Shown here piece by piece: positions 1-64,000 of a stretch of DNA of 64,000 bases. The position numbers and the translations under genes were made by a program. Source of the stretch: Desulfuromonadaceae bacterium (GTDB taxonomy: Bacteria > Desulfobacterota > Desulfuromonadia > Geobacterales > Pseudopelobacteraceae); NCBI GenBank assembly GCA_028681335.1, contig JAQUIT010000010.1:62001-126000 (forward strand), written 5' to 3'. The stretch's first letter is position 1; every line of letters begins with the position of its first letter. The notes under the pieces are model-generated. The model was given only the letters and a program-made list of their open reading frames with translations, searched no databases and was not told where the DNA came from.

Positions 1-181
1 GCCAAGGTTGTCACGTCGGCTCACACCGGAGCAATAACAACAGCAGATTAGTACGTTAGAAGTTTTTTTGTACTTTTTTTACTAAAATACTTTGTACCGC
101 ACTTATCCCGTTAATCGGGAATACATAGATTAGTTTTTCCACCTCTCATCAAGAGGTGAAATTCAGTTTTCAGAGGTAAAT
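1..181 (+). other. ilvB upstream leader
   Basis: No gene is visible. The stretch is A+T-rich and ends in the ilvB ribosome binding site (AGAGGT at 172-177). A 7-bp hairpin (140-146 with 152-158, 5-nt loop) lies just upstream. Its left arm ACCTCT is complementary both to its own right arm and to the Shine-Dalgarno hexamer AGAGGT, so two alternative pairings exist. A further small inverted repeat (TCCCG/CGGGA) lies near 105-120. I see no convincing leader peptide with a run of branched-chain codons. Confidence 0.4.
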
Positions 182-1882
182 ATGAAAATGAACGGCGCAC
201 GAATAATGCTGGAGTGTCTCAAAAAGGAAGGGGTCGATACAATCTTCGGCTATCCTGGCGGCACAGTCATCAATATCTATGACGAGCTCTTCAGCTTCAA
301 AGAAATCCGTCACATCCTGCCACGCCACGAACAGGCCGGCACTCATGCCGCCGATGGCTATGCACGCGCCACCGGCCGGGTAGGAGTCTGCCTTGCTACA
401 TCAGGCCCTGGCGCAACTAACACGATTACCGGTATCGCCACTGCCTATATGGATTCGATTCCAATGGTGATTATCACCGGACAGGTGCCGACTCCGTTGA
501 TCGGCAACGACGCCTTTCAGGAAGTCGATATCATCGGCATCACCCGTCCCTGCACCAAGCACAGCTTTCTGGTGAGGGATGTTAAAGATCTTGCCATGAT
601 CATGAAAAAGGCCTTCTATATCGCCCGCAGCGGACGTCCCGGCCCTGTGCTGGTTGACCTCCCCAAGGACGTACAGATGGCTCAGACTGAGTTCATCTAT
701 CCCGAAACGGTAGAGATTCGCAGCTACAAACCTAATCTGGAAGGGCATCCACGCCAGGTTGAAAAAGCCATGGCCATGGCTCTGGACGCACGCCGACCGG
801 TCATGTACGTTGGCGGCGGGGCTGTTCTCGGCAATGCTTCGGACGAGTTGACGACATTGGCCCGCAAGCTGACAATCCCTGTGACAACAACCCTTATGGG
901 GCTGGGCGCTTTTCCCGAGAATGATATCCATTCACTGGGTATGCTGGGCATGCACGGCGCCTACTGCGCCAACATGGCAATGACCAACTCGGATCTGATC
1001 ATCGCTGTCGGGGCACGTTTTGATGACCGGGTAACCGGCAAGCTGGGCACCTTTGCACCACATGCCAAGATTATCCATATCGATGTGGATCCAACCTCCA
1101 TCAAAAAGAATGTTCGCGTTGACCTGCCGATCGTCGGCGATGTCAAAGATGTTCTGACCAAGATGATCAAACAGGCTGACAAACTTAAAGACAAGGTCGC
1201 CGAGTTCAAGGCTGCGCTTGCACCATGGCATGAGGATATAGCCGGTTGGAAGGAAAAGCACCCCATCGGCTACAAGGAGAGCAGCACCATCATCAAACCA
1301 CAGTTTGTCATTCAGAAACTGCGTGAACTATCTGATGAAGATGCCATTATCTCCACTGATGTCGGCCAACACCAGATGTGGACGGCTCAGTTTTTTCAGT
1401 TCAACAAACCACGCACCCTGTTGACGTCCGGTGGTCTCGGCACTATGGGATTCGGTCTCCCGTCGGCCATGGGTGCCCAGGCGGCCTTTCCCGACCGACA
1501 GGTCATCACCATCTGCGGAGATGGCGGCGTCCAGATGAACATCCAGGAGATGGCTACATTAGTGCAGAACAGACTGCCGGTGAAGATCGTGATCCTCAAC
1601 AACAACTTCCTCGGCATGGTGCGCCAATGGCAGGAGCTGTTCTTTGACAAGCGCTACTCAAGCACCTGCATGGAACTGCCGATAGACTTCGTTAAACTGG
1701 CGGACGCTTACGGAGCCAAGGGTTTCAGCACAGCAAAGCCCTCCGACGTGGAAAAAATCATCAAGCAGGGCTTTGAGGAAAAAGGTCCGGTGATCATGGA
1801 ATTCAAGATTGCCCGTGAAGAAAAAGTTCTGCCGATGGTACCGGCCGGTGCAGCGCTGAATGAAATGGTATTGAACGCATAA
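182..1882 (+). CDS. ilvB: Acetolactate synthase, large (catalytic) subunit
   Basis: Catalytic subunit of acetohydroxyacid synthase, the cytosolic ThDP/Mg2+/FAD enzyme that condenses pyruvate with pyruvate or 2-oxobutyrate in the first common step of valine, leucine and isoleucine synthesis. The 566 residues match the family length. The N-terminal ThDP-pyrimidine domain carries the catalytic Glu (about residue 50, in RHEQAG). A central domain follows, then a C-terminal ThDP-diphosphate domain with the GDG...NN motif (GDGG about 445, NNN about 472). The ATG at 182 sits 5 nt after AGAGG; a second ATG at 188 is possible. ilvN follows after 32 nt, so the two subunits are almost certainly co-transcribed. 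Confidence 0.97.
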   Translation: MKMNGARIMLECLKKEGVDTIFGYPGGTVINIYDELFSFKEIRHILPRHEQAGTHAADGYARATGRVGVCLATSGPGATNTITGIATAYMDSIPMVIITGQVPTPLIGNDAFQEVDIIGITRPCTKHSFLVRDVKDLAMIMKKAFYIARSGRPGPVLVDLPKDVQMAQTEFIYPETVEIRSYKPNLEGHPRQVEKAMAMALDARRPVMYVGGGAVLGNASDELTTLARKLTIPVTTTLMGLGAFPENDIHSLGMLGMHGAYCANMAMTNSDLIIAVGARFDDRVTGKLGTFAPHAKIIHIDVDPTSIKKNVRVDLPIVGDVKDVLTKMIKQADKLKDKVAEFKAALAPWHEDIAGWKEKHPIGYKESSTIIKPQFVIQKLRELSDEDAIISTDVGQHQMWTAQFFQFNKPRTLLTSGGLGTMGFGLPSAMGAQAAFPDRQVITICGDGGVQMNIQEMATLVQNRLPVKIVILNNNFLGMVRQWQELFFDKRYSSTCMELPIDFVKLADAYGAKGFSTAKPSDVEKIIKQGFEEKGPVIMEFKIAREEKVLPMVPAGAALNEMVLNA

Positions 1883-1914
1883 ACCGATTATTTGAAATCC
1901 TGGAGGATTCTTCC

Positions 1915-2406
1915 ATGCAACATACAATTTCCGTACTGGTAGAAAATGAATTCGGCGTACTGTCACGTGTGGCAGGCCTGTTTTCAGGTCGCGGCTTTAA
2001 TATTGATTCTCTGTCAGTAGCGCCTGCGAATGAAGAAGGACTATCACGCATGACAATCGTCACCCGTGGCGATGAGCAGATATTGGAGCAGATCAACAAG
2101 CAACTCAACAAGTTGATCGACATTATCAAAGTCATAGACTTCACTGATGGCAGCGGCATAGAGCGCGAATTGGCGCTCATAAAGGTGACGGCTGAGGATG
2201 AGAGCCGGGCTGAGGTCCTGCGTATTGTAGACATCTTCCGGACCAAGATTATTGATGTAACCCCCAAGTCATACACCATCGAGGCAACCGGCAATCCGGC
2301 TAAAATCGATGCAATTCTCGACCTCCTCAGACCGCTCGGCCTGAAGGAGGTGGTTCGTACCGGGGCGGTGGCCATCGGTCGCGGGGCCAAGGGATGGAAA
2401 GGGTAG
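1915..2406 (+). CDS. ilvN: Acetolactate synthase, small (regulatory) subunit
   Basis: Regulatory subunit that activates IlvB and confers valine feedback inhibition. It has 163 residues, the usual length for the long-form small subunit (often called IlvH/IlvN). An N-terminal ACT domain (about 1-75; opening with HTISVLVENEFGVLSRVAGL) is followed by the C-terminal activation domain (about 80-158). A good GGAGG ribosome site precedes the ATG. It lies immediately downstream of ilvB, and a strong intrinsic terminator follows the stop codon, closing a two-gene operon. Confidence 0.96.
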   Translation: MQHTISVLVENEFGVLSRVAGLFSGRGFNIDSLSVAPANEEGLSRMTIVTRGDEQILEQINKQLNKLIDIIKVIDFTDGSGIERELALIKVTAEDESRAEVLRIVDIFRTKIIDVTPKSYTIEATGNPAKIDAILDLLRPLGLKEVVRTGAVAIGRGAKGWKG

Positions 2407-2435
2407 TCGATCAACGCGTTATCTGTACTGTCTGA

Positions 2436-3686
<1,251 letters not shown>

Positions 3687-3703
3687 TCCCACTACGCGAA
3701 TCC

Positions 3704-3736
3704 AGACACCCCTCATCCATCAGGAGAGGGGTGTCT
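3704..3736 (+). terminator. Perfect 11-bp hairpin between ilvC and psd
   Basis: AGACACCCCTC pairs perfectly with GAGGGGTGTCT across an 11-nt loop, 17 nt after the ilvC stop. There is no T-tract, so it may be a weak terminator, a 3'-end stabiliser or a processing site. It covers a GTG that could be read as an upstream psd start, which argues for the later ATG. Confidence 0.55.
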
Positions 3737-3754
3737 TCGCATTCAGGCAGGTTT

Positions 3755-4411
3755 ATGAATAATTCATCGCCATTTGCCCGAGAAGGGTATCCGTATATTG
3801 CTTATTCCGTGGGAGTAACAGCACTGGTTGCCGTTGCTGCCGTAAGAATTGCATCATTCATGTATATTCCGGCTGCACTTTCTCTGTTGTTAACTTTTTT
3901 TGTTCTCTATTTTTTCCGCAATCCGGAGAGAACAACTCCTGCCGACACTGCTGCAGTGATAGCTCCGGCAGACGGAACCGTTATTGTTGCCGAAGAGGTA
4001 CCCGAGACTCCACTTGGCGCTCCGGCTCTCAAGATCAGCATCTTCATGTCCGTCTTTAATGTGCATGTCAATCGCGTCCCCTTTGATGGCAAGGTTCTTG
4101 ACACCTTCCACCATAGTGGGAAGTTTTTTGATGCTCGCGATGGGCGCGCCTCCTGTGAAAACGAGCGTAACGGAATTGTACTGGAAATTTCCGGTGGCGT
4201 CAGAATCGCTTTTGTTCAGATTGCCGGCCTGGTAGCACGCCGGATCATCAGCTATCCAATGATAGGAGACCTGCTGGTACGCGGCGAACGATACGGATTA
4301 ATTCGCTTTGGATCGCGGGTTGACGTTTATCTGCCTCTGGGAACAGAGCCTCTGGTAAAGTTGGGTGACAAGACGGTGGCCGGTGAAACCGTGCTGGCCA
4401 GAATCGCCTGA
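3755..4411 (+). CDS. psd: Phosphatidylserine decarboxylase proenzyme (short type)
   Basis: Converts phosphatidylserine to phosphatidylethanolamine at the inner membrane. About 218 residues, the size of the short PSD-A class. Two hydrophobic helices near the N-terminus (about 15-60) anchor it, followed by the catalytic domain (HVNRVPFDG, FFDARDGRASCENERN). The self-cleavage site is the Gly-Ser in RFGSRVD (Ser about 187), which would generate the pyruvoyl group of a small alpha chain. I chose ATG 3755, since the GTG at 3731 lies inside a hairpin. pssA follows 16 nt after the stop and supplies the substrate, so the pair forms a PE-synthesis operon. Confidence 0.95.
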   Translation: MNNSSPFAREGYPYIAYSVGVTALVAVAAVRIASFMYIPAALSLLLTFFVLYFFRNPERTTPADTAAVIAPADGTVIVAEEVPETPLGAPALKISIFMSVFNVHVNRVPFDGKVLDTFHHSGKFFDARDGRASCENERNGIVLEISGGVRIAFVQIAGLVARRIISYPMIGDLLVRGERYGLIRFGSRVDVYLPLGTEPLVKLGDKTVAGETVLARIA

Positions 4412-4427
4412 CCAAGGATACGACCAC

Positions 4428-5231
4428 ATGAGTGATGAAATTGTGTCAGCAGAAAGCGTAAAAAAAGACAACATAAAACGGGGGATCTACATTCTTCCCA
4501 ATCTGATTACAGCGGCAAGTTTGTTTGCTGGTTTTTACAGTATGGTAGCCACTCTCAACAAAGACTACAATACCGCTGCGATCGGGATTTTTATCTCTGC
4601 TATATGCGATGGACTTGATGGCAAAGTAGCCCGTTTGACCGGCTCCAGCAGCAAGTTCGGTGTCGAATTTGATTCACTGGCAGATCTGGTTGCTTTTGGG
4701 GTTACCCCGGCATTTCTCATGTACGCCTGGGCGCTTAGACCATTTGGCAGACTTGGCTGGGTAGCTGCATTCCTGTTTCTTGTCTGTGCTGCGCTGCGCC
4801 TCGCCCGTTTCAACGTTCAAGTTGACACCGTCGAGAGCAAGCGTTTTATCGGTCTCCCTACGCCTGCTTCTGCCTGCATGGTTGCCGCAACAGTAATGCT
4901 CTTCTACCATTTTGATTGGCCAAGTTCATTTAGAAAGCTTGCAATCCTTGCTCTTATCTATCTGCTGGCTTTTCTGAACGTTTCCAACTTCAAGTACAAT
5001 TCATTCAAAGACCCTGCCTTTATAAAACGGCAGCCATTCGGCATGTTGCTACTTGCGGTGGTATTACTGATAGTTGTGGTCGCCGAACCGGTGGTCATGA
5101 CATTCAGCGTTCTGTTGCTGTATATTCTTTCAGGGCCGGTTGGTCATATTATTACCTGGCCGAGACGGCGCAGGTTAGAGAAGGCGGTACACAAAGGACG
5201 TGAGGGCTTTATTAAAGAAGGTGACGCATAG
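4428..5231 (+). CDS. pssA: CDP-diacylglycerol-serine O-phosphatidyltransferase
   Basis: Membrane enzyme joining CDP-diacylglycerol and serine to give phosphatidylserine, the substrate of the adjacent psd. 267 residues with several predicted membrane helices. The CDP-alcohol phosphatidyltransferase signature D-x2-DG-x2-AR-x8-G-x3-D-x3-D is complete (from CDGLDGKVAR to FDSLAD). The ATG at 4428 gives the expected MSDEIVSAESVKK start; an upstream in-frame extension would overlap psd and is not supported. The C-terminus is basic and cytosolic (WPRRRRLEKAVHKGR). Confidence 0.95.
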   Translation: MSDEIVSAESVKKDNIKRGIYILPNLITAASLFAGFYSMVATLNKDYNTAAIGIFISAICDGLDGKVARLTGSSSKFGVEFDSLADLVAFGVTPAFLMYAWALRPFGRLGWVAAFLFLVCAALRLARFNVQVDTVESKRFIGLPTPASACMVAATVMLFYHFDWPSSFRKLAILALIYLLAFLNVSNFKYNSFKDPAFIKRQPFGMLLLAVVLLIVVVAEPVVMTFSVLLLYILSGPVGHIITWPRRRRLEKAVHKGREGFIKEGDA

Positions 5232-5264
5232 GCCGGACGTTTAAAACCAAGGCAGCCCCCATAA

Positions 5265-5735
5265 TCAATCGATATCATAATGTACTGCCGTGATCCCGGC
5301 TTCTGTAATAGTCAAAACGGCGTAACTGCGATGGGGGCCGGCATTTGAAAGTGCACCGGGGTTAACAAAAAGCAGGCCTGAATAATCTTTAGCAAATCCC
5401 TGATGAGTATGGCCAAAAAGAACCGCATCTACATTGACCTCCTGCGCTCTTTGGTACAAACTTGCCAAACCTGACTTCACGCGATAGGCATCCCCGTGAG
5501 TCAACAAAAACCGTTTCCCCTTACACTCCCACACAAGTTCACGCGGGGCACCAGAACCCGGATCACAATTGCCGGCGACATTGATTACAGGGACATCGAG
5601 CACTTCTCGCAACAAGTCAGCATCTGCACTACCGTCCCCTAGATGTATGACAGCTTCAACCGGTTCAGAACAAGTGTGGGCCTTAAAGGCACAGCTTGTG
5701 TTGCCGTGCGTATCTGACATAACGAGAATTTTCAT
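5265..5735 (-). CDS. YfcE/MJ0936-family metallophosphoesterase
   Basis: 156-residue calcineurin-like phosphodiesterase of the small YfcE/MJ0936 family. It shows the full set of metal-binding motifs: D-x-H in SDTHGN at the N-terminus, GD in HLGDGS, GNCD, and GHTH near residue 110. Homologues hydrolyse model phosphodiesters with Mn2+, but the physiological substrate is generally unknown. It is transcribed against pssA and away from sppA, with about 60 bp to the sppA start, so it probably has its own promoter. The family call is secure; the cellular role is not. Confidence 0.88.
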   Translation of the reverse strand: MKILVMSDTHGNTSCAFKAHTCSEPVEAVIHLGDGSADADLLREVLDVPVINVAGNCDPGSGAPRELVWECKGKRFLLTHGDAYRVKSGLASLYQRAQEVNVDAVLFGHTHQGFAKDYSGLLFVNPGALSNAGPHRSYAVLTITEAGITAVHYDID

Positions 5736-5797
5736 CTTTTAACTGTAGCAGATGAGCCACTTTCATTAAAGTCAAAAACTTTACAAGGTGCCAGTAT

Positions 5798-6685
5798 ATG
5801 TCAAAAAAAACCGTCCTAATAGCTGCAGCCATATTCATTTCCCTCACAATTCTGTTTACAATTTCCATGAAGATTGCCGGAACAATTTTCGGCACCGGCA
5901 ATGCAAACCTGTCAAACAAGGTTGGGGTCGGCCTGATAGAAGTAAAAGGGATGATTCTTGACTCTAAGGAGACTGTCCGACAGTTGCGCTACTTCATGAA
6001 GCAGGACTCTGTCAAGGCGGTCGTGCTTCGTGTTGACTCACCTGGCGGGATTGTTGCTCCCTCGCAGGAGATCTACGCTGAGGTCAAAAAGTTTGCCGCA
6101 AAAAAGAAGATTATAGTTTCTATGGGCAGCCTCGCAGCCTCAGGTGGATACTATATTTCTGCACCTGCAACGATGATTTATGCAAATCCAGGCACCATTA
6201 CGGCCAGTATCGGTGTTATTCTCAAACTATCAAACATAGAATCGCTGATGGATAAAATCGGCATCAAGTCATATACGTTGAAAACAGGTAAATACAAGGA
6301 TTCAGGATCGCCTCTGCGCCAGTTTTCTGCTGAAGATCGCGCCATGTTGCAGTCGGTAATTGACAATACCCACCAACAGTTTGTCAAAGCGGTTGCGGAA
6401 GGGCGCAAATTACCGATTGAAGATGTACGCAAGATTGCTGACGGGAGAATTCTGTCGGGAGAACAGGCAATGGCATACAAACTGGTAGATCGCCTGGGGA
6501 CCTTGCAGGATGCGATCGAAGAGGCCGGGAGACTGGCCGGCATCACGGGTGAACCGGAACTACTATTGCCCCCCAAAAAGAAAATAGATTATATGGATCT
6601 TCTGGCTGAGGGGGCTGAGGGGGCGTTCAACGGGCCTCTGGGGCGCGCGACAGGTGGGATGAGCATGGTGTATGGGGCCGAGTAG
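5798..6685 (+). CDS. sppA: Signal peptide peptidase SppA, short (36K-like) type
   Basis: Membrane-anchored serine protease that degrades cleaved signal peptides. 295 residues, corresponding to the single-domain SppA of Bacillus rather than the duplicated E. coli form. One N-terminal membrane helix (about 5-30) is followed by the ClpP-fold domain. The nucleophile is expected at Ser115 (SLAASGG) and the general base at Lys167 (TGKYKDSGSP), and the oxyanion-type SPGG motif is present (about 81-84). It is a single gene, convergent with DAHP synthase, and its stop codon lies at the base of a GC-rich hairpin. Confidence 0.93.
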   Translation: MSKKTVLIAAAIFISLTILFTISMKIAGTIFGTGNANLSNKVGVGLIEVKGMILDSKETVRQLRYFMKQDSVKAVVLRVDSPGGIVAPSQEIYAEVKKFAAKKKIIVSMGSLAASGGYYISAPATMIYANPGTITASIGVILKLSNIESLMDKIGIKSYTLKTGKYKDSGSPLRQFSAEDRAMLQSVIDNTHQQFVKAVAEGRKLPIEDVRKIADGRILSGEQAMAYKLVDRLGTLQDAIEEAGRLAGITGEPELLLPPKKKIDYMDLLAEGAEGAFNGPLGRATGGMSMVYGAE

Positions 6686-6706
6686 GGGCGGACAGCGTCC
6701 GCCCCT
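6684..6706 (+). terminator. GC-rich hairpin between sppA and aroF
   Basis: A perfect 10-bp stem (AGGGGCGGAC/GTCCGCCCCT) with a 3-nt loop lies between two convergent genes and includes the end of the sppA stop codon. The following T-rich stretch (GTTATTTTCTTTTTT) belongs to the start of the aroF 3' end. It is probably a terminator for sppA. Confidence 0.6.
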
Positions 6707-6711
6707 GGCGG

Positions 6712-7764
6712 TTATTTTCTTTTTTGCAACCTTGCATGGGCGTTGAGCAGAATTTTTTCCGTAGTCGCCCAGTCGATACAGGCATCGGTGATTGAAACAC
6801 CGTATTTCAGCTGGCTGATATCAGCCGGAATCTTCTGGTTGCCGGCTTCAAGGTTACTTTCGATCATGACTCCGGAAATAGAATCATTTCCGGCGAGCAT
6901 CTGATCCACGACGCACTCCAGAACTTCCGGCTGCTTCTGATAATCCTTATTTGAGTTACCATGACTGCAGTCAACCATTATGGTTGGAAGCAAGCCGTTT
7001 TTATTGAGCTGTTCCTCGGTATGGGTAATATCCTCGGGATGGTAGTTCACCCTTTTAGAACCACCGCGCAGGACAATATGCACGTCTGGATTGCCGCTTG
7101 TCTGGATAATGGAAGTCCGCCCCTCACGGTTGATACCGAGGAAGCTGTGCTGGTGCTGCGCTGCCTTCATTGCATCAATGGCAATCTGTAGATTGCCGTC
7201 GGTACCGTTTTTGAAACCGACGGGGAAAGACAGTCCGCTGGACATTTCACGATGGGTCTGGGATTCTGTCGTACGCGCGCCAATGGCCCCCCAGCTGATG
7301 AGATCCGCAACATATTCCGGAGTAATCGGATCAAGCATCTCGTTAGCTACCGGCACTCCTAATGACGTCATCTGACTGAGCAGTCCACGGGCAATGCCAA
7401 GACCTTTTGAAATAAGGTGGGTGCCGTTCATGTCAGGGTCATTGATCAGTCCCTTCCAGCCAACGGTCGTGCGTGGTTTTTCAAAGTAAACCCGCATGAT
7501 CAGAAGAAGTTGATCATCCACCCTGCGAGAAAGCTCTGCCAATTTTCCGGCATATTCCAGGGCAGCCTCTGTGTCGTGAATCGAACAGGGACCGACGACG
7601 ACAATCAGCCGATTGTCCCGACGCTGGATAATCTCTTTTATCTGTTCTCTGCTTCTGCTGACAAAGGTACGGTCTTTTTCCGACAACGGAAAAACCTGGC
7701 GGAGGTCTGCAGGCGCTATTATCGGGGTGATCCCGGTTATTTTAAGATTATTGGTCTTGATCAC
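6712..7764 (-). CDS. aroF: 3-deoxy-7-phosphoheptulonate (DAHP) synthase, class I
   Basis: Condenses phosphoenolpyruvate and erythrose 4-phosphate in the first step of the shikimate pathway. 350 residues, typical of the metal-dependent AroF/G/H class I enzymes. Recognisable motifs are VVGPCSIHD (PEP/metal region, about 57-65), KPRTTVGWKGLINDP, GARTTESQTHREM, NGTDGN and VDCSHGNSNKD. Which of the AroF/G/H feedback types (Tyr, Phe or Trp) it belongs to cannot be told from the sequence alone. The start ATG is followed by MIKTNNLKITG. It stands alone, divergent from gmhB across about 135 bp. Confidence 0.94.
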   Translation of the reverse strand: MIKTNNLKITGITPIIAPADLRQVFPLSEKDRTFVSRSREQIKEIIQRRDNRLIVVVGPCSIHDTEAALEYAGKLAELSRRVDDQLLLIMRVYFEKPRTTVGWKGLINDPDMNGTHLISKGLGIARGLLSQMTSLGVPVANEMLDPITPEYVADLISWGAIGARTTESQTHREMSSGLSFPVGFKNGTDGNLQIAIDAMKAAQHQHSFLGINREGRTSIIQTSGNPDVHIVLRGGSKRVNYHPEDITHTEEQLNKNGLLPTIMVDCSHGNSNKDYQKQPEVLECVVDQMLAGNDSISGVMIESNLEAGNQKIPADISQLKYGVSITDACIDWATTEKILLNAHARLQKRK

Positions 7765-7899
7765 GTAATCAGTTCTCCCTTGCAGTAAATAAATGATGTT
7801 ATAGTGTTTAATGTATCATGTTGTCAATGCTTCTCTGTATGAATTGCTCATTAAATCAGCAGGTTAAATTTCACGAAACAATTGTTGCGGAGGGCCTGA

Positions 7900-8454
7900 A
7901 TGAAGCGTGCGGTATTTCTGGATCGTGACGGTACCATCAATATAGAAAAAGAGTACCTGTACCAAGCAGCTGAGTTCGAATTCATTCCGGGGGCACCGGA
8001 AGCGATCAGATTACTCAACCAGGCGGGAATCACTGTTGTGGTCGTAACGAATCAGTCCGGCGTCGCACGTGGTTATTACACGGAAGAGGACGTTCATAAT
8101 CTGCATCGCCATATTGCTTCTGAGCTTGCACGATCCGGAGCCCATGTTGATGAGTGGCTTTACTGCCCGCACCACCCGGATGGACGCGGCAGCTATGCGC
8201 TCCCGTGCAAGTGCCGTAAACCGCTCCCTGGAATGTTGTATGAAGCCGCCGCTCGCCATGGCATACATCTGGAGGATTCAACCATGATTGGTGACAAACT
8301 GGCCGATATTGAGGCGGGACAGGCGGCGGGATGCAACACTATCCTCGTCTGTACCGGATACGGGGCGAATGAGAAGCAACATGCCGGTCCCGAAACGGTT
8401 GTCTGCGACGATTTACTCTCAGCGGTAAAATACCTGCTGAAATCATCAAACTGA
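7900..8454 (+). CDS. gmhB: D-glycero-D-manno-heptose-1,7-bisphosphate 7-phosphatase
   Basis: HAD-superfamily phosphatase that removes the 7-phosphate during ADP-heptose synthesis for the lipopolysaccharide inner core. 184 residues. The DxD catalytic pair is in FLDRDGT (D8, D10). The GmhB zinc site is recognisable as a Cys/His cluster (CPHHPDG ... CKCRKP, about 88-108). The HAD motif IV acidic residues are in MIGDKLADIEAG. A CGGAGG ribosome site precedes the ATG. rfbA follows within about 60 bp, so the two surface-sugar genes are probably co-transcribed. Confidence 0.93.
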   Translation: MKRAVFLDRDGTINIEKEYLYQAAEFEFIPGAPEAIRLLNQAGITVVVVTNQSGVARGYYTEEDVHNLHRHIASELARSGAHVDEWLYCPHHPDGRGSYALPCKCRKPLPGMLYEAAARHGIHLEDSTMIGDKLADIEAGQAAGCNTILVCTGYGANEKQHAGPETVVCDDLLSAVKYLLKSSN

Positions 8455-8517
8455 TTTGACACCGATTGAGCTAACATGCTACCTAACGCTGATATAAAAC
8501 TATCGAGGTATATCACT

Positions 8518-9414
8518 ATGTCACACGGCATTAAAAAAGGAATTATTCTGGCAGGTGGTTCCGGCAGCCGACTTTTCCCGCTGACGCTGGTCGCCAGCAA
8601 GCAACTCCAGCCGGTGTACGACAAACCGATGATCTACTATCCGCTGGCAACGCTAATGACCGCCGGAATCAAGGACATACTGCTGATTTCAACACCACAC
8701 GACACACCCCGTTTTGAGGCTCTTCTGGGAGACGGTTCACGCTGGGGAATCACTATCTCATACAAGGTACAACCGGAACCGAAAGGAATTGCCCAGGCGT
8801 TTCTGGTTGGCGAGGATTTTATAGACAACCAGCCGGTCTGCCTGATTCTTGGGGACAATATATTCTATGGGAAAATGAATCTGGATAGGATCGTCTCCGA
8901 GTTCACAACAGGAGCACGGGTTTTTGGCTATCAGGTCAACGATCCGGAACGCTACGGAGTTGTTGCCTTCGACCCTGACGGTAAAGTCCTCAGCATCGAA
9001 GAAAAGCCGCAACAGCCCAAATCCCATTTTGCCGTACCCGGGCTTTATCTGTACGATAGCACTATCGTTGCGGTGGCTAAATCCATAAAACCATCACTTC
9101 GTGGCGAGCTTGAGATTACCGATATAAATCTCGACTATCTACGGCGTGGCGAATTGCTGGTCGAGCGTCTGGGCCGCGGCATCGCCTGGCTTGATACCGG
9201 CACGCACAAGAGCTTGCTCGAGGCCAGCAACTTCATAGAAACGATTGAGTCACGACAGGGTCTGAAGATAGCCTGCCTTGAAGAAATAGCGCTGCGTCGT
9301 CACTTTATCGATTGTCAGCAGATGAAAGATGTTATTGAAGCCACCCCTAACTCCTCGTACAAGCAATATCTCCAACGGGTCTATGATGAAGCCGAATTGT
9401 GCGGGCTTCAGTAA
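8518..9414 (+). CDS. rfbA: Glucose-1-phosphate thymidylyltransferase
   Basis: Makes dTDP-glucose from dTTP and glucose 1-phosphate, the entry to dTDP-rhamnose for O-antigen or exopolysaccharide. 298 residues, close to the RmlA norm (about 290). The nucleotide-binding loop is [11 protein letters not shown] near residue 12, followed by [16 protein letters not shown] and LGDNIFYG. Further motifs are GEEKP-like [10 protein letters not shown] and ELEITDIN. I chose ATG 8518, which has CGAGG upstream; an ATG at 8476 lacks a ribosome site. The other rml genes are not nearby. Confidence 0.94.
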
Positions 9415-9435
9415 AACGAGAGCGTGACATACCAC

Positions 9436-10257
9436 ATGGAATTTATAAAAAAATATATGTATCCGCTTTTGACAGGCATCGGGATTCTTGTTGCTCTGCT
9501 GTTTTTTTCGCTGAATGTCCCGCGCAACAGAGAGGCAAATATCATCGAGCGTTCTGTTCTCGGCATAACATCACCACTCCTCCTGCCTGTTTCCATGGCA
9601 AGCACCTTTGTTGAAGACATCTGGGACAACTATATTCAGCTGGTGGACACCAACAGAGAAAATCTGCGACTACGCGAAGATATCCGCAAACTTAATCAGC
9701 GTGTCTTGGAAGAAAATGAAGCGCTACTCGCCAATCAGCGCCTTGAAAAGCTGCTTGATATTAAAAAAAGCGTCCAAGCCCCTACAATTGCAGCCACTAT
9801 TATTGGTGAAGATGTCACCTCCTGGTTCAGGACACTGGTAATTAACCGTGGCAGTTCCAGCGGCATTCGTGAGGGAATGGCGGTAATTTCAGCCGATGGC
9901 GTTGTCGGACAGACGGTAAAAGTTTCCCCGTCAACCTCACGCGTTCTCTTGCTGACAGACCACACAAGCGGTATTGCTGCGACAATTCAACGATCCCGGG
10001 CCAGAGGTGTCGTAAAAGGCAAAGGTGAAATGCTCTGCACGCTCGAATTCACAACTCGTGAGGAGGACGTGAAGGTTGGCGATATGGTGATAACGTCAGG
10101 AATCGGAGGCGTTTTCCTGAAAGGGCATATAATTGGCGAGGTGACCATGGTCAAACGCGGGGAATACGGTATTTTCCAAAGCGTATCCATCAGGCCGACG
10201 GTCAACATTTCACATTTGGAAGAAGTTCTGGTAGTACAGCGAGGTGGGTATGAGTAG
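9436..10257 (+). CDS. mreC: Rod-shape-determining protein MreC
   Basis: Bitopic inner-membrane protein linking the MreB cytoskeleton to the elongation peptidoglycan synthases. About 273 residues: a short cytosolic start, one membrane helix (about 10-30), a coiled coil (about 60-105; DTNRENLRLREDIRKLNQR), then the periplasmic beta domain (GMAVISADGVVGQ, TSGIAATIQRSRARG, GDMVITSGIGGVFLKG). The start is either GTG 9424 or ATG 9436; neither ribosome site is strong. It is the first gene of mreC-mreD-mrdA-rodA, and its stop overlaps the mreD start. mreB is not in this window. Confidence 0.93.
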   Translation: MEFIKKYMYPLLTGIGILVALLFFSLNVPRNREANIIERSVLGITSPLLLPVSMASTFVEDIWDNYIQLVDTNRENLRLREDIRKLNQRVLEENEALLANQRLEKLLDIKKSVQAPTIAATIIGEDVTSWFRTLVINRGSSSGIREGMAVISADGVVGQTVKVSPSTSRVLLLTDHTSGIAATIQRSRARGVVKGKGEMLCTLEFTTREEDVKVGDMVITSGIGGVFLKGHIIGEVTMVKRGEYGIFQSVSIRPTVNISHLEEVLVVQRGGYE

Positions 10258-10744
10258 GCGCGCGACCCTGCTGTTATTTAGTCTCGTCATTGCATCAATT
10301 ATAATCCAGGTGTCATTACTTCCAGTATTTATACGTCCACCTTTCAAACCGGACCTGTTACTCATCATCATGGTGTTTGTCTCGCTGCGCGAATCATTCG
10401 AGGTCGGTGCTCCCGTGGCCTGGCTGCTCGGCCTGCTTAACGATGTCTATAGTGGCCTGTACCTTGGATTGGATGCTGCCACCTTCTTGATTCTGTTTCT
10501 CATTATCAAAAGCGTATCAGACCGCTTGTATGCCGACAGTGCCATCCTTTTCGTGCTTACCGTTGCCGGCGTCTCCCTGGTAGGATTGACGATCAACCTT
10601 TTGCTGATTCTAATGTTAACCGAGTCACCAGGAATAGCTTATTCGATGTTTTCAGACATATTCCCCAGGCTTTTGGTAAATGCTTTCATTGCATCAATAG
10701 TTTCTGCTTTCCCTGGGTTTGACTGTCAAGTGGAAGTATCATGA
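10250..10744 (+). CDS. mreD: Rod-shape-determining protein MreD
   Basis: Small integral membrane partner of MreC in the elongasome. 164 residues, almost entirely hydrophobic with about five predicted membrane helices. The MreD-typical PFKPDLLLIIMVFVSLRE and LGLLNDVYSGLYLG stretches are visible. The start overlaps the mreC stop, and GAGG at 10241-10244 favours ATG 10250 over GTG 10244. The stop overlaps the mrdA ATG by 4 nt (ATGA), so the chain is translationally coupled. Confidence 0.9.
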   Translation: MSRRATLLLFSLVIASIIIQVSLLPVFIRPPFKPDLLLIIMVFVSLRESFEVGAPVAWLLGLLNDVYSGLYLGLDAATFLILFLIIKSVSDRLYADSAILFVLTVAGVSLVGLTINLLLILMLTESPGIAYSMFSDIFPRLLVNAFIASIVSAFPGFDCQVEVS

Positions 10745-12684
10745 AAGAGCGCCGCTTCGTCAGGGAATTACTGGAATCCAAACAACGGATACTGGTGCTT
10801 TCGTTTGTGGTCGGGGTCGTTTTCCTGTTTCTGGTCATACGCTTATGGCATCTGCAGATACTACAGACAGAAAATTATCAGGCTATGTCAGAAAACAACC
10901 GCCTTCGCTTCGTGCCGGTGGCTGCTTCACGCGGCACCATAATGGACCGCACCGGCAAGATTCTGGTCAACAACCGCCCCTCGTTCAGCCTTGCTATTAT
11001 TCCACAGGAAGTTAAGGATAAAGAGGCACTTCTCACCCTGCTCTCGGAATTGCTTGGCCTTGATAGGGCTGACATGGCCGGCAGATGGGAAAAAAGTATG
11101 GGGCGGGCCAAATACTACCCGATTGTTCTGGCCTCCAACCTTACCCGTGACCACGTTGAGATTGTTGAAGAGAACCGTCTCCGGCTGCCTGGCGTTGAAA
11201 TAGAGATGAAACCGGTACGAGAATATAGTGGCGGAGAGCTTGCTGCCCACCTCCTCGGCTATATCGGAGAAGTCTCCGAAAAAGAGCTGGACTCCGAAGA
11301 TTTTGAAGCTTACAACCCTGGCGATTACATCGGCAAGAACGGCATAGAGCGCGCATTGGAAGGCGACCTCCATGGCAACGATGGCGGGCGACAGCTTGAA
11401 GTTGATGCCCGTGGGCGGGTTTTGCGTACAGTATCAGAGAGTTATCCAACTGTCGGCAGCAGCGTTATGCTAACAATCGACGCTTCACTCCAAAAGCAGG
11501 CAGAACTTGCTTTTGGTGATCAAGCTGGAGCAGCAGTTGTCATCGACGTAAACAGCGGGGAGATTCTCGCCTTCGTCAGCAACCCCGGGTTTGATCCTTC
11601 CCTTTTTAGTGGAAGACTGCCTGCTGATATTTGGCAGGGGTATCTTAATGACGTGCGTCATCCCTTGGAAAACAAGGCACTCAGCGGACAATATCCACCC
11701 GGCTCTACCTTTAAAATGATTACCGCCCTGGCTGGCTTACAAAACAACTTAATAAACGACTCCACTACTGTTAATTGCAACGGCAGCCACAAACTCGGGA
11801 CATCCACGTTCAAATGCTGGAACAAGAAGGGACACGGAGTGACAAATCTTCGTAAATCCCTACGGGAATCGTGCGATGTGTTCTATTACGAACTGGGCGA
11901 GAAACTGGGGGTGGATAAAATTGCCGCGGCCGCTCAAGCTTTTAAGCTTGGGACCCCTCTCGGAGTTGAGCTGTTGAATGAGCGGAGCGGACTCATCCCG
12001 ACAGCTGAATGGAAGCAAAAACGCTTCGGCAAACGGTGGTATCGTGGAGAGACCCTCCCGGTAGCAATCGGACAGGGTGCTGTTCTCTTGACTCCGATTC
12101 AGTTGGCTTCAATGACGGCAACCATTGCCAACGAAGGCACCATCTATCGTCCCCATCTTGTGAAACGAATCGTTGATGCTGACGGCAGGACTCTGAGGGA
12201 AACGAAAACCGAAATTATCGGCACCGCTTCTTTTTCCAAAGAATCATTCCGGCTGGTCAAGCAGGGGATGCTGGCCGTTGTGAATGAACCGGGTGGCACC
12301 GGTTCCATGGCAAGATTGTATGACGTTAAAGTAGCAGGGAAAACTGGCACATCGCAGGTAGTCAAACTGCGTGACAGCAAGCAGGGCATACCCTACCAAT
12401 ACCGTGATCATGCCCTTTTTGTAGCATTTGCCCCCTTTGACAATCCTGAAATAGCTGTGGCAGTAGTCATCGAACATGGAGAGCATGGCGGAGCTGCCGC
12501 CGCTCCCATCGCAGGCAGAATACTGAGAACATATTTTGACGGTAAAAAACCACCACGCAAGGAACCATCAGAAACGGCAAAAGAAGAGTCCGGAGATGAA
12601 GACACAGTGACCGTAACAGATGAAAAAGAAATGCCGGCTGTCGTGAAAGAGGTTCGCCCCCCGGGGGATGCCGTCCATGATTGA
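10741..12684 (+). CDS. mrdA: Penicillin-binding protein 2 (elongation transpeptidase)
   Basis: Class B PBP that cross-links lateral-wall peptidoglycan with RodA. 647 residues: an N-terminal membrane helix (about 18-42), a PBP dimerisation domain, and a C-terminal transpeptidase domain. Its active-site motifs are complete: SxxK in PPGSTFKM (Ser about 323), SxN-type SCD (about 379), and KTGTS (about 537). The tail after about 605 is hydrophilic, rich in Glu, Lys and Thr, and poorly conserved. The 4-nt overlap with mreD and the overlap with rodA indicate tight coupling. Confidence 0.95.
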   Translation: MKERRFVRELLESKQRILVLSFVVGVVFLFLVIRLWHLQILQTENYQAMSENNRLRFVPVAASRGTIMDRTGKILVNNRPSFSLAIIPQEVKDKEALLTLLSELLGLDRADMAGRWEKSMGRAKYYPIVLASNLTRDHVEIVEENRLRLPGVEIEMKPVREYSGGELAAHLLGYIGEVSEKELDSEDFEAYNPGDYIGKNGIERALEGDLHGNDGGRQLEVDARGRVLRTVSESYPTVGSSVMLTIDASLQKQAELAFGDQAGAAVVIDVNSGEILAFVSNPGFDPSLFSGRLPADIWQGYLNDVRHPLENKALSGQYPPGSTFKMITALAGLQNNLINDSTTVNCNGSHKLGTSTFKCWNKKGHGVTNLRKSLRESCDVFYYELGEKLGVDKIAAAAQAFKLGTPLGVELLNERSGLIPTAEWKQKRFGKRWYRGETLPVAIGQGAVLLTPIQLASMTATIANEGTIYRPHLVKRIVDADGRTLRETKTEIIGTASFSKESFRLVKQGMLAVVNEPGGTGSMARLYDVKVAGKTGTSQVVKLRDSKQGIPYQYRDHALFVAFAPFDNPEIAVAVVIEHGEHGGAAAAPIAGRILRTYFDGKKPPRKEPSETAKEESGDEDTVTVTDEKEMPAVVKEVRPPGDAVHD

Positions 12685-13777
12685 TCGCCGCCTCTTAACC
12701 AACATTGACTGGGTTCTTTCCGGACTGGTTGTAACAATCTGCCTGCTCGGCATATTGAACATCTACAGCGCAACAACCCCCTACAAAATCGTCGGGACTG
12801 CCTACTTTATCAAACAGTTTTACTGGATGCTGTTGGGAATGAGTATTTCACTGGCCGTCTGCAGCGTCGACTATCATATCCTTGAAGACCTGTCCTACTG
12901 GCTTTACGGACTATTATTGTTTCTGCTGCTGGCGGTACTTGCTGTCGGCAGGCAGTCTATGGGTGCTACCCGCTGGCTGGACCTCGGCCTTTTTACCATT
13001 CAACCATCAGAACTGATGAAGCTTGTCATCATCGTAGCCTTTGCCCGTTTTTTCAATAACTTTCAATCCGTCGGCGGCCTGACGATCAAGGAAGTACTCC
13101 TTCCTTTGGGACTTCTGGCTCTTCCGGCGGCGTTGATCATGAAACAACCGGATTTGGGAACCGCCACCCTGGTCATGCTGATCGCTCTATCCATGGTGAT
13201 CTATGTTGGCTTGCGCTGGTCGACAATAATCACCTTCACCTGCATTACGATCCCTATGGCCTGGATCGGCTGGGCTTTCATGCTGCGCCCGTATCAGAAA
13301 AACAGGGTCCTGGATTTTCTTGACCCGGAACGTTCACGGCTCGGGAGCGGCTATCACATCATTCAGAGTAAAATTGCTGTCGGTTCCGGCGGCTTCGCCG
13401 GCAAGGGTTTTGTCAAGGGTACCCAGTCTCAGCTCCGCTTTCTCCCTGAGCAACACACCGATTTTGCCTTCTCCGTCTTTGCCGAAGAGTGGGGCTTTAT
13501 CGGCTGCCTGGTGTTGATCATCCTTTACCTTTCACTGGTGCTGTGGGGACTCAACATAGCCCGCCGCTGCAACGACCGTTTCGGCGGACTGCTTGCAGTT
13601 GGAGTCACCGCCATGCTCTTCTGGCATATTGTTATCAATATCGGCATGGTAATCGGACTATTCCCGGTGGTCGGTGTCCCGCTGCCGTTTTTTTCCTACG
13701 GAGGGACATCCATGATCACCTCCATGGTTGGAATCGGCCTGCTGCAGAATATCAGTATGAGACGGTTTATGTTTTGA
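12677..13777 (+). CDS. rodA: Rod-shape SEDS glycosyltransferase RodA
   Basis: SEDS-family peptidoglycan polymerase that pairs with PBP2. 366 residues, about ten membrane helices. Family hallmarks include GATRWLDLGLFTIQPSELMK, KQPDLGTA with the essential Asp, LGSGYHIIQSKIAVGSGG, FLPEQHTDFAFSVFAEEWG and PLPFFSYGGTS. ATG 12677 is preferred because GGGGG lies about 9 nt upstream, overlapping the end of mrdA; ATG 12668 is also in frame. It is the last gene of the operon and is closed by a long palindromic terminator. Confidence 0.95.
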   Translation: MIDRRLLTNIDWVLSGLVVTICLLGILNIYSATTPYKIVGTAYFIKQFYWMLLGMSISLAVCSVDYHILEDLSYWLYGLLLFLLLAVLAVGRQSMGATRWLDLGLFTIQPSELMKLVIIVAFARFFNNFQSVGGLTIKEVLLPLGLLALPAALIMKQPDLGTATLVMLIALSMVIYVGLRWSTIITFTCITIPMAWIGWAFMLRPYQKNRVLDFLDPERSRLGSGYHIIQSKIAVGSGGFAGKGFVKGTQSQLRFLPEQHTDFAFSVFAEEWGFIGCLVLIILYLSLVLWGLNIARRCNDRFGGLLAVGVTAMLFWHIVINIGMVIGLFPVVGVPLPFFSYGGTSMITSMVGIGLLQNISMRRFMF

Positions 13778-13785
13778 TCGGAGAG

Positions 13786-13825
13786 TTAAAAGCCCCGCCT
13801 GCAAATTTGCAGGCGGGGCTTTTAA
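13786..13825. terminator. Perfect 40-nt palindrome, bidirectional terminator
   Basis: A 20-bp perfect inverted repeat with no spacer (TTAAAAGCCCCGCCTGCAAA and its complement) lies between the convergent rodA and SPFH genes. Each strand ends in a T-run (CTTTTAA), so it can terminate from both sides. Confidence 0.92.
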
Positions 13826-13850
13826 TTATACAAACATAAACGTCGTCGGC

Positions 13851-14699
13851 CTACCCTTTCCCCATCAGCCCCCGAATCGCCGCCGGCAGATCTGACGGCA
13901 AAATCACCAGCTTGGCATTTGGCGACGTCGCAATCTTTTGCAACGTATTTATGTAGCGATCACCCAGCAAGAAGACGGCCGGCAGATCATTATCCTTGAT
14001 CGCCTCACTGATATCGCCAATCGCCTTGGCAGACGCTTCAGCCAGCCGGATCTGAGCTTCCGCTTCGCGTTTTGCCGCCTCAAGCCTCCCCTCAGCTTCG
14101 CGGATGGTGGCTTCGCGCTTCCCTTCCGCTTCCAGTATGGTGGCCTGCTTGAAACGGTCGGCACTTGCCTGCTGCTCCATCGCCTTCTGCATCGATTCTG
14201 ACGGCTTGATGTCCTGGATTTCTACCGATTGTACATAGATGCCCCACGCGGCAACTTCCTTGGAGATGTTTTCCTGAAGGCGGGCCTTGATATGCTCCCT
14301 TTCAGAGAGGGCCCGGTTGAGGTCCATCTGGCCGATGATCGCCCTCAGCGACGTCATGACCAGGTTCTGGATAGCATATTCGTAGTTCTGGATTTCATAT
14401 ACGGCGCGGGTCGGGTCGGTAACCTTGATAAACGCAATCGCATTCGTGATAATGACGGCATTATCCTTTGTAATAACCTCCTGAGCGCCGATCGAGAGGA
14501 CATCACCCTTGGTCGAAACACGGTAGGCAACGATGTCAATATAGGGAAAAATGAAATTGAGACCCGGCTTGAGCGTGACATGGTATTTGCCAAGTCGCTC
14601 CACAACCCACTCCTGCCCCTGCGGAACTGTCTTTACCCCGGCAAACAGGGTTGCTGCCACCAGAACCAAAAGAACTACAAAAACAATAATACCCGGCAT
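13851..14699 (-). CDS. SPFH/band-7 (stomatin/slipin-like) membrane protein
   Basis: 282-residue stomatin-type protein. One N-terminal hairpin or transmembrane segment (about 2-22) is followed by the SPFH domain (about 25-190; PQGQEWVVERLGKYHVTLKPG, RVSTKGDVLSIGAQEVITKDN). A helical coiled-coil part then has repeated Glu/Ala/Arg-rich units (EAEGKREATIREAEGRLEAAKREAEA, about 200-230). Such proteins form large membrane microdomain cages, and bacterial homologues resemble QmcA. It lies 16 nt downstream of an NfeD-like gene, the classical bacterial pairing. The exact role is unknown. Confidence 0.9.
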   Translation of the reverse strand: MPGIIVFVVLLVLVAATLFAGVKTVPQGQEWVVERLGKYHVTLKPGLNFIFPYIDIVAYRVSTKGDVLSIGAQEVITKDNAVIITNAIAFIKVTDPTRAVYEIQNYEYAIQNLVMTSLRAIIGQMDLNRALSEREHIKARLQENISKEVAAWGIYVQSVEIQDIKPSESMQKAMEQQASADRFKQATILEAEGKREATIREAEGRLEAAKREAEAQIRLAEASAKAIGDISEAIKDNDLPAVFLLGDRYINTLQKIATSPNAKLVILPSDLPAAIRGLMGKG

Positions 14700-14715
14700 G
14701 TTTTTTCCCTCCCGC

Positions 14716-15162
14716 TTAGATTATTTCTACTTTGAGTATCTGCCCTTCAATATCAGCAACCCTGACCCGGTCACCGACATGGAGTATTTCACTGGAATAG
14801 CAACTCCACTCATCGGCGCCAAGAACTGAAATCCGGAACTTGACGATCCCCCGGCCATAGCTGTCTTCGGTACCACGGATAATGATGCCGGATTCTCCGA
14901 CAATTCCCTCTTTTGACATCCCGGCGTGCGTCCGGTCACCCTTGGGCTTCAGATATTTGAACCAGAGAAGCGTAAAAGCGACCGATGCGAATGACCAGAG
15001 CGCGACCTGCCCCGCGAGAGGAAAACCGGGCCACAAAAAACCCAACAGACCAACCAGCAGCGCCCCCATCCCGAACCAGATGATCGTGAACGAAGGGATA
15101 ACCAGCTCAAGCCCGATCAGACAAAAACCGGCAACAATCCAGTACCACCATTCAATCTGCAT
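14716..15162 (-). CDS. NfeD-like membrane protein
   Basis: 148 residues. Two to three membrane helices (about 5-70) precede a C-terminal OB-fold beta domain (about 85-148; GESGIIIRGTEDSYGRGIVKF ... HVGDRVRVADIEGQILKVE). It is the short NfeD form without a ClpP-type protease domain. It is co-transcribed with the downstream SPFH gene and probably acts as its membrane partner. Transcription starts in the 130-bp region shared with the divergent small gene at 15296. Confidence 0.85.
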   Translation of the reverse strand: MQIEWWYWIVAGFCLIGLELVIPSFTIIWFGMGALLVGLLGFLWPGFPLAGQVALWSFASVAFTLLWFKYLKPKGDRTHAGMSKEGIVGESGIIIRGTEDSYGRGIVKFRISVLGADEWSCYSSEILHVGDRVRVADIEGQILKVEII

Positions 15163-15295
15163 ATAGCACCTCGTCAGGATTCTGATAGTTGCTGTGACTA
15201 TAGCAGATATTCAGCAAATGTTACATTATCCGTCATAATTTTCTCTTGCAAAAGCAGCACGATCAGCGCTATTTTAATTAAAAGGGAGGTATGAC

Positions 15296-15493
15296 ATGGA
15301 TACCAGCTCAATTTCAGGTTCTTCGCTTCTTATGGCAGCCGGACAGACCCGTCAGGCCATTTCAACAACGCTGATGAAACAGGCGGCTGACCAGCAGAAC
15401 ATGATTGCTGGTTTGCTCGCTGAGAATGCTAAACAGGCCCCTCAACCTGCAACAACACGCAACAGCAATTCCACTTTTTCCACCTACGCTTGA
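15296..15493 (+). CDS. Small YjfB-like putative motility protein
   Basis: 65 residues with a good GGGAGG ribosome site 9 nt before the ATG. The opening MDTSSISGSSLLMAAGQTRQ and the following helical, Met/Ala/Gln-rich part resemble the YjfB (putative motility protein) family. The Thr/Ser/Asn-rich C-terminus looks disordered. It is cytosolic, with no signal peptide. It is a stand-alone unit with its own terminator, and no flagellar genes are nearby. The family match is by eye and moderate; the function is not established. Confidence 0.6.
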   Translation: MDTSSISGSSLLMAAGQTRQAISTTLMKQAADQQNMIAGLLAENAKQAPQPATTRNSNSTFSTYA

Positions 15494-15513
15494 AGCATAA
15501 TACAGAATCTACC

Positions 15514-15546
15514 AACGTCCTGCTATTCATTGGCAGGACGTTTCTT
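15514..15546 (+). terminator. Intrinsic terminator after the YjfB-like gene
   Basis: A 10-bp stem (AACGTCCTGC/GCAGGACGTT) with a 9-nt loop, followed by TCTTTT. Confidence 0.85.
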
Positions 15547-15609
15547 TTACAGACACCATTCAGTTGACAGCTACCAGACTCTCGCAGCCATTTGAATGCC
15601 ACTTTTGCG

Positions 15610-15638
15610 TTGACAGGGCCGTGGCGCAGGGCTATAAA
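15610..15638 (+). promoter_or_regulatory. Strong sigma70 promoter of the Mg2+ transport operon
   Basis: TTGACA (15610-15615), a 17-bp spacer and TATAAA (15633-15638): a near-consensus promoter. Predicted initiation near 15645 places the M-box aptamer at the very 5' end of the transcript. Confidence 0.8.
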
Positions 15639-15649
15639 TTCTGGCTACA

Positions 15650-15808
15650 TATTCCTCGTTAGCATGAGGCGTTTGCACAAACAGATGCTACTACCCAGAA
15701 ACGTCGAAAGACGCCAATGTGGTCACCAGGTTTTGTCGGATTAAGGCTCAACCTAATGTAGCTGGAACTTTTCCTACGTTGTGCACTGCCGAAAGTCAAC
15801 CAGGGGGG
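15650..15808 (+). promoter_or_regulatory. M-box (ykoK leader) Mg2+ riboswitch
   Basis: The leader carries the conserved blocks of the M-box aptamer in order: GTTAG-ATGAGGC (about 15658-15670), CTACTACCCAGAAACGTCGA and AAGACGCCAATG (15690-15719), GGTCACCAGG, GTCGGATTAAGG, GTAGCTGGA, TCCTACG, and the closing TGCACTGCCGAAAGTCAACCAGG block (to about 15804). P1-type pairing is CCTCGTT with AACCAGG, and TGCAC pairs with GTGCA. In this class Mg2+ compacts the aptamer and turns expression off. The downstream genes are Mg-related, which fits. Confidence 0.92.
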
Positions 15809-15831
15809 AAATGTCTTGATTGCATCTTTGT

Positions 15832-15862
15832 AAAGACCCTTTCTTCCTGAATGGGTTTTTTT
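15832..15862 (+). terminator. Riboswitch expression-platform terminator
   Basis: AAAGACCC pairs with GGGTTTTT (one G-U pair) across a 13-nt loop and runs into T7. It sits about 30 nt after the aptamer and just before the start of the MgtE-like gene, as expected for a transcriptional OFF switch. A competing TCTTT/AAAGA pairing overlaps the left arm. Confidence 0.7.
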
Positions 15863-15883
15863 GTTTTAGTGAAGGCTTATATT

Positions 15884-17146
15884 ATGACGATTGAAATAAA
15901 CGAAATATACCTGAGCTCCGTTATTGGGCGCTCGGTAATCAACAGTAACGGCGATCAGATAGGAATTCTTCGTGACCTGATCATGGTTCCAGGCGAAGTA
16001 TTCCCGGAGGTTTCCCATATTGTTATTAAATCGCGTAAAGGGTTAAAGACGCTTCCCTGGGGCGATGTTACTCTCTTCACACATGTGGTTATTTCAACCG
16101 GCAGCATCAGACCAAACCGCCTGACCACATATCTGCCCGGAGAAGGAGATATCCTTGTCAAGCGCGACCTGCTGGACAAGCAGATTGTCGATGTCAACGG
16201 TGCCAAGGTTGTTCGTGTTAATGACATAAAGCTCGGCAAACTGAACCACAAGCTCTGCATCTTTTCGGTAGATATCGGTTTTCGCGGATTGCTCAGAAGA
16301 CTCGGCTATGTACGCTTTGGTGAGCGTTTTGCCCAGGCTATCAAGCGCGAGATTCCACACAGCGAGATCAGCTGGGAATACGTCCAGCCACTTGAAGCTC
16401 ATTCATCCAAACTGGCACTCAATATTGCCCGCAATCAAATGAACGAGATGCACCCTGCCGACCTCGCCGACATCATCGAAAACATCCCGATTCAGAACAT
16501 CCGTACGGTGCTGAACAGTATTGATGCCGAGACAACCGGCGATACCATTTACGAGCTTGAAGCGGATATGCGTAATGTGGTCATTAACCAACTTAATGAC
16601 GAACAGGTGTCCGATATTCTGGAAGAGATGGAACCGGATGAGGCGGCCGACGTTCTCTCCGATCTTCCTGAAGACAAGGCTCAGGGACTGCTGGAGATGA
16701 TGGACCAGGAAGATGCTGAAGACATTCAGGAGTTGTTGGAGCATGAGGAAGATTCTGCTGGCGGCTTGATGACCCCCGATTACTTCCGGCTTACCTCACA
16801 GATTTCAATCGGCCGGGCTCTTGAGCTTTTGAAAGAATGCGCAAATGATGTCGAGACCATCTATTACGGATATATTGTGGATGGAGAAGACCGACTTGAG
16901 GGGGTTGTCTCTCTCAAACAGCTCCTGATGAATCCTCCTGAAACTCATATCACGGATGTTATGGAAGAGAATATCAAGTTCGTGCATGTTGACTCCGAGC
17001 CGGAAGATATGCTCGAAACCCTGGCAAAATACGACCTGATTGCCGTCCCGGTTCTGGATTCTGATGACCGCATGGCGGGCATTGTTACGGTAGACGATGT
17101 TCTTGCCCATTATCTGCCGCAAATTATCAAGATTAAACGGCGCTAG
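15884..17146 (+). CDS. Cytosolic PRC-barrel / MgtE_N / CBS-pair protein (Mg2+ sensor-like)
   Basis: 420 residues with no transmembrane helix. Order: PRC-barrel-like beta units (about 1-80 and 85-165; SSVIGRSVINSNGDQIG, KQIVDVNGAKVVRVNDI), an MgtE N-terminal superhelical domain (about 195-300; HPADLADIIE, MEPDEAADVLSDLPEDKAQG), and a CBS pair (about 300-415; GGLMTPDYF ... ITDVMEENIKFVHVDSEPEDM). In true MgtE channels the acidic N and CBS domains sense cytosolic Mg2+ and gate the pore; here the channel domain is absent. I chose ATG 15884, because an earlier in-frame ATG lies inside the terminator hairpin. The Nramp-type transporter starts 4 nt after its stop, so it is probably a regulatory partner (inference). 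Confidence 0.85.
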   Translation: MTIEINEIYLSSVIGRSVINSNGDQIGILRDLIMVPGEVFPEVSHIVIKSRKGLKTLPWGDVTLFTHVVISTGSIRPNRLTTYLPGEGDILVKRDLLDKQIVDVNGAKVVRVNDIKLGKLNHKLCIFSVDIGFRGLLRRLGYVRFGERFAQAIKREIPHSEISWEYVQPLEAHSSKLALNIARNQMNEMHPADLADIIENIPIQNIRTVLNSIDAETTGDTIYELEADMRNVVINQLNDEQVSDILEEMEPDEAADVLSDLPEDKAQGLLEMMDQEDAEDIQELLEHEEDSAGGLMTPDYFRLTSQISIGRALELLKECANDVETIYYGYIVDGEDRLEGVVSLKQLLMNPPETHITDVMEENIKFVHVDSEPEDMLETLAKYDLIAVPVLDSDDRMAGIVTVDDVLAHYLPQIIKIKRR

Positions 17147-17149
17147 AAT

Positions 17150-18448
17150 ATGTTCCACAGCCTCTCACAATTCAGATTCCTGAAACCGCTGAAAAGCTTC
17201 AGCCCGCGCAACGTGATGATTTTCCTGGCCATCCTTGGCCCCGGCATTATCACAGCAAACGTGGACAACGACGCCGGCGGTATCGCAACCTATTCTCTGG
17301 CTGGCGCTCACTACGGCCTGACGTTGCTCTGGACCATGATTCCGACAATGATTGCACTTGTGGTCATTCAGGAGATGTGCGCCAGAATGGGTGCCATCAC
17401 CGGCAAAGGGCTCTCCGACCTGATCCGCGAATCTTTCGGCGTCAAGGTAACTTTTTACGTTATGATAGCCCTGCTTCTTACCAATATGGGCAACTCCATT
17501 TCAGAATTTGCCGGCATAGCCGCCAGTCTTGAGATTTTCGGTATCAGCAAATACCTTTCCGTACCGGTCTCTGCGGTCCTTGTCTGGCTGCTGATAGTAA
17601 AAGGGTCGTACAAGGTGGTGGAAAAGGTTTTTCTGGTGGCCTGCCTGGTCTATGTAGCCTACCCGATTGCAGCCTTCATGGCCGGACCAAAGTGGGACAT
17701 TGTTCTCAAGGCAACGGTAACCCCCACGTTCCAATCCGACAGCGGCTTCCTGATGACAATGATCGGCCTCGTCGGTACGACGATCGCGCCATGGATGCAG
17801 TTCTACCAGCAATCTGCCGTCGTTGAGAAAGGTATTACCGCCGATCAGTACAACTTCACCCGACTGGATGTCATCATCGGCTGTATCATGGCCATTACGG
17901 TCGCCTTCTTCATTGTGGTGGCCTGTGCAGTTACCATCCATCCGCTGGGCCTGAAAATTGAAACTGCCGCCGACGCTGCTACAGCGCTTAAACCGCTAGT
18001 CGGCAGACATGCATCGGCACTGTTCGCCTTCGGACTTTTTAACGCCTCTCTCTTTGCCGCCTGTATCCTGCCGCTTTCAACCGCCTATTACATCTGCGAA
18101 GGATTGGGATGGGAATCCGGAGTTGACAAGAATTTTGAGCAGGCGCCGCAGTTTTTCTGGCTCTTTACAATCATCATTGCCATCAGTGCCGGGCTGATTC
18201 TGATCCCGAATGCTCCGTTGATGACGATCATGTTCATTTCACAGGTAGTTAACGGTGCCGTCCTCCCCTTCGTACTGATCTTCATGCTCAAGCTGATCAA
18301 TGACAAAAACCTGATGGGGGCCTACACCAACGGTCTCTCATTTAATTTCATCGCCTGGCTCACCGTGGTAATCATGATAACCCTGACATTCATTATGACC
18401 GTTGACATGGCTATTCCTGGTCTGCTCAAACGGCTGATGATTTTTTAA
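17150..18448 (+). CDS. Nramp-related Mg2+ transporter (NRMT type)
   Basis: 432-residue Nramp-fold (LeuT-fold) transporter with about 11 membrane helices. The TM1 motif, DPGN in Mn/Fe transporters, is DAGG here (Asp41-Ala42-Gly43-Gly44). The TM6 MPHN motif is replaced by APWM (Ala213-Pro-Trp-Met216). Loss of the soft-metal ligand Met and of the Asn is the hallmark of Nramp-related magnesium transporters, which admit hydrated Mg2+. The M-box riboswitch upstream independently supports Mg2+. It should not be called MntH. It is coupled to the MgtE-like sensor gene and followed by a strong terminator. Confidence 0.87.
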   Translation: MFHSLSQFRFLKPLKSFSPRNVMIFLAILGPGIITANVDNDAGGIATYSLAGAHYGLTLLWTMIPTMIALVVIQEMCARMGAITGKGLSDLIRESFGVKVTFYVMIALLLTNMGNSISEFAGIAASLEIFGISKYLSVPVSAVLVWLLIVKGSYKVVEKVFLVACLVYVAYPIAAFMAGPKWDIVLKATVTPTFQSDSGFLMTMIGLVGTTIAPWMQFYQQSAVVEKGITADQYNFTRLDVIIGCIMAITVAFFIVVACAVTIHPLGLKIETAADAATALKPLVGRHASALFAFGLFNASLFAACILPLSTAYYICEGLGWESGVDKNFEQAPQFFWLFTIIIAISAGLILIPNAPLMTIMFISQVVNGAVLPFVLIFMLKLINDKNLMGAYTNGLSFNFIAWLTVVIMITLTFIMTVDMAIPGLLKRLMIF

Positions 18449-18466
18449 GTCACTATCCTATCCCCC

Positions 18467-18515
18467 TGAACGTAAAGAGGCCCGGCGGTAATTGCGCCGG
18501 GCCTCTTTACGTTCA
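18467..18515. terminator. 21-bp perfect stem, bidirectional terminator
   Basis: A 21-bp uninterrupted inverted repeat (18467-18487 with 18495-18515, 7-nt loop) containing CCCGGCG lies between the convergent transporter and DUF4124 genes. CTCTTTACG on each side supplies only a weak T-rich end. Confidence 0.85.
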
Positions 18516-18522
18516 TTTCGAA

Positions 18523-19050
18523 CTAATCTTTATTTTTTATATCCACCTGAATTCCGGCTTTCCGAATGGTCTCAATCAGCTCGGTGTATTCCTTGTACTT
18601 TTGGTTGTAGGCGACCCTGCTATCTTCATACTCTTTTTTCAATTCGCCTAACTGCTCCCGAGAGATCTCTTTCGTATCATAGATCTGCCTACGCACCTGT
18701 TCCATATGCTGCTCGATACCTTTTAGCTCCGCTTCCAGAGCATCAAGCTCCTTACGCCAATCATCGCGGCTCTTACCGCCATACAGTCCCTTATCAGTTC
18801 CTTGCGTTACGGCAGGCTTTGTTTCCGTTTTTCCTGTCGTACCGGACGTGTTCTCGGAATCAGGGGACACACTCGGCACCTCCTGCTGAATATCCTCACG
18901 CCGTCTTACTTTCTTTCGATATTTTCTGGGAACGCTCGAATAATCTTCGGTGAAGTTGTACGTACCACTATCGTCAACCCATGAATAGGTTTCTGCATAG
19001 AGGGGTGCCGCCAGCAACAGAATGAATCCCAAACAGACGTATGATTTCAT
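18523..19050 (-). CDS. Exported DUF4124-type coiled-coil protein
   Basis: 175 residues. A cleavable signal peptide (about 1-19, ending APLYA) is followed by a DUF4124-like beta segment (ETYSWVDDSGTYNFTEDY). A long, highly charged helical region then runs from about 100 to 170 (ELDALEAELKGIEQHMEQVR), predicted coiled coil. The middle is Ser/Thr-rich and likely disordered. Periplasmic; function unknown. It lies just downstream of the HIT gene on the same strand, and the terminator shared with the Mg2+ operon closes it. Confidence 0.75.
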   Translation of the reverse strand: MKSYVCLGFILLLAAPLYAETYSWVDDSGTYNFTEDYSSVPRKYRKKVRRREDIQQEVPSVSPDSENTSGTTGKTETKPAVTQGTDKGLYGGKSRDDWRKELDALEAELKGIEQHMEQVRRQIYDTKEISREQLGELKKEYEDSRVAYNQKYKEYTELIETIRKAGIQVDIKNKD

Positions 19051-19065
19051 AGATTACCTCGTTCT

Positions 19066-19410
19066 CTAACCCGGAGGCCAGGCAAACTCGCGCCCGGCCA
19101 GCAGATGATAATGAATGTGAAAGACAGATTGTCCCGCCCCGGCACCATTATTCTGTACGATACGGAAGCCGGACTCGGCATACCCCTTGGCACGGGCTAT
19201 TTCACCGCCTTTGCGCACGGCATATCCTACCAGAGCATCTTCGTCTACAGTCATGTCCAGACAGTTCACAAAATGTTTTTTCGGTAGCAGCAGCAGGTGC
19301 AACGGTGCCTGCGGTGATACATCTTCAATCACGAGCAACCGTTCGTCCTCAAACACCTTCTTTGACGGGATCTCACCACTAATAATTTTACAGAAAATAC
19401 AATTTTCCAT
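19066..19410 (-). CDS. HIT-family nucleotide-binding hydrolase (HINT type)
   Basis: 114-residue histidine-triad protein of the HinT/PKCI group, which hydrolyses nucleoside phosphoramidates and aminoacyl-AMPs. It opens MENCIFCKIISGEIPS, with a CxxC zinc-like pair (C4, C7), and has the triad HIHYHLL near the C-terminus. I chose ATG 19410 because AAGGAG lies just upstream; a longer in-frame reading from 19446 has no ribosome site. Only 13 nt separates it from the tlyA stop, so it is probably in the tlyA operon. Confidence 0.9.
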   Translation of the reverse strand: MENCIFCKIISGEIPSKKVFEDERLLVIEDVSPQAPLHLLLLPKKHFVNCLDMTVDEDALVGYAVRKGGEIARAKGYAESGFRIVQNNGAGAGQSVFHIHYHLLAGREFAWPPG

Positions 19411-19423
19411 GCCTACTCCTTTC

Positions 19424-20167
19424 TCACGGGTTGTCTGGCAATGCAAGTAGTATCAAAAACTCGCGGTTGCCGTCCGCTCCGGTGATTGGTGATGCGCACA
19501 GTCCGGCGACCTTCAACCCCAGATCAGACGCTGTCCGGCGTACTTCTTCAATGACTTTCTCATGGGCGGCAGGATCACGGACAATCCCACCCTTCCCTAC
19601 TTCGCCCCTACCGACTTCGAATTGCGGCTTGATCAGTGCTATGATCCGGCCACCCGGCTTTAACAGACCAACCGTGGCGGGAAGCACCTTGGACAGCGAA
19701 ATAAACGAGGCGTCAATAACGGCCAATACAGGTTCATCGTCAAGTTGATCCGGCGTAACGGTGCGGATATTGGTCCTCTCCATGCTAACGACACGCGGAT
19801 CTTGCTGCAACTTCCATGCTAGCTGGCTGTAACCGACATCAATGGCAAAGACCTTGGCTGCTCCCGCCTGCAACAGACAATCGGTGAAACCGCCAGTTGA
19901 GGAGCCGACATCAACGGCGACCAATCCTGTCACATCCACTCCGAACTCGTCCAGAGCCCTGCGCAGTTTAAGACCGCCACGGCTGACAAAGGGAAGATTT
20001 TCCCCCTTGAGACGTATCTCCACATCAATAGCAACCAGCTGCCCGGCTTTATCAACGGTGTGGTCACCCACGACCACCTGTCCCGCCATAATCATGGCGC
20101 GCGCCTTCTCAATTGAGGAGGCTAGACCGTGTCCCAAAATCAGCGTGTCGAGTCGTTGTTTTGTCAT
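19424..20167 (-). CDS. tlyA: TlyA-family rRNA 2'-O-methyltransferase / hemolysin A-like
   Basis: 247 residues: an S4 RNA-binding domain (about 3-65; KQRLDTLILGHGLASSIEKARAMI) followed by an FtsJ/RrmJ-type SAM methyltransferase domain (GLVAVDVGSSTGGFTDCLLQAG about 78-100; LALIKPQFE-like IALIKPQFEVG). Mycobacterial TlyA methylates cytidines in 16S and 23S rRNA; the older hemolysin label is misleading. I chose the start giving MTKQRLD (20167), matching the family; an in-frame ATG at 20206 is possible and neither has a strong ribosome site. It is first in a short tlyA-hit-DUF4124 unit. Confidence 0.88.
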   Translation of the reverse strand: MTKQRLDTLILGHGLASSIEKARAMIMAGQVVVGDHTVDKAGQLVAIDVEIRLKGENLPFVSRGGLKLRRALDEFGVDVTGLVAVDVGSSTGGFTDCLLQAGAAKVFAIDVGYSQLAWKLQQDPRVVSMERTNIRTVTPDQLDDEPVLAVIDASFISLSKVLPATVGLLKPGGRIIALIKPQFEVGRGEVGKGGIVRDPAAHEKVIEEVRRTASDLGLKVAGLCASPITGADGNREFLILLALPDNP

Positions 20168-20230
20168 AGTGGATTTGCTGTCACCGCGAAGAACATTTTG
20201 TAGCATGAATCAAACGACATCAAGGTCAAA

Positions 20231-20260
20231 AAAAGTCCCGCTGTATTCAGCGGGACTTTT
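20231..20260 (-). terminator. Terminator of the pur-pyrE operon
   Basis: A 13-bp perfect stem (AAAAGTCCCGCTG/CAGCGGGACTTTT) with a 4-nt loop, read on the minus strand into a run of seven T, just after pyrE. Confidence 0.92.
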
Positions 20261-20268
20261 CGTACCAA

Positions 20269-20820
20269 CTATTCACCAACCAACTGGCTCTTGGTAAAGA
20301 GCGATCTCAGCCAGTACCCTTCCGCTTCGATGTTTTCGCGACCACCTTCTTCGCGATCAACCAGTGTCACGATACCAAGCACCACTAATCCCTCTTCCTC
20401 TGCCCGACGTACCGCCTTCATAGAAGAGCCACCGGTTGTGACAACATCTTCCACAATAACTACTCTGGTACCGGTAGGGAGGTTCTTGCGCCCTTCCAAC
20501 CACTGACCGGTTCCGTGCCCTTTTGGTTCCTTGCGGATGATGAAAGCATGCATGTTCTTGCCGGCCAGATGGGCGGCAATCGAAGTCGCCGTAGCAATCG
20601 GATCGGCCCCGAGGGTGATGCCCCCAACCGCCTGGACATTTTCAACGTCCTTGATGGCATCGTAGAACAGCTTGCCGACCAGAAAACCACCTTCAGCGTG
20701 CAGCGTGGTCTGTTTGCCGTCAAAGTAGAAGTCACTCTGGCGACCGGAAGCCAGAGTCACAAGGCGTTTTTCGTATGACAATTCCAGGATTATTTTCTTT
20801 AATTGTTCGCGATCACTCAT
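20269..20820 (-). CDS. pyrE: Orotate phosphoribosyltransferase
   Basis: Adds PRPP to orotate to form OMP in pyrimidine synthesis. 183 residues from the start chosen here. The PRPP-binding loop is clear in RVVIVEDVVTTGGSS (about 117-131). Other landmarks are DFYFDGKQTTLHAEGG and GTGQWLEG. ATG 20820 overlaps the purF 3' end by 8 nt; a longer in-frame extension inside purF is not credible. It is the last gene of the operon, just before a strong terminator, so a pyrimidine gene is tied to purine gene expression. Confidence 0.95.
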   Translation of the reverse strand: MSDREQLKKIILELSYEKRLVTLASGRQSDFYFDGKQTTLHAEGGFLVGKLFYDAIKDVENVQAVGGITLGADPIATATSIAAHLAGKNMHAFIIRKEPKGHGTGQWLEGRKNLPTGTRVVIVEDVVTTGGSSMKAVRRAEEEGLVVLGIVTLVDREEGGRENIEAEGYWLRSLFTKSQLVGE

Positions 20821-22240
20821 GTTTCGTCTGCTCCTCTTCGAATAATCCCATCTGCGGAATGTCCGCAGGTTTGGGGAATGCAACCGGGTAAGTTCCGGCA
20901 AAACAGGCTTTGCAATAATGAGTGTTACCTTGACCGATAGAAGAGACAAGCCCCTCTTCGGACAGATACCCGATGGTATCAGCGGTAACATAGCGGCAGA
21001 TTTCATCGATTGTATGCGATGAGGAAATCAGTTCCTTGCGATTCGGCGTATCGATGCCGTAGTAGCAGGGGAAACTGGTAGGTGGTGATGAAATCCTCAG
21101 ATGGACCTCTTTTGCACCCGCCTGACGCACCATCTTGACAATTTTCCGCGATGTGGTGCCGCGTACGATGGAGTCGTCAATCACGACCACACGCTTCCCT
21201 TTGAGAAGTTCACGTACCGGATTGAGCTTGATTTTGACACCAAAGTGGCGAATTGCCTGGGCAGGTTCGATGAATGTCCTGCCGACATAGTGATTACGGA
21301 TCAAACCCAGTTCAAAAGGTATCCCAGCTTCCTCGGCGTACCCCATGGCGGCGGGGACTCCGGAGTCCGGTACGGCGATAACAACATCGGCATCAACCGG
21401 GTACTCACGCGCCAGCTGACGCCCCAGCTCTTTACGGGCCAGATAAACATTCCTGCCGAAAATATTGGAATCGGGACGGGCAAAATAGACGAATTCAAAA
21501 ATGCAGGGGGTCGGCTCAATAGGAGTGAACGGGAAGTACGACTTAACGCCGCCGTCCTTGGTGCAAACAATCATTTCTCCCGGCTCGATCTCACGGACAA
21601 ATTCAGCTTCGATCAGGTCCAGGGCACAGCTTTCCGAGGCAACCACCCAGGCGTCACCCAGTTTGCCGAGGCATAACGGGCGGAAGCCATTGGGGTCACG
21701 TACCGCAATCATGCGGGTTTCGGTCAGAAAAACGAGGCAGTAGGCGCCCTGAACACGCTTCAGTGCTTCAACAATGCGGTCTACAAGCGAGTTGGTCTTG
21801 TATGTGGCGATAAGATGGATGATTATTTCCGTATCCATCGTCGTCTGAAAGATTGATCCGTACGCTTCCAGCTCTGCCTTCAACAGCTGCGCGTTGACCA
21901 GATTGCCATTGTGGGCAACAGCAATCGAACCACGCGAATAATCAACCATGATCGGCTGAACGTTTTTTTCTACAGAAGCACCTGCCGTTGAATAACGCAC
22001 ATGCCCGATGGCTGATTTACCCGGTAACTTTTTAAAAACATCCGGATTGCTGAACACATCGGCAACCAGCCCCATCCGCTTGTGAGCGTGCAGGGATTCT
22101 CCGTCTGACGAAACAATACCGCAGCTTTCCTGGCCGCGATGCTGCAAGGCATAGAGACCGAGGTAGGTCAGATTTGATGCCTCCGAGTGATTGTAAATTC
22201 CGAAAACACCGCATTCTTCTTGGGGACGGGATAAATCCAT
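20813..22240 (-). CDS. purF: Amidophosphoribosyltransferase, Fe-S proenzyme type
   Basis: First committed enzyme of purine synthesis, making phosphoribosylamine from PRPP and glutamine. 475 residues. The N-terminal Ntn glutaminase needs removal of a 9-residue propeptide to expose Cys10 (QEECGVFG). The C-terminal PRTase domain has RVVVIDDSIVRGTTS. Cysteines in PTPCIFEF, FPCYYG and the CKAC pair near the C-terminus match the four ligands of the Bacillus-type [4Fe-4S] enzyme, suggesting oxygen sensitivity. ATG 22240 has GGAG about 9 nt upstream; a GTG at 22255 is less likely. Confidence 0.95.
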   Translation of the reverse strand: MDLSRPQEECGVFGIYNHSEASNLTYLGLYALQHRGQESCGIVSSDGESLHAHKRMGLVADVFSNPDVFKKLPGKSAIGHVRYSTAGASVEKNVQPIMVDYSRGSIAVAHNGNLVNAQLLKAELEAYGSIFQTTMDTEIIIHLIATYKTNSLVDRIVEALKRVQGAYCLVFLTETRMIAVRDPNGFRPLCLGKLGDAWVVASESCALDLIEAEFVREIEPGEMIVCTKDGGVKSYFPFTPIEPTPCIFEFVYFARPDSNIFGRNVYLARKELGRQLAREYPVDADVVIAVPDSGVPAAMGYAEEAGIPFELGLIRNHYVGRTFIEPAQAIRHFGVKIKLNPVRELLKGKRVVVIDDSIVRGTTSRKIVKMVRQAGAKEVHLRISSPPTSFPCYYGIDTPNRKELISSSHTIDEICRYVTADTIGYLSEEGLVSSIGQGNTHYCKACFAGTYPVAFPKPADIPQMGLFEEEQTKHE

Positions 22241-22267
22241 GGGTAAAGGCTCCACTCTCTTTTTGAA

Positions 22268-23095
22268 TCAGATCAGGTTCTTTTTAGCATACTCGGCGGC
22301 ATTTTTATACAGGATCAGACCGTCACCATCTTCCGGCAGATCCTCCCTCGTCCAGCGGGGGTGCTGGGTGTAATGAACGAACGCTTCGGGATGCGGCATC
22401 AGCCCCATCAACCGCCCGGTCGTGTCACAGAGGGCTGCGATGGCGTTGGTGGAGCCGTTCGGGTTGGCTGGAAACTCCATAGTCTGTTCGGTGTACCCGG
22501 CATCGCTGTAGCGCATGACGGCAAGGTGTCCGGTTTCAATGCGCTCCAGCGTCGCAGCCGAATCGCAGAGGAATTTGCCTTCTCCATGACGCACCGGCAG
22601 ATAAATGCCACGGTCGATCCCACGGGTAAAGATACTTGGTGAGTCAGCGTCTACTTTGAGGTACGTCCAGCGGTCCTGGAAACGGCCACAATCATTATGA
22701 GTCAGTGTGACGGTCTGGTGAAGATAGTTACCGTCAAACCCGGGCAGCATACCCATCTTGACCATCAACTGAAAACCGTTGCAGACACCGAGGATCAACT
22801 TGCCACTCGCAATGAAGCGGGTAAACTGGTCGACAAGCTTCTCATCAGTCCCGGCAACCACTGCATTCTTCAGGCGATTGGCCTGGGCCTTGGCGCTCCC
22901 CAGATCGTCACCGTCAAGAAATCCGCCGGTCAGATTGAGAAAATGGAAGTCATCGAGCCGAATCTCGCCGGAAAGGATCTCGGCGATATGGGCGATAACA
23001 GTCTCATCGAAGCCACCGAGGCGGCAGGCATGCGCGGCCTCCATCTCGCAGTTGGTACCGTTGCCGGTTATGACGATTGCGCGTGTCTGTTTCAT
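22268..23095 (-). CDS. purQ: FGAM synthase, glutaminase subunit
   Basis: Class I glutamine amidotransferase feeding ammonia to PurL for formylglycinamidine ribonucleotide synthesis. 275 residues, longer than the 225-230 of the Bacillus type. The nucleophile elbow is GVCNGFQL (about 100-107) and the His/Glu pair is in the MPHPEAF region. The ATG at 23095 is preceded by AAGGAGA. recQ separates it from purL, although the two products act as one complex. Confidence 0.93.
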   Translation of the reverse strand: MKQTRAIVITGNGTNCEMEAAHACRLGGFDETVIAHIAEILSGEIRLDDFHFLNLTGGFLDGDDLGSAKAQANRLKNAVVAGTDEKLVDQFTRFIASGKLILGVCNGFQLMVKMGMLPGFDGNYLHQTVTLTHNDCGRFQDRWTYLKVDADSPSIFTRGIDRGIYLPVRHGEGKFLCDSAATLERIETGHLAVMRYSDAGYTEQTMEFPANPNGSTNAIAALCDTTGRLMGLMPHPEAFVHYTQHPRWTREDLPEDGDGLILYKNAAEYAKKNLI

Positions 23096-23150
23096 TGATT
23101 CCAGTTCTCCTTGTACTTTCATACTATATCAGTATCCAGTATATTCCACT

Positions 23151-24956
23151 CTAATTAAAATTGCTGTTCCGCCCGTTTATGGCATCCAGAAACGCGGCCC
23201 CATATTTGCGCAGCTTATTCTCACCTACCCCGGTAACAGAGAGTAGTTCACGTTCATCTCGAGGTCTGCTCGATGCCATTTCCAACAGTGTCGCATCGGA
23301 AAAAACCACAAATGGCGGCACATTTGCAGCATCGGCAATCTGCTTTCGCAGGACCCGCAATTCATCAAACAGCAGCTGATGAATGCTGTCAACAGCCCCG
23401 CCGCGGCGCTTGCTCTTTGCCTCGGGCTTGATGGTCACACGGGGATGACCGAGTATTACCTGTGTCTCCCCCCTGAGAACCGGACGCGCCGCCGGTGAAA
23501 GACCGAGGACGCCGTAACGGGTAAAGTCCTGAACAAGGTAGCCGAGATGAATCAGCTGGCGAAAAATATTTTCCCACTCGACAGCAGACAGGTCCGAGCC
23601 GATACCGTAGGTGGACAGTTCATGATGGCGCAGATCGGTCACCCGCTGGCTCTTTGCCCCGCGCAGCACCTCAATGACATGCCGGACCCCGAAGCGTTCG
23701 CCAACCCGGTATACACATGAAAGCGCTTTTTTCGCCTGTTCGGAAGCGTCGAAACGCTGTGGCGGATCGGTACAGATATCGCAGTTACCACAATCGTGCT
23801 CACGCTGGTCGCCGAAGTAGGAGAGCAGTGCCCGACGACGGCACGTCAGCGCCTCACCGTAGGAGACCATCGCGTTCAACTTCTGGAGTTCAATCCGCAC
23901 CCGTTCAGCATTGTCGCTGTTTTCGATCAGCGACCGGGCGGTCATCACATCCCCCATGCCGAACAGCATCAGCGCTTCGGAAGGCAGACCATCACGCCCC
24001 GCCCTGCCGGTCTCCTGATAGTAACTCTCGACACTCTTCGGCATATCATAATGGACGACAAAGCGGACATTCGGCTTGTCGATACCCATCCCGAAGGCAA
24101 CGGTGGCGACAACTATACGCAGGTCGTCACAACGAAAGGCATTCTGTACCCTGCTCCGCTCTTTATCCGGCAATCCGGCGTGATAAGCGGCAGCTGAAAA
24201 CCCTGCCTGCACCAACTGGTCGGCGATCTGTTCGACACGCTTCCTGCTCAGCGCATAGATAATTCCTGCCTCATCGCCGCGCCCTTTCAAAAACCCCGAC
24301 AGTTGCACAAACGGCTTGTGCTTGGGAATCACCGTATACGTTATGTTCGGACGGTCAAAACCGGCGACAAAGACTTTGGCCTGGCCAATCCCCAGCTGAT
24401 TAACGATGTCCTTGCGTGTTTCAGGATCTGCCGTCGCGGTCATAGCAACAATCGGCACATCCGGAAAAGCTCTCCGCAACTGACCGAGCTTCACATAATC
24501 GGGACGGAAGTCGTGTCCCCACTGGGAGATACAGTGTGCCTCATCAATGGCAAACAGCGCCAGCCTGAGCGTGGACAGTGTTTCCATGAAATCCGGCAAC
24601 AGCAGCCGTTCCGGCGCAACATACAGCAAATCCAGATCGTTGTTATACAACTGACGCATAACCTGCCGCGCCTCATCAGTTGTCAGCGACGAGTTGAGAC
24701 AGGCCGCACGCACGCCGTTGTCCAGCAGTGCATCGACCTGATCCTTCATCAGTGCGATCAGCGGTGAAACAACGATCGCCACACCGTCACGGTGCAGAGC
24801 CGGAACCTGGTAGCAGAGTGACTTACCGCCGCCGGTCGGCATTACCAGAAACACGTCTTCACCCGCCACCACCCGCTCAATGACGTCCTGCTGGGGCGCC
24901 CGGAACTGGTGAAAACCGAAGACGGTTTTCAGGGTGTGGTGAATGGCTTCAGGCAT
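23151..24956 (-). CDS. recQ: ATP-dependent DNA helicase RecQ
   Basis: 3'-5' superfamily 2 DNA helicase of recombination and repair. 601 residues, usual for the family. Walker A is MPTGGGKSLCYQ (about 40-50) and the box II is DEAH (IDEAHCISQWGHDFRPDY). Motif VI is QETGRAGRDGLPS. The RecQ zinc site is four Cys in CRRRALLSYFG...CGNCDIC. A winged helix and a C-terminal HRDC domain (about 515-595) follow. It is embedded between purL (9-nt gap) and purQ (55-nt gap) in a purine operon, an unusual position. Confidence 0.96.
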   Translation of the reverse strand: MPEAIHHTLKTVFGFHQFRAPQQDVIERVVAGEDVFLVMPTGGGKSLCYQVPALHRDGVAIVVSPLIALMKDQVDALLDNGVRAACLNSSLTTDEARQVMRQLYNNDLDLLYVAPERLLLPDFMETLSTLRLALFAIDEAHCISQWGHDFRPDYVKLGQLRRAFPDVPIVAMTATADPETRKDIVNQLGIGQAKVFVAGFDRPNITYTVIPKHKPFVQLSGFLKGRGDEAGIIYALSRKRVEQIADQLVQAGFSAAAYHAGLPDKERSRVQNAFRCDDLRIVVATVAFGMGIDKPNVRFVVHYDMPKSVESYYQETGRAGRDGLPSEALMLFGMGDVMTARSLIENSDNAERVRIELQKLNAMVSYGEALTCRRRALLSYFGDQREHDCGNCDICTDPPQRFDASEQAKKALSCVYRVGERFGVRHVIEVLRGAKSQRVTDLRHHELSTYGIGSDLSAVEWENIFRQLIHLGYLVQDFTRYGVLGLSPAARPVLRGETQVILGHPRVTIKPEAKSKRRGGAVDSIHQLLFDELRVLRKQIADAANVPPFVVFSDATLLEMASSRPRDERELLSVTGVGENKLRKYGAAFLDAINGRNSNFN

Positions 24957-24965
24957 TGTGGGCAG

Positions 24966-27956
24966 CTATAGTTCCCGCAAAGTTTGCTGCCACGCTTCTT
25001 TCAGTTCTGCCAGATCGGCAGCAACAGCAGAAGCACCACTCAACCCGATAACTGAAAGCTTTTGTCCCTCTGTCACAACTCCTATTGAGGCAAAACAGTT
25101 GCCGCTCATGATCGCCTCGAATTGCTCGCGTTTTTCTGGATGCACCGTTACCAGATGGCGTGACGCCGATTCGGAGAAGAGTAGTGTGCAATCACTCCTG
25201 CCAGCATCGTCACCTTTCCAGAGAACGCGGGATAGATCCAGATCCATGCCATACCCGCCTGCAAAGGCACTTTCTGCCGCTGCTACTGCCAGGCCGCCAT
25301 CGGAGAGATCATGGCATGATGCAACCACACCCTGGTTCACCGCTGCGTGATATGCCTGATAGCGCTTGTAAGCCTTAGCGGCATCAACCTTGGGAATCTT
25401 GTTGCCAACGGCTCCTGAAAGCGCCAGATATTCAGAGCCACCAAGTTCGTCAGCCGTCTTGCCGAGCAGATAGACGATATCGCCCGGGCGTTTGACATCC
25501 ATCGTCACCGCCTTTCTGGCATCATCCATTTTGCCGATAACAGAAAAGAGCAGTGTCGGCGGGATTGAGATTTTTGTCGTACCGTCATAAAAGTCGTTCT
25601 TCATCGAATCTTTACCGGAAATCAACGGCAGGTTGTACTCCATACAGACATCATAGAGAGCCTGATTGGAGCGCACCAGCTGAGCCATTTTGTACGCACC
25701 ATCCGGGGTCTTCTCCGACTGGACCGGGTCACACCAGCAGAAATTATCCAGACCGGCGACAAGATCCAGTGACCCGCCGACGGCAACATAGTTCCGCAGA
25801 GCCTCGTCAACGGCGTTGGCGGTCATGTGATAGGTATCAATATCCGAGTAGCGCGGGCAGATACCATGGGCGGTAACAACACCTTCGAACGATTCGAGGA
25901 TCGGCCTGACCACCGCCGCATCCGAGGGGCCGTCATTGGCCACGCCGCTGAACGGTTTAACAACAGAGCCACCCTGGACTTCATGGTCATAACGACGGAC
26001 CACGGATTCCTTGGAGCAGATGTTCAGGGCCGACAAGAGCTGTTTGAGGTCGGCGGTATAATCACCTTTCTCTTCAAGAAGCGGCTCATGATTATGTGGT
26101 GGGGTCCACTTGGCCGGGAGCTGCATCGGCGGCAACCCTTCGTGCATAAATTCCATCGGTAACCAGGCGACCGTCTTTTCGCCATAGAGCATATGGAACA
26201 CACCGTTGTCGGTGAATTCGCCCAGTACGGTTGCCTCCACGCCAAAACGCACTGCCATGGCAAGAAATTCGTCAATCTGCTCCGGCGGAACGGCCAGGGA
26301 CATACGTTCCTGTGCTTCGGAAATAAGAATTTCCCACGGGTTGAGACCCGGGTATTTGAGCGGCGCTTTCGCAAGATCCATCCTGCAGCCACCACACTCG
26401 CCCGCCATCTCGCCGATGGAAGAGGAGAGACCACCGGCACCGTTATCAGTAATAAAGCGATAGAGCCCCTTATCACGGGCACGGATCAGAAAGTCGAACA
26501 TCCGCTTCTGGGTTATCGGGTCGCCAATCTGCACAGCTGTTACCGGCGAATTCTCATTCAATTCCTCTGACGAAAATGTCGCACCGTGAATACCATCCTT
26601 GCCGATACGGCCGCCGGTCATGACGATAATATCGCCCGGCTTGATATACTTATCATGCCCCGGCTGGCCATTGACCACAGCAGGCATCATTCCGGCTGTG
26701 CCGCAGAAAACAAGTGGCTTTCCGGCATAACGTTCATCAAACACGAGAGAGCCGTTGACCGTCGGGATACCGCTCTTGTTGCCGCCATGTTCAACACCCT
26801 CCACAACGCCTTCGTAGATGCGCCGAGGGTGAAGGAGGCGGCTTGGCAGCGGCTTGGCATAGAACGGGTCGGCAAAACAGAAGACATCGGTGTTAAAAAT
26901 CAGCTTTGCGCCCTGACCGGTGCCGAACGGGTCGCGGTTGACACCAACAATGCCGGTCAGCGCTCCGCCGTAAGGATCAAGCGCCGACGGAGAGTTGTGG
27001 GTCTCAACCTTGAATACCAGCGAGTGTTTTTCGTTGAACTTGATGACACCAGCGTTGTCCTTGAATACGGAGAGACAGAAATCCTTGTCCCCCATCCGCT
27101 CGCGGACATCTTTGGTCGTGCGCTGGATGAATGATTTAAACAGGGACTTGATCTCCTGCTTATTACCGTTTTCATCCTCGTACTGCACGGTTCCGGCAAA
27201 AATCTTATGCTTGCAGTGCTCCGACCAGGTCTGCGCCAGACATTCCAACTCAACATCGGTAGGTTTCGCACCCAGACCGAACTTTTTACGCTCGACCAGT
27301 ATTTTCGAGTCGCGGTAATGCGCCTGGATAATCTGCATCTCATCCAGTGTCAGCGCCAGCACTCCATCCTTGCTGATCCGCATCAGTTCGTCGTCCGAAA
27401 CCTCCAGATCTATTTCCCGAACCTCGACCTTCGTTTCACCACTGACCTTGGGCACGGCGAGAGGGAAGCCACCTTTTGCGGCAAAATCTGCCGCTGAAAG
27501 GATACTGTAGCGCTGGATAAGGGTATTGCAGAGGAGTCCGGTGGCAATTTTCTCCACATCGGCAGCGGACAGGTGACCTTTCAGCAGGTACTGCACCGAA
27601 TAGTAGACCCCGTCACCTTCGGCACAGGCACGACCGGTCAGATAGGCAACCGCCTCACGGGCGGTACGCCCGACATTGTCGGTTACGCCGGGACGGAAAC
27701 CTACTTCCACGGCAAAATCGAAGCCGGCGGCAAGTGGCCGGTCGATGCTCCACACCTGAATAACCGGGTCACTGAACGGACCGGATGCAGCCAGTTCCAG
27801 CTCTTCGCCGCTCAGAGCAGTATCCAGAGTGTACACGTCAAGCGTGCGCACCTCTTCAACCTCAAGATGCAGGAAGTGCTCGATCTCCCGTTTGATCCGC
27901 TCGCCTTGTGCATCACGCACACCGGGCTTTAATGCTGCTTCTATTCTGTTAGCCAT
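24966..27956 (-). CDS. purL: FGAM synthase with fused PurS-like domain
   Basis: ATP-dependent synthetase converting FGAR to FGAM. 996 residues: longer than the small PurL (about 740) but shorter than the fused 1300-residue enzyme. The N-terminal ~170 residues look like a PurS-like module (RIEAALKPGVRDAQGERIKREI). Next comes the linker with the AIR-synthase repeats (SEHCKHK; VETHNSPSALDPYGGA; NGAGGLSSSIGEMA; GKDSMKND). The glutaminase is separate, encoded by purQ. This PurS-PurL plus PurQ arrangement is coherent and should be functional. Confidence 0.94.
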   Translation of the reverse strand: MANRIEAALKPGVRDAQGERIKREIEHFLHLEVEEVRTLDVYTLDTALSGEELELAASGPFSDPVIQVWSIDRPLAAGFDFAVEVGFRPGVTDNVGRTAREAVAYLTGRACAEGDGVYYSVQYLLKGHLSAADVEKIATGLLCNTLIQRYSILSAADFAAKGGFPLAVPKVSGETKVEVREIDLEVSDDELMRISKDGVLALTLDEMQIIQAHYRDSKILVERKKFGLGAKPTDVELECLAQTWSEHCKHKIFAGTVQYEDENGNKQEIKSLFKSFIQRTTKDVRERMGDKDFCLSVFKDNAGVIKFNEKHSLVFKVETHNSPSALDPYGGALTGIVGVNRDPFGTGQGAKLIFNTDVFCFADPFYAKPLPSRLLHPRRIYEGVVEGVEHGGNKSGIPTVNGSLVFDERYAGKPLVFCGTAGMMPAVVNGQPGHDKYIKPGDIIVMTGGRIGKDGIHGATFSSEELNENSPVTAVQIGDPITQKRMFDFLIRARDKGLYRFITDNGAGGLSSSIGEMAGECGGCRMDLAKAPLKYPGLNPWEILISEAQERMSLAVPPEQIDEFLAMAVRFGVEATVLGEFTDNGVFHMLYGEKTVAWLPMEFMHEGLPPMQLPAKWTPPHNHEPLLEEKGDYTADLKQLLSALNICSKESVVRRYDHEVQGGSVVKPFSGVANDGPSDAAVVRPILESFEGVVTAHGICPRYSDIDTYHMTANAVDEALRNYVAVGGSLDLVAGLDNFCWCDPVQSEKTPDGAYKMAQLVRSNQALYDVCMEYNLPLISGKDSMKNDFYDGTTKISIPPTLLFSVIGKMDDARKAVTMDVKRPGDIVYLLGKTADELGGSEYLALSGAVGNKIPKVDAAKAYKRYQAYHAAVNQGVVASCHDLSDGGLAVAAAESAFAGGYGMDLDLSRVLWKGDDAGRSDCTLLFSESASRHLVTVHPEKREQFEAIMSGNCFASIGVVTEGQKLSVIGLSGASAVAADLAELKEAWQQTLREL

Positions 27957-27957
27957 G

Positions 27958-29085
27958 TCAGTCTGTTCCTTTTTCCATTTTCACCGTCCTGATCGGGAAC
28001 GGAATCTCTATAGAGTGTTCGGCAAACCTTTTGATGATGAGTGAATTGATTTTATCCGTGGTGGCAAACAAGGTGCTGTACTCTTCAACCCAGAAGAAAA
28101 GAGACATGTTGAGGGCGCAATCACCAAAACTGACAAAGAACGCTTCGGGACAAGGGTCCGTCAGGACATCCCCCACTTCGGCGGCGGTTGCCACCAACAG
28201 CTGTTTTACCTGTTCGACATCACTGTCATATGCCACACCAATATTAATACGCCCTTTGGACCGGCTGTTCGGAAACGCCTGATTTGTCAGCATGGTGTTG
28301 CACAGGTCTGAATTTGGGATAATCAGCAACTGGTTATCCAGTGTCTTGATTTTGGTGCTCCTGAGACCGATATCCGCCACGTCGCCTATCTGGCCGCCTA
28401 CCAATTGAATGCGGTCTCCAACACGAAACGGGCGATCAAGCATGATGGTAAACCCGGATATCATGTGGGCCAGGGTATCTTTAGCCGCCATACCGATAGC
28501 CAGCGAGCCGATACCAAGAGCGGTGACAAGTGAGAAGATGTCGTAATTAAAGTGTTTAAGAACCACAATCAGCGCCGCACCCATAAGAAACAGCGAGACG
28601 ATCTTTTCTGCCACCGGCATCATCTGGCGCGACATAACCGCCCCGGCAGTATCCTGCTGACCGGCGACATACCATTTCATCAGTTCATCCATGACTTGGT
28701 AGATCAGGTTACAGACAATCACGACTAAAATTATATAAATGATACCGGAGGTTATCAATACCAGCTTTTCGTGCAGCGGCAGCGATCGAATAGCCAGATA
28801 GACGCCCAGCACAATGGACAACCGCGAAACGTACGGGATCACCCGCTGCAGCACACGATCATCAAGATCGGTTGAGGTGAAGGTCGTCAGTCTCCTCCCC
28901 CATCTGTTCAGCACCATAACAGCCAGGTGCGACAGCAACCAGAACAGAGCCAGTATCAGCAGCGCCCCGAGAATCTCTTTGGCCCAGAACAGCAGAAAAC
29001 TGTCCCCTTCCTGAGTCTGGATAAGCGCCAGTATCAAATCGATAAGACTACTCACCGAATACGCGCTTGAAGATTGTGTTGACAT
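27958..29085 (-). CDS. MscS-family mechanosensitive ion channel
   Basis: 375 residues. About four to five membrane helices (about 35-220) end in the pore-lining helix (ALGIGSLAIGMAAKDTLAHMISG), followed by the MscS beta domain (RPFRVGDRIQLVGGQIGDVADIGLRSTKIKTLDNQLLIIPNS) and a C-terminal alpha/beta domain. It releases osmolytes on hypo-osmotic shock. The start is uncertain: ATG 29085 lies inside the purB 3' end, and a GTG overlapping the purB stop would shorten the protein by 11 residues. It stops 2 nt before the purL ATG, a position with no evident functional link. Confidence 0.88.
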   Translation of the reverse strand: MSTQSSSAYSVSSLIDLILALIQTQEGDSFLLFWAKEILGALLILALFWLLSHLAVMVLNRWGRRLTTFTSTDLDDRVLQRVIPYVSRLSIVLGVYLAIRSLPLHEKLVLITSGIIYIILVVIVCNLIYQVMDELMKWYVAGQQDTAGAVMSRQMMPVAEKIVSLFLMGAALIVVLKHFNYDIFSLVTALGIGSLAIGMAAKDTLAHMISGFTIMLDRPFRVGDRIQLVGGQIGDVADIGLRSTKIKTLDNQLLIIPNSDLCNTMLTNQAFPNSRSKGRINIGVAYDSDVEQVKQLLVATAAEVGDVLTDPCPEAFFVSFGDCALNMSLFFWVEEYSTLFATTDKINSLIIKRFAEHSIEIPFPIRTVKMEKGTD

Positions 29086-30343
29086 GTTTCAGGTGATAAC
29101 TGAGATCAAAGGACTCGCGGATTTTTGTTTCACCGAGCGCCCCGATGACTTCCTGGTCTGCCAACAGTTCCGTCTGGAAATCGGCACCCCGCTCCCATAC
29201 CTTCATGGCGTTACGCTGCACCAGACGGTAGGAATCTTCGCGAGACACGCCTGACTGAGTCAGGTCGAGCAGGATCTTCTGGGAGAAGACAAGCCCTTTC
29301 ATCTGGTTCAGGTTTCTCAGCATATTGTCGGGATAGACGACGAGATTCTTGATCAGGCCGTTAAGACGACGCAGGGAAAAGTCCAGTGCCACGGTTGCAT
29401 CAGGAGCGATATAACGTTCAACCGATGAGTGTGAGATATCCCGTTCATGCCACAAGGCGACATTTTCAAGCGCGGGAATGCAGAGAGAGCGGATGTAGCG
29501 TGCCTGCCCGGTCAGGTTCTCGGACAGGATCGGGTTACGCTTATGCGGCATTGCCGATGACCCTTTTTGCCCCTTGCTGAAGAACTCTTCCGCTTCCAGT
29601 ACTTCCGTGCGCTGCAGATGGCGAACCTCAACGGCGATACGTTCCATCGAAGAGGCAATAATAGCTAGGGTACAGAAAAACTCGGCGTGGCGGTCACGCG
29701 GAATAACCTGGGTCGAAACCGGCTCAGGCTTCAGCCCCATTTTCGTACAGACATACTCTTCAACGTAAGGGTCAATATTGGCAAACGTGCCGACCGCACC
29801 GGAAATGGCGCCGGTGGCGATATTCTCGCGGGCGGCCAGCAGACGGACCCGGTTACGCCCCATCTCGGCATAGAACGAGGCCAGCTTGAGCCCGAAGGTC
29901 ACCGGCTCGGCATGTATCCCGTGGGAGCGGCCGATGCAGACCGTATCCTTATGCTCCAAGGCACGTACTTTAAGTGATTCGAGCAGCATGTCGAGGTCAG
30001 CCAGCAGTTCGTCAGCGGCCTGTACAAGCTGTACCGAAAGGCAGGTATCCAGAACATCCGAGGAGGTCATACCCTGATGGATAAAACGGGCTTCCGGGCC
30101 AACATATTCGGCGACCGATGTCAGAAAAGCGATCACATCATGCTTTACCTCAGCCTCAATGGCATCGATCCGGGCGATATCGAAATCACCTTTGGCACGG
30201 ATAACCGGCACAACCTCCTTGGGAATAACACCAAGTTCAGCCTGAGCTTCACAGGCCAGGGTTTCAATTTCGAGCCAGATGCGAAAGCGGTTTTTGGCAG
30301 CCCATATCTCGGTCATTTCAGGGCGGGAATAGCGTTCAATCAT
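29048..30343 (-). CDS. purB: Adenylosuccinate lyase
   Basis: Fumarase/aspartase-superfamily enzyme acting twice in purine synthesis: SAICAR to AICAR and adenylosuccinate to AMP. 431 residues, the Bacillus/Thermotoga size. The signature loop with the catalytic Ser is GSSAMPHKRNP (about 262-272). The histidines are in GMTSSDVLDT and GRSHGIHAEP. A strong GAGGAG site precedes the ATG. It lies 36 nt after the MBL hydrolase gene and overlaps the mscS gene, placing it near the head of the purine operon. Confidence 0.96.
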   Translation of the reverse strand: MIERYSRPEMTEIWAAKNRFRIWLEIETLACEAQAELGVIPKEVVPVIRAKGDFDIARIDAIEAEVKHDVIAFLTSVAEYVGPEARFIHQGMTSSDVLDTCLSVQLVQAADELLADLDMLLESLKVRALEHKDTVCIGRSHGIHAEPVTFGLKLASFYAEMGRNRVRLLAARENIATGAISGAVGTFANIDPYVEEYVCTKMGLKPEPVSTQVIPRDRHAEFFCTLAIIASSMERIAVEVRHLQRTEVLEAEEFFSKGQKGSSAMPHKRNPILSENLTGQARYIRSLCIPALENVALWHERDISHSSVERYIAPDATVALDFSLRRLNGLIKNLVVYPDNMLRNLNQMKGLVFSQKILLDLTQSGVSREDSYRLVQRNAMKVWERGADFQTELLADQEVIGALGETKIRESFDLSYHLKHVNTIFKRVFGE

Positions 30344-30379
30344 GTAAGAACTCCTCGGTTTTTTAATAGTTAGCAGTTA

Positions 30380-31150
30380 CTATATCTCAATTACAGCGCT
30401 TGCGTGAAACTGGTCGCCGATGACAACATGCGGTGCACAGACATTCTGTTCACTCAAAAAAGCTCTGGTCGTTCGCACCACATGGTCCGGGTGATTGTTC
30501 ACCTCAGACAGATGAGCCATTACCAGGACTTCCAGACCATCATGGGCAAGTTCATGCAGCAAGCCAAGCGATTCATCGTTGGAAATATGCCCGTGGCGCG
30601 ACTTGATCCGCTGTTTCAACGCCCACGGATACGGGCCGTTCATCAGCATATCGACATCATGGTTAGATTCCAGATTAATAAAGCGGCAGCCACGCAGTTT
30701 TTCCGTCACCAGGCGCGTCACGATACCCAGGTCGGTGACCGAAGCTGAGCGCCCCTCCCGTGACTCAACGACAAAACCGACCGGGTCGCAACTGTCATGG
30801 GTAATCGGAACCGGGTCGATGCGCACATCCCTGAAGGTAAAGGCTGAGCCGGACTCGAACTCACAGACTTTAGTTTTCTTGAAATATTTTTCGGCTCCGG
30901 CATTAACCTTATGGCTGGCAAAAACAGGCACATTGAACTTGCGCGCGAAGGAACCTGCACTCCGGATATGGTCAATATGCTCATGCGTAACGAGCACCGC
31001 ATGAACTCTCGACGCATCGATCCCAACCGCTTCCATGCGGAGCAGGGTTTCGCGCAACGACAGGCCGGCGTCTATCAGAACGCGGCTGTCCCCGCTCTCA
31101 AGATAGAGACAGTTGCCCTTGCTGCCGCTAGCCAGCGAACATATTTTCAC
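30380..31150 (-). CDS. Metallo-beta-lactamase-fold hydrolase (YycJ/WalJ-like)
   Basis: 256-residue cytosolic MBL-fold protein with the binuclear metal motif THEHIDH (HxHxDH, about 56-62), plus further His and Asp ligands (PITHDSCDP; NLESNHDVDML). The opening MKICSLASGSKGNCLYLE is typical of the YycJ/WalJ group, proposed to be DNA-processing exonucleases. It heads the same-strand run leading into purB and is the likely first gene of the operon. The substrate cannot be told from sequence. Confidence 0.85.
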   Translation of the reverse strand: MKICSLASGSKGNCLYLESGDSRVLIDAGLSLRETLLRMEAVGIDASRVHAVLVTHEHIDHIRSAGSFARKFNVPVFASHKVNAGAEKYFKKTKVCEFESGSAFTFRDVRIDPVPITHDSCDPVGFVVESREGRSASVTDLGIVTRLVTEKLRGCRFINLESNHDVDMLMNGPYPWALKQRIKSRHGHISNDESLGLLHELAHDGLEVLVMAHLSEVNNHPDHVVRTTRAFLSEQNVCAPHVVIGDQFHASAVIEI

Positions 31151-31403
31151 ACAAGCTCCAGGAGATACGGGTTTGGTGGTACGTCGGCTTAATTTACCGA
31201 CAATTACTGAGGGATTACATAGGGTTGACTATCAAGCACAGCGACATACAATCTGGCTGTTTTCAAGCCTGTGACTATACAAGAAACTTGGCGGATTTTC
31301 AAGGGGAATTGAGTTAGCACCAACAGCCTTTATGCTAGACAAGTGGCCAAACTTATAGTAGTAAAAACAAATTGTTAAATTAATTAATGCACTCGAGGGT
31401 CTA
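31151..31403. other. Divergent intergenic region before the pilus locus
   Basis: 253 bp without a gene, A+T-rich towards the right end. It must hold promoters for both the minus-strand purine operon and the plus-strand pilus operon. A small hairpin (GTCGG...CCGAC, about 31178-31202) is visible near the left end. Confidence 0.5.
31225..31252 (+). promoter_or_regulatory. Predicted sigma70 promoter of the pilus operon
   Basis: TTGACT (31225-31230), a 16-bp spacer and TACAAT (31247-31252), about 150 nt upstream of the first pilus gene. Five of six positions match in each hexamer. Confidence 0.55.
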
Positions 31404-32729
31404 ATGTCGCTTCATTCCATAGTGCGTTTTGACTCTGAGACTGTTCAGGTTTTAACGTTCAGACACAAGGGTGCGGCTGTACAGAGTGCAATCACGATTT
31501 CCATAGGTGATTTCGGCAACTTTCTTGCTGCAGACCGCTCTACAGACTACCAGATAATAGTTGACGCTACCGAAGCCCAGTATGACATTATAACTATCCC
31601 TCCAGTTGAGCCGAAGCTGGTTACGCGAATTGCCCAGATCGAATTTCGCAGACTATACCCCGAGTACCCACCATTCACGGCTTCCTACCGGCCCATTGAC
31701 GAAGTCACACAAGACGGAAAAACGCTCAGGCGAGTTGCCTGCTGCATGGTATCCAAAGAATATCTGGATTATATCCTAGAGCCTTTTATCCGCCACAACA
31801 AGTCCGTCAGCCTGATTTCAACACTACCAACCGCCCTTGCACAACTGGTTGACACAACGCCGGAAACGCACGACCGGCCACATCTTTATGCATACGACGG
31901 CAATCATCAAAAGTGCATATTTCTGCTCGAAAAGGGATGTGTTACTATGGTCCGCTTCGTCCCGTCTGCAGGTGCAGGGTGGGGTGAAGCGGACATCCTC
32001 AATGTCAATATGACGCTGGATTACTGTTTTCAGACACTTCGCGTTAAACCGGCAAAAACTATTGCATTGAACGGTGCCCCCCTACAACCACCTCTCACAC
32101 CTTTGACACCAAAATGCAACGTGGCTGCATCTGATGACCTCCACCAGGAGTATCTGCCGCATTTGGCCGTTATGACCTCCGCAGGCATGAGCAAAGAAGA
32201 CCTTCGGCCACAAAACTATATAACAGCACTAAAGTATCAAAACCTTTTGCGCGGGGCTGTCTGGGTGTTCTCAATAGGAGCCTTGGCAGCTTCCCTGCTC
32301 GGTATTTTTTTTCTTTTCTCAATCCTGTCACTGCAAAGTGAAATTGACTCCTCACGACAGCGCGAGCACGCCATCCCCGCCCTTCTTTCCTCTTACAACG
32401 CTTTGCAGCAGGAACGGAACCTCGTAGAGCCGAACATCACCACCATGAACAGATTGCAATCCGGCCAGACGCTTCCAGAACTGCTCGCCGTTATACCGGA
32501 GCTTTCGCAAAAGAGTGTACGAGTCAACTCGCTGAAGACCGACAAGACCGGCGGTGCCATAACACTCATCCTTTCCGGAACCATTACTGAAAACACCTTT
32601 GCAGCCGCGCAAAGCCGTTTTGAAGAAATTCTTCAAAGCCTTTCCAAGCTTCAGGGCTTCACCATCAGCTCCCAGCAATTTGAACAACTGTCAAAAACCT
32701 TTACCATTGAGACAAAGAGCACGCCATGA
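31404..32729 (+). CDS. PilM/PilN-like (MshI/GspL-type) pilus assembly protein
   Basis: 441 residues. The N-terminal ~260 residues look like the actin-like PilM fold (FDSETVQVLTFRHKG, IIVDATEAQYDIITIPPVEP). One membrane helix (about 287-312) and a PilN-like periplasmic part with a short coiled coil follow. Fusing the cytosolic and membrane parts in one chain recalls GspL or MshI plus MshJ. It would link the extension ATPase to the periplasmic PilO/P-like proteins that follow, starting with a 4-nt overlap. The assignment rests mainly on architecture and context. Confidence 0.7.
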   Translation: MSLHSIVRFDSETVQVLTFRHKGAAVQSAITISIGDFGNFLAADRSTDYQIIVDATEAQYDIITIPPVEPKLVTRIAQIEFRRLYPEYPPFTASYRPIDEVTQDGKTLRRVACCMVSKEYLDYILEPFIRHNKSVSLISTLPTALAQLVDTTPETHDRPHLYAYDGNHQKCIFLLEKGCVTMVRFVPSAGAGWGEADILNVNMTLDYCFQTLRVKPAKTIALNGAPLQPPLTPLTPKCNVAASDDLHQEYLPHLAVMTSAGMSKEDLRPQNYITALKYQNLLRGAVWVFSIGALAASLLGIFFLFSILSLQSEIDSSRQREHAIPALLSSYNALQQERNLVEPNITTMNRLQSGQTLPELLAVIPELSQKSVRVNSLKTDKTGGAITLILSGTITENTFAAAQSRFEEILQSLSKLQGFTISSQQFEQLSKTFTIETKSTP

Positions 32730-33301
32730 ACATTACCATGTCTTCTCATTTGCAGCGACTTGCCGTAAGGCTCATGTTCTCCATTCTTTTCTTCGTGATT
32801 GTTTCCACATCTCTAGCGGCCATGTCGCGCTACCGTCAGAATCTGACAATAACGGTTGCACAGCATAAAACACTTTTAGAGAAGCTTGGACATATGCATC
32901 AGATAATCGCCGAGGAGCGCGAGGCTATTACCATCTTCAACAACCTTCTTCCCGCTGATTACGGCGTCAAGTCATCTGATTTGTTTATTTATAAGAGGCT
33001 GGATGAAATAAAGTCACTACCATCGGTCAAAGAGATGACCGTTAAAGCTATTGAAACCAAGGATGGAGAACGAATAGCACACTTTTTATTCAAAATTCAA
33101 AACCCGGACTACAGCCAGGTACTCAATAGACTGGCAACACTGGAGACAAAGGTATTCCCCTTTGTCTCCATCAGCTTAATAGAGATATCAAAACAATCCG
33201 GCATAACTTATACGGGACTGGCTATGACCATCGAAGGAGACGTGACCATGCCGGCATACGACACTGCGGCGTCACTCTCCCTGGGGACAGGTAAACCATG
33301 A
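32726..33301 (+). CDS. PilO/MshJ-like inner-membrane pilus protein
   Basis: 191 residues: a short cytosolic start, one membrane helix (about 12-33), a periplasmic coiled coil (about 38-75), then a ferredoxin-like alpha/beta domain. This is the PilO (MshJ, GspM) layout. The start overlaps the previous stop by 4 nt (ATGA); an alternative ATG lies 12 nt further in. The stop overlaps the next gene the same way. Sequence similarity is too low for a firm symbol. Confidence 0.68.
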   Translation: MNITMSSHLQRLAVRLMFSILFFVIVSTSLAAMSRYRQNLTITVAQHKTLLEKLGHMHQIIAEEREAITIFNNLLPADYGVKSSDLFIYKRLDEIKSLPSVKEMTVKAIETKDGERIAHFLFKIQNPDYSQVLNRLATLETKVFPFVSISLIEISKQSGITYTGLAMTIEGDVTMPAYDTAASLSLGTGKP

Positions 33302-33750
33302 ATCTGCCCAAAATCATGTTGTACGCGCTGTCAGGAACATTAGTCGGCATTGCCATCCCAGTAATTGCTTACATGACAATCCATTTCTCACCGGCACTGA
33401 GCGCGCAGGAAAAAGAAGTGTATAACTTCGTCAGCACGCCTCTGTCAATCCACACCAGAGGATGGAAACCGGTTCACCGCACCTGTCCGGTCTCTCCTGA
33501 TACAGGCATGTCAAACACCTTGCACATAACTGATACCGGCATGGGACTCATTGACACAAAGAAAGAAGCAAGCGATAGACTTCCCAGGTTATCGTTCATC
33601 CTCCATGGGGACAAAACCCGCATGGCGGTTATTGACGGTTACGTACTTAAAGAAGGCAACTCATTTGACGGCTGGCGTGTGCTCCGCATTGAACAAAAAC
33701 GTACACTGCTCGAGAGCAAGAAGGATAAAAAATGGATTTCCATCGATTAG
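33298..33750 (+). CDS. PilP/MshK-like pilus assembly protein
   Basis: 150 residues with an N-terminal membrane helix (about 7-28). The C-terminal part (about 98-150) reads SFILHGDKTRMAVIDGYVLKEG and ends in a short beta domain, like MshK and the PilP/GspC homology domain that docks on the secretin. It is placed directly before the secretin gene, which it overlaps by 19 nt. The middle of the protein is not recognisable. Confidence 0.68.
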   Translation: MNLPKIMLYALSGTLVGIAIPVIAYMTIHFSPALSAQEKEVYNFVSTPLSIHTRGWKPVHRTCPVSPDTGMSNTLHITDTGMGLIDTKKEASDRLPRLSFILHGDKTRMAVIDGYVLKEGNSFDGWRVLRIEQKRTLLESKKDKKWISID

Positions 33751-35486
33751 CCCGGACAAACAAGAAAAACACGATGACTGATGTGGTCGCAAGATCGGGG
33801 TTCATCATCGCCTCTACACTTTTTACTGTTTCCCTGCTGGCCGGATGTAGCACCGTAAAACAGGCAACGTCCCCACGCACGGCACTAGACACAAACATGG
33901 TGCCGGCTTCAGCCAAGCAGGACCCGTTTATAGATGAGAACATCAAGGCGATGAAGACGGAGCTTACCCCACCGCCCCGGTCCCCCGACTATCAACCGGT
34001 CAGCGATGATGTCTCTCCTACCAAAAATCGCATGATAAGCATCCAGTCCCGGAACTCCACCCTTGGCGATATTTTGCATGTCATTGCAGACGCTGCCAGC
34101 CTGAATCTGATTATCGGCGAGGGGGTCCAGCAGGACCGTCCGATCACCATCACGCTACGACTGGTCTCAGCTGAAGAAGCCCTCAAGACGGTTCTCGGTT
34201 CTGCAGATTATTTTTACACCATCAATGGTAACGTTCTTTCAGTCGAAGCTACCGCTACCAAACTCTTTGAGCTCGGCCACCCAGCCATGATCCAGGGGTA
34301 CAATGTCGAGGTAGGCGGCGACATACTTGGAAGCGGCGCTTCCCTCTCTTCCGGCGGCGGGGGCAGTTCGTCAAACCTCAAAGGGACTATTTCCCAGACG
34401 GTAAAAAACGATACCAAAGCGTTTGACTTCTGGGAAACATTGGAAAAATCCCTGCAGTCAATGATTGGTGGGCAGCTGGAAACCATCACCAAACAGGTGG
34501 ATAGTTCAACTCAATCCCGTACAGAACTGCAAAAGAATATTGCTGGTGATTCAAGAACATCTGGAAAATTTACGTCAACCTCCGAGAAGATAGTCTTTCC
34601 ACCCTCATCAGAAAACAAACCACAGCAGTTGATTGTACTAAATCGTCTCACCGGCACAATCATGGTCACCGCAACCCGCAGCAATATGGAGCGGATAGAA
34701 AACTACCTGGATATGCTGCGCGCGACGCTCAACCGTCAGGTACTGGTTGAGGCCAGAGTAATTGAAGTACAATTGAATGACAGCCTGAAATACGGCATCG
34801 ACTGGAACACACTCAGTGATTCCATAGCCGGCGGATTTGGTGCGGCCATTTCCGGCTTGCAGACGTCGTCGCAAGCCGCTGCCCCCAGTTTCCGGATCGG
34901 CGCCAGCAAAGGCAGCACCACGGCCCTTTTAACAGCACTCAAAACCCAGGGTGAAGTCAAAACTCTGTCCAATCCAAGAATCAACGTAATGAACGGACAA
35001 ACTGCGCTGCTGACCGTTGGACGCAATCAGAACTATATTTCCAAGGTAACCTCAACCTCCAGCGGCAGCGGCAGTGATCAAACAACAACCTTTTCCGTTG
35101 ACACAGGAAATGTGCTCTCCGGCATTATGATCGGCCTGGCGCCGATCATCAACAGCAAAGGGGAAATCAGCCTGACAGTGACACCCATCGTATCCGATCT
35201 GGTAAGTCTGGAAGACAAAATAATCGGCAACGACACTGCAAACCAGACAACTATATCCATTCCTACCGTAGATTTAAGAGAGCTTTCCACCACCGTCAAG
35301 GTACGCACCGGAGAGTTAATCGTGCTTGGCGGACTTATTTCCAACAAACAGAACTACAAGGACAACAAGGTTCCGATCCTTGGCGATATACCGTGGATTA
35401 GAGGTTTCTTCACCAGCAAGGACAACATGGACAGCCGATCAGAACTGGTTGTCATCCTGCAGCCACACATTATTACAGACAAATAG
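33732..35486 (+). CDS. mshL: MshL/PilQ-type secretin lipoprotein
   Basis: Outer-membrane pore for the pilus. 584 residues with a lipobox (SLLAGC, Cys about 37). An STN/N0-like domain follows (about 95-180; GDILHVIADAASLNLIIGEG), then an N1-type domain. The C-terminal secretin domain (about 330-580) carries VEARVIEVQLNDSLKYGIDW, LSNPRINVMNGQTALLTVG and VPILGDIPWIRGFF. A Gly/Ser-rich insertion lies near 195-215. The start at 33732 has AAGGAT upstream and gives a long n-region; ATG 33774 would give a more standard 24-residue signal. Confidence 0.9.
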   Translation: MDFHRLARTNKKNTMTDVVARSGFIIASTLFTVSLLAGCSTVKQATSPRTALDTNMVPASAKQDPFIDENIKAMKTELTPPPRSPDYQPVSDDVSPTKNRMISIQSRNSTLGDILHVIADAASLNLIIGEGVQQDRPITITLRLVSAEEALKTVLGSADYFYTINGNVLSVEATATKLFELGHPAMIQGYNVEVGGDILGSGASLSSGGGGSSSNLKGTISQTVKNDTKAFDFWETLEKSLQSMIGGQLETITKQVDSSTQSRTELQKNIAGDSRTSGKFTSTSEKIVFPPSSENKPQQLIVLNRLTGTIMVTATRSNMERIENYLDMLRATLNRQVLVEARVIEVQLNDSLKYGIDWNTLSDSIAGGFGAAISGLQTSSQAAAPSFRIGASKGSTTALLTALKTQGEVKTLSNPRINVMNGQTALLTVGRNQNYISKVTSTSSGSGSDQTTTFSVDTGNVLSGIMIGLAPIINSKGEISLTVTPIVSDLVSLEDKIIGNDTANQTTISIPTVDLRELSTTVKVRTGELIVLGGLISNKQNYKDNKVPILGDIPWIRGFFTSKDNMDSRSELVVILQPHIITDK

Positions 35487-35496
35487 GGGGGTCGAC

Positions 35497-37149
35497 ATGG
35501 CTGCACCGCTAAAGATTGGAGAGCTGTTCATCTCCCAGGGTGTCATAACAGAAAAACAGCTCCAGATAGCTCTTGACCATCAGAAAGTCACCGGAGATAT
35601 CCTGGGTGACCTGCTCATCAAACTGGGATTCGTCACTGCTCAGGAGTTTGCACGTACCATTGCGACCCAGAGCGGTATCGGCTATTTTGACTTATCTGAA
35701 TCCCAGCCAGACGAAGAAGCTCTGCGCATGATTCCGAAGGAAACCTCCCAAAAAGTCGGCATGCTACCGCTATCTGTTCTTAACGGCCAACTTTCGATCG
35801 GCATCACCAATCCCAGCAATATTGTTGCGGTTGACACCGTGACCAAACTTACCGGTAAAGCTCCAATTGTATATATAATCGACAACGATCAATTTCAGGA
35901 CACGCTTGAAAAAGCGTACTTTTTCATCACTCATCCGATTCAGCAGCGTATGGAGGAAATCACCGCTACTCTGCGCCAGATGACCGGAGCGGTTCCGGGC
36001 ACCCTGATTTCCGGACTGGTCGACCTGATACTCATGGACGGAATTCGCAAAATGGCGACTGATATCCACATAACCCCGGCCGATGATGTTACCAATGTTT
36101 TTTACCGGATTGACGGCGTACTTCAGCACGGCCACTGTATCCAGAGGATTGTCCATAACGGCCTGGTTTCGCGCATAAAGGTGATGTCACAACTAGACAT
36201 TGCCGAACAGCGCCTCCCGCAGGATGGTGCCTTTACCTACGATTTCCTCACCAAACATCTGGAAGTGCGTATATCCACCATACCCAGCATATACGGTGAA
36301 AATCTGGTCATGCGTCTGCTGGCCGGCACCGGATCGCTTCTCAGGCTTGAAGCACTGGGTGTATCGGAAAGAGACATACAGCAATTGCGCAAATTGACGC
36401 GCAAGTCGTATGGCATAATCCTGGTTGTCGGGCCAACCGGCAGCGGTAAGACAACAACTCTCTACGCTGCGCTACGCGAACTAAACCGGCTTGAACGCAA
36501 TATCCTGACAGTTGAAGACCCGGTCGAATACCGCCTCAGCTTTGTCAAACAGACGCAGGTAAACGAGAAAGCAGGCTACAGCTTTTCACTGGCGGCCCGT
36601 AACTTCATGCGCCAGGATCCGGACGTCATGCTGCTGGGAGAGATTCGTGACGAGGATACCGCTCAAATGGCAATCCGCTCTGCCATAACCGGCCACCTAG
36701 TCCTCTCGACAATGCACACCAACGATGCAGCCACCGCCATCCCGCGCCTGCTTGACCTGAAAGTTGACAACTTCCTGCTTTCGTCGGCCCTGGTTGCCGT
36801 ACTGGCACAACGACTCGTACGTAAAATCTGCCCGCATTGCCGTGAAGAACATGAGTTTGACGCAGACGAACTGGAACTGCTGTCCCGACATGGCTTTGAG
36901 ACCAAGCGGGGATACCGCGGCAAAGGGTGCAACAAATGTGGAGGTAGCGGCTACATCGGGAGGATATCCATCTGTGAGATACTTGTTGTCGACAGCAGGA
37001 TCCAACAACTTATCTTTGAAGGGGCCTCAACCGGCACCATCCTGGAAGCCGCGGCAGCAGAAGGCATGACATCGCTGTTACATGACGGCATCAGCAAGGT
37101 TGCCAAAGGCATCACCACCCTCAGTGAAGTATTAAGGGTAGCAGGATGA
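35497..37149 (+). CDS. mshE: MshE/GspE-type pilus extension ATPase
   Basis: Cytosolic hexameric ATPase powering pilus assembly. 550 residues. An N-terminal MshEN-type domain (about 1-140; KIGELFISQGVITEKQLQ), which in Vibrio MshE binds c-di-GMP, precedes the ATPase core. Walker A is GPTGSGKTTT (about 312), the Asp box and Walker B are in MLLGEIRDEDTA, and the His box is HLVLSTMHTNDA. The four-Cys zinc site is CPHCREE...CNKCGG. ATG 35497 has AGGGGGG upstream; an in-frame extension into mshL is rejected. The next gene overlaps by 4 nt. Confidence 0.92.
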   Translation: MAAPLKIGELFISQGVITEKQLQIALDHQKVTGDILGDLLIKLGFVTAQEFARTIATQSGIGYFDLSESQPDEEALRMIPKETSQKVGMLPLSVLNGQLSIGITNPSNIVAVDTVTKLTGKAPIVYIIDNDQFQDTLEKAYFFITHPIQQRMEEITATLRQMTGAVPGTLISGLVDLILMDGIRKMATDIHITPADDVTNVFYRIDGVLQHGHCIQRIVHNGLVSRIKVMSQLDIAEQRLPQDGAFTYDFLTKHLEVRISTIPSIYGENLVMRLLAGTGSLLRLEALGVSERDIQQLRKLTRKSYGIILVVGPTGSGKTTTLYAALRELNRLERNILTVEDPVEYRLSFVKQTQVNEKAGYSFSLAARNFMRQDPDVMLLGEIRDEDTAQMAIRSAITGHLVLSTMHTNDAATAIPRLLDLKVDNFLLSSALVAVLAQRLVRKICPHCREEHEFDADELELLSRHGFETKRGYRGKGCNKCGGSGYIGRISICEILVVDSRIQQLIFEGASTGTILEAAAAEGMTSLLHDGISKVAKGITTLSEVLRVAG

Positions 37150-38363
37150 ACAATTATGCCTACCAGGCTGTGGACACCTCCGGCAGGCAGGTACAGGGGA
37201 ATATTGAAGCCGATTCCGTGGAGACCGCTACCAGTGACCTGTCCGGCAGGGGGCTGTACGTACTTGAAATAGACAGCAAGATTAGCCCACTTACTGATGT
37301 CAAAAAATGGTTTCGCCAAGGCAAGATTAAGCGTATCGACCTGATTGATCTTGCCAACAACCTGTCGGTTATGGTCGGAGCCGGCATTCCATTGTTGACG
37401 TCACTGGGAGACATCGCCACCGCCACATCCAACCCTGCACTCCAGGCGATCATTCATGACATAAGACAAAACATAGAGCGCGGCAGCGGCTTTGCAGAGG
37501 TACTTGAGCGACACAAGGGGATTTTCCCCAACGTTTTCATACGCCTGGTGCGTGTTGGCGAGGAAACCGGGCGCTTTGAAAAAAGCCTGGCTGACGCCGC
37601 GGAGCATCTGCAGCGAATGGAGGATCTCTCCTCCACTATCAAGCGGGCCCTGATCTATCCGATCTTTGCCATTGTCACCACACTGGGGGCACTAGCATTC
37701 TGGATGATTTATGTCCTGCCTAAAATCATTGAGACCTTGATCGGCATGGGGGTCAAATTACCGTTACTGACGAGGGTCCTGATTGTTTCCAGCCACCTGT
37801 CTCAACGTTTTTGGTACCTTGGCCTGCTCCTACCGGTGTTACTGTTTGTCATTATCAAGCTAATGAAGCGAACCGACCGGGGCAGGTATCTCGTGGACCT
37901 GCTTAAACTGAAGTTTCCGATCTATAAACTTATCGAATACAACCAGCTACTGGCACTATTTGCAGAGCAGATGAGGATTTTGATAGTTTCCGGCTTGACC
38001 GTAGATCGGACACTTGGAATTATCTCAGATTTAATGGGAAATGAGATTTTCCGCCGCGCTATCGCAGCCGTCCGCGACGAGATAACGTATGGAAGCACTA
38101 TTGCGGAGGCAATGAGACGCCAACCGATATTCCCGCCGCTGCTGATCCGCATGGTCTCAATTGGTGAGGCGAGCGGTACGCTGGACAACCAGTTCAGCTT
38201 TCTGGCTACTCACTATTTGAAAAAACTTGATGACATTTCAGAAAAGCTGGGCAAGATAATAGAACCGCTTGTCGTCACTGCAGTAGGCATGCTGTTTGCT
38301 GTTATTATTGCCGGACTTCTGTTACCAATTTATGATCTTGTTGCAAAGGTTGGAAAAGGATAA
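37146..38363 (+). CDS. mshG: MshG/GspF-type pilus platform protein
   Basis: Inner-membrane platform protein of the T4P/T2SS family. 405 residues with two GspF domains (about 70-195 and 272-395), each followed by membrane helices; there are three in all, at about 170-190, 220-240 and 375-395. Recognisable motifs are LSVMVGAGIPLLTSLGDIA, GEETGRFEKSL and SIGEASGTLDNQF. The N-terminus YAYQAVDTSGRQVQGNIEAD is typical. It would rotate with the MshE hexamer to insert pilin subunits. Confidence 0.93.
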   Translation: MNNYAYQAVDTSGRQVQGNIEADSVETATSDLSGRGLYVLEIDSKISPLTDVKKWFRQGKIKRIDLIDLANNLSVMVGAGIPLLTSLGDIATATSNPALQAIIHDIRQNIERGSGFAEVLERHKGIFPNVFIRLVRVGEETGRFEKSLADAAEHLQRMEDLSSTIKRALIYPIFAIVTTLGALAFWMIYVLPKIIETLIGMGVKLPLLTRVLIVSSHLSQRFWYLGLLLPVLLFVIIKLMKRTDRGRYLVDLLKLKFPIYKLIEYNQLLALFAEQMRILIVSGLTVDRTLGIISDLMGNEIFRRAIAAVRDEITYGSTIAEAMRRQPIFPPLLIRMVSIGEASGTLDNQFSFLATHYLKKLDDISEKLGKIIEPLVVTAVGMLFAVIIAGLLLPIYDLVAKVGKG

Positions 38364-38366
38364 AGC

Positions 38367-39311
38367 ATGGATTCAACATACCTTGATTTTTTTGGACTGC
38401 GTGAAGACCCCTTCCGCCTGACCCCAGATCCGGCTTTCTACTACCCATCCAGCGATCACGCCAACGCTTTGCTCTCTCTGGACTACATCATGAACAACCG
38501 TGAGGGATTCTGTCTTCTCACGGGTGAACCGGGTACCGGGAAAAGTACCTTGATCAGGATTTTCCTGAACAAATGGCAGGAACAAGCTGAGATAGCCCTC
38601 GTAATGACCCCACGCCTGTCACCGGAAGAGTTTCTGCAAGCTATCCTGGAAGACCTGGGTGTGGTTTCTCCGCTGAGTGGCAACAAAAACAATATGATCA
38701 AGGAGTTCCGGGATTTCCTGCTCTCCCATGCGGCAAATGACAGGAGGGTGGCAATCGTAGTTGACGAAGCCCAAAACCTGCCGATTGAAACTCTTGAGGA
38801 GTTGCGGCTGCTCTCCAACCTGGAAACAGAGAAGGAAAAGCTGCTGCAGATAATCCTGATAGGTCAACCGGAGTTGGTAGACAAATTATCAGCCGAACAG
38901 CTCAAGCAGCTTAATCAGCGCATCTCGGTAAGGGCTTCATTGCATCCCCTTTCGGCATGCAACACTGCGGATTATCTTGCCACTCGCTTGCGGCAGGCTG
39001 GCGCCAACGCCGGAGTTTTTTTCGACAAAGATGCCCTGGAAACGATCCACCGCCGCTCAAACGGCATCCCCCGGCTTATCAATCTGATTGCATCTCGCTC
39101 TTTGATGGCTGCCTATCTGCAGGGATGTTCGGCGGTCAAGGGGCATCAGGTAAAGATTGCAGCGGAAGAGGTGTTACGACTGGGACGCCCGAATGGTGGA
39201 AGGCGGAAAAAGAAGTCTCGATATGGTTTACTAACTGCACTACTACTAGTAGTTACCATAATAGCGGCAGCAATTTACTACGTTACTTCAACCGGGCTGA
39301 TTCTACTCTAG
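38367..39311 (+). CDS. mshM: MshM/GspA-like AAA ATPase
   Basis: 314 residues. It opens YLDFFGLREDPFRLTPDPAFYYPS, as in ExeA/GspA and MshM. Walker A is GEPGTGKST (about 53-61) and Walker B is IVVDEAQ (about 129-135). One membrane helix lies at the extreme C-terminus (about 288-310), with no peptidoglycan-binding domain after it, unlike full GspA. In Vibrio and Aeromonas such proteins help place the secretin across the cell wall. Its 3' end overlaps the convergent TPR gene by 9 nt. Confidence 0.87.
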   Translation: MDSTYLDFFGLREDPFRLTPDPAFYYPSSDHANALLSLDYIMNNREGFCLLTGEPGTGKSTLIRIFLNKWQEQAEIALVMTPRLSPEEFLQAILEDLGVVSPLSGNKNNMIKEFRDFLLSHAANDRRVAIVVDEAQNLPIETLEELRLLSNLETEKEKLLQIILIGQPELVDKLSAEQLKQLNQRISVRASLHPLSACNTADYLATRLRQAGANAGVFFDKDALETIHRRSNGIPRLINLIASRSLMAAYLQGCSAVKGHQVKIAAEEVLRLGRPNGGRRKKKSRYGLLTALLLVVTIIAAAIYYVTSTGLILL

Positions 39312-40316
39312 GATTACAATACGTTTTCTGGCAACACTTCTGGCCGCATCATCAGCAGTAGACATTCCGATAATTTCACGATAAAGCCTCACAGCCTCAC
39401 TTCTGTTGCCTTTTCCCTCCAGAATACGTGCCATACCCAAATACCCCTTGGCGTCACCTAAATCAGCAAGACGCCGGAATGAGGTCAGCGCTTCTTCCCG
39501 CAGACCGCTTTTTTCCTGTGAAAGCGCCAAATTATACAAAGTCGATTTATTGGATGGCTCCAGGGCAACCGCCCTGCTGAACATGTTTATAGCAGCCGCA
39601 TCATCACCCCTTACACTATAGGCAATACCTCCGTTCACCAGGGCTGAGACATAATCATCTTTAAGGGTCAGGGCCCGAATAACAAAAAGCAGTGCCTCGT
39701 CGTACTGCCCCACCCTTATCAGTGAACTGGCAATGTTGTTCAATATGTGATGATTATAAGGGTTCGTTGTCAATGCCTGCCTATATAACTTGAGAGCCTG
39801 CTGATAATCGTTTTTGCTCTCTGCGGTCCGGGCGGCAAACAGGTAGGCATCTGCCGTAGCCCGATCCTTTGGAGAAACCGCGCGTTTCACAGTTGCTACT
39901 GATCGGGATACCGGGGCTTTTTGGGAAACAGAGTGCTTACCTGAAACGGCGTCACGAACAATTGTCTTTGTACTCTCATGACCTGCCGTACGCCCCTCCC
40001 CCATCACCGGTGCCTTGACCTCAGGCACAACGGGAAGTGCCTTTATCTCGCCGGATGCGGCAACAGCAGGGGCCTGCGGAACAGGAGTTGGCCGAAAGAC
40101 CATCTTCTGTGATGCGTCCGGACGATTTTGCAGATATAACAGCAGAAGGACTCCACAAACAACAGAAGCAACACCTCCGGCCGCTATCAACAGATATGTG
40201 CGGCGCTGTAAACGCCTACTATTTCCTGATGCCAAGCTCTTAAGCAGTCCCGGCGGAATTTGACCGGAGTTCTGCGGTTCATCACTTTTTTTGAGCAGGT
40301 TGGCCAGAATACTCAT
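39303..40316 (-). CDS. MshN-like membrane-anchored TPR protein
   Basis: 337 residues: a short cytosolic start, one membrane helix (about 41-62), a Pro/Ala/Val-rich linker (about 65-150), and four to five TPR repeats (about 152-335; AFAARTAESKNDYQQALKLYRQAL; NHHILNNIASSLIRVGQYDEAL). This is the layout of MshN. Here the gene lies on the opposite strand, convergent with mshM and divergent from the pilin gene, so it is regulated separately from the assembly operon. The symbol is withheld because identity beyond the architecture is weak. Confidence 0.72.
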   Translation of the reverse strand: MSILANLLKKSDEPQNSGQIPPGLLKSLASGNSRRLQRRTYLLIAAGGVASVVCGVLLLLYLQNRPDASQKMVFRPTPVPQAPAVAASGEIKALPVVPEVKAPVMGEGRTAGHESTKTIVRDAVSGKHSVSQKAPVSRSVATVKRAVSPKDRATADAYLFAARTAESKNDYQQALKLYRQALTTNPYNHHILNNIASSLIRVGQYDEALLFVIRALTLKDDYVSALVNGGIAYSVRGDDAAAINMFSRAVALEPSNKSTLYNLALSQEKSGLREEALTSFRRLADLGDAKGYLGMARILEGKGNRSEAVRLYREIIGMSTADDAARSVARKRIVILE

Positions 40317-40444
40317 TATTTCTCCATACGCTTCGATGTAAACTTTATCTGTTCTAGCATATCAGCACATTCCCTGCAAGGATTCGAAACGGCATAAGAG
40401 AATGATTTTCCAGTAGTTTAACAAAGATAGAGATATTATTTTTC

Positions 40445-40473
40445 TTGACAGTTAGCGGATTATTGCATACCTA
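40445..40473 (+). promoter_or_regulatory. Predicted promoter of the major pilin gene
   Basis: A consensus TTGACA (40445-40450) is followed after 17 bp by TACCTA (40468-40473), a weak -10. It would give a leader of about 60 nt before the pilin ATG. Confidence 0.45.
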
Positions 40474-40540
40474 TATCACTGTAAATCTCATTAAATTTGT
40501 ATGTATTCCAAGTAGTACCAATTTCAAACGGAGGAACGGC

Positions 40541-41221
40541 ATGAAGCAGATAATAAGAAATAACAAAGGTTTTACTCTGGTAGAGATGGCAATTGTCCTC
40601 GTAATCATTGGTCTTTTACTTGGTGGCGTTCTTAAAGGACAAGAGTTGATTGAAAACAGCAAATCAAAGAAAGCCGTCAACGACCTGAATGCCATATCTG
40701 TTGCCTATAACGGCTATGTAGACCGTTATGGCAGAATACCGGGCGATGACGGTCCTGTTGCAACTCTTCAGGCCCGTGGCGGCAACTGGGCTAACATTAC
40801 CGTAGCAGGTAATCGTAATGGAATACTTGCTATTACTCCTGCTCAAACATTTGCAACCGGCGGTGAAAGCGTTGCTTTCTGGCAGGCCGTAAAGGCATCC
40901 GGTTTTATTGCCGGCAACCCTGCCGACACCGGCGTAGCTGCCCTTCCCACAAATGCTTACCAGGGACTGATCGGCGTCGCCAACAACACAACCGGCATTA
41001 CCGGTATGGTACAAGGTTTGTCTGTCTGTATCAGCCAGGTACCCGGCAAGGCTGCAGCACAGCTAGACTCACAACTGGATGATCGCAATCCTGCCACCGG
41101 TTCAGTTCGAGCAACGATCGGAGCTGCTGGTCTAAACACCGCCCCCGGTGCTGCACCGGCACCATCTGCAACGGCAACATACTCCGAAGACAATCAGTAC
41201 ACCGTATGCAGGGCACTGTAA
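40541..41221 (+). CDS. Type IV pilin-like protein (probable major pilin)
   Basis: 226-residue prepilin. A short leader (MKQIIRNNKG) is cut before FTLVEMAIVLVIIGLLLGG, with Phe+1 and Glu+5 in place. The globular part ends with two Cys (163 and 223) that could close a 60-residue disulfide loop, rich in Ala, Pro and Thr. ATG 40541 has GGAGGAAC upstream; an extension to 40445 is rejected because it covers the promoter. It has its own promoter and terminator, as expected for an abundantly expressed subunit. Confidence 0.85.
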   Translation: MKQIIRNNKGFTLVEMAIVLVIIGLLLGGVLKGQELIENSKSKKAVNDLNAISVAYNGYVDRYGRIPGDDGPVATLQARGGNWANITVAGNRNGILAITPAQTFATGGESVAFWQAVKASGFIAGNPADTGVAALPTNAYQGLIGVANNTTGITGMVQGLSVCISQVPGKAAAQLDSQLDDRNPATGSVRATIGAAGLNTAPGAAPAPSATATYSEDNQYTVCRAL

Positions 41222-41248
41222 GCTCAGTTTCTGCCGGATAAAGATTGC

Positions 41249-41278
41249 AAAAAGGGAGGCCTGATGGTCTCCCTTTTT
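41249..41278 (+). terminator. Terminator after the pilin gene
   Basis: A 10-bp stem (AAAAAGGGAG/CTCCCTTTTT) with a 10-nt loop, followed by ATTTAT. It probably sets a high pilin-to-minor-pilin ratio by partial termination. Confidence 0.85.
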
Positions 41279-41309
41279 ATTTATAAAGAGTTATGGTATT
41301 TTACTGCAC

Positions 41310-42323
41310 ATGAATAAAAATACACTGCAGACACATAAGGGCTTCACCCTGGTAGAAATGGCAATTGTTCTGGTGATTGTTGGACTACTGGTAGGCCTTG
41401 GCAGCAGCATGATTGGGCCGCTTACAAGCATGGCCAAGTTGAGGGAAACGCGAGATACCATTGATGCCGACATGTCCTCTGTCGTCAGCTGGGGTGCATC
41501 AAACAACCGCATACCAAACACCTACACTGAATTTCAAACCGTTATCAGCAAACAGTCTGACGCCTATGGAAATCCGCTTTACTACTTTTTTGATTCTTCC
41601 CTCGTAGCCGCGAATATCTGCGGCAGAAGGCCTACTAACTCATTAAATGCTTCAAGCCTTACAATCTGTCGCACAAGCGCCTGCATTGCAGCAGAACGGG
41701 TGACTGATGTAGCTTATGCAATAATAAGCGGCGGCGACAACAGAAACCCGCAGACCGGCATCATTGCCTGCCCCGCAGGAGTAAGCGGCACTTGTATCGG
41801 TGTCTATGACAGTGCTCCAAGCACAGACAACTGCACGACCGCAGTTGACTGTCCAGCGGCAAATGTACCCGCTGTTTTTTTGAGAACGGCGCAAGTCCAA
41901 GAATATGACGACACCGTCCGTTGGATTACTCTGGATGAACTACGCAGCAAGATTGGTTGCCAAGGGGCACAGCTAAAGATTTTGAATAATGAACTGCCAC
42001 CAGCATCTGCTGCAAGCGCTTACAGTGCCACGCTTCTCTCTGACGGCGGTGTCCCTTTCACCACAGGGCCAAACACCTACCGTTGGTGCGTACAATCAGC
42101 TGCCCCCCCCGGTTTGACTTTTGCCCCGACAATACTGAATGCAAACTGTGCAGGACTGGCTGAGGCCTCATGGAGCCCGGCAACTTCGTCATTGACACTG
42201 AGTGGAACAGCAACAACATCGGGAACCTACAACTTCACCGTTTTTGTCCGCGATAATAATGGCCCAACCACCAGCAACGACAATGTCGCCTCCAAATCAT
42301 TTGTCCTGACAGTTAACCCATGA
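41310..42323 (+). CDS. Prepilin-like protein with C-terminal Ig-like (He_PIG) domain
   Basis: 337 residues. The leader MNKNTLQTHKG is cut before FTLVEMAIVLVIVGLLVGLG, with Glu+5 present. A Cys-rich middle (about 95-200; NICGRRPTN, TICRTSACIAAERV) follows. The C-terminal ~110 residues form a putative Ig/He_PIG beta-sandwich (LKILNNELPPAS...SLTLSGTATTSGTYNFTVFVRD). It is a minor-pilin candidate. The segment from LKILNNELP onwards is clearly related to the next gene, indicating tandem duplication. It overlaps the following start by 4 nt. Confidence 0.8.
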   Translation: MNKNTLQTHKGFTLVEMAIVLVIVGLLVGLGSSMIGPLTSMAKLRETRDTIDADMSSVVSWGASNNRIPNTYTEFQTVISKQSDAYGNPLYYFFDSSLVAANICGRRPTNSLNASSLTICRTSACIAAERVTDVAYAIISGGDNRNPQTGIIACPAGVSGTCIGVYDSAPSTDNCTTAVDCPAANVPAVFLRTAQVQEYDDTVRWITLDELRSKIGCQGAQLKILNNELPPASAASAYSATLLSDGGVPFTTGPNTYRWCVQSAAPPGLTFAPTILNANCAGLAEASWSPATSSLTLSGTATTSGTYNFTVFVRDNNGPTTSNDNVASKSFVLTVNP

Positions 42324-42913
42324 GGTTAATGGGCAAAGCTTATACACAATCCGGCTTTACCATGTTGCCGCTGATTCTCTTTATGTTCGTCATCATCGGA
42401 CTCGTTAGTGCCGGCGTCATGATGCTCGGCCCAAAAGCACAACTGGGGAAGACGGTAGAGACTACTAAATCGCTGGATTCCATTGCCAACACGGTTATCC
42501 TCTGGTCGGCATCTTCACGGACTCTCCCCCCTACCCTGCAAACGGTATTCACCGGTGCTAATCCTCTGGACCCGTGGGGCAACAACATACTATACCTCTA
42601 CGATAACAATCTTACGACTACTGCAACCGGCGGCATCTGCGGCAGAACCACGACGAATCTGAATGTAAACGGGACGCCCAACACCGCCTTTGCGCTGCTT
42701 AGCACCTCTGGGGATGCACTACAATCAACATGGTCCGGCTTGCCCGTACTCAGCACGGCAGTTTTAACTTACCCCACAACGGTTTTGGGGACAACCGCTA
42801 CGCTTGTTACCGGAGATCTGTTTAAGATTGTCTCCCTCGAGGAACTTAAAAACCGTGCCGGTTGTTATGGTTCAACACAGGGACGCTTAAAGATACTGAA
42901 TAATGAGCTACCA
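41973..42913 (+). repeat. Diverged duplicated segment in the two Ig-domain pilin genes
   Basis: Near 41973-42000 and 42886-42913 the DNA reads almost the same (TAAAGATTTTGAATAATGA against TAAAGATACTGAATAATGA). Both encode LKILNNELP followed by SAYSATL and GGVP. It marks an old tandem duplication of the He_PIG-encoding part. Confidence 0.75.
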
Positions 42914-43903
42914 TCTGCATGTTCAGGTTCAGCGTATAGTGCAACACTGTACGCTGAAGGTGGCGTCCCCAGTTACACCTGGACCACAGCAACTCCCGGG
43001 TGGTCAATCAATCCTTCTAGCGGCATTCTCTCAAACCCAGCGCCTCTAGCTGGTCTGGTTACTGTTAAACTGACTGATGCCCAAGGGACACCCAATCAAC
43101 ACGTCTACACGCTCAAGGTTGTCACCTGTGGTGCCCCAGCACCCTCACCAACTGCCGCCTGGAACTTCAACGAAGGCTCTGGCAACACCATCGGATCAGG
43201 GGCAACGTCAGGAACCATTGTCGGCACTCCAAGTTGGGTGCCACATGGGTCAGGTACCGCATTAAGCCTAAACGGCATAAACAACTACATCTATTTCAAT
43301 GACATCAACTATTTCAACATCGGCACGGGTAATGTCACGCTCTCCGCATGGGTAAACTTCAGTGGGAAACCTACCCAAACCTGGTGCGACCCAGTTACAA
43401 AAGTCAACATGGCCATCGGTGCAATTGCCGGAAAGGGCTTTCTCTATCCAGCTATTGGCTATGGCATGTACGTGACCCAAACCCAACAATGCACTTCGTG
43501 TACATCAGGTTGTGGCACTTGGAGCAATTACAAGGTCGCTTTTCAGCTACGGAATCCGTCGAATACAGATATCCATAACGTCTATTCCGACGATATCATT
43601 TCAGGTGGTAATTGGGCGCATATCGTTGCTGTTCTGGATAGAAGCGCAATACCTGCGACAGATCAGATAAAGTTGTATATCAATGGCATTAAGCAGACTG
43701 ACTCCTCAAACGACTATCAGTATACCAGCCAAACGTCTCTTAATTTTGATAACAACTTCAAGTTTACTATAGGGGCGCGACACGATGGAGGGAGCGGATA
43801 CGGATTTCCCTACTGGGGGCTTATTGATGATGTTCAGTTTTACAAATCAGCTTTGACTGATTCCCAGATAAACAGTCTTTACGTAACTGGCCAAACCCCT
43901 TAG
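42320..43903 (+). CDS. LamG-domain prepilin-like protein, candidate pilus-tip adhesin
   Basis: 527 residues. It has a prepilin-type start (KAYTQSG cut before FTMLPLILFMFVIIGL), but position +5 is Pro instead of Glu, as in tip subunits of the GspK kind. A Cys-containing region shares CGR..TN..N with the previous gene. A He_PIG-like domain follows (about 190-275; LKILNNELPSACSGSAYSATL). The C-terminal ~250 residues are a LamG/concanavalin A-like lectin domain (AAWNFNEGSGNTI, LNGINNYIYF, VTLSAWVNFSG, WGLIDDVQFYKSALT). A carbohydrate- or surface-binding tip is inferred. ATG 42320 overlaps the upstream stop. Confidence 0.8.
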   Translation: MRLMGKAYTQSGFTMLPLILFMFVIIGLVSAGVMMLGPKAQLGKTVETTKSLDSIANTVILWSASSRTLPPTLQTVFTGANPLDPWGNNILYLYDNNLTTTATGGICGRTTTNLNVNGTPNTAFALLSTSGDALQSTWSGLPVLSTAVLTYPTTVLGTTATLVTGDLFKIVSLEELKNRAGCYGSTQGRLKILNNELPSACSGSAYSATLYAEGGVPSYTWTTATPGWSINPSSGILSNPAPLAGLVTVKLTDAQGTPNQHVYTLKVVTCGAPAPSPTAAWNFNEGSGNTIGSGATSGTIVGTPSWVPHGSGTALSLNGINNYIYFNDINYFNIGTGNVTLSAWVNFSGKPTQTWCDPVTKVNMAIGAIAGKGFLYPAIGYGMYVTQTQQCTSCTSGCGTWSNYKVAFQLRNPSNTDIHNVYSDDIISGGNWAHIVAVLDRSAIPATDQIKLYINGIKQTDSSNDYQYTSQTSLNFDNNFKFTIGARHDGGSGYGFPYWGLIDDVQFYKSALTDSQINSLYVTGQTP

Positions 43904-43922
43904 TTTCTAAAAAAGGCACTCT

Positions 43923-44105
43923 ATGGACATAAAAAAACTTCTTTTACTTATTGCTGGAATCAGCATGATAGCTTATGGATATTATCTATTGGGGGTAGCG
44001 CCTGAGACCCCACCAGAGGATGTTTTGACCAGGGTAAAGCAGGGTGAGGTCGCAGTGTTTTTAGGCGGGGCTTGTGCTATATTTGCCATGCTACTCAAGT
44101 CATAA
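43923..44105 (+). CDS. Small two-helix membrane protein
   Basis: 60 residues with a weak AAGGCAC ribosome site. Two hydrophobic helices (about 5-25 and 42-58) flank a charged loop (PETPPEDVLTRVKQGE). It starts 20 nt after the LamG pilin gene, so it may be the last gene of that unit. No family recognised; it could be a small accessory membrane protein of the pilus or unrelated. Confidence 0.55.
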   Translation: MDIKKLLLLIAGISMIAYGYYLLGVAPETPPEDVLTRVKQGEVAVFLGGACAIFAMLLKS

Positions 44106-44150
44106 AATTGGGTCGTGCTAAAGCGCAGAAACGTACCTTAATTATATTCA

Positions 44151-44432
44151 TCACACCTCTGAAATATCCGCTCCGGTTATCTCCACATCTGGCCATCCCT
44201 CATAGATCCAATCTTCCACCTGTCCCAGCACGCGCCGCGAGATGTTTTTGTCGGGACTGACGCTCACAAAACCAAGTACAGCGACCGTGGCATTATCCTG
44301 CCGGTCAATCTCGGCACACGCCACGTTAAAGCGGTTTCTGGCCCGGCCAAGGATACTCTTGACGATGCCGCGCTTTTCTTTAAGTGAATGCGACTGAAGC
44401 GAGAGATGGATTTCGAGACAGTAGATAAACAC
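44151..44432 (-). CDS. DUF503 (YlxP-like) protein
   Basis: 93-residue DUF503 protein (MFIYCLEIHLSLQSHSLKEKRGIVKSIL, with conserved KEKR and NVACAEID). It is a small ferredoxin-like cytosolic fold, of unknown function; in other bacteria it sits near nusA/infB/rbfA. Here it lies 3 nt after asnS on the same strand and is surely co-transcribed, which supports a link to translation. Confidence 0.88.
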   Translation of the reverse strand: MFIYCLEIHLSLQSHSLKEKRGIVKSILGRARNRFNVACAEIDRQDNATVAVLGFVSVSPDKNISRRVLGQVEDWIYEGWPDVEITGADISEV

Positions 44433-44435
44433 GGC

Positions 44436-45815
44436 TCAGAACTCGCAATGCCTCGGTGTACGTGGAAAAGGAATTACGTCGCGGATATTCTCCATCCCGG
44501 AGAGATACATAACCAACCTCTCAAAGCCTAGCCCGAAACCGGCATGCGGGCAACTCCCCCAACGACGACTGTCCAGATACCACCAGAGCGGTTCACCGGC
44601 AATACCCAATTCAGCCATCCGTAACTCCAAACGATCCAGCCGTTCCTCACGCTGGCTGCCGCCGATGATCTCACCGACCTTCGGCACAAGTAGATCCATG
44701 GCGGCCACGGTACGGCCATCCTCATTCTGTCTCATGTAAAAAGCTTTGATATCTTTAGGGTAATTAAGGATAAATGCCGGTCCTCCCACGATCTGCTCGG
44801 TGATGTAGCGTTCGTGTTCGGTCTGCAGATCAAGTCCCCATTCCACCGGATAGGCAAAAGAGGCACCGGAATTTTGCAAGCGGCTAATCGCTTCCGAGTA
44901 CTCCATTCTGACGAAATCAGCTCCGGCCACCCTTGCAATGCGCTCGACCAGACCTTTTTCAATATGCTTGTCAAAGAAAGCCATCTCATCGGCACATTCC
45001 TCAAGAGCGAACCGGCAGAGATAGCGAACAAATTTTTCCGCCAGGTCGGCATCGTCTGCCAGCGTGGCAAAAGCCATCTCCGGTTCTATCATCCAAAACT
45101 CGGAGGCATGCCTTGCGGTATTGGAGTTCTCCGCCCGAAACGTCGGACCGAACGTATAGACATCTCCAAAAGCAAGGGCAAAGAGCTCCCCTTCAAGCTG
45201 GCCGCTAACGGTCAGTCCGGTCTTTTGACCAAAAAAATCCTGGCTGAAATCGGTCTGCCCATCCAGCATCGGCGGGGCGGCGGCATCAAGCGTGCTGACC
45301 CGGAATAGTTCACCTGCCCCCTCGCAATCGCTGGCGGTGATAATGGGTGTATGGACATAGAGGAAGTTGTTTTCGGCAAAGAAATGATGGACAGCCTGGG
45401 CAAGCCGAGATCTGAGGCGAAATACCGCCCCGAAAGTGTTGGTGCGGGGCCTCAGGTGAGCGATGGTTCGCAGGTATTCAAAAGAGTGACGCTTTTTCTG
45501 GAGTGGATAGGAAGCATCGGCATCCCCGATTATTGTAATTGCGGTGGCCATCAACTCCCATTGCTGACCGGTAGCAGGAGATTCCACCAGAGCACCTTCA
45601 ACGGTGAGGGCTGTTCCGGTGCCGATCCGGCAGATGTCACTAAAATTGGGCAAGGTTGACTCTGCAACAATCTGAATACCGTCCACTGTCGACCCGTCAT
45701 TGAGAACAATAAAGCAGATCTCTTTTGACGACCTGACCGAACGCACCCATCCGGAAAAAGAGCGGCTTCCTGCCGCTGTCCCCTGCTCAAGTATTTCTTT
45801 GATTCGTATTCTCAT
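44436..45815 (-). CDS. asnS: Asparaginyl-tRNA synthetase
   Basis: Class IIb aminoacyl-tRNA synthetase charging tRNA-Asn. 459 residues. The N-terminal OB-fold anticodon-binding domain (about 1-105; GWVRSVRSSKEICFIVLNDGS) is followed by the catalytic core. Motif 2 is in FRAENSNTARHASEFWMIEPEM and motif 3 in GFGLGFERLVMYLSG. The ending GMENIRDVIPFPRTPRH is typical of AsnS (AspRS ends differently). It heads a two-gene unit with the DUF503 gene and is divergent from the glutaredoxin-like gene. Confidence 0.95.
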   Translation of the reverse strand: MRIRIKEILEQGTAAGSRSFSGWVRSVRSSKEICFIVLNDGSTVDGIQIVAESTLPNFSDICRIGTGTALTVEGALVESPATGQQWELMATAITIIGDADASYPLQKKRHSFEYLRTIAHLRPRTNTFGAVFRLRSRLAQAVHHFFAENNFLYVHTPIITASDCEGAGELFRVSTLDAAAPPMLDGQTDFSQDFFGQKTGLTVSGQLEGELFALAFGDVYTFGPTFRAENSNTARHASEFWMIEPEMAFATLADDADLAEKFVRYLCRFALEECADEMAFFDKHIEKGLVERIARVAGADFVRMEYSEAISRLQNSGASFAYPVEWGLDLQTEHERYITEQIVGGPAFILNYPKDIKAFYMRQNEDGRTVAAMDLLVPKVGEIIGGSQREERLDRLELRMAELGIAGEPLWWYLDSRRWGSCPHAGFGLGFERLVMYLSGMENIRDVIPFPRTPRHCEF

Positions 45816-45842
45816 CGGAGCACTCCCGACCAGCTTGTTTAT

Positions 45843-45870
45843 TTGACCTTGCAGACGGCTGTGTGATAAC
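45843..45870 (+). promoter_or_regulatory. Possible promoter of the glutaredoxin-like gene
   Basis: TTGACC (45843-45848), a 16-bp spacer and GATAAC (45865-45870), about 75 nt upstream of the next gene. Both hexamers are imperfect. Confidence 0.35.
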
Positions 45871-45942
45871 TTCCTTTGCGTGTGACGCAGACAGTATGCT
45901 TACTTACCTAGTCACCCCGACCGGCAAAAGGAGAATTCAACA

Positions 45943-46317
45943 GTGATACGATACATATGTGCAGCCCTTGCATTAAGCCTGGTCATAAGCTTTTCTGCAA
46001 GTGCCGAAGAGGTACAACCGAGCACACCGAATCATGCCAAAGCTACTACAGAGACACACTATCCACACATCGTACTGTACTCGGTAGCCTGGTGCCCACA
46101 CTGCCGCAAGGCAAAGGAATACCTGGCAAATCACGGCATCCCTTATGTTAACCGCGATGTTGAGGCTGATGTAAAGGCATTTGAAGATTTGACTATCAAG
46201 TACAACAGCACCAAGGTTCCGCTTATTGTTTTCGGCAGTGGTAAAGATGAGATTGTCATGAACGGCTTTACGCCCGAACTGTTTCAGGAAACATTACAGC
46301 AGGCCCTTTCAAAGTAG
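45943..46317 (+). CDS. Exported glutaredoxin-like thiol oxidoreductase
   Basis: 124 residues. A signal peptide (about 1-21, ending SASA) precedes a short linker and a glutaredoxin fold (about 45-124). The active site is CPHC (in AWCPHCRKAKEYL) and the cis-Pro region is STKVPLIV. Export implies a periplasmic redox role, for example thiol maintenance during cytochrome c maturation or metal handling. It is a single gene between divergent asnS and convergent dgkA. Confidence 0.85.
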   Translation: MIRYICAALALSLVISFSASAEEVQPSTPNHAKATTETHYPHIVLYSVAWCPHCRKAKEYLANHGIPYVNRDVEADVKAFEDLTIKYNSTKVPLIVFGSGKDEIVMNGFTPELFQETLQQALSK

Positions 46318-46346
46318 GGGCTCTCTGCACGCCCGCCTGAAAATAT

Positions 46347-47081
46347 TCATGCAAACATTTTGAAAAGCTGAAGAACAAGCAGGGTAATAACAGAACCGAT
46401 ACATGCGCCAATGACAACTTCGCGAAGCGTATGTATTTTCATCAGCAACCGCGAATGGCTTACCATAATTGCCAACAGCAGTGACAGTAGAGATATGAGC
46501 GGATCGTGAGTATTAAGCGATACCGCCGTGGCGATAGAAAAAGCAACGGCGGCGTGACCGCTCGGTATGCCGCCATGAAGCGGGGTACCGGTACCGGTGG
46601 CGCTCTTTACGATAATGACGATGATCACGACGATCAGTATCGCAATGACCGTGCCCATATCAGAAACAGTGCCAAACATCGCTAAAACCTCCCCATAGTA
46701 CGGCATAACATATTTTGCCAGAATCAGGTACCCCATGATAGCGGCACCGCAGGCTGTGATCAGCACGGCCCCGGCAGCCGTATCTTTTGCCGTTTTAGCC
46801 AGCGGATGATAGCCGGGAGAGACGAGATCGACAATCGCTTCTATCGCGGTATTAAACATTTCTGCGCACAGCACCGCCAGGATCGAGAGTGCGAGCAGGG
46901 CAAATTCCAGCGGCGTAACCTTTAAAAACAGAACTGCCAGCATCGCCGCAATAGCTGCAATGAAATGAATGCGCATATGCTTTTCAGTTCTGGCAGCGTG
47001 CAGTATTCCCTCTACAGCACAGTTAGCTGATTCTATAAACCGGTCGGGCTTAACAACCCTTCCTTCTTCAGAATTTTGAAT
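46347..47081 (-). CDS. DgkA-type lipid kinase fused to PAP2 phosphatase
   Basis: About 244 residues with two membrane modules. The N-terminal DgkA module (about 11-115; KPDRFIESANCAVEGILHAA, EMFNTAIEAIVDL, PLAKTAKDTAAGAV) phosphorylates diacylglycerol or undecaprenol. The C-terminal PAP2 phosphatase module has PSGHAAVAF and the RLLMKIHTLREVVIG motif. The first plain start (ATG 46976) would delete the amphipathic helix and the metal-binding Glu of DgkA. That region is encoded in frame upstream with no ATG, GTG or TTG, but an ATT at 47081 lies 8 nt after a perfect AAGGAG inside ybeY. The start is therefore inferred to be ATT. A kinase and a phosphatase in one chain suggests undecaprenyl or diacylglycerol recycling. 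Confidence 0.75.
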   Translation of the reverse strand: MQNSEEGRVVKPDRFIESANCAVEGILHAARTEKHMRIHFIAAIAAMLAVLFLKVTPLEFALLALSILAVLCAEMFNTAIEAIVDLVSPGYHPLAKTAKDTAAGAVLITACGAAIMGYLILAKYVMPYYGEVLAMFGTVSDMGTVIAILIVVIIVIIVKSATGTGTPLHGGIPSGHAAVAFSIATAVSLNTHDPLISLLSLLLAIMVSHSRLLMKIHTLREVVIGACIGSVITLLVLQLFKMFA

Positions 47082-47503
47082 AGCTGCTGCTCCTTCTGCT
47101 GCATTTTTTGTGCTTCAGCCTCACCGCTCCTCTCATGATCATAGCCGCACAGATGCAGGATTCCATGCAGCAACAGAAAGGAAAGGCGATCAAAAAACTC
47201 CATCCCAGCCTCTTCGGCCTCTCGGGCCGCAGTATCCGCCGAGATCAATACATCGCCAAGAGCGTGCGGGTTCACTCCTCCGCAGTCACCTTCCTGCAGT
47301 GAAAACGATATCACATTGGTAGGGCGATCTTTGCCAAGATACTCCCGATTAATGACCCGGATAGAGCGGTCCCCCACAATGGAAACAGAAAGCTCGGTCT
47401 CTTCAGGACATCCCAAGGCGCCTAAGATTCTCACTGCTACCTTTTTGAGCTGCAGAGTCTTGAAGTGGTGGCGCCTCTGGCGATTGTTCGTCAATATCAG
47501 CAT
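47033..47503 (-). CDS. ybeY: Endoribonuclease YbeY
   Basis: Zinc-dependent RNase for 16S rRNA 3' maturation and ribosome quality control. 156 residues. The HGILHLCGYDHE metal motif (H-x3-H-x5-H, about 115-126) is complete, with NVISFSLQEGD before it. The start has GGAG 9 nt upstream and lies inside pgpH, so the two genes overlap by 101 nt in different frames. The 3' end overlaps the inferred start of the dgkA/PAP2 gene. Confidence 0.93.
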   Translation of the reverse strand: MLILTNNRQRRHHFKTLQLKKVAVRILGALGCPEETELSVSIVGDRSIRVINREYLGKDRPTNVISFSLQEGDCGGVNPHALGDVLISADTAAREAEEAGMEFFDRLSFLLLHGILHLCGYDHERSGEAEAQKMQQKEQQLFKILKKEGLLSPTGL

Positions 47504-49859
47504 CAGGAACTACTCCATTTTCAGTTTTGGTAAGATCACGGGCTTCCACCTTTTTGGGACGATCCCCTCCCTTGGAGACCGGCTCTGGGTAATCAATGCG
47601 ATGATGAAAGATACCGTTCAAAATAGCGGTAAAACTCCTGGCTATTTCATGCAGGTTTTTGAGCGTCAGTTCACACTCGTCCAATTGACCGTCGATAAAT
47701 ATATTATTGATAAGCTTCTGAACCAGCCCCTGAATACGATCTGGAGAAGGATTTAAAAGGGTGCGCGAAGCCGCTTCAACACAGTCAGCCAGCATGACAA
47801 TCCCAGCCTCGCGGGTCTGCGGCTTGGGGCCCGGATAGCGAAAATCCTTTTCGTCAACAAGCTGACCTGACGCTGCCGCCTGACTCTTGGCCCGCTCATA
47901 AAAGAACTTTATCAATGTGGTGCCGTGATGTTGGCGAATTATATCGATAATAGGCTGTCCCAACCTGTTCTCTCGCGCCAACTCTGCCCCTTCTTTAATA
48001 TGAGAAACCAGAATCAGCGCACTCATACTGGGAGTCAGCTTGTCATGGCGGTTTTCTTCGCCAGCCTGGTTTTCAATGAAATACAGCGATTTTGATGCCT
48101 TGCCGATGTCGTGATAATAGGCCGCGACGCGAGCCAACAGAGGGTTGGCCCCGATTGATTCGGCAGCAGCCTCAACCAGATTTCCAACGACGATACTGTG
48201 ATGATAGGTCCCAGGGGCCTTGATCATCAGCTCACGAAGCACCGGTGAATTGAGATTCGCCAGTTCAAGCAGCTTGATATTGGTCGTATACTGAAAAAGC
48301 GTCTCAACAAGCGGAATAACGCTGGAAACAAGAGCCGCACTGACAAAACCGCTGAGCAGAGCAAACAGGGCGACATACAGCGTTTGCGTTGTGAAGATGG
48401 CATTATTAAGAATCTGAAACGATAACGCTAAAGCCAGGTTTACAGTCGAGACTTTCAATCCGGCGGCATAGACCGTACCACGACTGGTACAATGCCGGAC
48501 GCCGTGGGCACCGACGATACTTCCCAGCAGCGAATAGATCACAACGAGCATATTGTTATCAAACATGATCCCGAGTAACGGGGCGAGAATGGCGCAGTAA
48601 ACCAACGCAACTTCCGAGTTCATAAAAATACGGACAATCATCGCTCCGGCAGCAAACGGGAACAGATAGATGTAGCTTGCCGTCTCTACAGACGGAAACA
48701 CTGATCCAATATTATGAGTGATAAGGAGGGCGGTCTTAAAGCAAACAAAACTGAGGGCGATCAGAAGAGAGATGATAAGAACATCTTTGTTCGTTGGATT
48801 GAATTTTCGAATATTTTTACAGGCAAAACGGTAGGGAAAATAAAACAGCACGAGAATCAACCCAAAGGTTCCAAACGCCGTAAACAGCCGATTGCCGACT
48901 AGCTGACTACCGAATACGGCATCCAGTTTATGGGCCTCTTCCGCCGTAATCCGTTCCCCCACGCGTACAATCATTTCTCCCTTCTGGAGCTTAAAGAGAA
49001 CCGGGCGTACCGCCTCCATGGCATTACGTGCACGCACCTCAGAGGCTTCACGATTATAGAAAAGATTGGGAAGCAGGATTCTGGAAATCACTGCGGAAAT
49101 ACGAGCGTTATCAGATGCGGCTCCCACCCCGTTGAAGCTCCAACCGCCAACGATCCGGCGGGCCTCGCCAATATCCATATAACCGGTGGTGGAATCCCCT
49201 CCTCCGATGGGACGGCCATTATTATCCGACATTTCAAGTCCCCTATGGGCGTCGACCTGAAAAGCCTTCCCATCCAGAACTATTTTCCTTTGATACAGTT
49301 CGTTCAACAATTCTGCTGCACTTGCCAGAAATGTTTTATCTGACTTTACCCGGGCAAACGCCAGAATTTCTGCTTCACTCATATCCGCATCCAGCAGCGG
49401 CGTAAGTTGGGCCCGCAACTGAGAAATACTTTTCACGTTTTTTTCATCCCGGTCTGGATGAACCACCACAAGAGCCTGCTGCAGTTTGCCGGTAATAGCA
49501 CTAGGCACCTGGTTGCTCATATTATAAACAACCGGAGCGTTTTTACCGGCATCTTTACGCCACTGTTCCGTCAGCGCCTTGTCTTCTACAAGCAGGTCCT
49601 GGTTTACCCGGATATCGGAAGTGGCAATATCGCCTACTTTATAGGAAGGTTTTGTAATCTGCTGGCTTGGAAGGATCGTCAATGTCAGCAGCAGAGCAGT
49701 GGAGACAAGAAGAATAAAGCGGTTGCGGCCTGCCGTATCAGGATTGGAAAATCTCTTGATCAAAGAATCAAGCAGATTCGACCCGAGCTGGCTCAAATGT
49801 GTCAGAGTATGCTGTTCCTGCTTGCTGCCGTTTTGTTCAGCCATAGATAAATGCGCCAC
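47403..49859 (-). CDS. pgpH: PgpH-type 7TM-HD c-di-AMP phosphodiesterase
   Basis: 818 residues. A first membrane helix (about 48-66), a large extracytoplasmic 7TMR-HDED domain (about 75-315), seven membrane helices (about 325-525) and a cytosolic HD domain (about 560-735) with HHSIVVGNLVE, YYHDIGK and IRQHHGT. Firmicute PgpH cleaves c-di-AMP. Last comes a hydrophilic tail (EPVSKGGDRPKKVEARD) whose coding region is shared with ybeY. In many bacteria pgpH and ybeY are neighbours. Confidence 0.9.
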   Translation of the reverse strand: MAHLSMAEQNGSKQEQHTLTHLSQLGSNLLDSLIKRFSNPDTAGRNRFILLVSTALLLTLTILPSQQITKPSYKVGDIATSDIRVNQDLLVEDKALTEQWRKDAGKNAPVVYNMSNQVPSAITGKLQQALVVVHPDRDEKNVKSISQLRAQLTPLLDADMSEAEILAFARVKSDKTFLASAAELLNELYQRKIVLDGKAFQVDAHRGLEMSDNNGRPIGGGDSTTGYMDIGEARRIVGGWSFNGVGAASDNARISAVISRILLPNLFYNREASEVRARNAMEAVRPVLFKLQKGEMIVRVGERITAEEAHKLDAVFGSQLVGNRLFTAFGTFGLILVLFYFPYRFACKNIRKFNPTNKDVLIISLLIALSFVCFKTALLITHNIGSVFPSVETASYIYLFPFAAGAMIVRIFMNSEVALVYCAILAPLLGIMFDNNMLVVIYSLLGSIVGAHGVRHCTSRGTVYAAGLKVSTVNLALALSFQILNNAIFTTQTLYVALFALLSGFVSAALVSSVIPLVETLFQYTTNIKLLELANLNSPVLRELMIKAPGTYHHSIVVGNLVEAAAESIGANPLLARVAAYYHDIGKASKSLYFIENQAGEENRHDKLTPSMSALILVSHIKEGAELARENRLGQPIIDIIRQHHGTTLIKFFYERAKSQAAASGQLVDEKDFRYPGPKPQTREAGIVMLADCVEAASRTLLNPSPDRIQGLVQKLINNIFIDGQLDECELTLKNLHEIARSFTAILNGIFHHRIDYPEPVSKGGDRPKKVEARDLTKTENGVVPDADIDEQSPEAPPLQDSAAQKGSSENLRRLGMS

Positions 49860-49961
49860 TGTATGATTGGATTTCAGGTATTTACAACAAGTTATGGATT
49901 GTAATCTGATTACTCAAACGTGTCAATAAAACTACAGCAAAGAGAGGGGGGCACTGCGCGC

Positions 49962-50849
49962 TTACCCGCGGGGATGAATCTGTTGATGAAGGCGCTTAAG
50001 TCGTTCACGAGTAACATGGGTATAGATCTGGGTGCTGGCCAGGTCGGCGTGTCCCAACATAATCTGCACACTACGGAGATCCGCGCCGTTTTCAAGCAGA
50101 TGGGTCGCAAAAGAGTGGCGCAGAGTATGTGGTGAAATATTTTTACGGATAGCCGCCTGCTCTGCCCGTTTTTTTATGATATTCCAGAATGCCTGGCGGC
50201 TCATTGCTCCACCAAGGCGTGATAAAAACAGATAGGGACTCTGCCGTTGCGAGTCTGCCTTCTGCCGAACAGTGCCGAGATATGCAGCTATCCGCGCACG
50301 GGCTGATTCACCAATGGGAACAAGGCGCTCTTTATTCCCCTTTCCGACTGTTATCAGATATCCGGAATCAAGATTGACTTCACGCGACTTGAGATTAACC
50401 AGCTCAGACACTCGCAGACCGGTAGCGTAAAGCAGCTCAAGCATGGCAAGGTCACGCACATCCTCGCCCCGGGCACCCGAACAGACGGCAAACAGGGCAT
50501 CAACCTCGCGCCCGTCCAAAAACTGCGGCAATTTATGCAGCGTGCGCGGCGCCTCGATTATTGTGGCCGGATTACTGTCCGCATAACCTTCAATCATCAG
50601 AAATTTATGGAACATGCGGATGGCGGACAGACAGCGCGCGCGACTGCGCGGACCAATGTCCCGTTTCTGCAGTGTGCCCATGAAAGCAGCAATATCAGCT
50701 GCGCTTACATCGGCAGGCTGCTGCCGTCCTGATTTCTCAAGGAAATCCAGATAGCGGCCAAGGTCCAGACTATAGGCGCTCCGGGTGTTGGCCGAGAGCC
50801 CCTTTTCCACCGTAAGATAGGATATGAAGAGATCAAGGAAGTCGTTCAA
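49962..50849 (-). CDS. xerD: XerC/XerD-type tyrosine recombinase
   Basis: 295 residues, the exact size of the chromosome dimer resolution recombinases. N-terminal SAM-like DNA-binding domain (about 1-95; LISYLTVEKGLSANTRSAYSLDLG). The catalytic domain has Arg in TGLRVSELV, the HxxR box HTLRHSFATHLL, a His in GHADLASTQ and the nucleophile Tyr in IYTHV. It is single and not near att-like repeats, so a dif-acting enzyme is more likely than an element integrase. XerC and XerD cannot be told apart with confidence from sequence alone. Confidence 0.88.
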   Translation of the reverse strand: MNDFLDLFISYLTVEKGLSANTRSAYSLDLGRYLDFLEKSGRQQPADVSAADIAAFMGTLQKRDIGPRSRARCLSAIRMFHKFLMIEGYADSNPATIIEAPRTLHKLPQFLDGREVDALFAVCSGARGEDVRDLAMLELLYATGLRVSELVNLKSREVNLDSGYLITVGKGNKERLVPIGESARARIAAYLGTVRQKADSQRQSPYLFLSRLGGAMSRQAFWNIIKKRAEQAAIRKNISPHTLRHSFATHLLENGADLRSVQIMLGHADLASTQIYTHVTRERLKRLHQQIHPRG

Positions 50850-51004
50850 GCGTAATCTCTACTCATACATTTGACTTATGAAGTATTTTTTGTGTGGAGG
50901 GTAAAGACAAGATAACATCAGTTTCACCAACAACCCAACTTCACTCAGTATTAAAGCGAGTTGCTACACCTGTTAAAACAAGAGTTACACTGGAGGAAAT
51001 CCTG

Positions 51005-51064
51005 ATGTTAATACTCCCCAATTCAGGCAAAATCAGTATCACTTTACACTGTAAGAAGAAATAA
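51005..51064 (+). CDS. Possible 19-residue small ORF
   Basis: ATG at 51005 follows GGAGG by about 10 nt and opens 19 codons (MLILPNSGKISITLHCKKK) before TAA. The product is basic at the C-terminus and has no family. It lies in a 220-bp gap between the xer gene and the LysR gene. The ribosome site is good, but so short a frame could be chance; there is no other gene in the gap. Confidence 0.25.
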   Translation: MLILPNSGKISITLHCKKK

Positions 51065-51069
51065 CGTGT

Positions 51070-51981
51070 TTAGATAAAATGGTTTCCTGGTACAAAGACA
51101 TCCCGTATTTCCTTGATTAAACTATCAAGCAACGTGGTAGAAGTTGAGGCCGTGTTAACGATAAGAGTACGTTTATATGCGTGATCAAAACCGGTTACCA
51201 GATGGGTGCGTAAAGCTCCCTCGTCCACAAGTTTACCGACAACAGATCTGGAGACGAAAGCAAGCCCGTAACCTTCCCGTACCGAACTGATAATAAGGTG
51301 AAGGTCATCATAGTAAATCACCCTGTTGAACATAGAACAATCCAAGCCCATATTTTTTACATTGTATTCAAGTAACTTACTGGAACAACACCCCTCTTTT
51401 CTTGTATAAAGATCAAAGCGGGTAAGCTGATCAATTGACATGATCTTTTCAGTTAGCCCTAATTGTGGAGAACTGACAAAGACGACTTCATCACCAGGTA
51501 ATTCAAATGTCTGGAGATCACCAAAATCATAGTCAGAATTGTGCTCAATAACACCAACCTGATACAATCCCTTCGCCATCCCTTCTACAACCTTGTCAGG
51601 CATTTCAAATGAGAATTTCAGCTCCAGCATATCCGGCTTCATCAACATAAATCCCTTCATTATTTCAGGGAGATAGGTAATACCAAAGGAAGGTGTGCAA
51701 CAGAAGTTAATTCCATGTTTGGGGGAAAGCACACGAATATCATTCAGCAGATCATTTTCGAGCTGCAATATCTTCTCAGCCTTTTCTATTACAACCCGCC
51801 CCACATCGGTCGCAGTTAGTATCGGTCCACTACGATCGACAAGTGAATAACCGTACTGATCTTCCAGAAATTTTATTCTGCGTGAAACAGCAGACTGGGT
51901 AATAAAAAGATTCTCTGCCGCCTTTGAAAAGCTCCCGGTCGCAATAGATTCTACAAGTGTGCGTAAATACTCAGATTTCAC
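51070..51981 (-). CDS. LysR-family transcriptional regulator
   Basis: 303 residues. N-terminal winged helix-turn-helix (about 1-60; YLRTLVESIATGSFSKAAENLFITQSAVSRRIKFLED), then a linker helix and the LysR substrate-binding fold (about 90-295). The start is taken as GTG 51981 (VKSEYLRTL) with GGGGGA upstream; an in-frame ATG at 52032 gives an unusual Cys-rich extension (VCGGC). It is divergent from the ext-like rhodanese gene, the usual layout when a LysR protein controls the neighbour. The effector is unknown. This part of the window looks richer in A+T than its surroundings. Confidence 0.9.
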   Translation of the reverse strand: MKSEYLRTLVESIATGSFSKAAENLFITQSAVSRRIKFLEDQYGYSLVDRSGPILTATDVGRVVIEKAEKILQLENDLLNDIRVLSPKHGINFCCTPSFGITYLPEIMKGFMLMKPDMLELKFSFEMPDKVVEGMAKGLYQVGVIEHNSDYDFGDLQTFELPGDEVVFVSSPQLGLTEKIMSIDQLTRFDLYTRKEGCCSSKLLEYNVKNMGLDCSMFNRVIYYDDLHLIISSVREGYGLAFVSRSVVGKLVDEGALRTHLVTGFDHAYKRTLIVNTASTSTTLLDSLIKEIRDVFVPGNHFI

Positions 51982-52410
51982 CAGACATCCCCCGCAAACT
52001 TTTGTTTGATGACTCAAAACGCATGGAGTCATGACTAATTTTCGTTTTCATAATAGCAGATGGCAAGACTAAGATGCAGACAAAATTAATGGTAAAAGCG
52101 ATTTAAATCTGAAAATCGTTTTTTTACAGATTACGGGTAATAAATGACTGGCAACGGAGCTCAATTAGTTATGTCCTACCTGATTTCAAACAAGATTATT
52201 GCAATCATGCAGAGGAAACCTGTTTGCACACAGCCTGTATCATAACCACACCGCCGGTATAACCAACCGACGGTTTTTTTATGTTTTTATTTCATTGCAG
52301 CGAACTGACTCAAAATTCATTCGAAGGGAGGTGAAGGTACAAAGAGAAACCGTAAGACAGTGGACAATTGGTACTAGTTGTATTCTCACACTTTTTAACG
52401 AGGAGGAGTT
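51982..52410. other. Long divergent control region of the ext-like genes
   Basis: 429 bp with no convincing gene. It holds an inverted repeat CGATTT-N8-AAATCG (52099-52118) that is a candidate LysR-type operator, a terminator-like hairpin (52250-52280), and a strong Shine-Dalgarno-like GGGAGGTGA at 52326-52334 with no start codon at proper distance. The true ribosome site of the rhodanese gene is AGGAGGAG at 52401-52408. Confidence 0.5.
52250..52280 (+). terminator. Terminator-like hairpin in the ext leader
   Basis: ACCGCCGG pairs with CCGACGGT (one mismatch) across a 9-nt loop and runs into T6. It lies 130 nt before the rhodanese gene, so it may attenuate transcription of the operon instead of ending an upstream gene. 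Confidence 0.5.
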
Positions 52411-53739
52411 ATGTCGGAAAAGTTGATGAAGAAGGGCAGAGTGCTCATAGCAGCACTGCTTGGGACAGTAATGATTGCCGCACTTACCATATGGGGTTGC
52501 GGCACGAGTAGCTATGATGATCCGGCAGCTGGGGCTAACATAACCACAACCAAAACTGCCAATGCCTTGATTGATGCAGCAACTCTTAAAACGTGGATGG
52601 ATGAAGGCAAGGTTAACGCCCCTGTTGCTAACAACTATGACAGGGTTGTCATTCTTAGTGTTACCGGCCCTACAACCTCTGCTACAACTTCTGGATATAT
52701 TGGCTATAATACGTTGCACATACCAGGTGCGCAGCTATGGGATAGTACCAGTAAACTTGGTTACGCCCGCCGTGAAGCGGTTGCCGACATGAGTACAATG
52801 GTTCCAGATGGGGCTTCTATGGACGCCCTAATAAAAAGTTTTGGCATCAATAAATACACAACCGTTGTTTTCACTGTCAGCAAAAGCCAGAACTTCCTGT
52901 ATGCAGCTCGGGCTTACTTTACCTTCCGCTACTGGGGTTTCCCCAAGGATCGCTTAAAGGTTCTGAATGGCGGAGATGATGCTTGGGCCAACGCAGCATA
53001 CACTCTGACATCTGTTGTCCCTGAGATTACACCTTCAACGTATAGTGTTCGCAACATCTACACTGGTAATTACTCATCTTTTGGACTGCGCTACTCTATC
53101 GGCGACATGATCGCACTGGTTGATAAAGTCAACTTGGGAACAGAAAGTACCGCTGACCCTGACGGAATCACTATTTTGGATGCACGTGGACCAAATGCAG
53201 ACACAACTTATGATTATGACACAGCACATATTTTTGGTGCCACAAAAGACAATTACAATAGTTATGGCACGACGTCCGGTACCAACAACGTTGGCACTGT
53301 AGCAACTCCTGTTAATGCACCAAAAACTCGAACATTCAATGGCACTGCACCTCTTACCACCGCAGATAAGAAGATGAACATTGTATACTGTGTATCCGGC
53401 TATCGTGCATCTGTCCCATTCTTTGTTTTAGACGGCATCCTCGGCTGGCCGGTTAAAATGTATGATGGTTCCTGGGGACAATGGAGTAGCTACCAAGGAG
53501 TAACCAACTTACCGGATGTGAACGGAACTCCTTCTATGTGGCGAGTTGACATCAATTCACGTAGTGTCGGTTCACTAACCGGGTCTTTGCCTATCGCAGA
53601 CAATCTCTATCTGGGCTTCACATCAGTTCTTGATCCAGAAGCCAACCAGATTCTTAAAGCAGATAAAATCTATTTTTCGACCCCACCAGTCAGCACAACT
53701 ACAAGTGGAGGCGCTGCTGGTGGCGGCAGCGGCTGCTAG
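52411..53739 (+). CDS. extH: Two-domain rhodanese lipoprotein, ExtH-like
   Basis: 442 residues. A signal peptide ends in a lipobox-like IWGCG (Cys about 30). Two rhodanese domains follow: the first (about 50-210) has no catalytic Cys, the second (about 225-385) has the active loop CVSGYRAS (Cys about 330), the thiosulfate sulfurtransferase arrangement. The sequence ends in a Ser/Thr linker and GGAAGGGSGC, with Cys as the very last residue. It matches the exported rhodanese placed before the porin in Geobacter ext (selenite/tellurite reduction) operons. Anchored sulfur- or selenium-transferase activity is inferred. Confidence 0.78.
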   Translation: MSEKLMKKGRVLIAALLGTVMIAALTIWGCGTSSYDDPAAGANITTTKTANALIDAATLKTWMDEGKVNAPVANNYDRVVILSVTGPTTSATTSGYIGYNTLHIPGAQLWDSTSKLGYARREAVADMSTMVPDGASMDALIKSFGINKYTTVVFTVSKSQNFLYAARAYFTFRYWGFPKDRLKVLNGGDDAWANAAYTLTSVVPEITPSTYSVRNIYTGNYSSFGLRYSIGDMIALVDKVNLGTESTADPDGITILDARGPNADTTYDYDTAHIFGATKDNYNSYGTTSGTNNVGTVATPVNAPKTRTFNGTAPLTTADKKMNIVYCVSGYRASVPFFVLDGILGWPVKMYDGSWGQWSSYQGVTNLPDVNGTPSMWRVDINSRSVGSLTGSLPIADNLYLGFTSVLDPEANQILKADKIYFSTPPVSTTTSGGAAGGGSGC

Positions 53740-53797
53740 CATTTGAGGCTAATTATAGCATTTAATGTTCACATCAACGAACGAAGGAGAAACATAT

Positions 53798-54994
53798 ATG
53801 TCTAAAATTGGAAAAATAAGTGCTTCAGCAGCCCTTTTACTGGGCTTGGCCGGCACAGCCTTTGCCGGACCGCAAATCACCTTTGGCCCTAATGATGAGG
53901 GTGTAATGCAGATCGATTACAAGGGTCAGTTTCAGATGACTGCCCGTGACACCGGATCCGGAGACAATAACGAAGACAACACTGCCAACTTCAATTTCCG
54001 CCGCAACCGCCTCGCCTTCATGGGCAAGTACGGTGAGATGGTCGGCCTCTACGTCCAGACAGAGTTCACCGAGAACCCCAATGTTACAACTCTTGGTGTT
54101 GCCTCAGCCAATCAGGGATCAGAATTCCAGCTCTTGGACGCTGTTATGCGTTTCGACGTTAACAACGCTTTCAAGGTGAATGTCGGTAAGTTCAAGTACA
54201 ACCTTTCCCGTGAGAATCTGGAAGCGTGCGAAATGCCGCTGACCCTTGACCGTTCTCTGTTTATCCGTACCGCCTACACCACCACCCGTGACAGCGGTGT
54301 TGCGATCTGGGGCAATCTCTTTAATGACGTTTTCCAGTATCGTGCCGATGTTATGGAAGGGCGCCAGGCTGTTTCCGGTGACACCGCACCCAGCTCCAGC
54401 TTCCGCTATTCCGCCCGTGGCCATGTCACACTGCTCGATCCTGAGAGCGATTATGGCTACAAGGGCACCTATCTGGGCAAAAAGAAAGTGCTAACATTTG
54501 GCGCTGCCTATCAGTTTGAGCCGGAGGTAGCCTATGGCAATACCCTGGCAAAAACAGACAAGAAAGACTACAAAGCCTGGACGGTTGACGCATTCTTCGA
54601 GTATCCTCTTGCAGGGCTCGGCACCATCACCGCTTCTACGGCCTATGAAGATGTCAACCTTGATGACGCCTATAAAGGTGCTAATCCGGATGCAGGGACG
54701 ATCGGCATCAACGGCGAGAAAAACGGTTGGTACGTTAAGGGCGGCTACATGCTCCCCACCGTTCCCCTACAGTTTTTCGGGCGTTACGAAAAATGGCAGT
54801 TTGCCAGCCTCAACAATATAATTGACCAGAAGATCGACTGGTACGGTGGCGGCGCAAATTACTACTTCCGCGACCAGAATCTTAAACTGACCGCAGAAAT
54901 TTCGCACACCGCCTTCGACAAGGAAGGATTTGCAAGTGGTGTCACGAGCAAGGACTTCACAACTTTTATTACCCAGTTGCAGCTGATTTTCTAA
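53798..54994 (+). CDS. extI: Outer-membrane porin, ExtI-like
   Basis: 398 residues. A cleavable signal (about 1-22, ending TAFA) is followed by alternating amphipathic strands typical of a phosphate-selective OprO/OprP-like beta-barrel (NFNFRRNRLAFMGKYGEMVGLYVQTEF; FKVNVGKFKYNLSREN), ending in an aromatic-capped strand (FITQLQLIF). The AAGGAGA site supports ATG 53798. In Geobacter ExtI is needed for selenite and tellurite entry and for Fe(III) and electrode respiration. It is transcribed with the rhodanese gene and closed by a strong hairpin. Confidence 0.82.
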   Translation: MSKIGKISASAALLLGLAGTAFAGPQITFGPNDEGVMQIDYKGQFQMTARDTGSGDNNEDNTANFNFRRNRLAFMGKYGEMVGLYVQTEFTENPNVTTLGVASANQGSEFQLLDAVMRFDVNNAFKVNVGKFKYNLSRENLEACEMPLTLDRSLFIRTAYTTTRDSGVAIWGNLFNDVFQYRADVMEGRQAVSGDTAPSSSFRYSARGHVTLLDPESDYGYKGTYLGKKKVLTFGAAYQFEPEVAYGNTLAKTDKKDYKAWTVDAFFEYPLAGLGTITASTAYEDVNLDDAYKGANPDAGTIGINGEKNGWYVKGGYMLPTVPLQFFGRYEKWQFASLNNIIDQKIDWYGGGANYYFRDQNLKLTAEISHTAFDKEGFASGVTSKDFTTFITQLQLIF

Positions 54995-55018
54995 TCTACA
55001 AGCAGGTAAAGCAGTAGC

Positions 55019-55062
55019 AAAAGTGACCTGACAGGCATTCAAAGCTGTCAGGTCACTTTTTT
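55019..55062 (+). terminator. Terminator after the porin gene
   Basis: A 16-bp stem (AAAAGTGACCTGACAG/CTGTCAGGTCACTTTT) with a 10-nt loop, followed by more T. It separates the porin from the cytochrome gene, which therefore relies on read-through or its own promoter. Confidence 0.9.
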
Positions 55063-55128
55063 ATTCATAATTACTCAAAATGGCGTGCTATAGTTCACAA
55101 ATCCAAACGGTAAAGGTCTCCTCCTGCA

Positions 55129-56991
55129 ATGCCGATTCATACTGCCGCCCACGGCAAAACACATATCATCCTGCTGCTCCTGCTTACCCTTCCGTTTTTT
55201 CTCACCGGTTGCCAGCGGACAACAAAAGAATCATCCTGCATCCGTTGTCATAAAGGCATTGAACATGTCTCCAAAACCCATTCCGACTGTGTCTCCTGCC
55301 ATGGCGGCAAGCCCCTTGAAAAAAGCAAAGAAAAGGCACACCAGGGTGTGTTTGGCATCTCCAACCCGGAATTCATCGGCCGTTGGGAGAATGGTTGCGC
55401 ACCATGCCACACGTATCAGTTCGGGCGGATGAAGAGCAATCTGATGTACACGGCTGCAGGGATGATCCGCAATACCCAGCTAACCTGGGAGGGAGAAGAT
55501 GGCAACAGTTATACCACCAAGGGTGACAAATTGTTTGGTGCCGACGGCAAGCCGTTCTCACCCAAACCGGTAGCCGAACTGGATAATCTTTCCGGAGAGC
55601 TGTACCGCAAGTTTTGCGCCCGCTGCCATATTGGTGCACGGACAACCGGTGCCTACAGCGCCAGCCATGCCTCCGGCTGTGCCGCCTGTCACTTCCCCTG
55701 GAACGACGAAGGGGTTTATAGCGGGGATGATAAAACGATGCGGGGTAAGGCCGGGCATTCAGCCACCCATACCATGACCGCACTTCCTGATATCAATGTC
55801 TGCACACGCTGTCATAACCGGAGCGGCCGGATAGCTTACTCATACCAAGGGTTGAACGATGGCAATAACGGCCTTGTACCGACCAGAAATGGCGAAGGTG
55901 GACCGGTAATGGCAAGCGGTGCCCGCAACCTGACCCATATCATACCTGACGTTCACTTTGCGGCCGGAATGGAATGTATCGATTGCCACACATCGCGCGA
56001 CGTTATGGGTGATGGCTATGCATACCGCAATATGTACCTGCAGACGGAAGTGGCATGTGAAGATTGCCACGGCAGCGCCAAGAATGTACCGCGCTATCGC
56101 GAAATCACCCGTGAAAATGATGAGGCGCTGCGGGAATCAAAAAACTACCGATTCCGTGTGACTTCCGGCATGAAGATGATTCAGACCTCCAAAGGGCGAA
56201 GCTACTCGAACGTCTTCTACCGCGACAACACAATCTGGGTGGCCGGCAAGAAAAACGGCAGGCTGCACAAGAGCAAAGTAATCACCGGCACAGCGGCGCA
56301 TGACGTTGCCGGGCATGAGCGGCTTGAATGTTACAGCTGTCACTCCCGTTCCGTGCCGCAATGCTACGGCTGCCATACCACCTATGACAAGGAGCAGACC
56401 GGCTATGACTTTATTAAGAAGACCGAAACAACGGGAGCTTTCAGCGAAACAGAGGATTACCGGATACTCAACCCGTTCCCGCTTGCGCTCAATCAGCGTG
56501 GGCGCATTTCCCCGGTTACTCCAGGTTGCCAGACCTTCATAAACGTGATCGAGCCGGACGGTACCCAGTCAAAAACGGAGTATGTCGCTAAATACAAGGG
56601 TAAGCAGCAGCTCCGCTTTGCGCCTTTTTACTCGCACAATACAAGCAAAAAGGCTATCGGCTGCGCCGAATGTCACGGCAATCCGGCTTTTCTCGGCTTT
56701 GGCCAGCATGTGGTGGAGGGGAACAGCATCAAGGGGACGTTACTCTGTGAACGCTCTGACAGCAAGCCTCTGGATGGTTTTCTGACACTGGACAAAGGGA
56801 AGGTTAACGCCTATTCGGCAATTACCCGCGAGAATGCCCGGCCGCTCAGCGGCGCTGAGGTAAAAAAGACATTGGCGGTGAATTTATGCCTCCCCTGCCA
56901 TGATAAACCTGAAGACCGGATCTACCGGAGAAAACTTGATTTCAGAGCTCTTGACGACACCCTTCATCGCCGCCTTCTGACCGGCAAATAG
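55129..56991 (+). CDS. Dodecahaem c-type cytochrome lipoprotein
   Basis: 620 residues with a lipobox (FFLTGC, Cys about 28) and twelve CxxCH haem-binding motifs: CIRCH, CVSCH, CAPCH, CARCH, CAACH, CTRCH, CIDCH, CEDCH, CYSCH, CYGCH, CAECH and CLPCH. Spacing is uneven, with a haem-free insertion of about 115 residues between the tenth and eleventh sites. It is exported, lipid-anchored and expected to carry electrons in the periplasm or at the outer membrane. The ext-like rhodanese and porin just upstream suggest a metal(loid)-reducing conduit. No exact Ext letter is assigned. Confidence 0.88.
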   Translation: MPIHTAAHGKTHIILLLLLTLPFFLTGCQRTTKESSCIRCHKGIEHVSKTHSDCVSCHGGKPLEKSKEKAHQGVFGISNPEFIGRWENGCAPCHTYQFGRMKSNLMYTAAGMIRNTQLTWEGEDGNSYTTKGDKLFGADGKPFSPKPVAELDNLSGELYRKFCARCHIGARTTGAYSASHASGCAACHFPWNDEGVYSGDDKTMRGKAGHSATHTMTALPDINVCTRCHNRSGRIAYSYQGLNDGNNGLVPTRNGEGGPVMASGARNLTHIIPDVHFAAGMECIDCHTSRDVMGDGYAYRNMYLQTEVACEDCHGSAKNVPRYREITRENDEALRESKNYRFRVTSGMKMIQTSKGRSYSNVFYRDNTIWVAGKKNGRLHKSKVITGTAAHDVAGHERLECYSCHSRSVPQCYGCHTTYDKEQTGYDFIKKTETTGAFSETEDYRILNPFPLALNQRGRISPVTPGCQTFINVIEPDGTQSKTEYVAKYKGKQQLRFAPFYSHNTSKKAIGCAECHGNPAFLGFGQHVVEGNSIKGTLLCERSDSKPLDGFLTLDKGKVNAYSAITRENARPLSGAEVKKTLAVNLCLPCHDKPEDRIYRRKLDFRALDDTLHRRLLTGK

Positions 56992-57050
56992 TAGTAGCAG
57001 TGCCCGAACCCTCCAGCATATCAATCACTGCATAATTCAGAGTTTTGCCG

Positions 57051-59762
57051 TCACACCCACTCATCAATCGCCGTCATCAGCTGACAACAGATTTCACTCA
57101 GTTTTTCGGGTGCGGTGATTTTATGCCCGAAAATATCCTGCACATAGAACACGTCAGCCACCTGATCGACCTTTGTGGAGATCTTCGAAACGCCGATATA
57201 CAGGCCCAATTCCGCAAGAGTGCTGGTTATCAGGTACAGCAACCCGACCTTGTCGTGAGTCAGGATATCGATAACGGTATACTCTTCGGAAACATCATTA
57301 TCGATATCAACCTTGGTGGCAAAGCGGGGTGCCGGCCGAGCCGTCAGCAAGCTCGGTCTCTTGCGCTTGGCGACCAGCTCCGAAACCTGCACTTTGCCAT
57401 GGAGAACCTGATGCATATCCTGCTCAATCTTGTCCCAGCGTGACGCATCAGTGACAAGATTCCCCTGCGGCGAATTGACCTGCAGAATATCCAGAACCTT
57501 GCCGTTCTTGCAGGTATTGATCTGCGCTCCGAGAATATTTATACCGTTGGCAGCCATGACGCCGGTAATCCGGGAGAAAAGCCCCGGCATATCGTGGGCA
57601 CAAATGGTGTATTCCGAACAGTCGCTCTCCGGCTGATGAGAAAGCCGCAACAGGATATGGGCCTGTTCCAGACCAATCAGAAGGCGAACCTGCTCTGCAA
57701 TCAACTGGTACGAATTGGAAAGGAGCAACCGTACCGGCATAGACTTTAACTCTTGCCGAACTTCTGCCACGGGGAGTTCGTCCTCCAGCATGGCGGTGAC
57801 CTTTTTTATCACGGCGGTCACCCGTTCACTGCTGGCCTCCTGCTGGAAGCCGCCACGATCAAGAACACTGAAGGCCTTTTCATATAATTCCTGGAAAAGC
57901 GATGCTTTCCAGTTTGTCCAGACATCCGACCCGACCGCACGTACATCGGCAACCGTCAGCAGATAGAGCATTTTGAGATTTTCGCTTGTTCCCATCTGGT
58001 GGGCAAACTGGGCTATCATTTTTTCATCATTCAGGTCGCGACGCTGTGAAATATGGGCAAAGAGCAGATGATAGAGTACCAGAAACCCTAGCCGTTCACT
58101 GTCTTCCCGTGAAAGCCCGATCCTGCGGGCTATCGTCGGGATCATGGCGGCTCCCTTCTCTGCATGCCCCCCTCCCGACCCCTTGCCAATGTCATGAAAC
58201 AGAACCGACAGAATCAACAGTTCAGGCTTGCCGATCTGCGCGGCAAGCGCGCATGGCAGCGGCATGATCTCCTTAAACTCTCCGTTCAGCATCTTTTCAG
58301 CCTGCTCAACGGCAAAAAGCGTATGAATATCCACCGTGTAGATATGGTACATATCGTGCTGGACTTTGCAGTAGATATGCTCCAACTCCGGTATGTAGCG
58401 ATTCAGGAATTCCAGGTGATGCATCACACGGAGAGTATCAGCAACCCTTTTCGGCGCCCGCAGGATATTGATAAAAGATTGGTTAACCTCACGACTGCGT
58501 CTGAATTTATCATTAATAAGGGCAAGGTTTTTCCTGATAATCCCCTTAACGCGGACATGGAGCGTGACCCCGTGCTTCTGGGCATACTCAAAAATTTTCA
58601 TCATGACATCAGGGTTTTTCTCAACAATGGATTCATCGGGAAGAATAAGCTCTCCCTTCAGCACGAAACAGCCATCACCAACCGGCCTACGGACGAAATA
58701 GCCCAAGATCTTCAGGGCCCCCTCATCGCGCCATATACAGCGTGAAACCAAACTGGAGGTAAAATGCTCGACCTTGTTGGCGTGGCGGTAGTAGTCCCTC
58801 ATAAAATCTTCTACCGCCAGAACCCGCCCACTGTTCTGATACCCGAGAAAAGCGGCGAGGTGTACCTGGGCATCAAAGGTGAGCTGGTCGTTTTTACGGC
58901 CGTTAAAGTAATGCAGTTCATTACGGATACGCCAGAGGTAGTCTAGTGCTGTGTAATACGTTTCCAGTTCTTCATCGTCCAGAATCCCCTTGATGATTAA
59001 CTCACGCAGGTCGGAAAACTTGTACTTGACGCGCGCCACCCAGATGGCGGTCTGCAGGTCTCTCAGTCCCCCCTCCCCTTCCTTCAGGTTCGGCTCCAGC
59101 AGATAGACGGTAGAACCGTACTTTTCACGACGGATCTTCATGTCAGCTATTTTTTCCTTAATGAACGAGCCGCTGGATTTCGGCAGGATCTGACTGAAGA
59201 TTACTTTTTTGAGATCAGCGAACAACGCTCTGTTACCGGAAAGAAAGCGGGCATCCATCAATGCGGTCTTGACTGTCCCATCGGCCGCTGCCATTTCAAT
59301 GCAATCAGCAATCTTTCGCACCGAATATCCGACATCAAGGCGCATATCCCAGAGAAAATAGAGAAGCTTCTGGGCGATGTCCTCAACTGTTGCAACAGGC
59401 AGAATACCGTCATGCAGAAACATGATGTCGATATCGGAAAAGGGGTTGAGCTCCCCACGACCGTAACCACCGACTGCAACCAGTGACACATGGCCCAGCA
59501 TGGCATCACCACCGCCAAGGTCATAGATAATGGACAGGAAAAGCCGGTTGTGTAATTCATCCATCATGTCACTAAGGAGATGAGTTATGTCGCTTCCACT
59601 GCCGCCCCCCTGATGCAGCTGCTTAATTTCTTCACGGTACCTGGCGAGAAAGTTTTTACACCCGGAGAGATAAAGTGGACGTTTCTCGTCAAAACCGGCC
59701 ATACCTGCGTCGCCAACGGCATCTATTGTATCGGGAAAATAGGGATCGATATAAAATTGCAT
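57051..59762 (-). CDS. glnD: PII uridylyltransferase / uridylyl-removing enzyme
   Basis: Bifunctional nitrogen sensor that uridylylates PII (GlnB/GlnK) when glutamine is low and reverses this when it is high. 903 residues, the normal length. Nucleotidyltransferase domain with GGYGRGELNPFSDID (about 112-126), HD domain with VLFHDIGKG (about 515), and two C-terminal ACT domains (about 720-790 and 830-900; TICAHDMPGLFSRITGVMA; TVIDILTHDKVGLLYLITS) that bind glutamine. No glnB or amt is nearby. It is convergent with the cytochrome gene. Confidence 0.96.
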   Translation of the reverse strand: MQFYIDPYFPDTIDAVGDAGMAGFDEKRPLYLSGCKNFLARYREEIKQLHQGGGSGSDITHLLSDMMDELHNRLFLSIIYDLGGGDAMLGHVSLVAVGGYGRGELNPFSDIDIMFLHDGILPVATVEDIAQKLLYFLWDMRLDVGYSVRKIADCIEMAAADGTVKTALMDARFLSGNRALFADLKKVIFSQILPKSSGSFIKEKIADMKIRREKYGSTVYLLEPNLKEGEGGLRDLQTAIWVARVKYKFSDLRELIIKGILDDEELETYYTALDYLWRIRNELHYFNGRKNDQLTFDAQVHLAAFLGYQNSGRVLAVEDFMRDYYRHANKVEHFTSSLVSRCIWRDEGALKILGYFVRRPVGDGCFVLKGELILPDESIVEKNPDVMMKIFEYAQKHGVTLHVRVKGIIRKNLALINDKFRRSREVNQSFINILRAPKRVADTLRVMHHLEFLNRYIPELEHIYCKVQHDMYHIYTVDIHTLFAVEQAEKMLNGEFKEIMPLPCALAAQIGKPELLILSVLFHDIGKGSGGGHAEKGAAMIPTIARRIGLSREDSERLGFLVLYHLLFAHISQRRDLNDEKMIAQFAHQMGTSENLKMLYLLTVADVRAVGSDVWTNWKASLFQELYEKAFSVLDRGGFQQEASSERVTAVIKKVTAMLEDELPVAEVRQELKSMPVRLLLSNSYQLIAEQVRLLIGLEQAHILLRLSHQPESDCSEYTICAHDMPGLFSRITGVMAANGINILGAQINTCKNGKVLDILQVNSPQGNLVTDASRWDKIEQDMHQVLHGKVQVSELVAKRKRPSLLTARPAPRFATKVDIDNDVSEEYTVIDILTHDKVGLLYLITSTLAELGLYIGVSKISTKVDQVADVFYVQDIFGHKITAPEKLSEICCQLMTAIDEWV

Positions 59763-59907
59763 TCAGTGTTCCTTGTAATGCGCTTGATTAGGAGCGGAAG
59801 GCGACAGTGGCAACCGGTCGGGTGCGAATTATACGTCAGTCGACCCAGCGAGTCAAAAGCATTAGTTCTGTTTTGTTGAGCCGTCCACATATACTCTTTA
59901 AATTATA

Positions 59908-59923
59908 TGTATGTTTGCATACA
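59908..59923. promoter_or_regulatory. Inverted repeat, possible operator
   Basis: TGTATG-TTTG-CATACA, a 6-bp inverted repeat with a 4-nt centre, about 12 bp before a -35-like TTGACA. It may be a regulator binding site. Confidence 0.35.
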
Positions 59924-59934
59924 AAAAATAACTA

Positions 59935-59962
59935 TTGACATGCAATAACAGGTAGTTACAAC
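59935..59962 (+). promoter_or_regulatory. Possible promoter of the glycosyltransferase gene
   Basis: A consensus TTGACA (59935-59940), a 16-bp spacer and TACAAC (59957-59962), about 225 nt upstream of the gene. Confidence 0.4.
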
Positions 59963-60022
59963 CCATGCCCATTCATTATGCAGTGCGCTAAAACCCCGGA
60001 TAATACATGACTATTTTGACAC

Positions 60023-60066
60023 TTATCCACACTTCCAACAGGGTTGTTAACAGCTTTTGTGGAAAA
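60023..60066. promoter_or_regulatory. Pair of DnaA-box-like sequences
   Basis: A perfect TTATCCACA (60023-60031, plus strand) and TTTTCCACA (60058-60066, minus strand) face each other 26 bp apart. Weaker relatives (GTCCACA near 59885, ACCCACA near 60119) occur in the same gap. Confidence 0.4.
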
Positions 60067-60187
60067 TGCTTTTATTGCTGTCCTAATAGTTGCGGTCATC
60101 ATGCGTGACATTTCAAATACCCACAATCTGTCGACACCACTTTAAAGAAACTTGCATCAGCACCACACCTTCATTCATACTGCAGTT

Positions 60188-61222
60188 ATGCGAATAGCCT
60201 TAATCTCTCCTTACTCAATTGGTCCCATACGTGGCAATATAACGACAATCGAACGCATCAGCCGTTTTCTTCGCCTGGCCGGGGCTGAGGTGCTCGTTCT
60301 ACCTGCTGATGCCATCTCAGTTGCAGAAATGGAGCGGCAACTCGTTTCCTTCTCCCCGCAGCTGATTCACGCATTCCATGCCCACTACTGTGGCGGAATA
60401 GCCCAACACTTGGCAGAAACCCTTTGTCTGCCATTCATGATCACCATCACCGGGAGCGACCTGCATGACCCGCAGCTGCGGGAACACTCCGTCACCGCAC
60501 GAGCTATTGATGCCGCTCAATCAGTCGCCCTTTTCGGCGCTGGCGAAGCGGTAAAACTAGTCAGCTTTTTCCCTCAAGTCGAAAACAGAGTTGCCATAAT
60601 TCCGCAAGGAGTTGAAGCCCTCCCGGTTGCGGCTACGTATACTTTTGCCATACCCGATGATGCCTTTGTGTTGTTGTTGCCCGCCGCCGTCAGGCCGGTT
60701 AAACGGGTCGAATACCCAATCCAGGCGTTGAAGACGTTTGCGCGCAGTTTCCCCCGCATCCACCTAGTGCTTGCAGGTGGCGTCATAGACGAGGAGTACG
60801 CTGCTACTATACGCAGCATGCTCTGCACCGCCCCATACGCCATATGGCTCGGCGAGATACCCCGCGAGCAGATGGGCGACCTCTACACCCGTGCCGATAT
60901 CGTACTTAACTGTTCGCACTCAGAATCGATGTCAAACACTGTGCTTGAAGCCATGGCTCTCGGAAGGCCGGTGTTGGCCAGTGACATACCCGGCAATCGG
61001 ATGCTTATTCGCCATCACGAGACAGGTTTGCTGTACACTGACCAGGAAGCCTTTTTAAAGAGTATTGTCACGTTGATGGGAGATGCCCAACTACGTTTGG
61101 ATCTGGGCCGTCATGCCGGAGAATATATACGCCGTTCCTTTTCTCCCCAGCACGAAGCAGCGGAATATATGCGACTGTATCGGGCATTAACAGCTGAAGG
61201 AGGGATGCGTAATGACAGGTAA
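60188..61222 (+). CDS. GT4-type glycosyltransferase
   Basis: 344 residues from ATG 60188 (MRIALISPYSIGPIRGN). A GT-B fold: N-terminal acceptor domain with the Gly-rich GPIRGN loop, C-terminal nucleotide-sugar domain with the E-x7-E signature in SESMSNTVLEAMALGRPVLASDIPGN (about 246-265). Neither this ATG nor an upstream TTG at 60152 has a good ribosome site, so the start is uncertain. The donor and acceptor are unknown. It overlaps the VF530-family gene by 11 nt. Confidence 0.85.
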   Translation: MRIALISPYSIGPIRGNITTIERISRFLRLAGAEVLVLPADAISVAEMERQLVSFSPQLIHAFHAHYCGGIAQHLAETLCLPFMITITGSDLHDPQLREHSVTARAIDAAQSVALFGAGEAVKLVSFFPQVENRVAIIPQGVEALPVAATYTFAIPDDAFVLLLPAAVRPVKRVEYPIQALKTFARSFPRIHLVLAGGVIDEEYAATIRSMLCTAPYAIWLGEIPREQMGDLYTRADIVLNCSHSESMSNTVLEAMALGRPVLASDIPGNRMLIRHHETGLLYTDQEAFLKSIVTLMGDAQLRLDLGRHAGEYIRRSFSPQHEAAEYMRLYRALTAEGGMRNDR

Positions 61223-61442
61223 AAACAACCTTGATCCACTGCACGGTGTTACCTTGAAGTCTATACTTGCCGAGTTGGTTGGCCAATTTGGTTGGGAGGA
61301 GATGGGCAAGAGCATCGATATACGCTGTTTTACCCATGACCCTAGCATGGCGTCCAGCCTGAAGTTTCTGCGGCGAACACCATGGGCCAGGGATAAGGTT
61401 GAGGAGATGTATCTGCGCTGGAAGATGCAGAGCCAGGGTTAG
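61212..61442 (+). CDS. VF530-family (DUF2132) protein
   Basis: 76-residue cytosolic protein matching the VF530/DUF2132 family (DPLHGVTLKSILAELVGQFGW, IRCF, SSLKFLRRTPWARDKVE), a small helical fold reported to bind DNA. GGAGGG lies 6 nt before the ATG. It is translationally coupled to the glycosyltransferase gene, although no functional link is evident. A strong terminator follows. Confidence 0.88.
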   Translation: MTGKNNLDPLHGVTLKSILAELVGQFGWEEMGKSIDIRCFTHDPSMASSLKFLRRTPWARDKVEEMYLRWKMQSQG

Positions 61443-61476
61443 TACACCAACCTGTTCTGAGTGGTGGATTAAGAGA

Positions 61477-61516
61477 GTAAAACGCCCCGTCTCCTTTCGG
61501 AAACGGGGCGTTTTAC
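61477..61516. terminator. Bidirectional terminator
   Basis: A 14-bp stem (GTAAAACGCCCCGT/ACGGGGCGTTTTAC) with a 12-nt loop lies between the convergent VF530 and pyc genes. Confidence 0.9.
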
Positions 61517-61534
61517 GTTTTATTTCAGGAAGTC

Positions 61535-64000
61535 CTATTCTGCAACAACAATAACAAGGTCTTCCTTCTCAACCTTATCACCTTCTTTAAACTTGACGTC
61601 AACAACAGCGCCATCGGCCTTGGCTTTGATGTTTGTTTCCATTTTCATCGCCTCAGTCACCATCAGCACGTCACCCGCCTTGATCGCATCACCAGCCTTG
61701 ACATTCACCTTCAGCACCTTGCCCGGCATTGGCGCCGCAATGTGGCAGGGATTCCCCTTGTCGGCCTTTTCGCGTACCGCTTCATCACTCAGAACCGATT
61801 GGTCACGGATAACTACCGAACGGTTATTACCGTTCAGTTCGAAATACACGGTGCGGGTACCGTCACCCTGCACCTTACCGACTGCATTGAGTTTGATGAT
61901 CAAGGTTTTACCCGGTTCAATATCCAGAGAAGTTTCCTGCCCTGATTCGAGACCATAAAAGAATATCGGCGTCGGGATAACCGATGTGTCGGAAAACTCA
62001 ACGCGATGACGGTCAAATTCCGGATAGACATTCGGATAAAGGATCGCGGAGATAAGAGCTCTGTCATCGATACGGTGACCAAGCGTTTCCTCCAGCTTGA
62101 GTTTTTCTTCGTCAAAATCGACCGGCTCCAGCAACTCACCGGGGCGACAGGTGATCGGCTGTTCCCCTTTCAGAATGATTTTCTGGAGTTCCTGCGGCCA
62201 CCCCTGGTACGGCTGGCCGAGCATCCCTTTGAACATTCCGACAACCGACTCAGGGAAAGCCAGATCCTCTTTTGAAGTGAAGACATCTTCCGGCTCAAGG
62301 TTGTTCTTGACGAGAAACATAGCCATATCACCGACAACCTTTGATGAAGGTGTCACCTTGACGATATCACCAAACATCATGTTGACCTTGTGATACATCT
62401 CCTTGCAGTCATCCCAGCGCTCAATCAAACCAAGACCGGCAACCTGCGGCTTGTAGTTTGAGTACTGTCCACCCGGGATTTCGTGGTGATAGACTTCGGC
62501 GGTGCCGCTTTTGAGTCCGGATTCGAACGGTGAGTAGTAATCACGTACCGTTTCCCAGTAGTTGGCCAGTTTCTGCAAGCCAGGTGCATTTACCAGCGGA
62601 TCACGTTCGCTCCCTTCCAGTGTAGCAACCAGAGCATTCAGGTTGGGCTGAGCGGTCAGGCCGGACAGCGACGACAACGCGGCATCAACGATATCCACTC
62701 CGGCTTCACTCGCCTTGAGCAACATGGCACTGCCGTTTGAAGAGGTGTCATGGGTATGCAGATGAATAGGAATACCAACGTTCTCCTTAAGCGCCTTGAC
62801 CAGTTTATAAGCAGCCATCGGCTTGAGCAGGCCGGCCATATCTTTGATAGCCAGAATATGTGCTCCCATACTCTCCAGCTCTTTCGCCATATTGACATAA
62901 TACTCAAGCGGGTACTTATCCCGTTTCGGGTCGGTAATATCGCCGGTATAACAAATCGACGCCTCACAGATTTTCCCGGATTTACGTACCGCATCCATCG
63001 CAACCTTCATACCGGCTGTCCAGTTGAGCGAGTCAAAAATACGGAAGATATCGACACCTGAGTCGGCTGCCTCTTCAACAAATTTTTGCACGACGTTGTC
63101 AGGATAGTTGGTGTATCCAACCGCATTGGAGCCGCGCAGCAGCATCTGGAACAAAATATTGGGAACCAGCTCCGACAGCTTGTGCAGACGCTGCCATGGA
63201 TCTTCCTTCAAAAAGCGCATTGAAACGTCAAACGTCGCCCCGCCCCAGCACTCCAGTGAAAACAGATCGGCTCCCAGGTAGGAGGTCGGTTCGGCAATCT
63301 TGAGGATGTCGTAACTGCGGACGCGGGTTGCCAGGTTGGACTGGTGGGCATCACGCATGGTCGTATCGGTAATCAGCAGCTTCTTCTGTTCAAGAATCCA
63401 CTTGGAGAGCCCTTCGGCACCCAACTGCATGAAAAGGTCCTTGCTCCCGGCAGGGCGAGGCTTGTTCGTATCGACATACGGGGTACGGGCTTCGATCAGC
63501 TCCGCAGACTTGAGCGGTTTGACCACGCCGGGTGAACCGTTGACGATAACCTCACCGAGGAAGTTAAGCACCTTGCTGGCACGGTCCTGTTTTTCCCTGA
63601 AGCGGAGCAGTTCCGGATGTTTTTCGATGAAGGAGGTATCGCACTGCCCGCGGAGGAAGACCGGATGAGTGACGACGTTTTCAAGAAAACCTATGTTTGT
63701 CTTGACGCCACGGACACGGAACTCCTGAAGGGCGCGGTTCATTATGTTGGCGGCGTCCGGAAAATTGAGTCCCCAGGAGCTGACCTTGACCAGAAGCGAA
63801 TCATAATGAGGGGTAATTTTTGAGCCGGTGAAGGCGTTACCTGCATCAAGGCGAATGCCGCAACCGGCGGCAGACCGGTAGGTAGTCAGGGTCCCGAAAT
63901 CCGGGGCAAAATTATTGGTCGGATCTTCGGTGGTGATGCGGCACTGAATCGCGTACCCGCGCATATCGATAGCACTCTGCGAAGGAATATTGATCTCGGG
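61535..64000 (-). CDS. pyc: Pyruvate carboxylase (partial; 5' end outside window)
   Basis: C-terminal 821 residues of an ATP-, biotin-dependent enzyme making oxaloacetate from pyruvate. The frame is open to the window edge, so the N-terminal biotin-carboxylase core is cut off. Present are its end (MRGYAIQCRITTEDP), the carboxyltransferase TIM barrel (about 190-460; DTTMRDAHQSNLATRV, metal-binding HLHTHDTSSNG), the PC tetramerisation domain and the biotinyl domain with the biotin-Lys in TEAMKMETN. An in-frame ATG at 63964 is internal. Its anaplerotic role fits an acetate-using anaerobe. Confidence 0.95.
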   Translation of the reverse strand, partial: PEINIPSQSAIDMRGYAIQCRITTEDPTNNFAPDFGTLTTYRSAAGCGIRLDAGNAFTGSKITPHYDSLLVKVSSWGLNFPDAANIMNRALQEFRVRGVKTNIGFLENVVTHPVFLRGQCDTSFIEKHPELLRFREKQDRASKVLNFLGEVIVNGSPGVVKPLKSAELIEARTPYVDTNKPRPAGSKDLFMQLGAEGLSKWILEQKKLLITDTTMRDAHQSNLATRVRSYDILKIAEPTSYLGADLFSLECWGGATFDVSMRFLKEDPWQRLHKLSELVPNILFQMLLRGSNAVGYTNYPDNVVQKFVEEAADSGVDIFRIFDSLNWTAGMKVAMDAVRKSGKICEASICYTGDITDPKRDKYPLEYYVNMAKELESMGAHILAIKDMAGLLKPMAAYKLVKALKENVGIPIHLHTHDTSSNGSAMLLKASEAGVDIVDAALSSLSGLTAQPNLNALVATLEGSERDPLVNAPGLQKLANYWETVRDYYSPFESGLKSGTAEVYHHEIPGGQYSNYKPQVAGLGLIERWDDCKEMYHKVNMMFGDIVKVTPSSKVVGDMAMFLVKNNLEPEDVFTSKEDLAFPESVVGMFKGMLGQPYQGWPQELQKIILKGEQPITCRPGELLEPVDFDEEKLKLEETLGHRIDDRALISAILYPNVYPEFDRHRVEFSDTSVIPTPIFFYGLESGQETSLDIEPGKTLIIKLNAVGKVQGDGTRTVYFELNGNNRSVVIRDQSVLSDEAVREKADKGNPCHIAAPMPGKVLKVNVKAGDAIKAGDVLMVTEAMKMETNIKAKADGAVVDVKFKEGDKVEKEDLVIVVAE

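Follow-up and report, generated by a model that had tools for sequence, protein, structure and literature searches.

The locus examined here raises the question of what the cytosolic part of one Mg2+ transporter may do beside a transporter of an unrelated fold. In the window (the whole stretch of 64,000 nucleotides that was analysed), a gene encoding MgtE cytosolic domains, hereafter the sensor, adjoins a gene for an NRMT-type Nramp transporter (NRMT) behind an M-box, as in the nrmT operons of Shin et al. (2014; PMC4072509). That study reported M-box-controlled operons of an mgtE fragment and a transporter gene, named the transporters NrmT and speculated on a feedback role for the fragment; the pairing has thus been known since 2014, and the claim in a preliminary description of this DNA that it had no earlier description has to be withdrawn. 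The Ca_c0685 operon of Clostridium acetobutylicum (PMC4072509) shares with the present locus the M-box, an MgtE N-terminal-like cytosolic protein, an Nramp-related Mg2+ transporter and the regulatory proposal, but what is split in Ca_c0685 is here a single protein of 420 aa. The genome comparisons on the role of the sensor are new: the accessible text of Shin et al. (2014) holds no counterpart that we could find to the co-occurrence counts, the MgtE exclusion, the analysis of Mg sites and plug helix or the module exchange, and no later work on this role, left open in 2014, was found in the literature searched.

The leader and control of transcription

All features lie on the + strand. The near-consensus promoter of the preliminary description is present as a promoter-like element read from the sequence (15610..15638), with a -35 TTGACA (15610-15615), a 17-nt spacer and a -10 TATAAA (15633-15638); a consensus promoter scanner flags none here because it insists on T as the final base of the -10 box. 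Visual inspection of 16 other M-box leaders showed TTGACA and a TATA-like box at the equivalent place in 11 but not in the remaining five (L005, L009, L011, L012 and L037). It is followed by an M-box (ykoK leader) Mg2+ riboswitch aptamer at 15648-15814, the sole RF00380 match in the genome, which covers the full model (1-169 of 169) and scores 138.8 bits (E 3.3e-31), the gathering threshold being 44. An intrinsic terminator hairpin (15832-15860, computed at -10.9 kcal/mol) and a U-rich tail form the expression platform, so that the aptamer and terminator described previously were both recovered. Such a hairpin and tail begin 15-19 nt past the aptamer in all 17 leaders examined, a subset of the 30 M-box leaders seen.

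A proposed antiterminator (15795..15855) would pair the 3′ strand of the aptamer P1 helix, within 15795-15814, with 15839-15855 of the terminator. This pairing overlaps the terminator in 17/17 leaders and is mutually exclusive with P1 and the terminator; its duplex is computed at -13.8 kcal/mol, a value equalled by 50 of 200 shuffles. When Mg2+ is plentiful the M-box would fold, freeing the terminator and stopping transcription, and when it is scarce the terminator region would be paired to the P1 strand instead and the operon would be expressed. By homology, there is a strong case that a first layer of control, in which Mg2+ would act on transcription through the M-box, is present here.

The transporter and the sensor protein

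The transporter (17150..18448, 432 aa) begins 3 nt after the sensor stop codon (17147..17149), the two genes being closely spaced as described although the gap had been counted as 4 nt. Its Nramp fold is borne out by PF01566 (E 4.9e-101), and it matches EleNRMT (PDB 7qia, E 2.2e-126), a member of the same family that was demonstrated to be a Mg2+ transporter (Ramanadane et al., 2022; PMC8806188); no mention of an accessory sensor protein was found in the text on MgtE of that paper. All seven of the site and coupling residues compared are the same in the transporter and EleNRMT, binding site included (D41/D55, G44/G58, E119/E133, T210/T224, A213/A227, W215/W229 and Q365/Q379, respectively). The signature is that of NRMTs, DxxG-TxxA/T (D41-A-G-G44 and T210-T-I-A213, aligned to EleNRMT), and not DxxN-A/CxxM, and the two proton-pathway histidines of helix 6b are gone, W215 and Q220 corresponding to EleNRMT W229 and N234.

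It could be argued that the motif may not suffice and that the operon mainly serves Mn2+ or another divalent ion, as the DNDAGG half is present in acidobacterial loci too, yet Mn2+ uptake was rescued by the protein of A. capsulatum, which looked mainly like a Mn2+ importer (PMC4072509). We regard this as very improbable here, given the M-box directly upstream, a sign of Mg2+ specificity according to the proposal of Shin et al. (PMC4072509), the canonical MntH (DPGN/MPHN) encoded separately in the same genome, and a genome search in which no MgtE channel domain was found.

The sensor gene (15884..17146) has its usable start at ATG 15884, a longer ORF from 15851 starting within the terminator. 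The soluble PRC/MgtE_N/CBS protein first read from this ORF agrees with the Pfam results: a PRC domain (residues 6-37, 28.9 bits, cut-off 21.2), a middle region, MgtE_N (189-290, E 2e-25), a CBS pair (E 2.2e-14) and a short basic tail, with no match to the MgtE membrane channel domain PF01769. An internal duplication of the PRC region was looked for, and residues 1-83 against 85-173 yielded no alignment. Residues 182-407 match the cytosolic domain of Thermus thermophilus MgtE (TtMgtE; 2yvy, E 1e-37), with which the sensor has in common MgtE_N, CBS and the acids of Mg4, Mg6 and Mg7 (PDB 2yvx/2yvy; PMC5882242, PMC5529423, as far as consulted); it differs in being a separate chain with an extra N-terminal PRC region and without membrane domain or acidic plug helix. 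The MgtE_N domain (16448..16753) contains D220 (TtMgtE E59, Mg7), D252 (D91, Mg4) and D256 (D95, Mg6), and the second CBS repeat (16952..17110) contains D384 (D226, Mg5) and D405 (D247, Mg4), while TtMgtE F227, which stacks on adenine, is L385 and D250 is A408. The chain runs 13 residues beyond Tt position 249, K and I replacing the plug-helix acids E258 and D259.

Most of the 95 sensors compared retain the acids of the MgtE sites Mg4, Mg6 and Mg7 (D95 in 95/95, D91 in 77/95, D247 in 79/95 and an acid at the E59 position in 81/95), and among the 25 with an M-box at their locus D91, D95 and D247 are each present in all and the E59 position is acidic in 24. Mg5 is mostly lost, D226 being kept in 21/95, and both plug-helix acids of Mg2/Mg3 are present in 0/95 sensors compared with 19 of 20 MgtEs. 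D91S combined with D247N or S was found in 14 sensors without an M-box in the DNA examined. Of the 27 sensor loci L004-L030, 20 were scanned for an M-box, so that the sensors classed as without one include unscanned loci, at least one of which (L021, on the same contig as L043) has an M-box. With regard to ATP co-sensing as in MgtE, F227 of the ATP site and N203 are changed in the sensor, F227 to Leu, yet both also vary among 20 MgtEs of the phylum, 12 of which likewise have Leu at F227.

Co-occurrence of sensor and transporter

The preliminary description suggested a search for adjacency of the two families outside this group; co-occurrence was examined in two phyla. Among 148 genomes of the phylum of the window, the sensor and NRMT are both found in an identical set of 36, and among 199 genomes of the second, NRMT is found in 18, accompanied by a full sensor in 17 and by a shortened one in the 18th. 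The second phylum is that of Acididesulfobacillus acetoxydans (G029), which we take to be Bacillota. No full sensor without an NRMT was found in these 347 genomes among the sensor candidates scored (at most 11 first-look candidates per genome in the first phylum and at most 8 in the second); P-values take no account of shared ancestry. The sets of 36 and 18 are high-scoring matches, with the cut placed at a gap in the score lists: in the first phylum at 333 bits or more for the sensor (next 205) and 358 or more for NRMT (next 209), the match at 358 being a gene broken by a contig end (G148), and in the second at 316 (next 233) and 423 (next 350). Lowering the NRMT cut to 250 bits adds two genomes (G329 and G377) with an NRMT-like gene but no sensor. 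Contig ends truncate three of the 36 sensors (G138, G150 and G171).

The association of sensor and NRMT outlasts the loss of gene linkage. In the 36 genomes the sensor comes first in 27, the genes are convergent in four, and they lie on different contigs in five, for which contig breaks are possible. Thirteen NRMT genomes in which the sensor did not adjoin the NRMT, or the contig ended there, were re-searched and all 13 have a sensor: nine away from any strong NRMT (as in G029, at 2.09 versus 1.16 Mb on C1), one a single gene off, one beside a second NRMT and two at contig breaks. The mirror-tree correlation over 89 genomes is 0.85, and 0.80 for the nine with unlinked genes, against 0.12 for the best of 1000 permutations, although such a high correlation is mostly shared descent.

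These observations bear on two other roles for the sensor. It might act elsewhere than on the transporter, gauging or buffering Mg2+ in the cytosol or, the PRC domain also occurring in RimM, through a PRC-mediated partner (e.g., in ribosome assembly), and merely be co-regulated with NRMT. The unlinked genes would be compatible with this, as would the two genomes of the second phylum in which full sensors outnumber strong NRMTs (G327, three to two; G189, two to one) and the complementation by two C. acetobutylicum transporters without the fragment (PMC4072509). A general gauge would, however, be expected also with MgtE or CorA, yet among the candidates scored in 347 genomes no full sensor stood without NRMT, and long-form MgtEs have this module in their own chain; we therefore consider this role unlikely. 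Less likely still is a positive role, in which NRMT would depend on the sensor as an assembly factor, chaperone or metal donor to be fully active or stable, a metal chaperone being an alternative mentioned by Shin et al. (PMC4072509). Strict co-occurrence would agree with this, as would the sensor-first order in 27/36 which, with 4-nt gene overlaps at 11 of the 82 loci measured, is typical of subunits, but the C. acetobutylicum NRMTs complement without a sensor, and rescue by the A. capsulatum transporter was no better when its fragment was co-expressed (PMC4072509). The latter is the one published co-expression test, and inhibition by the sensor would have escaped an assay based on rescue.

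MgtE exclusion and a proposed exchange of the sensor module

The MgtE channel domain occurs in 4 of 54 NRMT genomes versus 211 of 293 others, a pattern found in both phyla (3/36 versus 86/112 in the first and 1/18 versus 125/181 in the second). In long-form MgtEs (about 590-650 aa, e.g., P0262, P0263 and P0272) the whole PRC-MgtE_N-CBS half is present and runs colinearly with the sensor, but it is fused to the plug helix and the MgtE channel domain. One group of the long forms nests among the soluble sensors in the tree (AU p 0.0002, in a test run once the quick tree was known), the eight of its rows used in the tree being 39-43% identical to the sensor, and the module would therefore have switched partner at least twice. 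The quick tree comprised 37 of the 95 sensors, 18 of the 22 long MgtEs obtained, and 20 short MgtEs; in the careful tree the long-branch sensors L046, L051 and L081 were omitted, five added and 10 of the 20 short MgtEs kept. The genome comparisons thus suggest that the sensor half has moved as a part between two transporters that are not related to each other. We give an even chance to the fuller proposal that PRC-MgtE_N-CBS is an exchangeable Mg2+ gate, acting in cis on MgtE and in trans on NRMT, with at least two changes of partner and a plug helix that belongs to the membrane half of MgtE.

Sensor-NRMT fusions were also sought as Rosetta-stone proof, and seven candidates (P0242, P0250, P0254, P0256, P0264, P0283 and P0303) were read by eye and not used as evidence. 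Frames from metagenome-assembled genomes that fuse MgtE_N with Nramp appear for the most part to be errors: in P0254, P0264, P0283 and P0303 arginine-rich stretches appear out of frame, and in P0250 the join falls at an AGG motif common to both genes. The junctions of P0242 and P0256 are cleaner, but both are single, N-terminally truncated records.

On balance, the operon is probably one for Mg2+ uptake with two layers of Mg2+ control, the M-box and a sensor that restrains NRMT. The sensor would be the cytosolic half of a long-form MgtE minus the membrane domain and plug helix; on binding Mg2+ through the acidic sites of its N-domain and CBS pair it may become compact and restrain NRMT at the cytosolic face, and import would consequently slow as cytosolic Mg2+ rises. 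NRMT would then be the permease and the sensor a separable gate, the pair replacing MgtE in genomes that lack it. A Pelotomaculum gene row of M-box, CorA, sensor and NRMT also fits this reading. The two-layer idea of the preliminary description had the anatomy right and is reasonable, with gating in trans still a matter of what the sequences imply; its idea of a sensor detached from MgtE calls for the amendment that the matching type is a PRC-bearing long-form MgtE and that the acidic plug helix lies outside the sensor. Regulation in trans appears better supported now, by strict co-occurrence, MgtE exclusion and module exchange.

With strict pairing, MgtE exclusion and the fused long-form MgtEs, the role of the fragment becomes a direct test of whether one Mg2+-sensing module gates two unrelated permeases. 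If so, feedback gating would be a transferable part of Mg2+ homeostasis, and the pair would offer a simple way to study the gating of Nramp-fold carriers.

The operon and its riboswitch leader

The operon lies wholly on the forward strand. A promoter-like element at 15610-15638 is followed by an M-box aptamer (15648-15814; RF00380, 138.8 bits), a terminator in the form of a computed hairpin (15832-15860), the gene for a soluble 420-aa protein with the Pfam domains PRC, MgtE_N and CBS (15884-17146), here called the sensor, and the gene for a 432-aa transporter of the Pfam Nramp family (17150-18448). The preliminary description had read this arrangement well, and the RF00380 score and Pfam domains mark it as genuine; the close spacing of the two genes also stands, although the gap is 3 nt and not 4 nt. 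An RF00380 search of the 4.0-Mb genome returned this M-box as its single match, and an MgtE_N search returned the window sensor and one partial match (positions 2-52; 31 bits against a cut-off of 25.9) in another frame of 434 aa. No match to the MgtE membrane domain was found by a domain search of the whole genome.

Ahead of the M-box promoter, a terminator-like hairpin (15514-15542) probably terminates the gene on its left; the two adjoining ORFs left of the operon (13851-15162, reverse strand) resemble genes for an SPFH/stomatin-type and an NfeD-like protein. On the other side, a perfect 20-bp inverted repeat with a 7-nt loop (18468-18514) lies between the transporter gene and a convergent ORF (18523-19050) and is probably a terminator shared by both; the terminator scanner made no call for this repeat.

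Seventeen of 30 M-box leaders were folded, namely that of the window, 14 from loci of its relatives and two of the 15 from loci in named genomes. In every one a U-tailed hairpin begins 15-19 nt past the aptamer, and this hairpin is overlapped by the best duplex that the 3' strand of helix P1 forms with sequence further downstream. The M-box leader fits the usual OFF design, in which P1, bound by Mg2+, leaves the terminator free. Within a single leader the antiterminator duplex seldom stands out clearly from composition shuffles (for the window, 50 of 200 shuffles were equally good); the case for it therefore lies in the recurrence of its register and in what is known of how M-boxes work.

Identity of the transporter and its pairing with the sensor

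The closest solved structure to the window transporter is EleNRMT (7qia; E 2.2e-126), which is reported to transport Mg2+ without proton coupling (PMC8806188). Seven EleNRMT residues, D55, G58, E133, T224, A227, W229 and Q379, have identical counterparts in the window transporter (D41, G44, E119, T210, A213, W215 and Q365), and the place of the second proton-pathway histidine is taken by N234 in EleNRMT and Q220 in the window transporter. The genome's second full Nramp is a canonical MntH carrying DPGN and MPHN. By its sequence, the window transporter is of the Nramp-related Mg2+ transporter (NRMT) type.

The operon belongs to a described kind. The preliminary description knew of no account of such a pair, but Shin et al. 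2014 (PMC4072509) already report M-boxes upstream of Nramp-related genes, most of which adjoin a gene resembling the N-terminal part of MgtE. Later work on the function of this MgtE-like fragment was not found among the titles and abstract openings listed by a literature search whose coverage left most subscription journals outside.

The genome-wide check of co-occurrence that had been proposed returned a strict pairing, shown at the level of sequence. Among 148 genomes of the window's own phylum, a high-scoring sensor was found in 36 and a high-scoring NRMT in the identical 36 (Fisher p 3e-35, uncorrected for shared ancestry; 14 families), the genes lying sensor first on the same strand in 27, convergently in four and on separate contigs in five. 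In a second phylum, taken for Bacillota, 18 of 199 genomes carry a strong NRMT and 17 of these a full sensor; the eighteenth (G300) has a 279-aa MgtE_N-CBS frame, the match to which stops 80 bp short of the NRMT. No full sensor without an NRMT was found among these 199 genomes, and in G327 and G189 full sensors exceed strong NRMTs by one. Absence of a sensor is not absolute in these counts, as first-look candidates were scored only up to 11 per genome in the first phylum and eight in the second.

Closer to the window, a sensor is present in 22 of 29 genomes (its own and those of relatives), and all 28 full-sensor loci adjoin an NRMT, with the transporter first in two; an M-box was found in 14 of 20 scanned loci from relatives. 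Across named genomes, the best 80 of 582 matches to NRMT were taken, and 66 of these 80 loci had a sensor-family match inside the fetched DNA. A follow-up search of 12 of the remaining 14 genomes (leaving out L041 and L042, cut at the transporter) and of that of locus L108 found a sensor in all 13: away from any strong NRMT in nine, beside a second NRMT in one, at contig breaks in two and one gene apart from the NRMT in the genome of L108. The M-box is rarer than the sensor, occurring at 15 of the same best 80 loci.

A Pelotomaculum sp. locus (L070:348-4224) has in one-strand order an M-box, CorA (PF01544, 237.6 bits), a PRC-MgtE_N-CBS sensor and an NRMT. At two Peptococcaceae-type loci (L068 and L074) the M-box lies directly 5' of the NRMT, and the full sensor is elsewhere, upstream of a phosphofructokinase-like gene as judged by sequence. 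Four Smithella, Syntrophaceae and "Deltaproteobacteria" loci (L053, L055, L082 and L087) have PyrR-binding-site matches (RF00515; 54.5-62.9 bits against a threshold of 54) on the opposite strand shortly upstream of the sensor gene. The record titled Bifidobacterium breve MAG, which holds the NRMT-sensor pair L069, is probably a mixed bin or a mislabelled one, as the sensor of this pair clusters with Acidobacteriota.

The MgtE membrane domain (PF01769) is scarce where the pair occurs: counting matches over the cut-off, and so leaving out sub-cut-off matches in one first-phylum genome (G135) and two of the second phylum, it was found in 3 of 36 pair genomes versus 86 of 112 others, and in 1 of 18 NRMT genomes of the second phylum versus 125 of 181 others. 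The pair therefore seems to take the place of MgtE. Within each of four sampled families (f8, f17, f31 and f41) both pair genomes and MgtE genomes occur, and the exclusion is thus probably not one old split.

The sensor protein and its relation to MgtE

Residues 182-407 of the sensor align to the cytosolic domain of T. thermophilus MgtE (E 1e-37). Using this numbering and the Mg-site residues as named in PMC5882242 and PMC5529423, 95 distinct sensors (matches spanning model positions <40 to >415) were compared with 20 MgtEs of the window's phylum. D95 (Mg6) is Asp in all 95 sensors, D91 and D247 (Mg4) are kept in 77 and 79, and E59 (Mg7) is an acid in 81, while D226 (Mg5) is kept in 21 and is Asn in 46. 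By sequence, the sensor is MgtE-type, with most Mg4, Mg6 and Mg7 acids present. In the 25 sensors with an M-box at the locus, D91, D95 and D247 are invariably kept and E59 is acidic in 24; 14 sensors from scanned loci without an M-box match pair D91S with D247N or S. A second, divergent sensor class (L029, L030 and L117; ~30% identity to the window sensor) has the transporter gene first, and in genomes G015 and G024 is an additional copy.

In the MgtEs, position 249 is followed by an acidic plug helix (mean net charge of -3.9 across 18 residues), whereas the sensors run on for a median of 13 residues and finish in a basic tail (+2.5). At the plug-helix positions E258 and D259, two acids are found in 19 of 20 MgtEs and in none of the 95 sensors, of which 60 have Lys or Arg at 258 and 23 lack that position. 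Without the plug helix, the sensor cannot act as it does in MgtE. A sensor dimer loaded with Mg2+ would hold back the NRMT, with contact perhaps made through the basic tail or through the N/CBS faces. Alternatively, the sensor could be a free Mg2+ gauge, or else a positive subunit of the NRMT; a strictly needed subunit is disfavoured by the complementation in Shin et al. 2014 (PMC4072509), where two Nramp-related proteins of C. acetobutylicum complement without the accessory gene. The same paper reports that co-expression of the A. capsulatum fragment gave no added rescue, with a transporter that seemed to favour Mn2+.

Apparent exchange of modules and standing of the proposal

The sensor and NRMT frames, read as one chain, were used as a protein query. 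Among the best 120 of 631 matches, 76 proteins, counted by eye, have MgtE_N and CBS followed by the MgtE membrane domain; PRC is present as well in 74, and most of these long MgtEs are of 590-655 aa. In their cytosolic half these proteins run colinear with the sensor, and at the junction the plug helix is present again; such fusion to a sensor-like half speaks for the sensor as a regulatory module. A tree was built from 67 cytosolic halves (39 sensors, 18 long and 10 short MgtEs). Eight long MgtEs nest in it among soluble sensors, forming with eight of these a 16-row group (support 100/100), and the AU test rejects a single clade of sensors (p-AU 0.0002); a quick tree of 75 rows agrees on the nested long MgtEs. 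Two of these eight carry names, Dissulfurispira and Thermodesulfovibrionales, both of Nitrospirota, and several of the neighbouring sensors are from records with Nitrospirae in the title. The history of the sensor would be one of re-fusion to MgtE or of repeated detachment, the tree needing at least two changes under both.

That a detached MgtE sensor acts in trans on an Nramp-fold transporter was the proposal of the preliminary description, and cytoplasmic feedback regulation by the fragment is already a speculation in Shin et al. 2014 (PMC4072509). Trans-gating of the NRMT by the sensor is now more likely than before, yet still unproven. The existence of the sensor-NRMT pair was known before, and what is new here is the comparative evidence.
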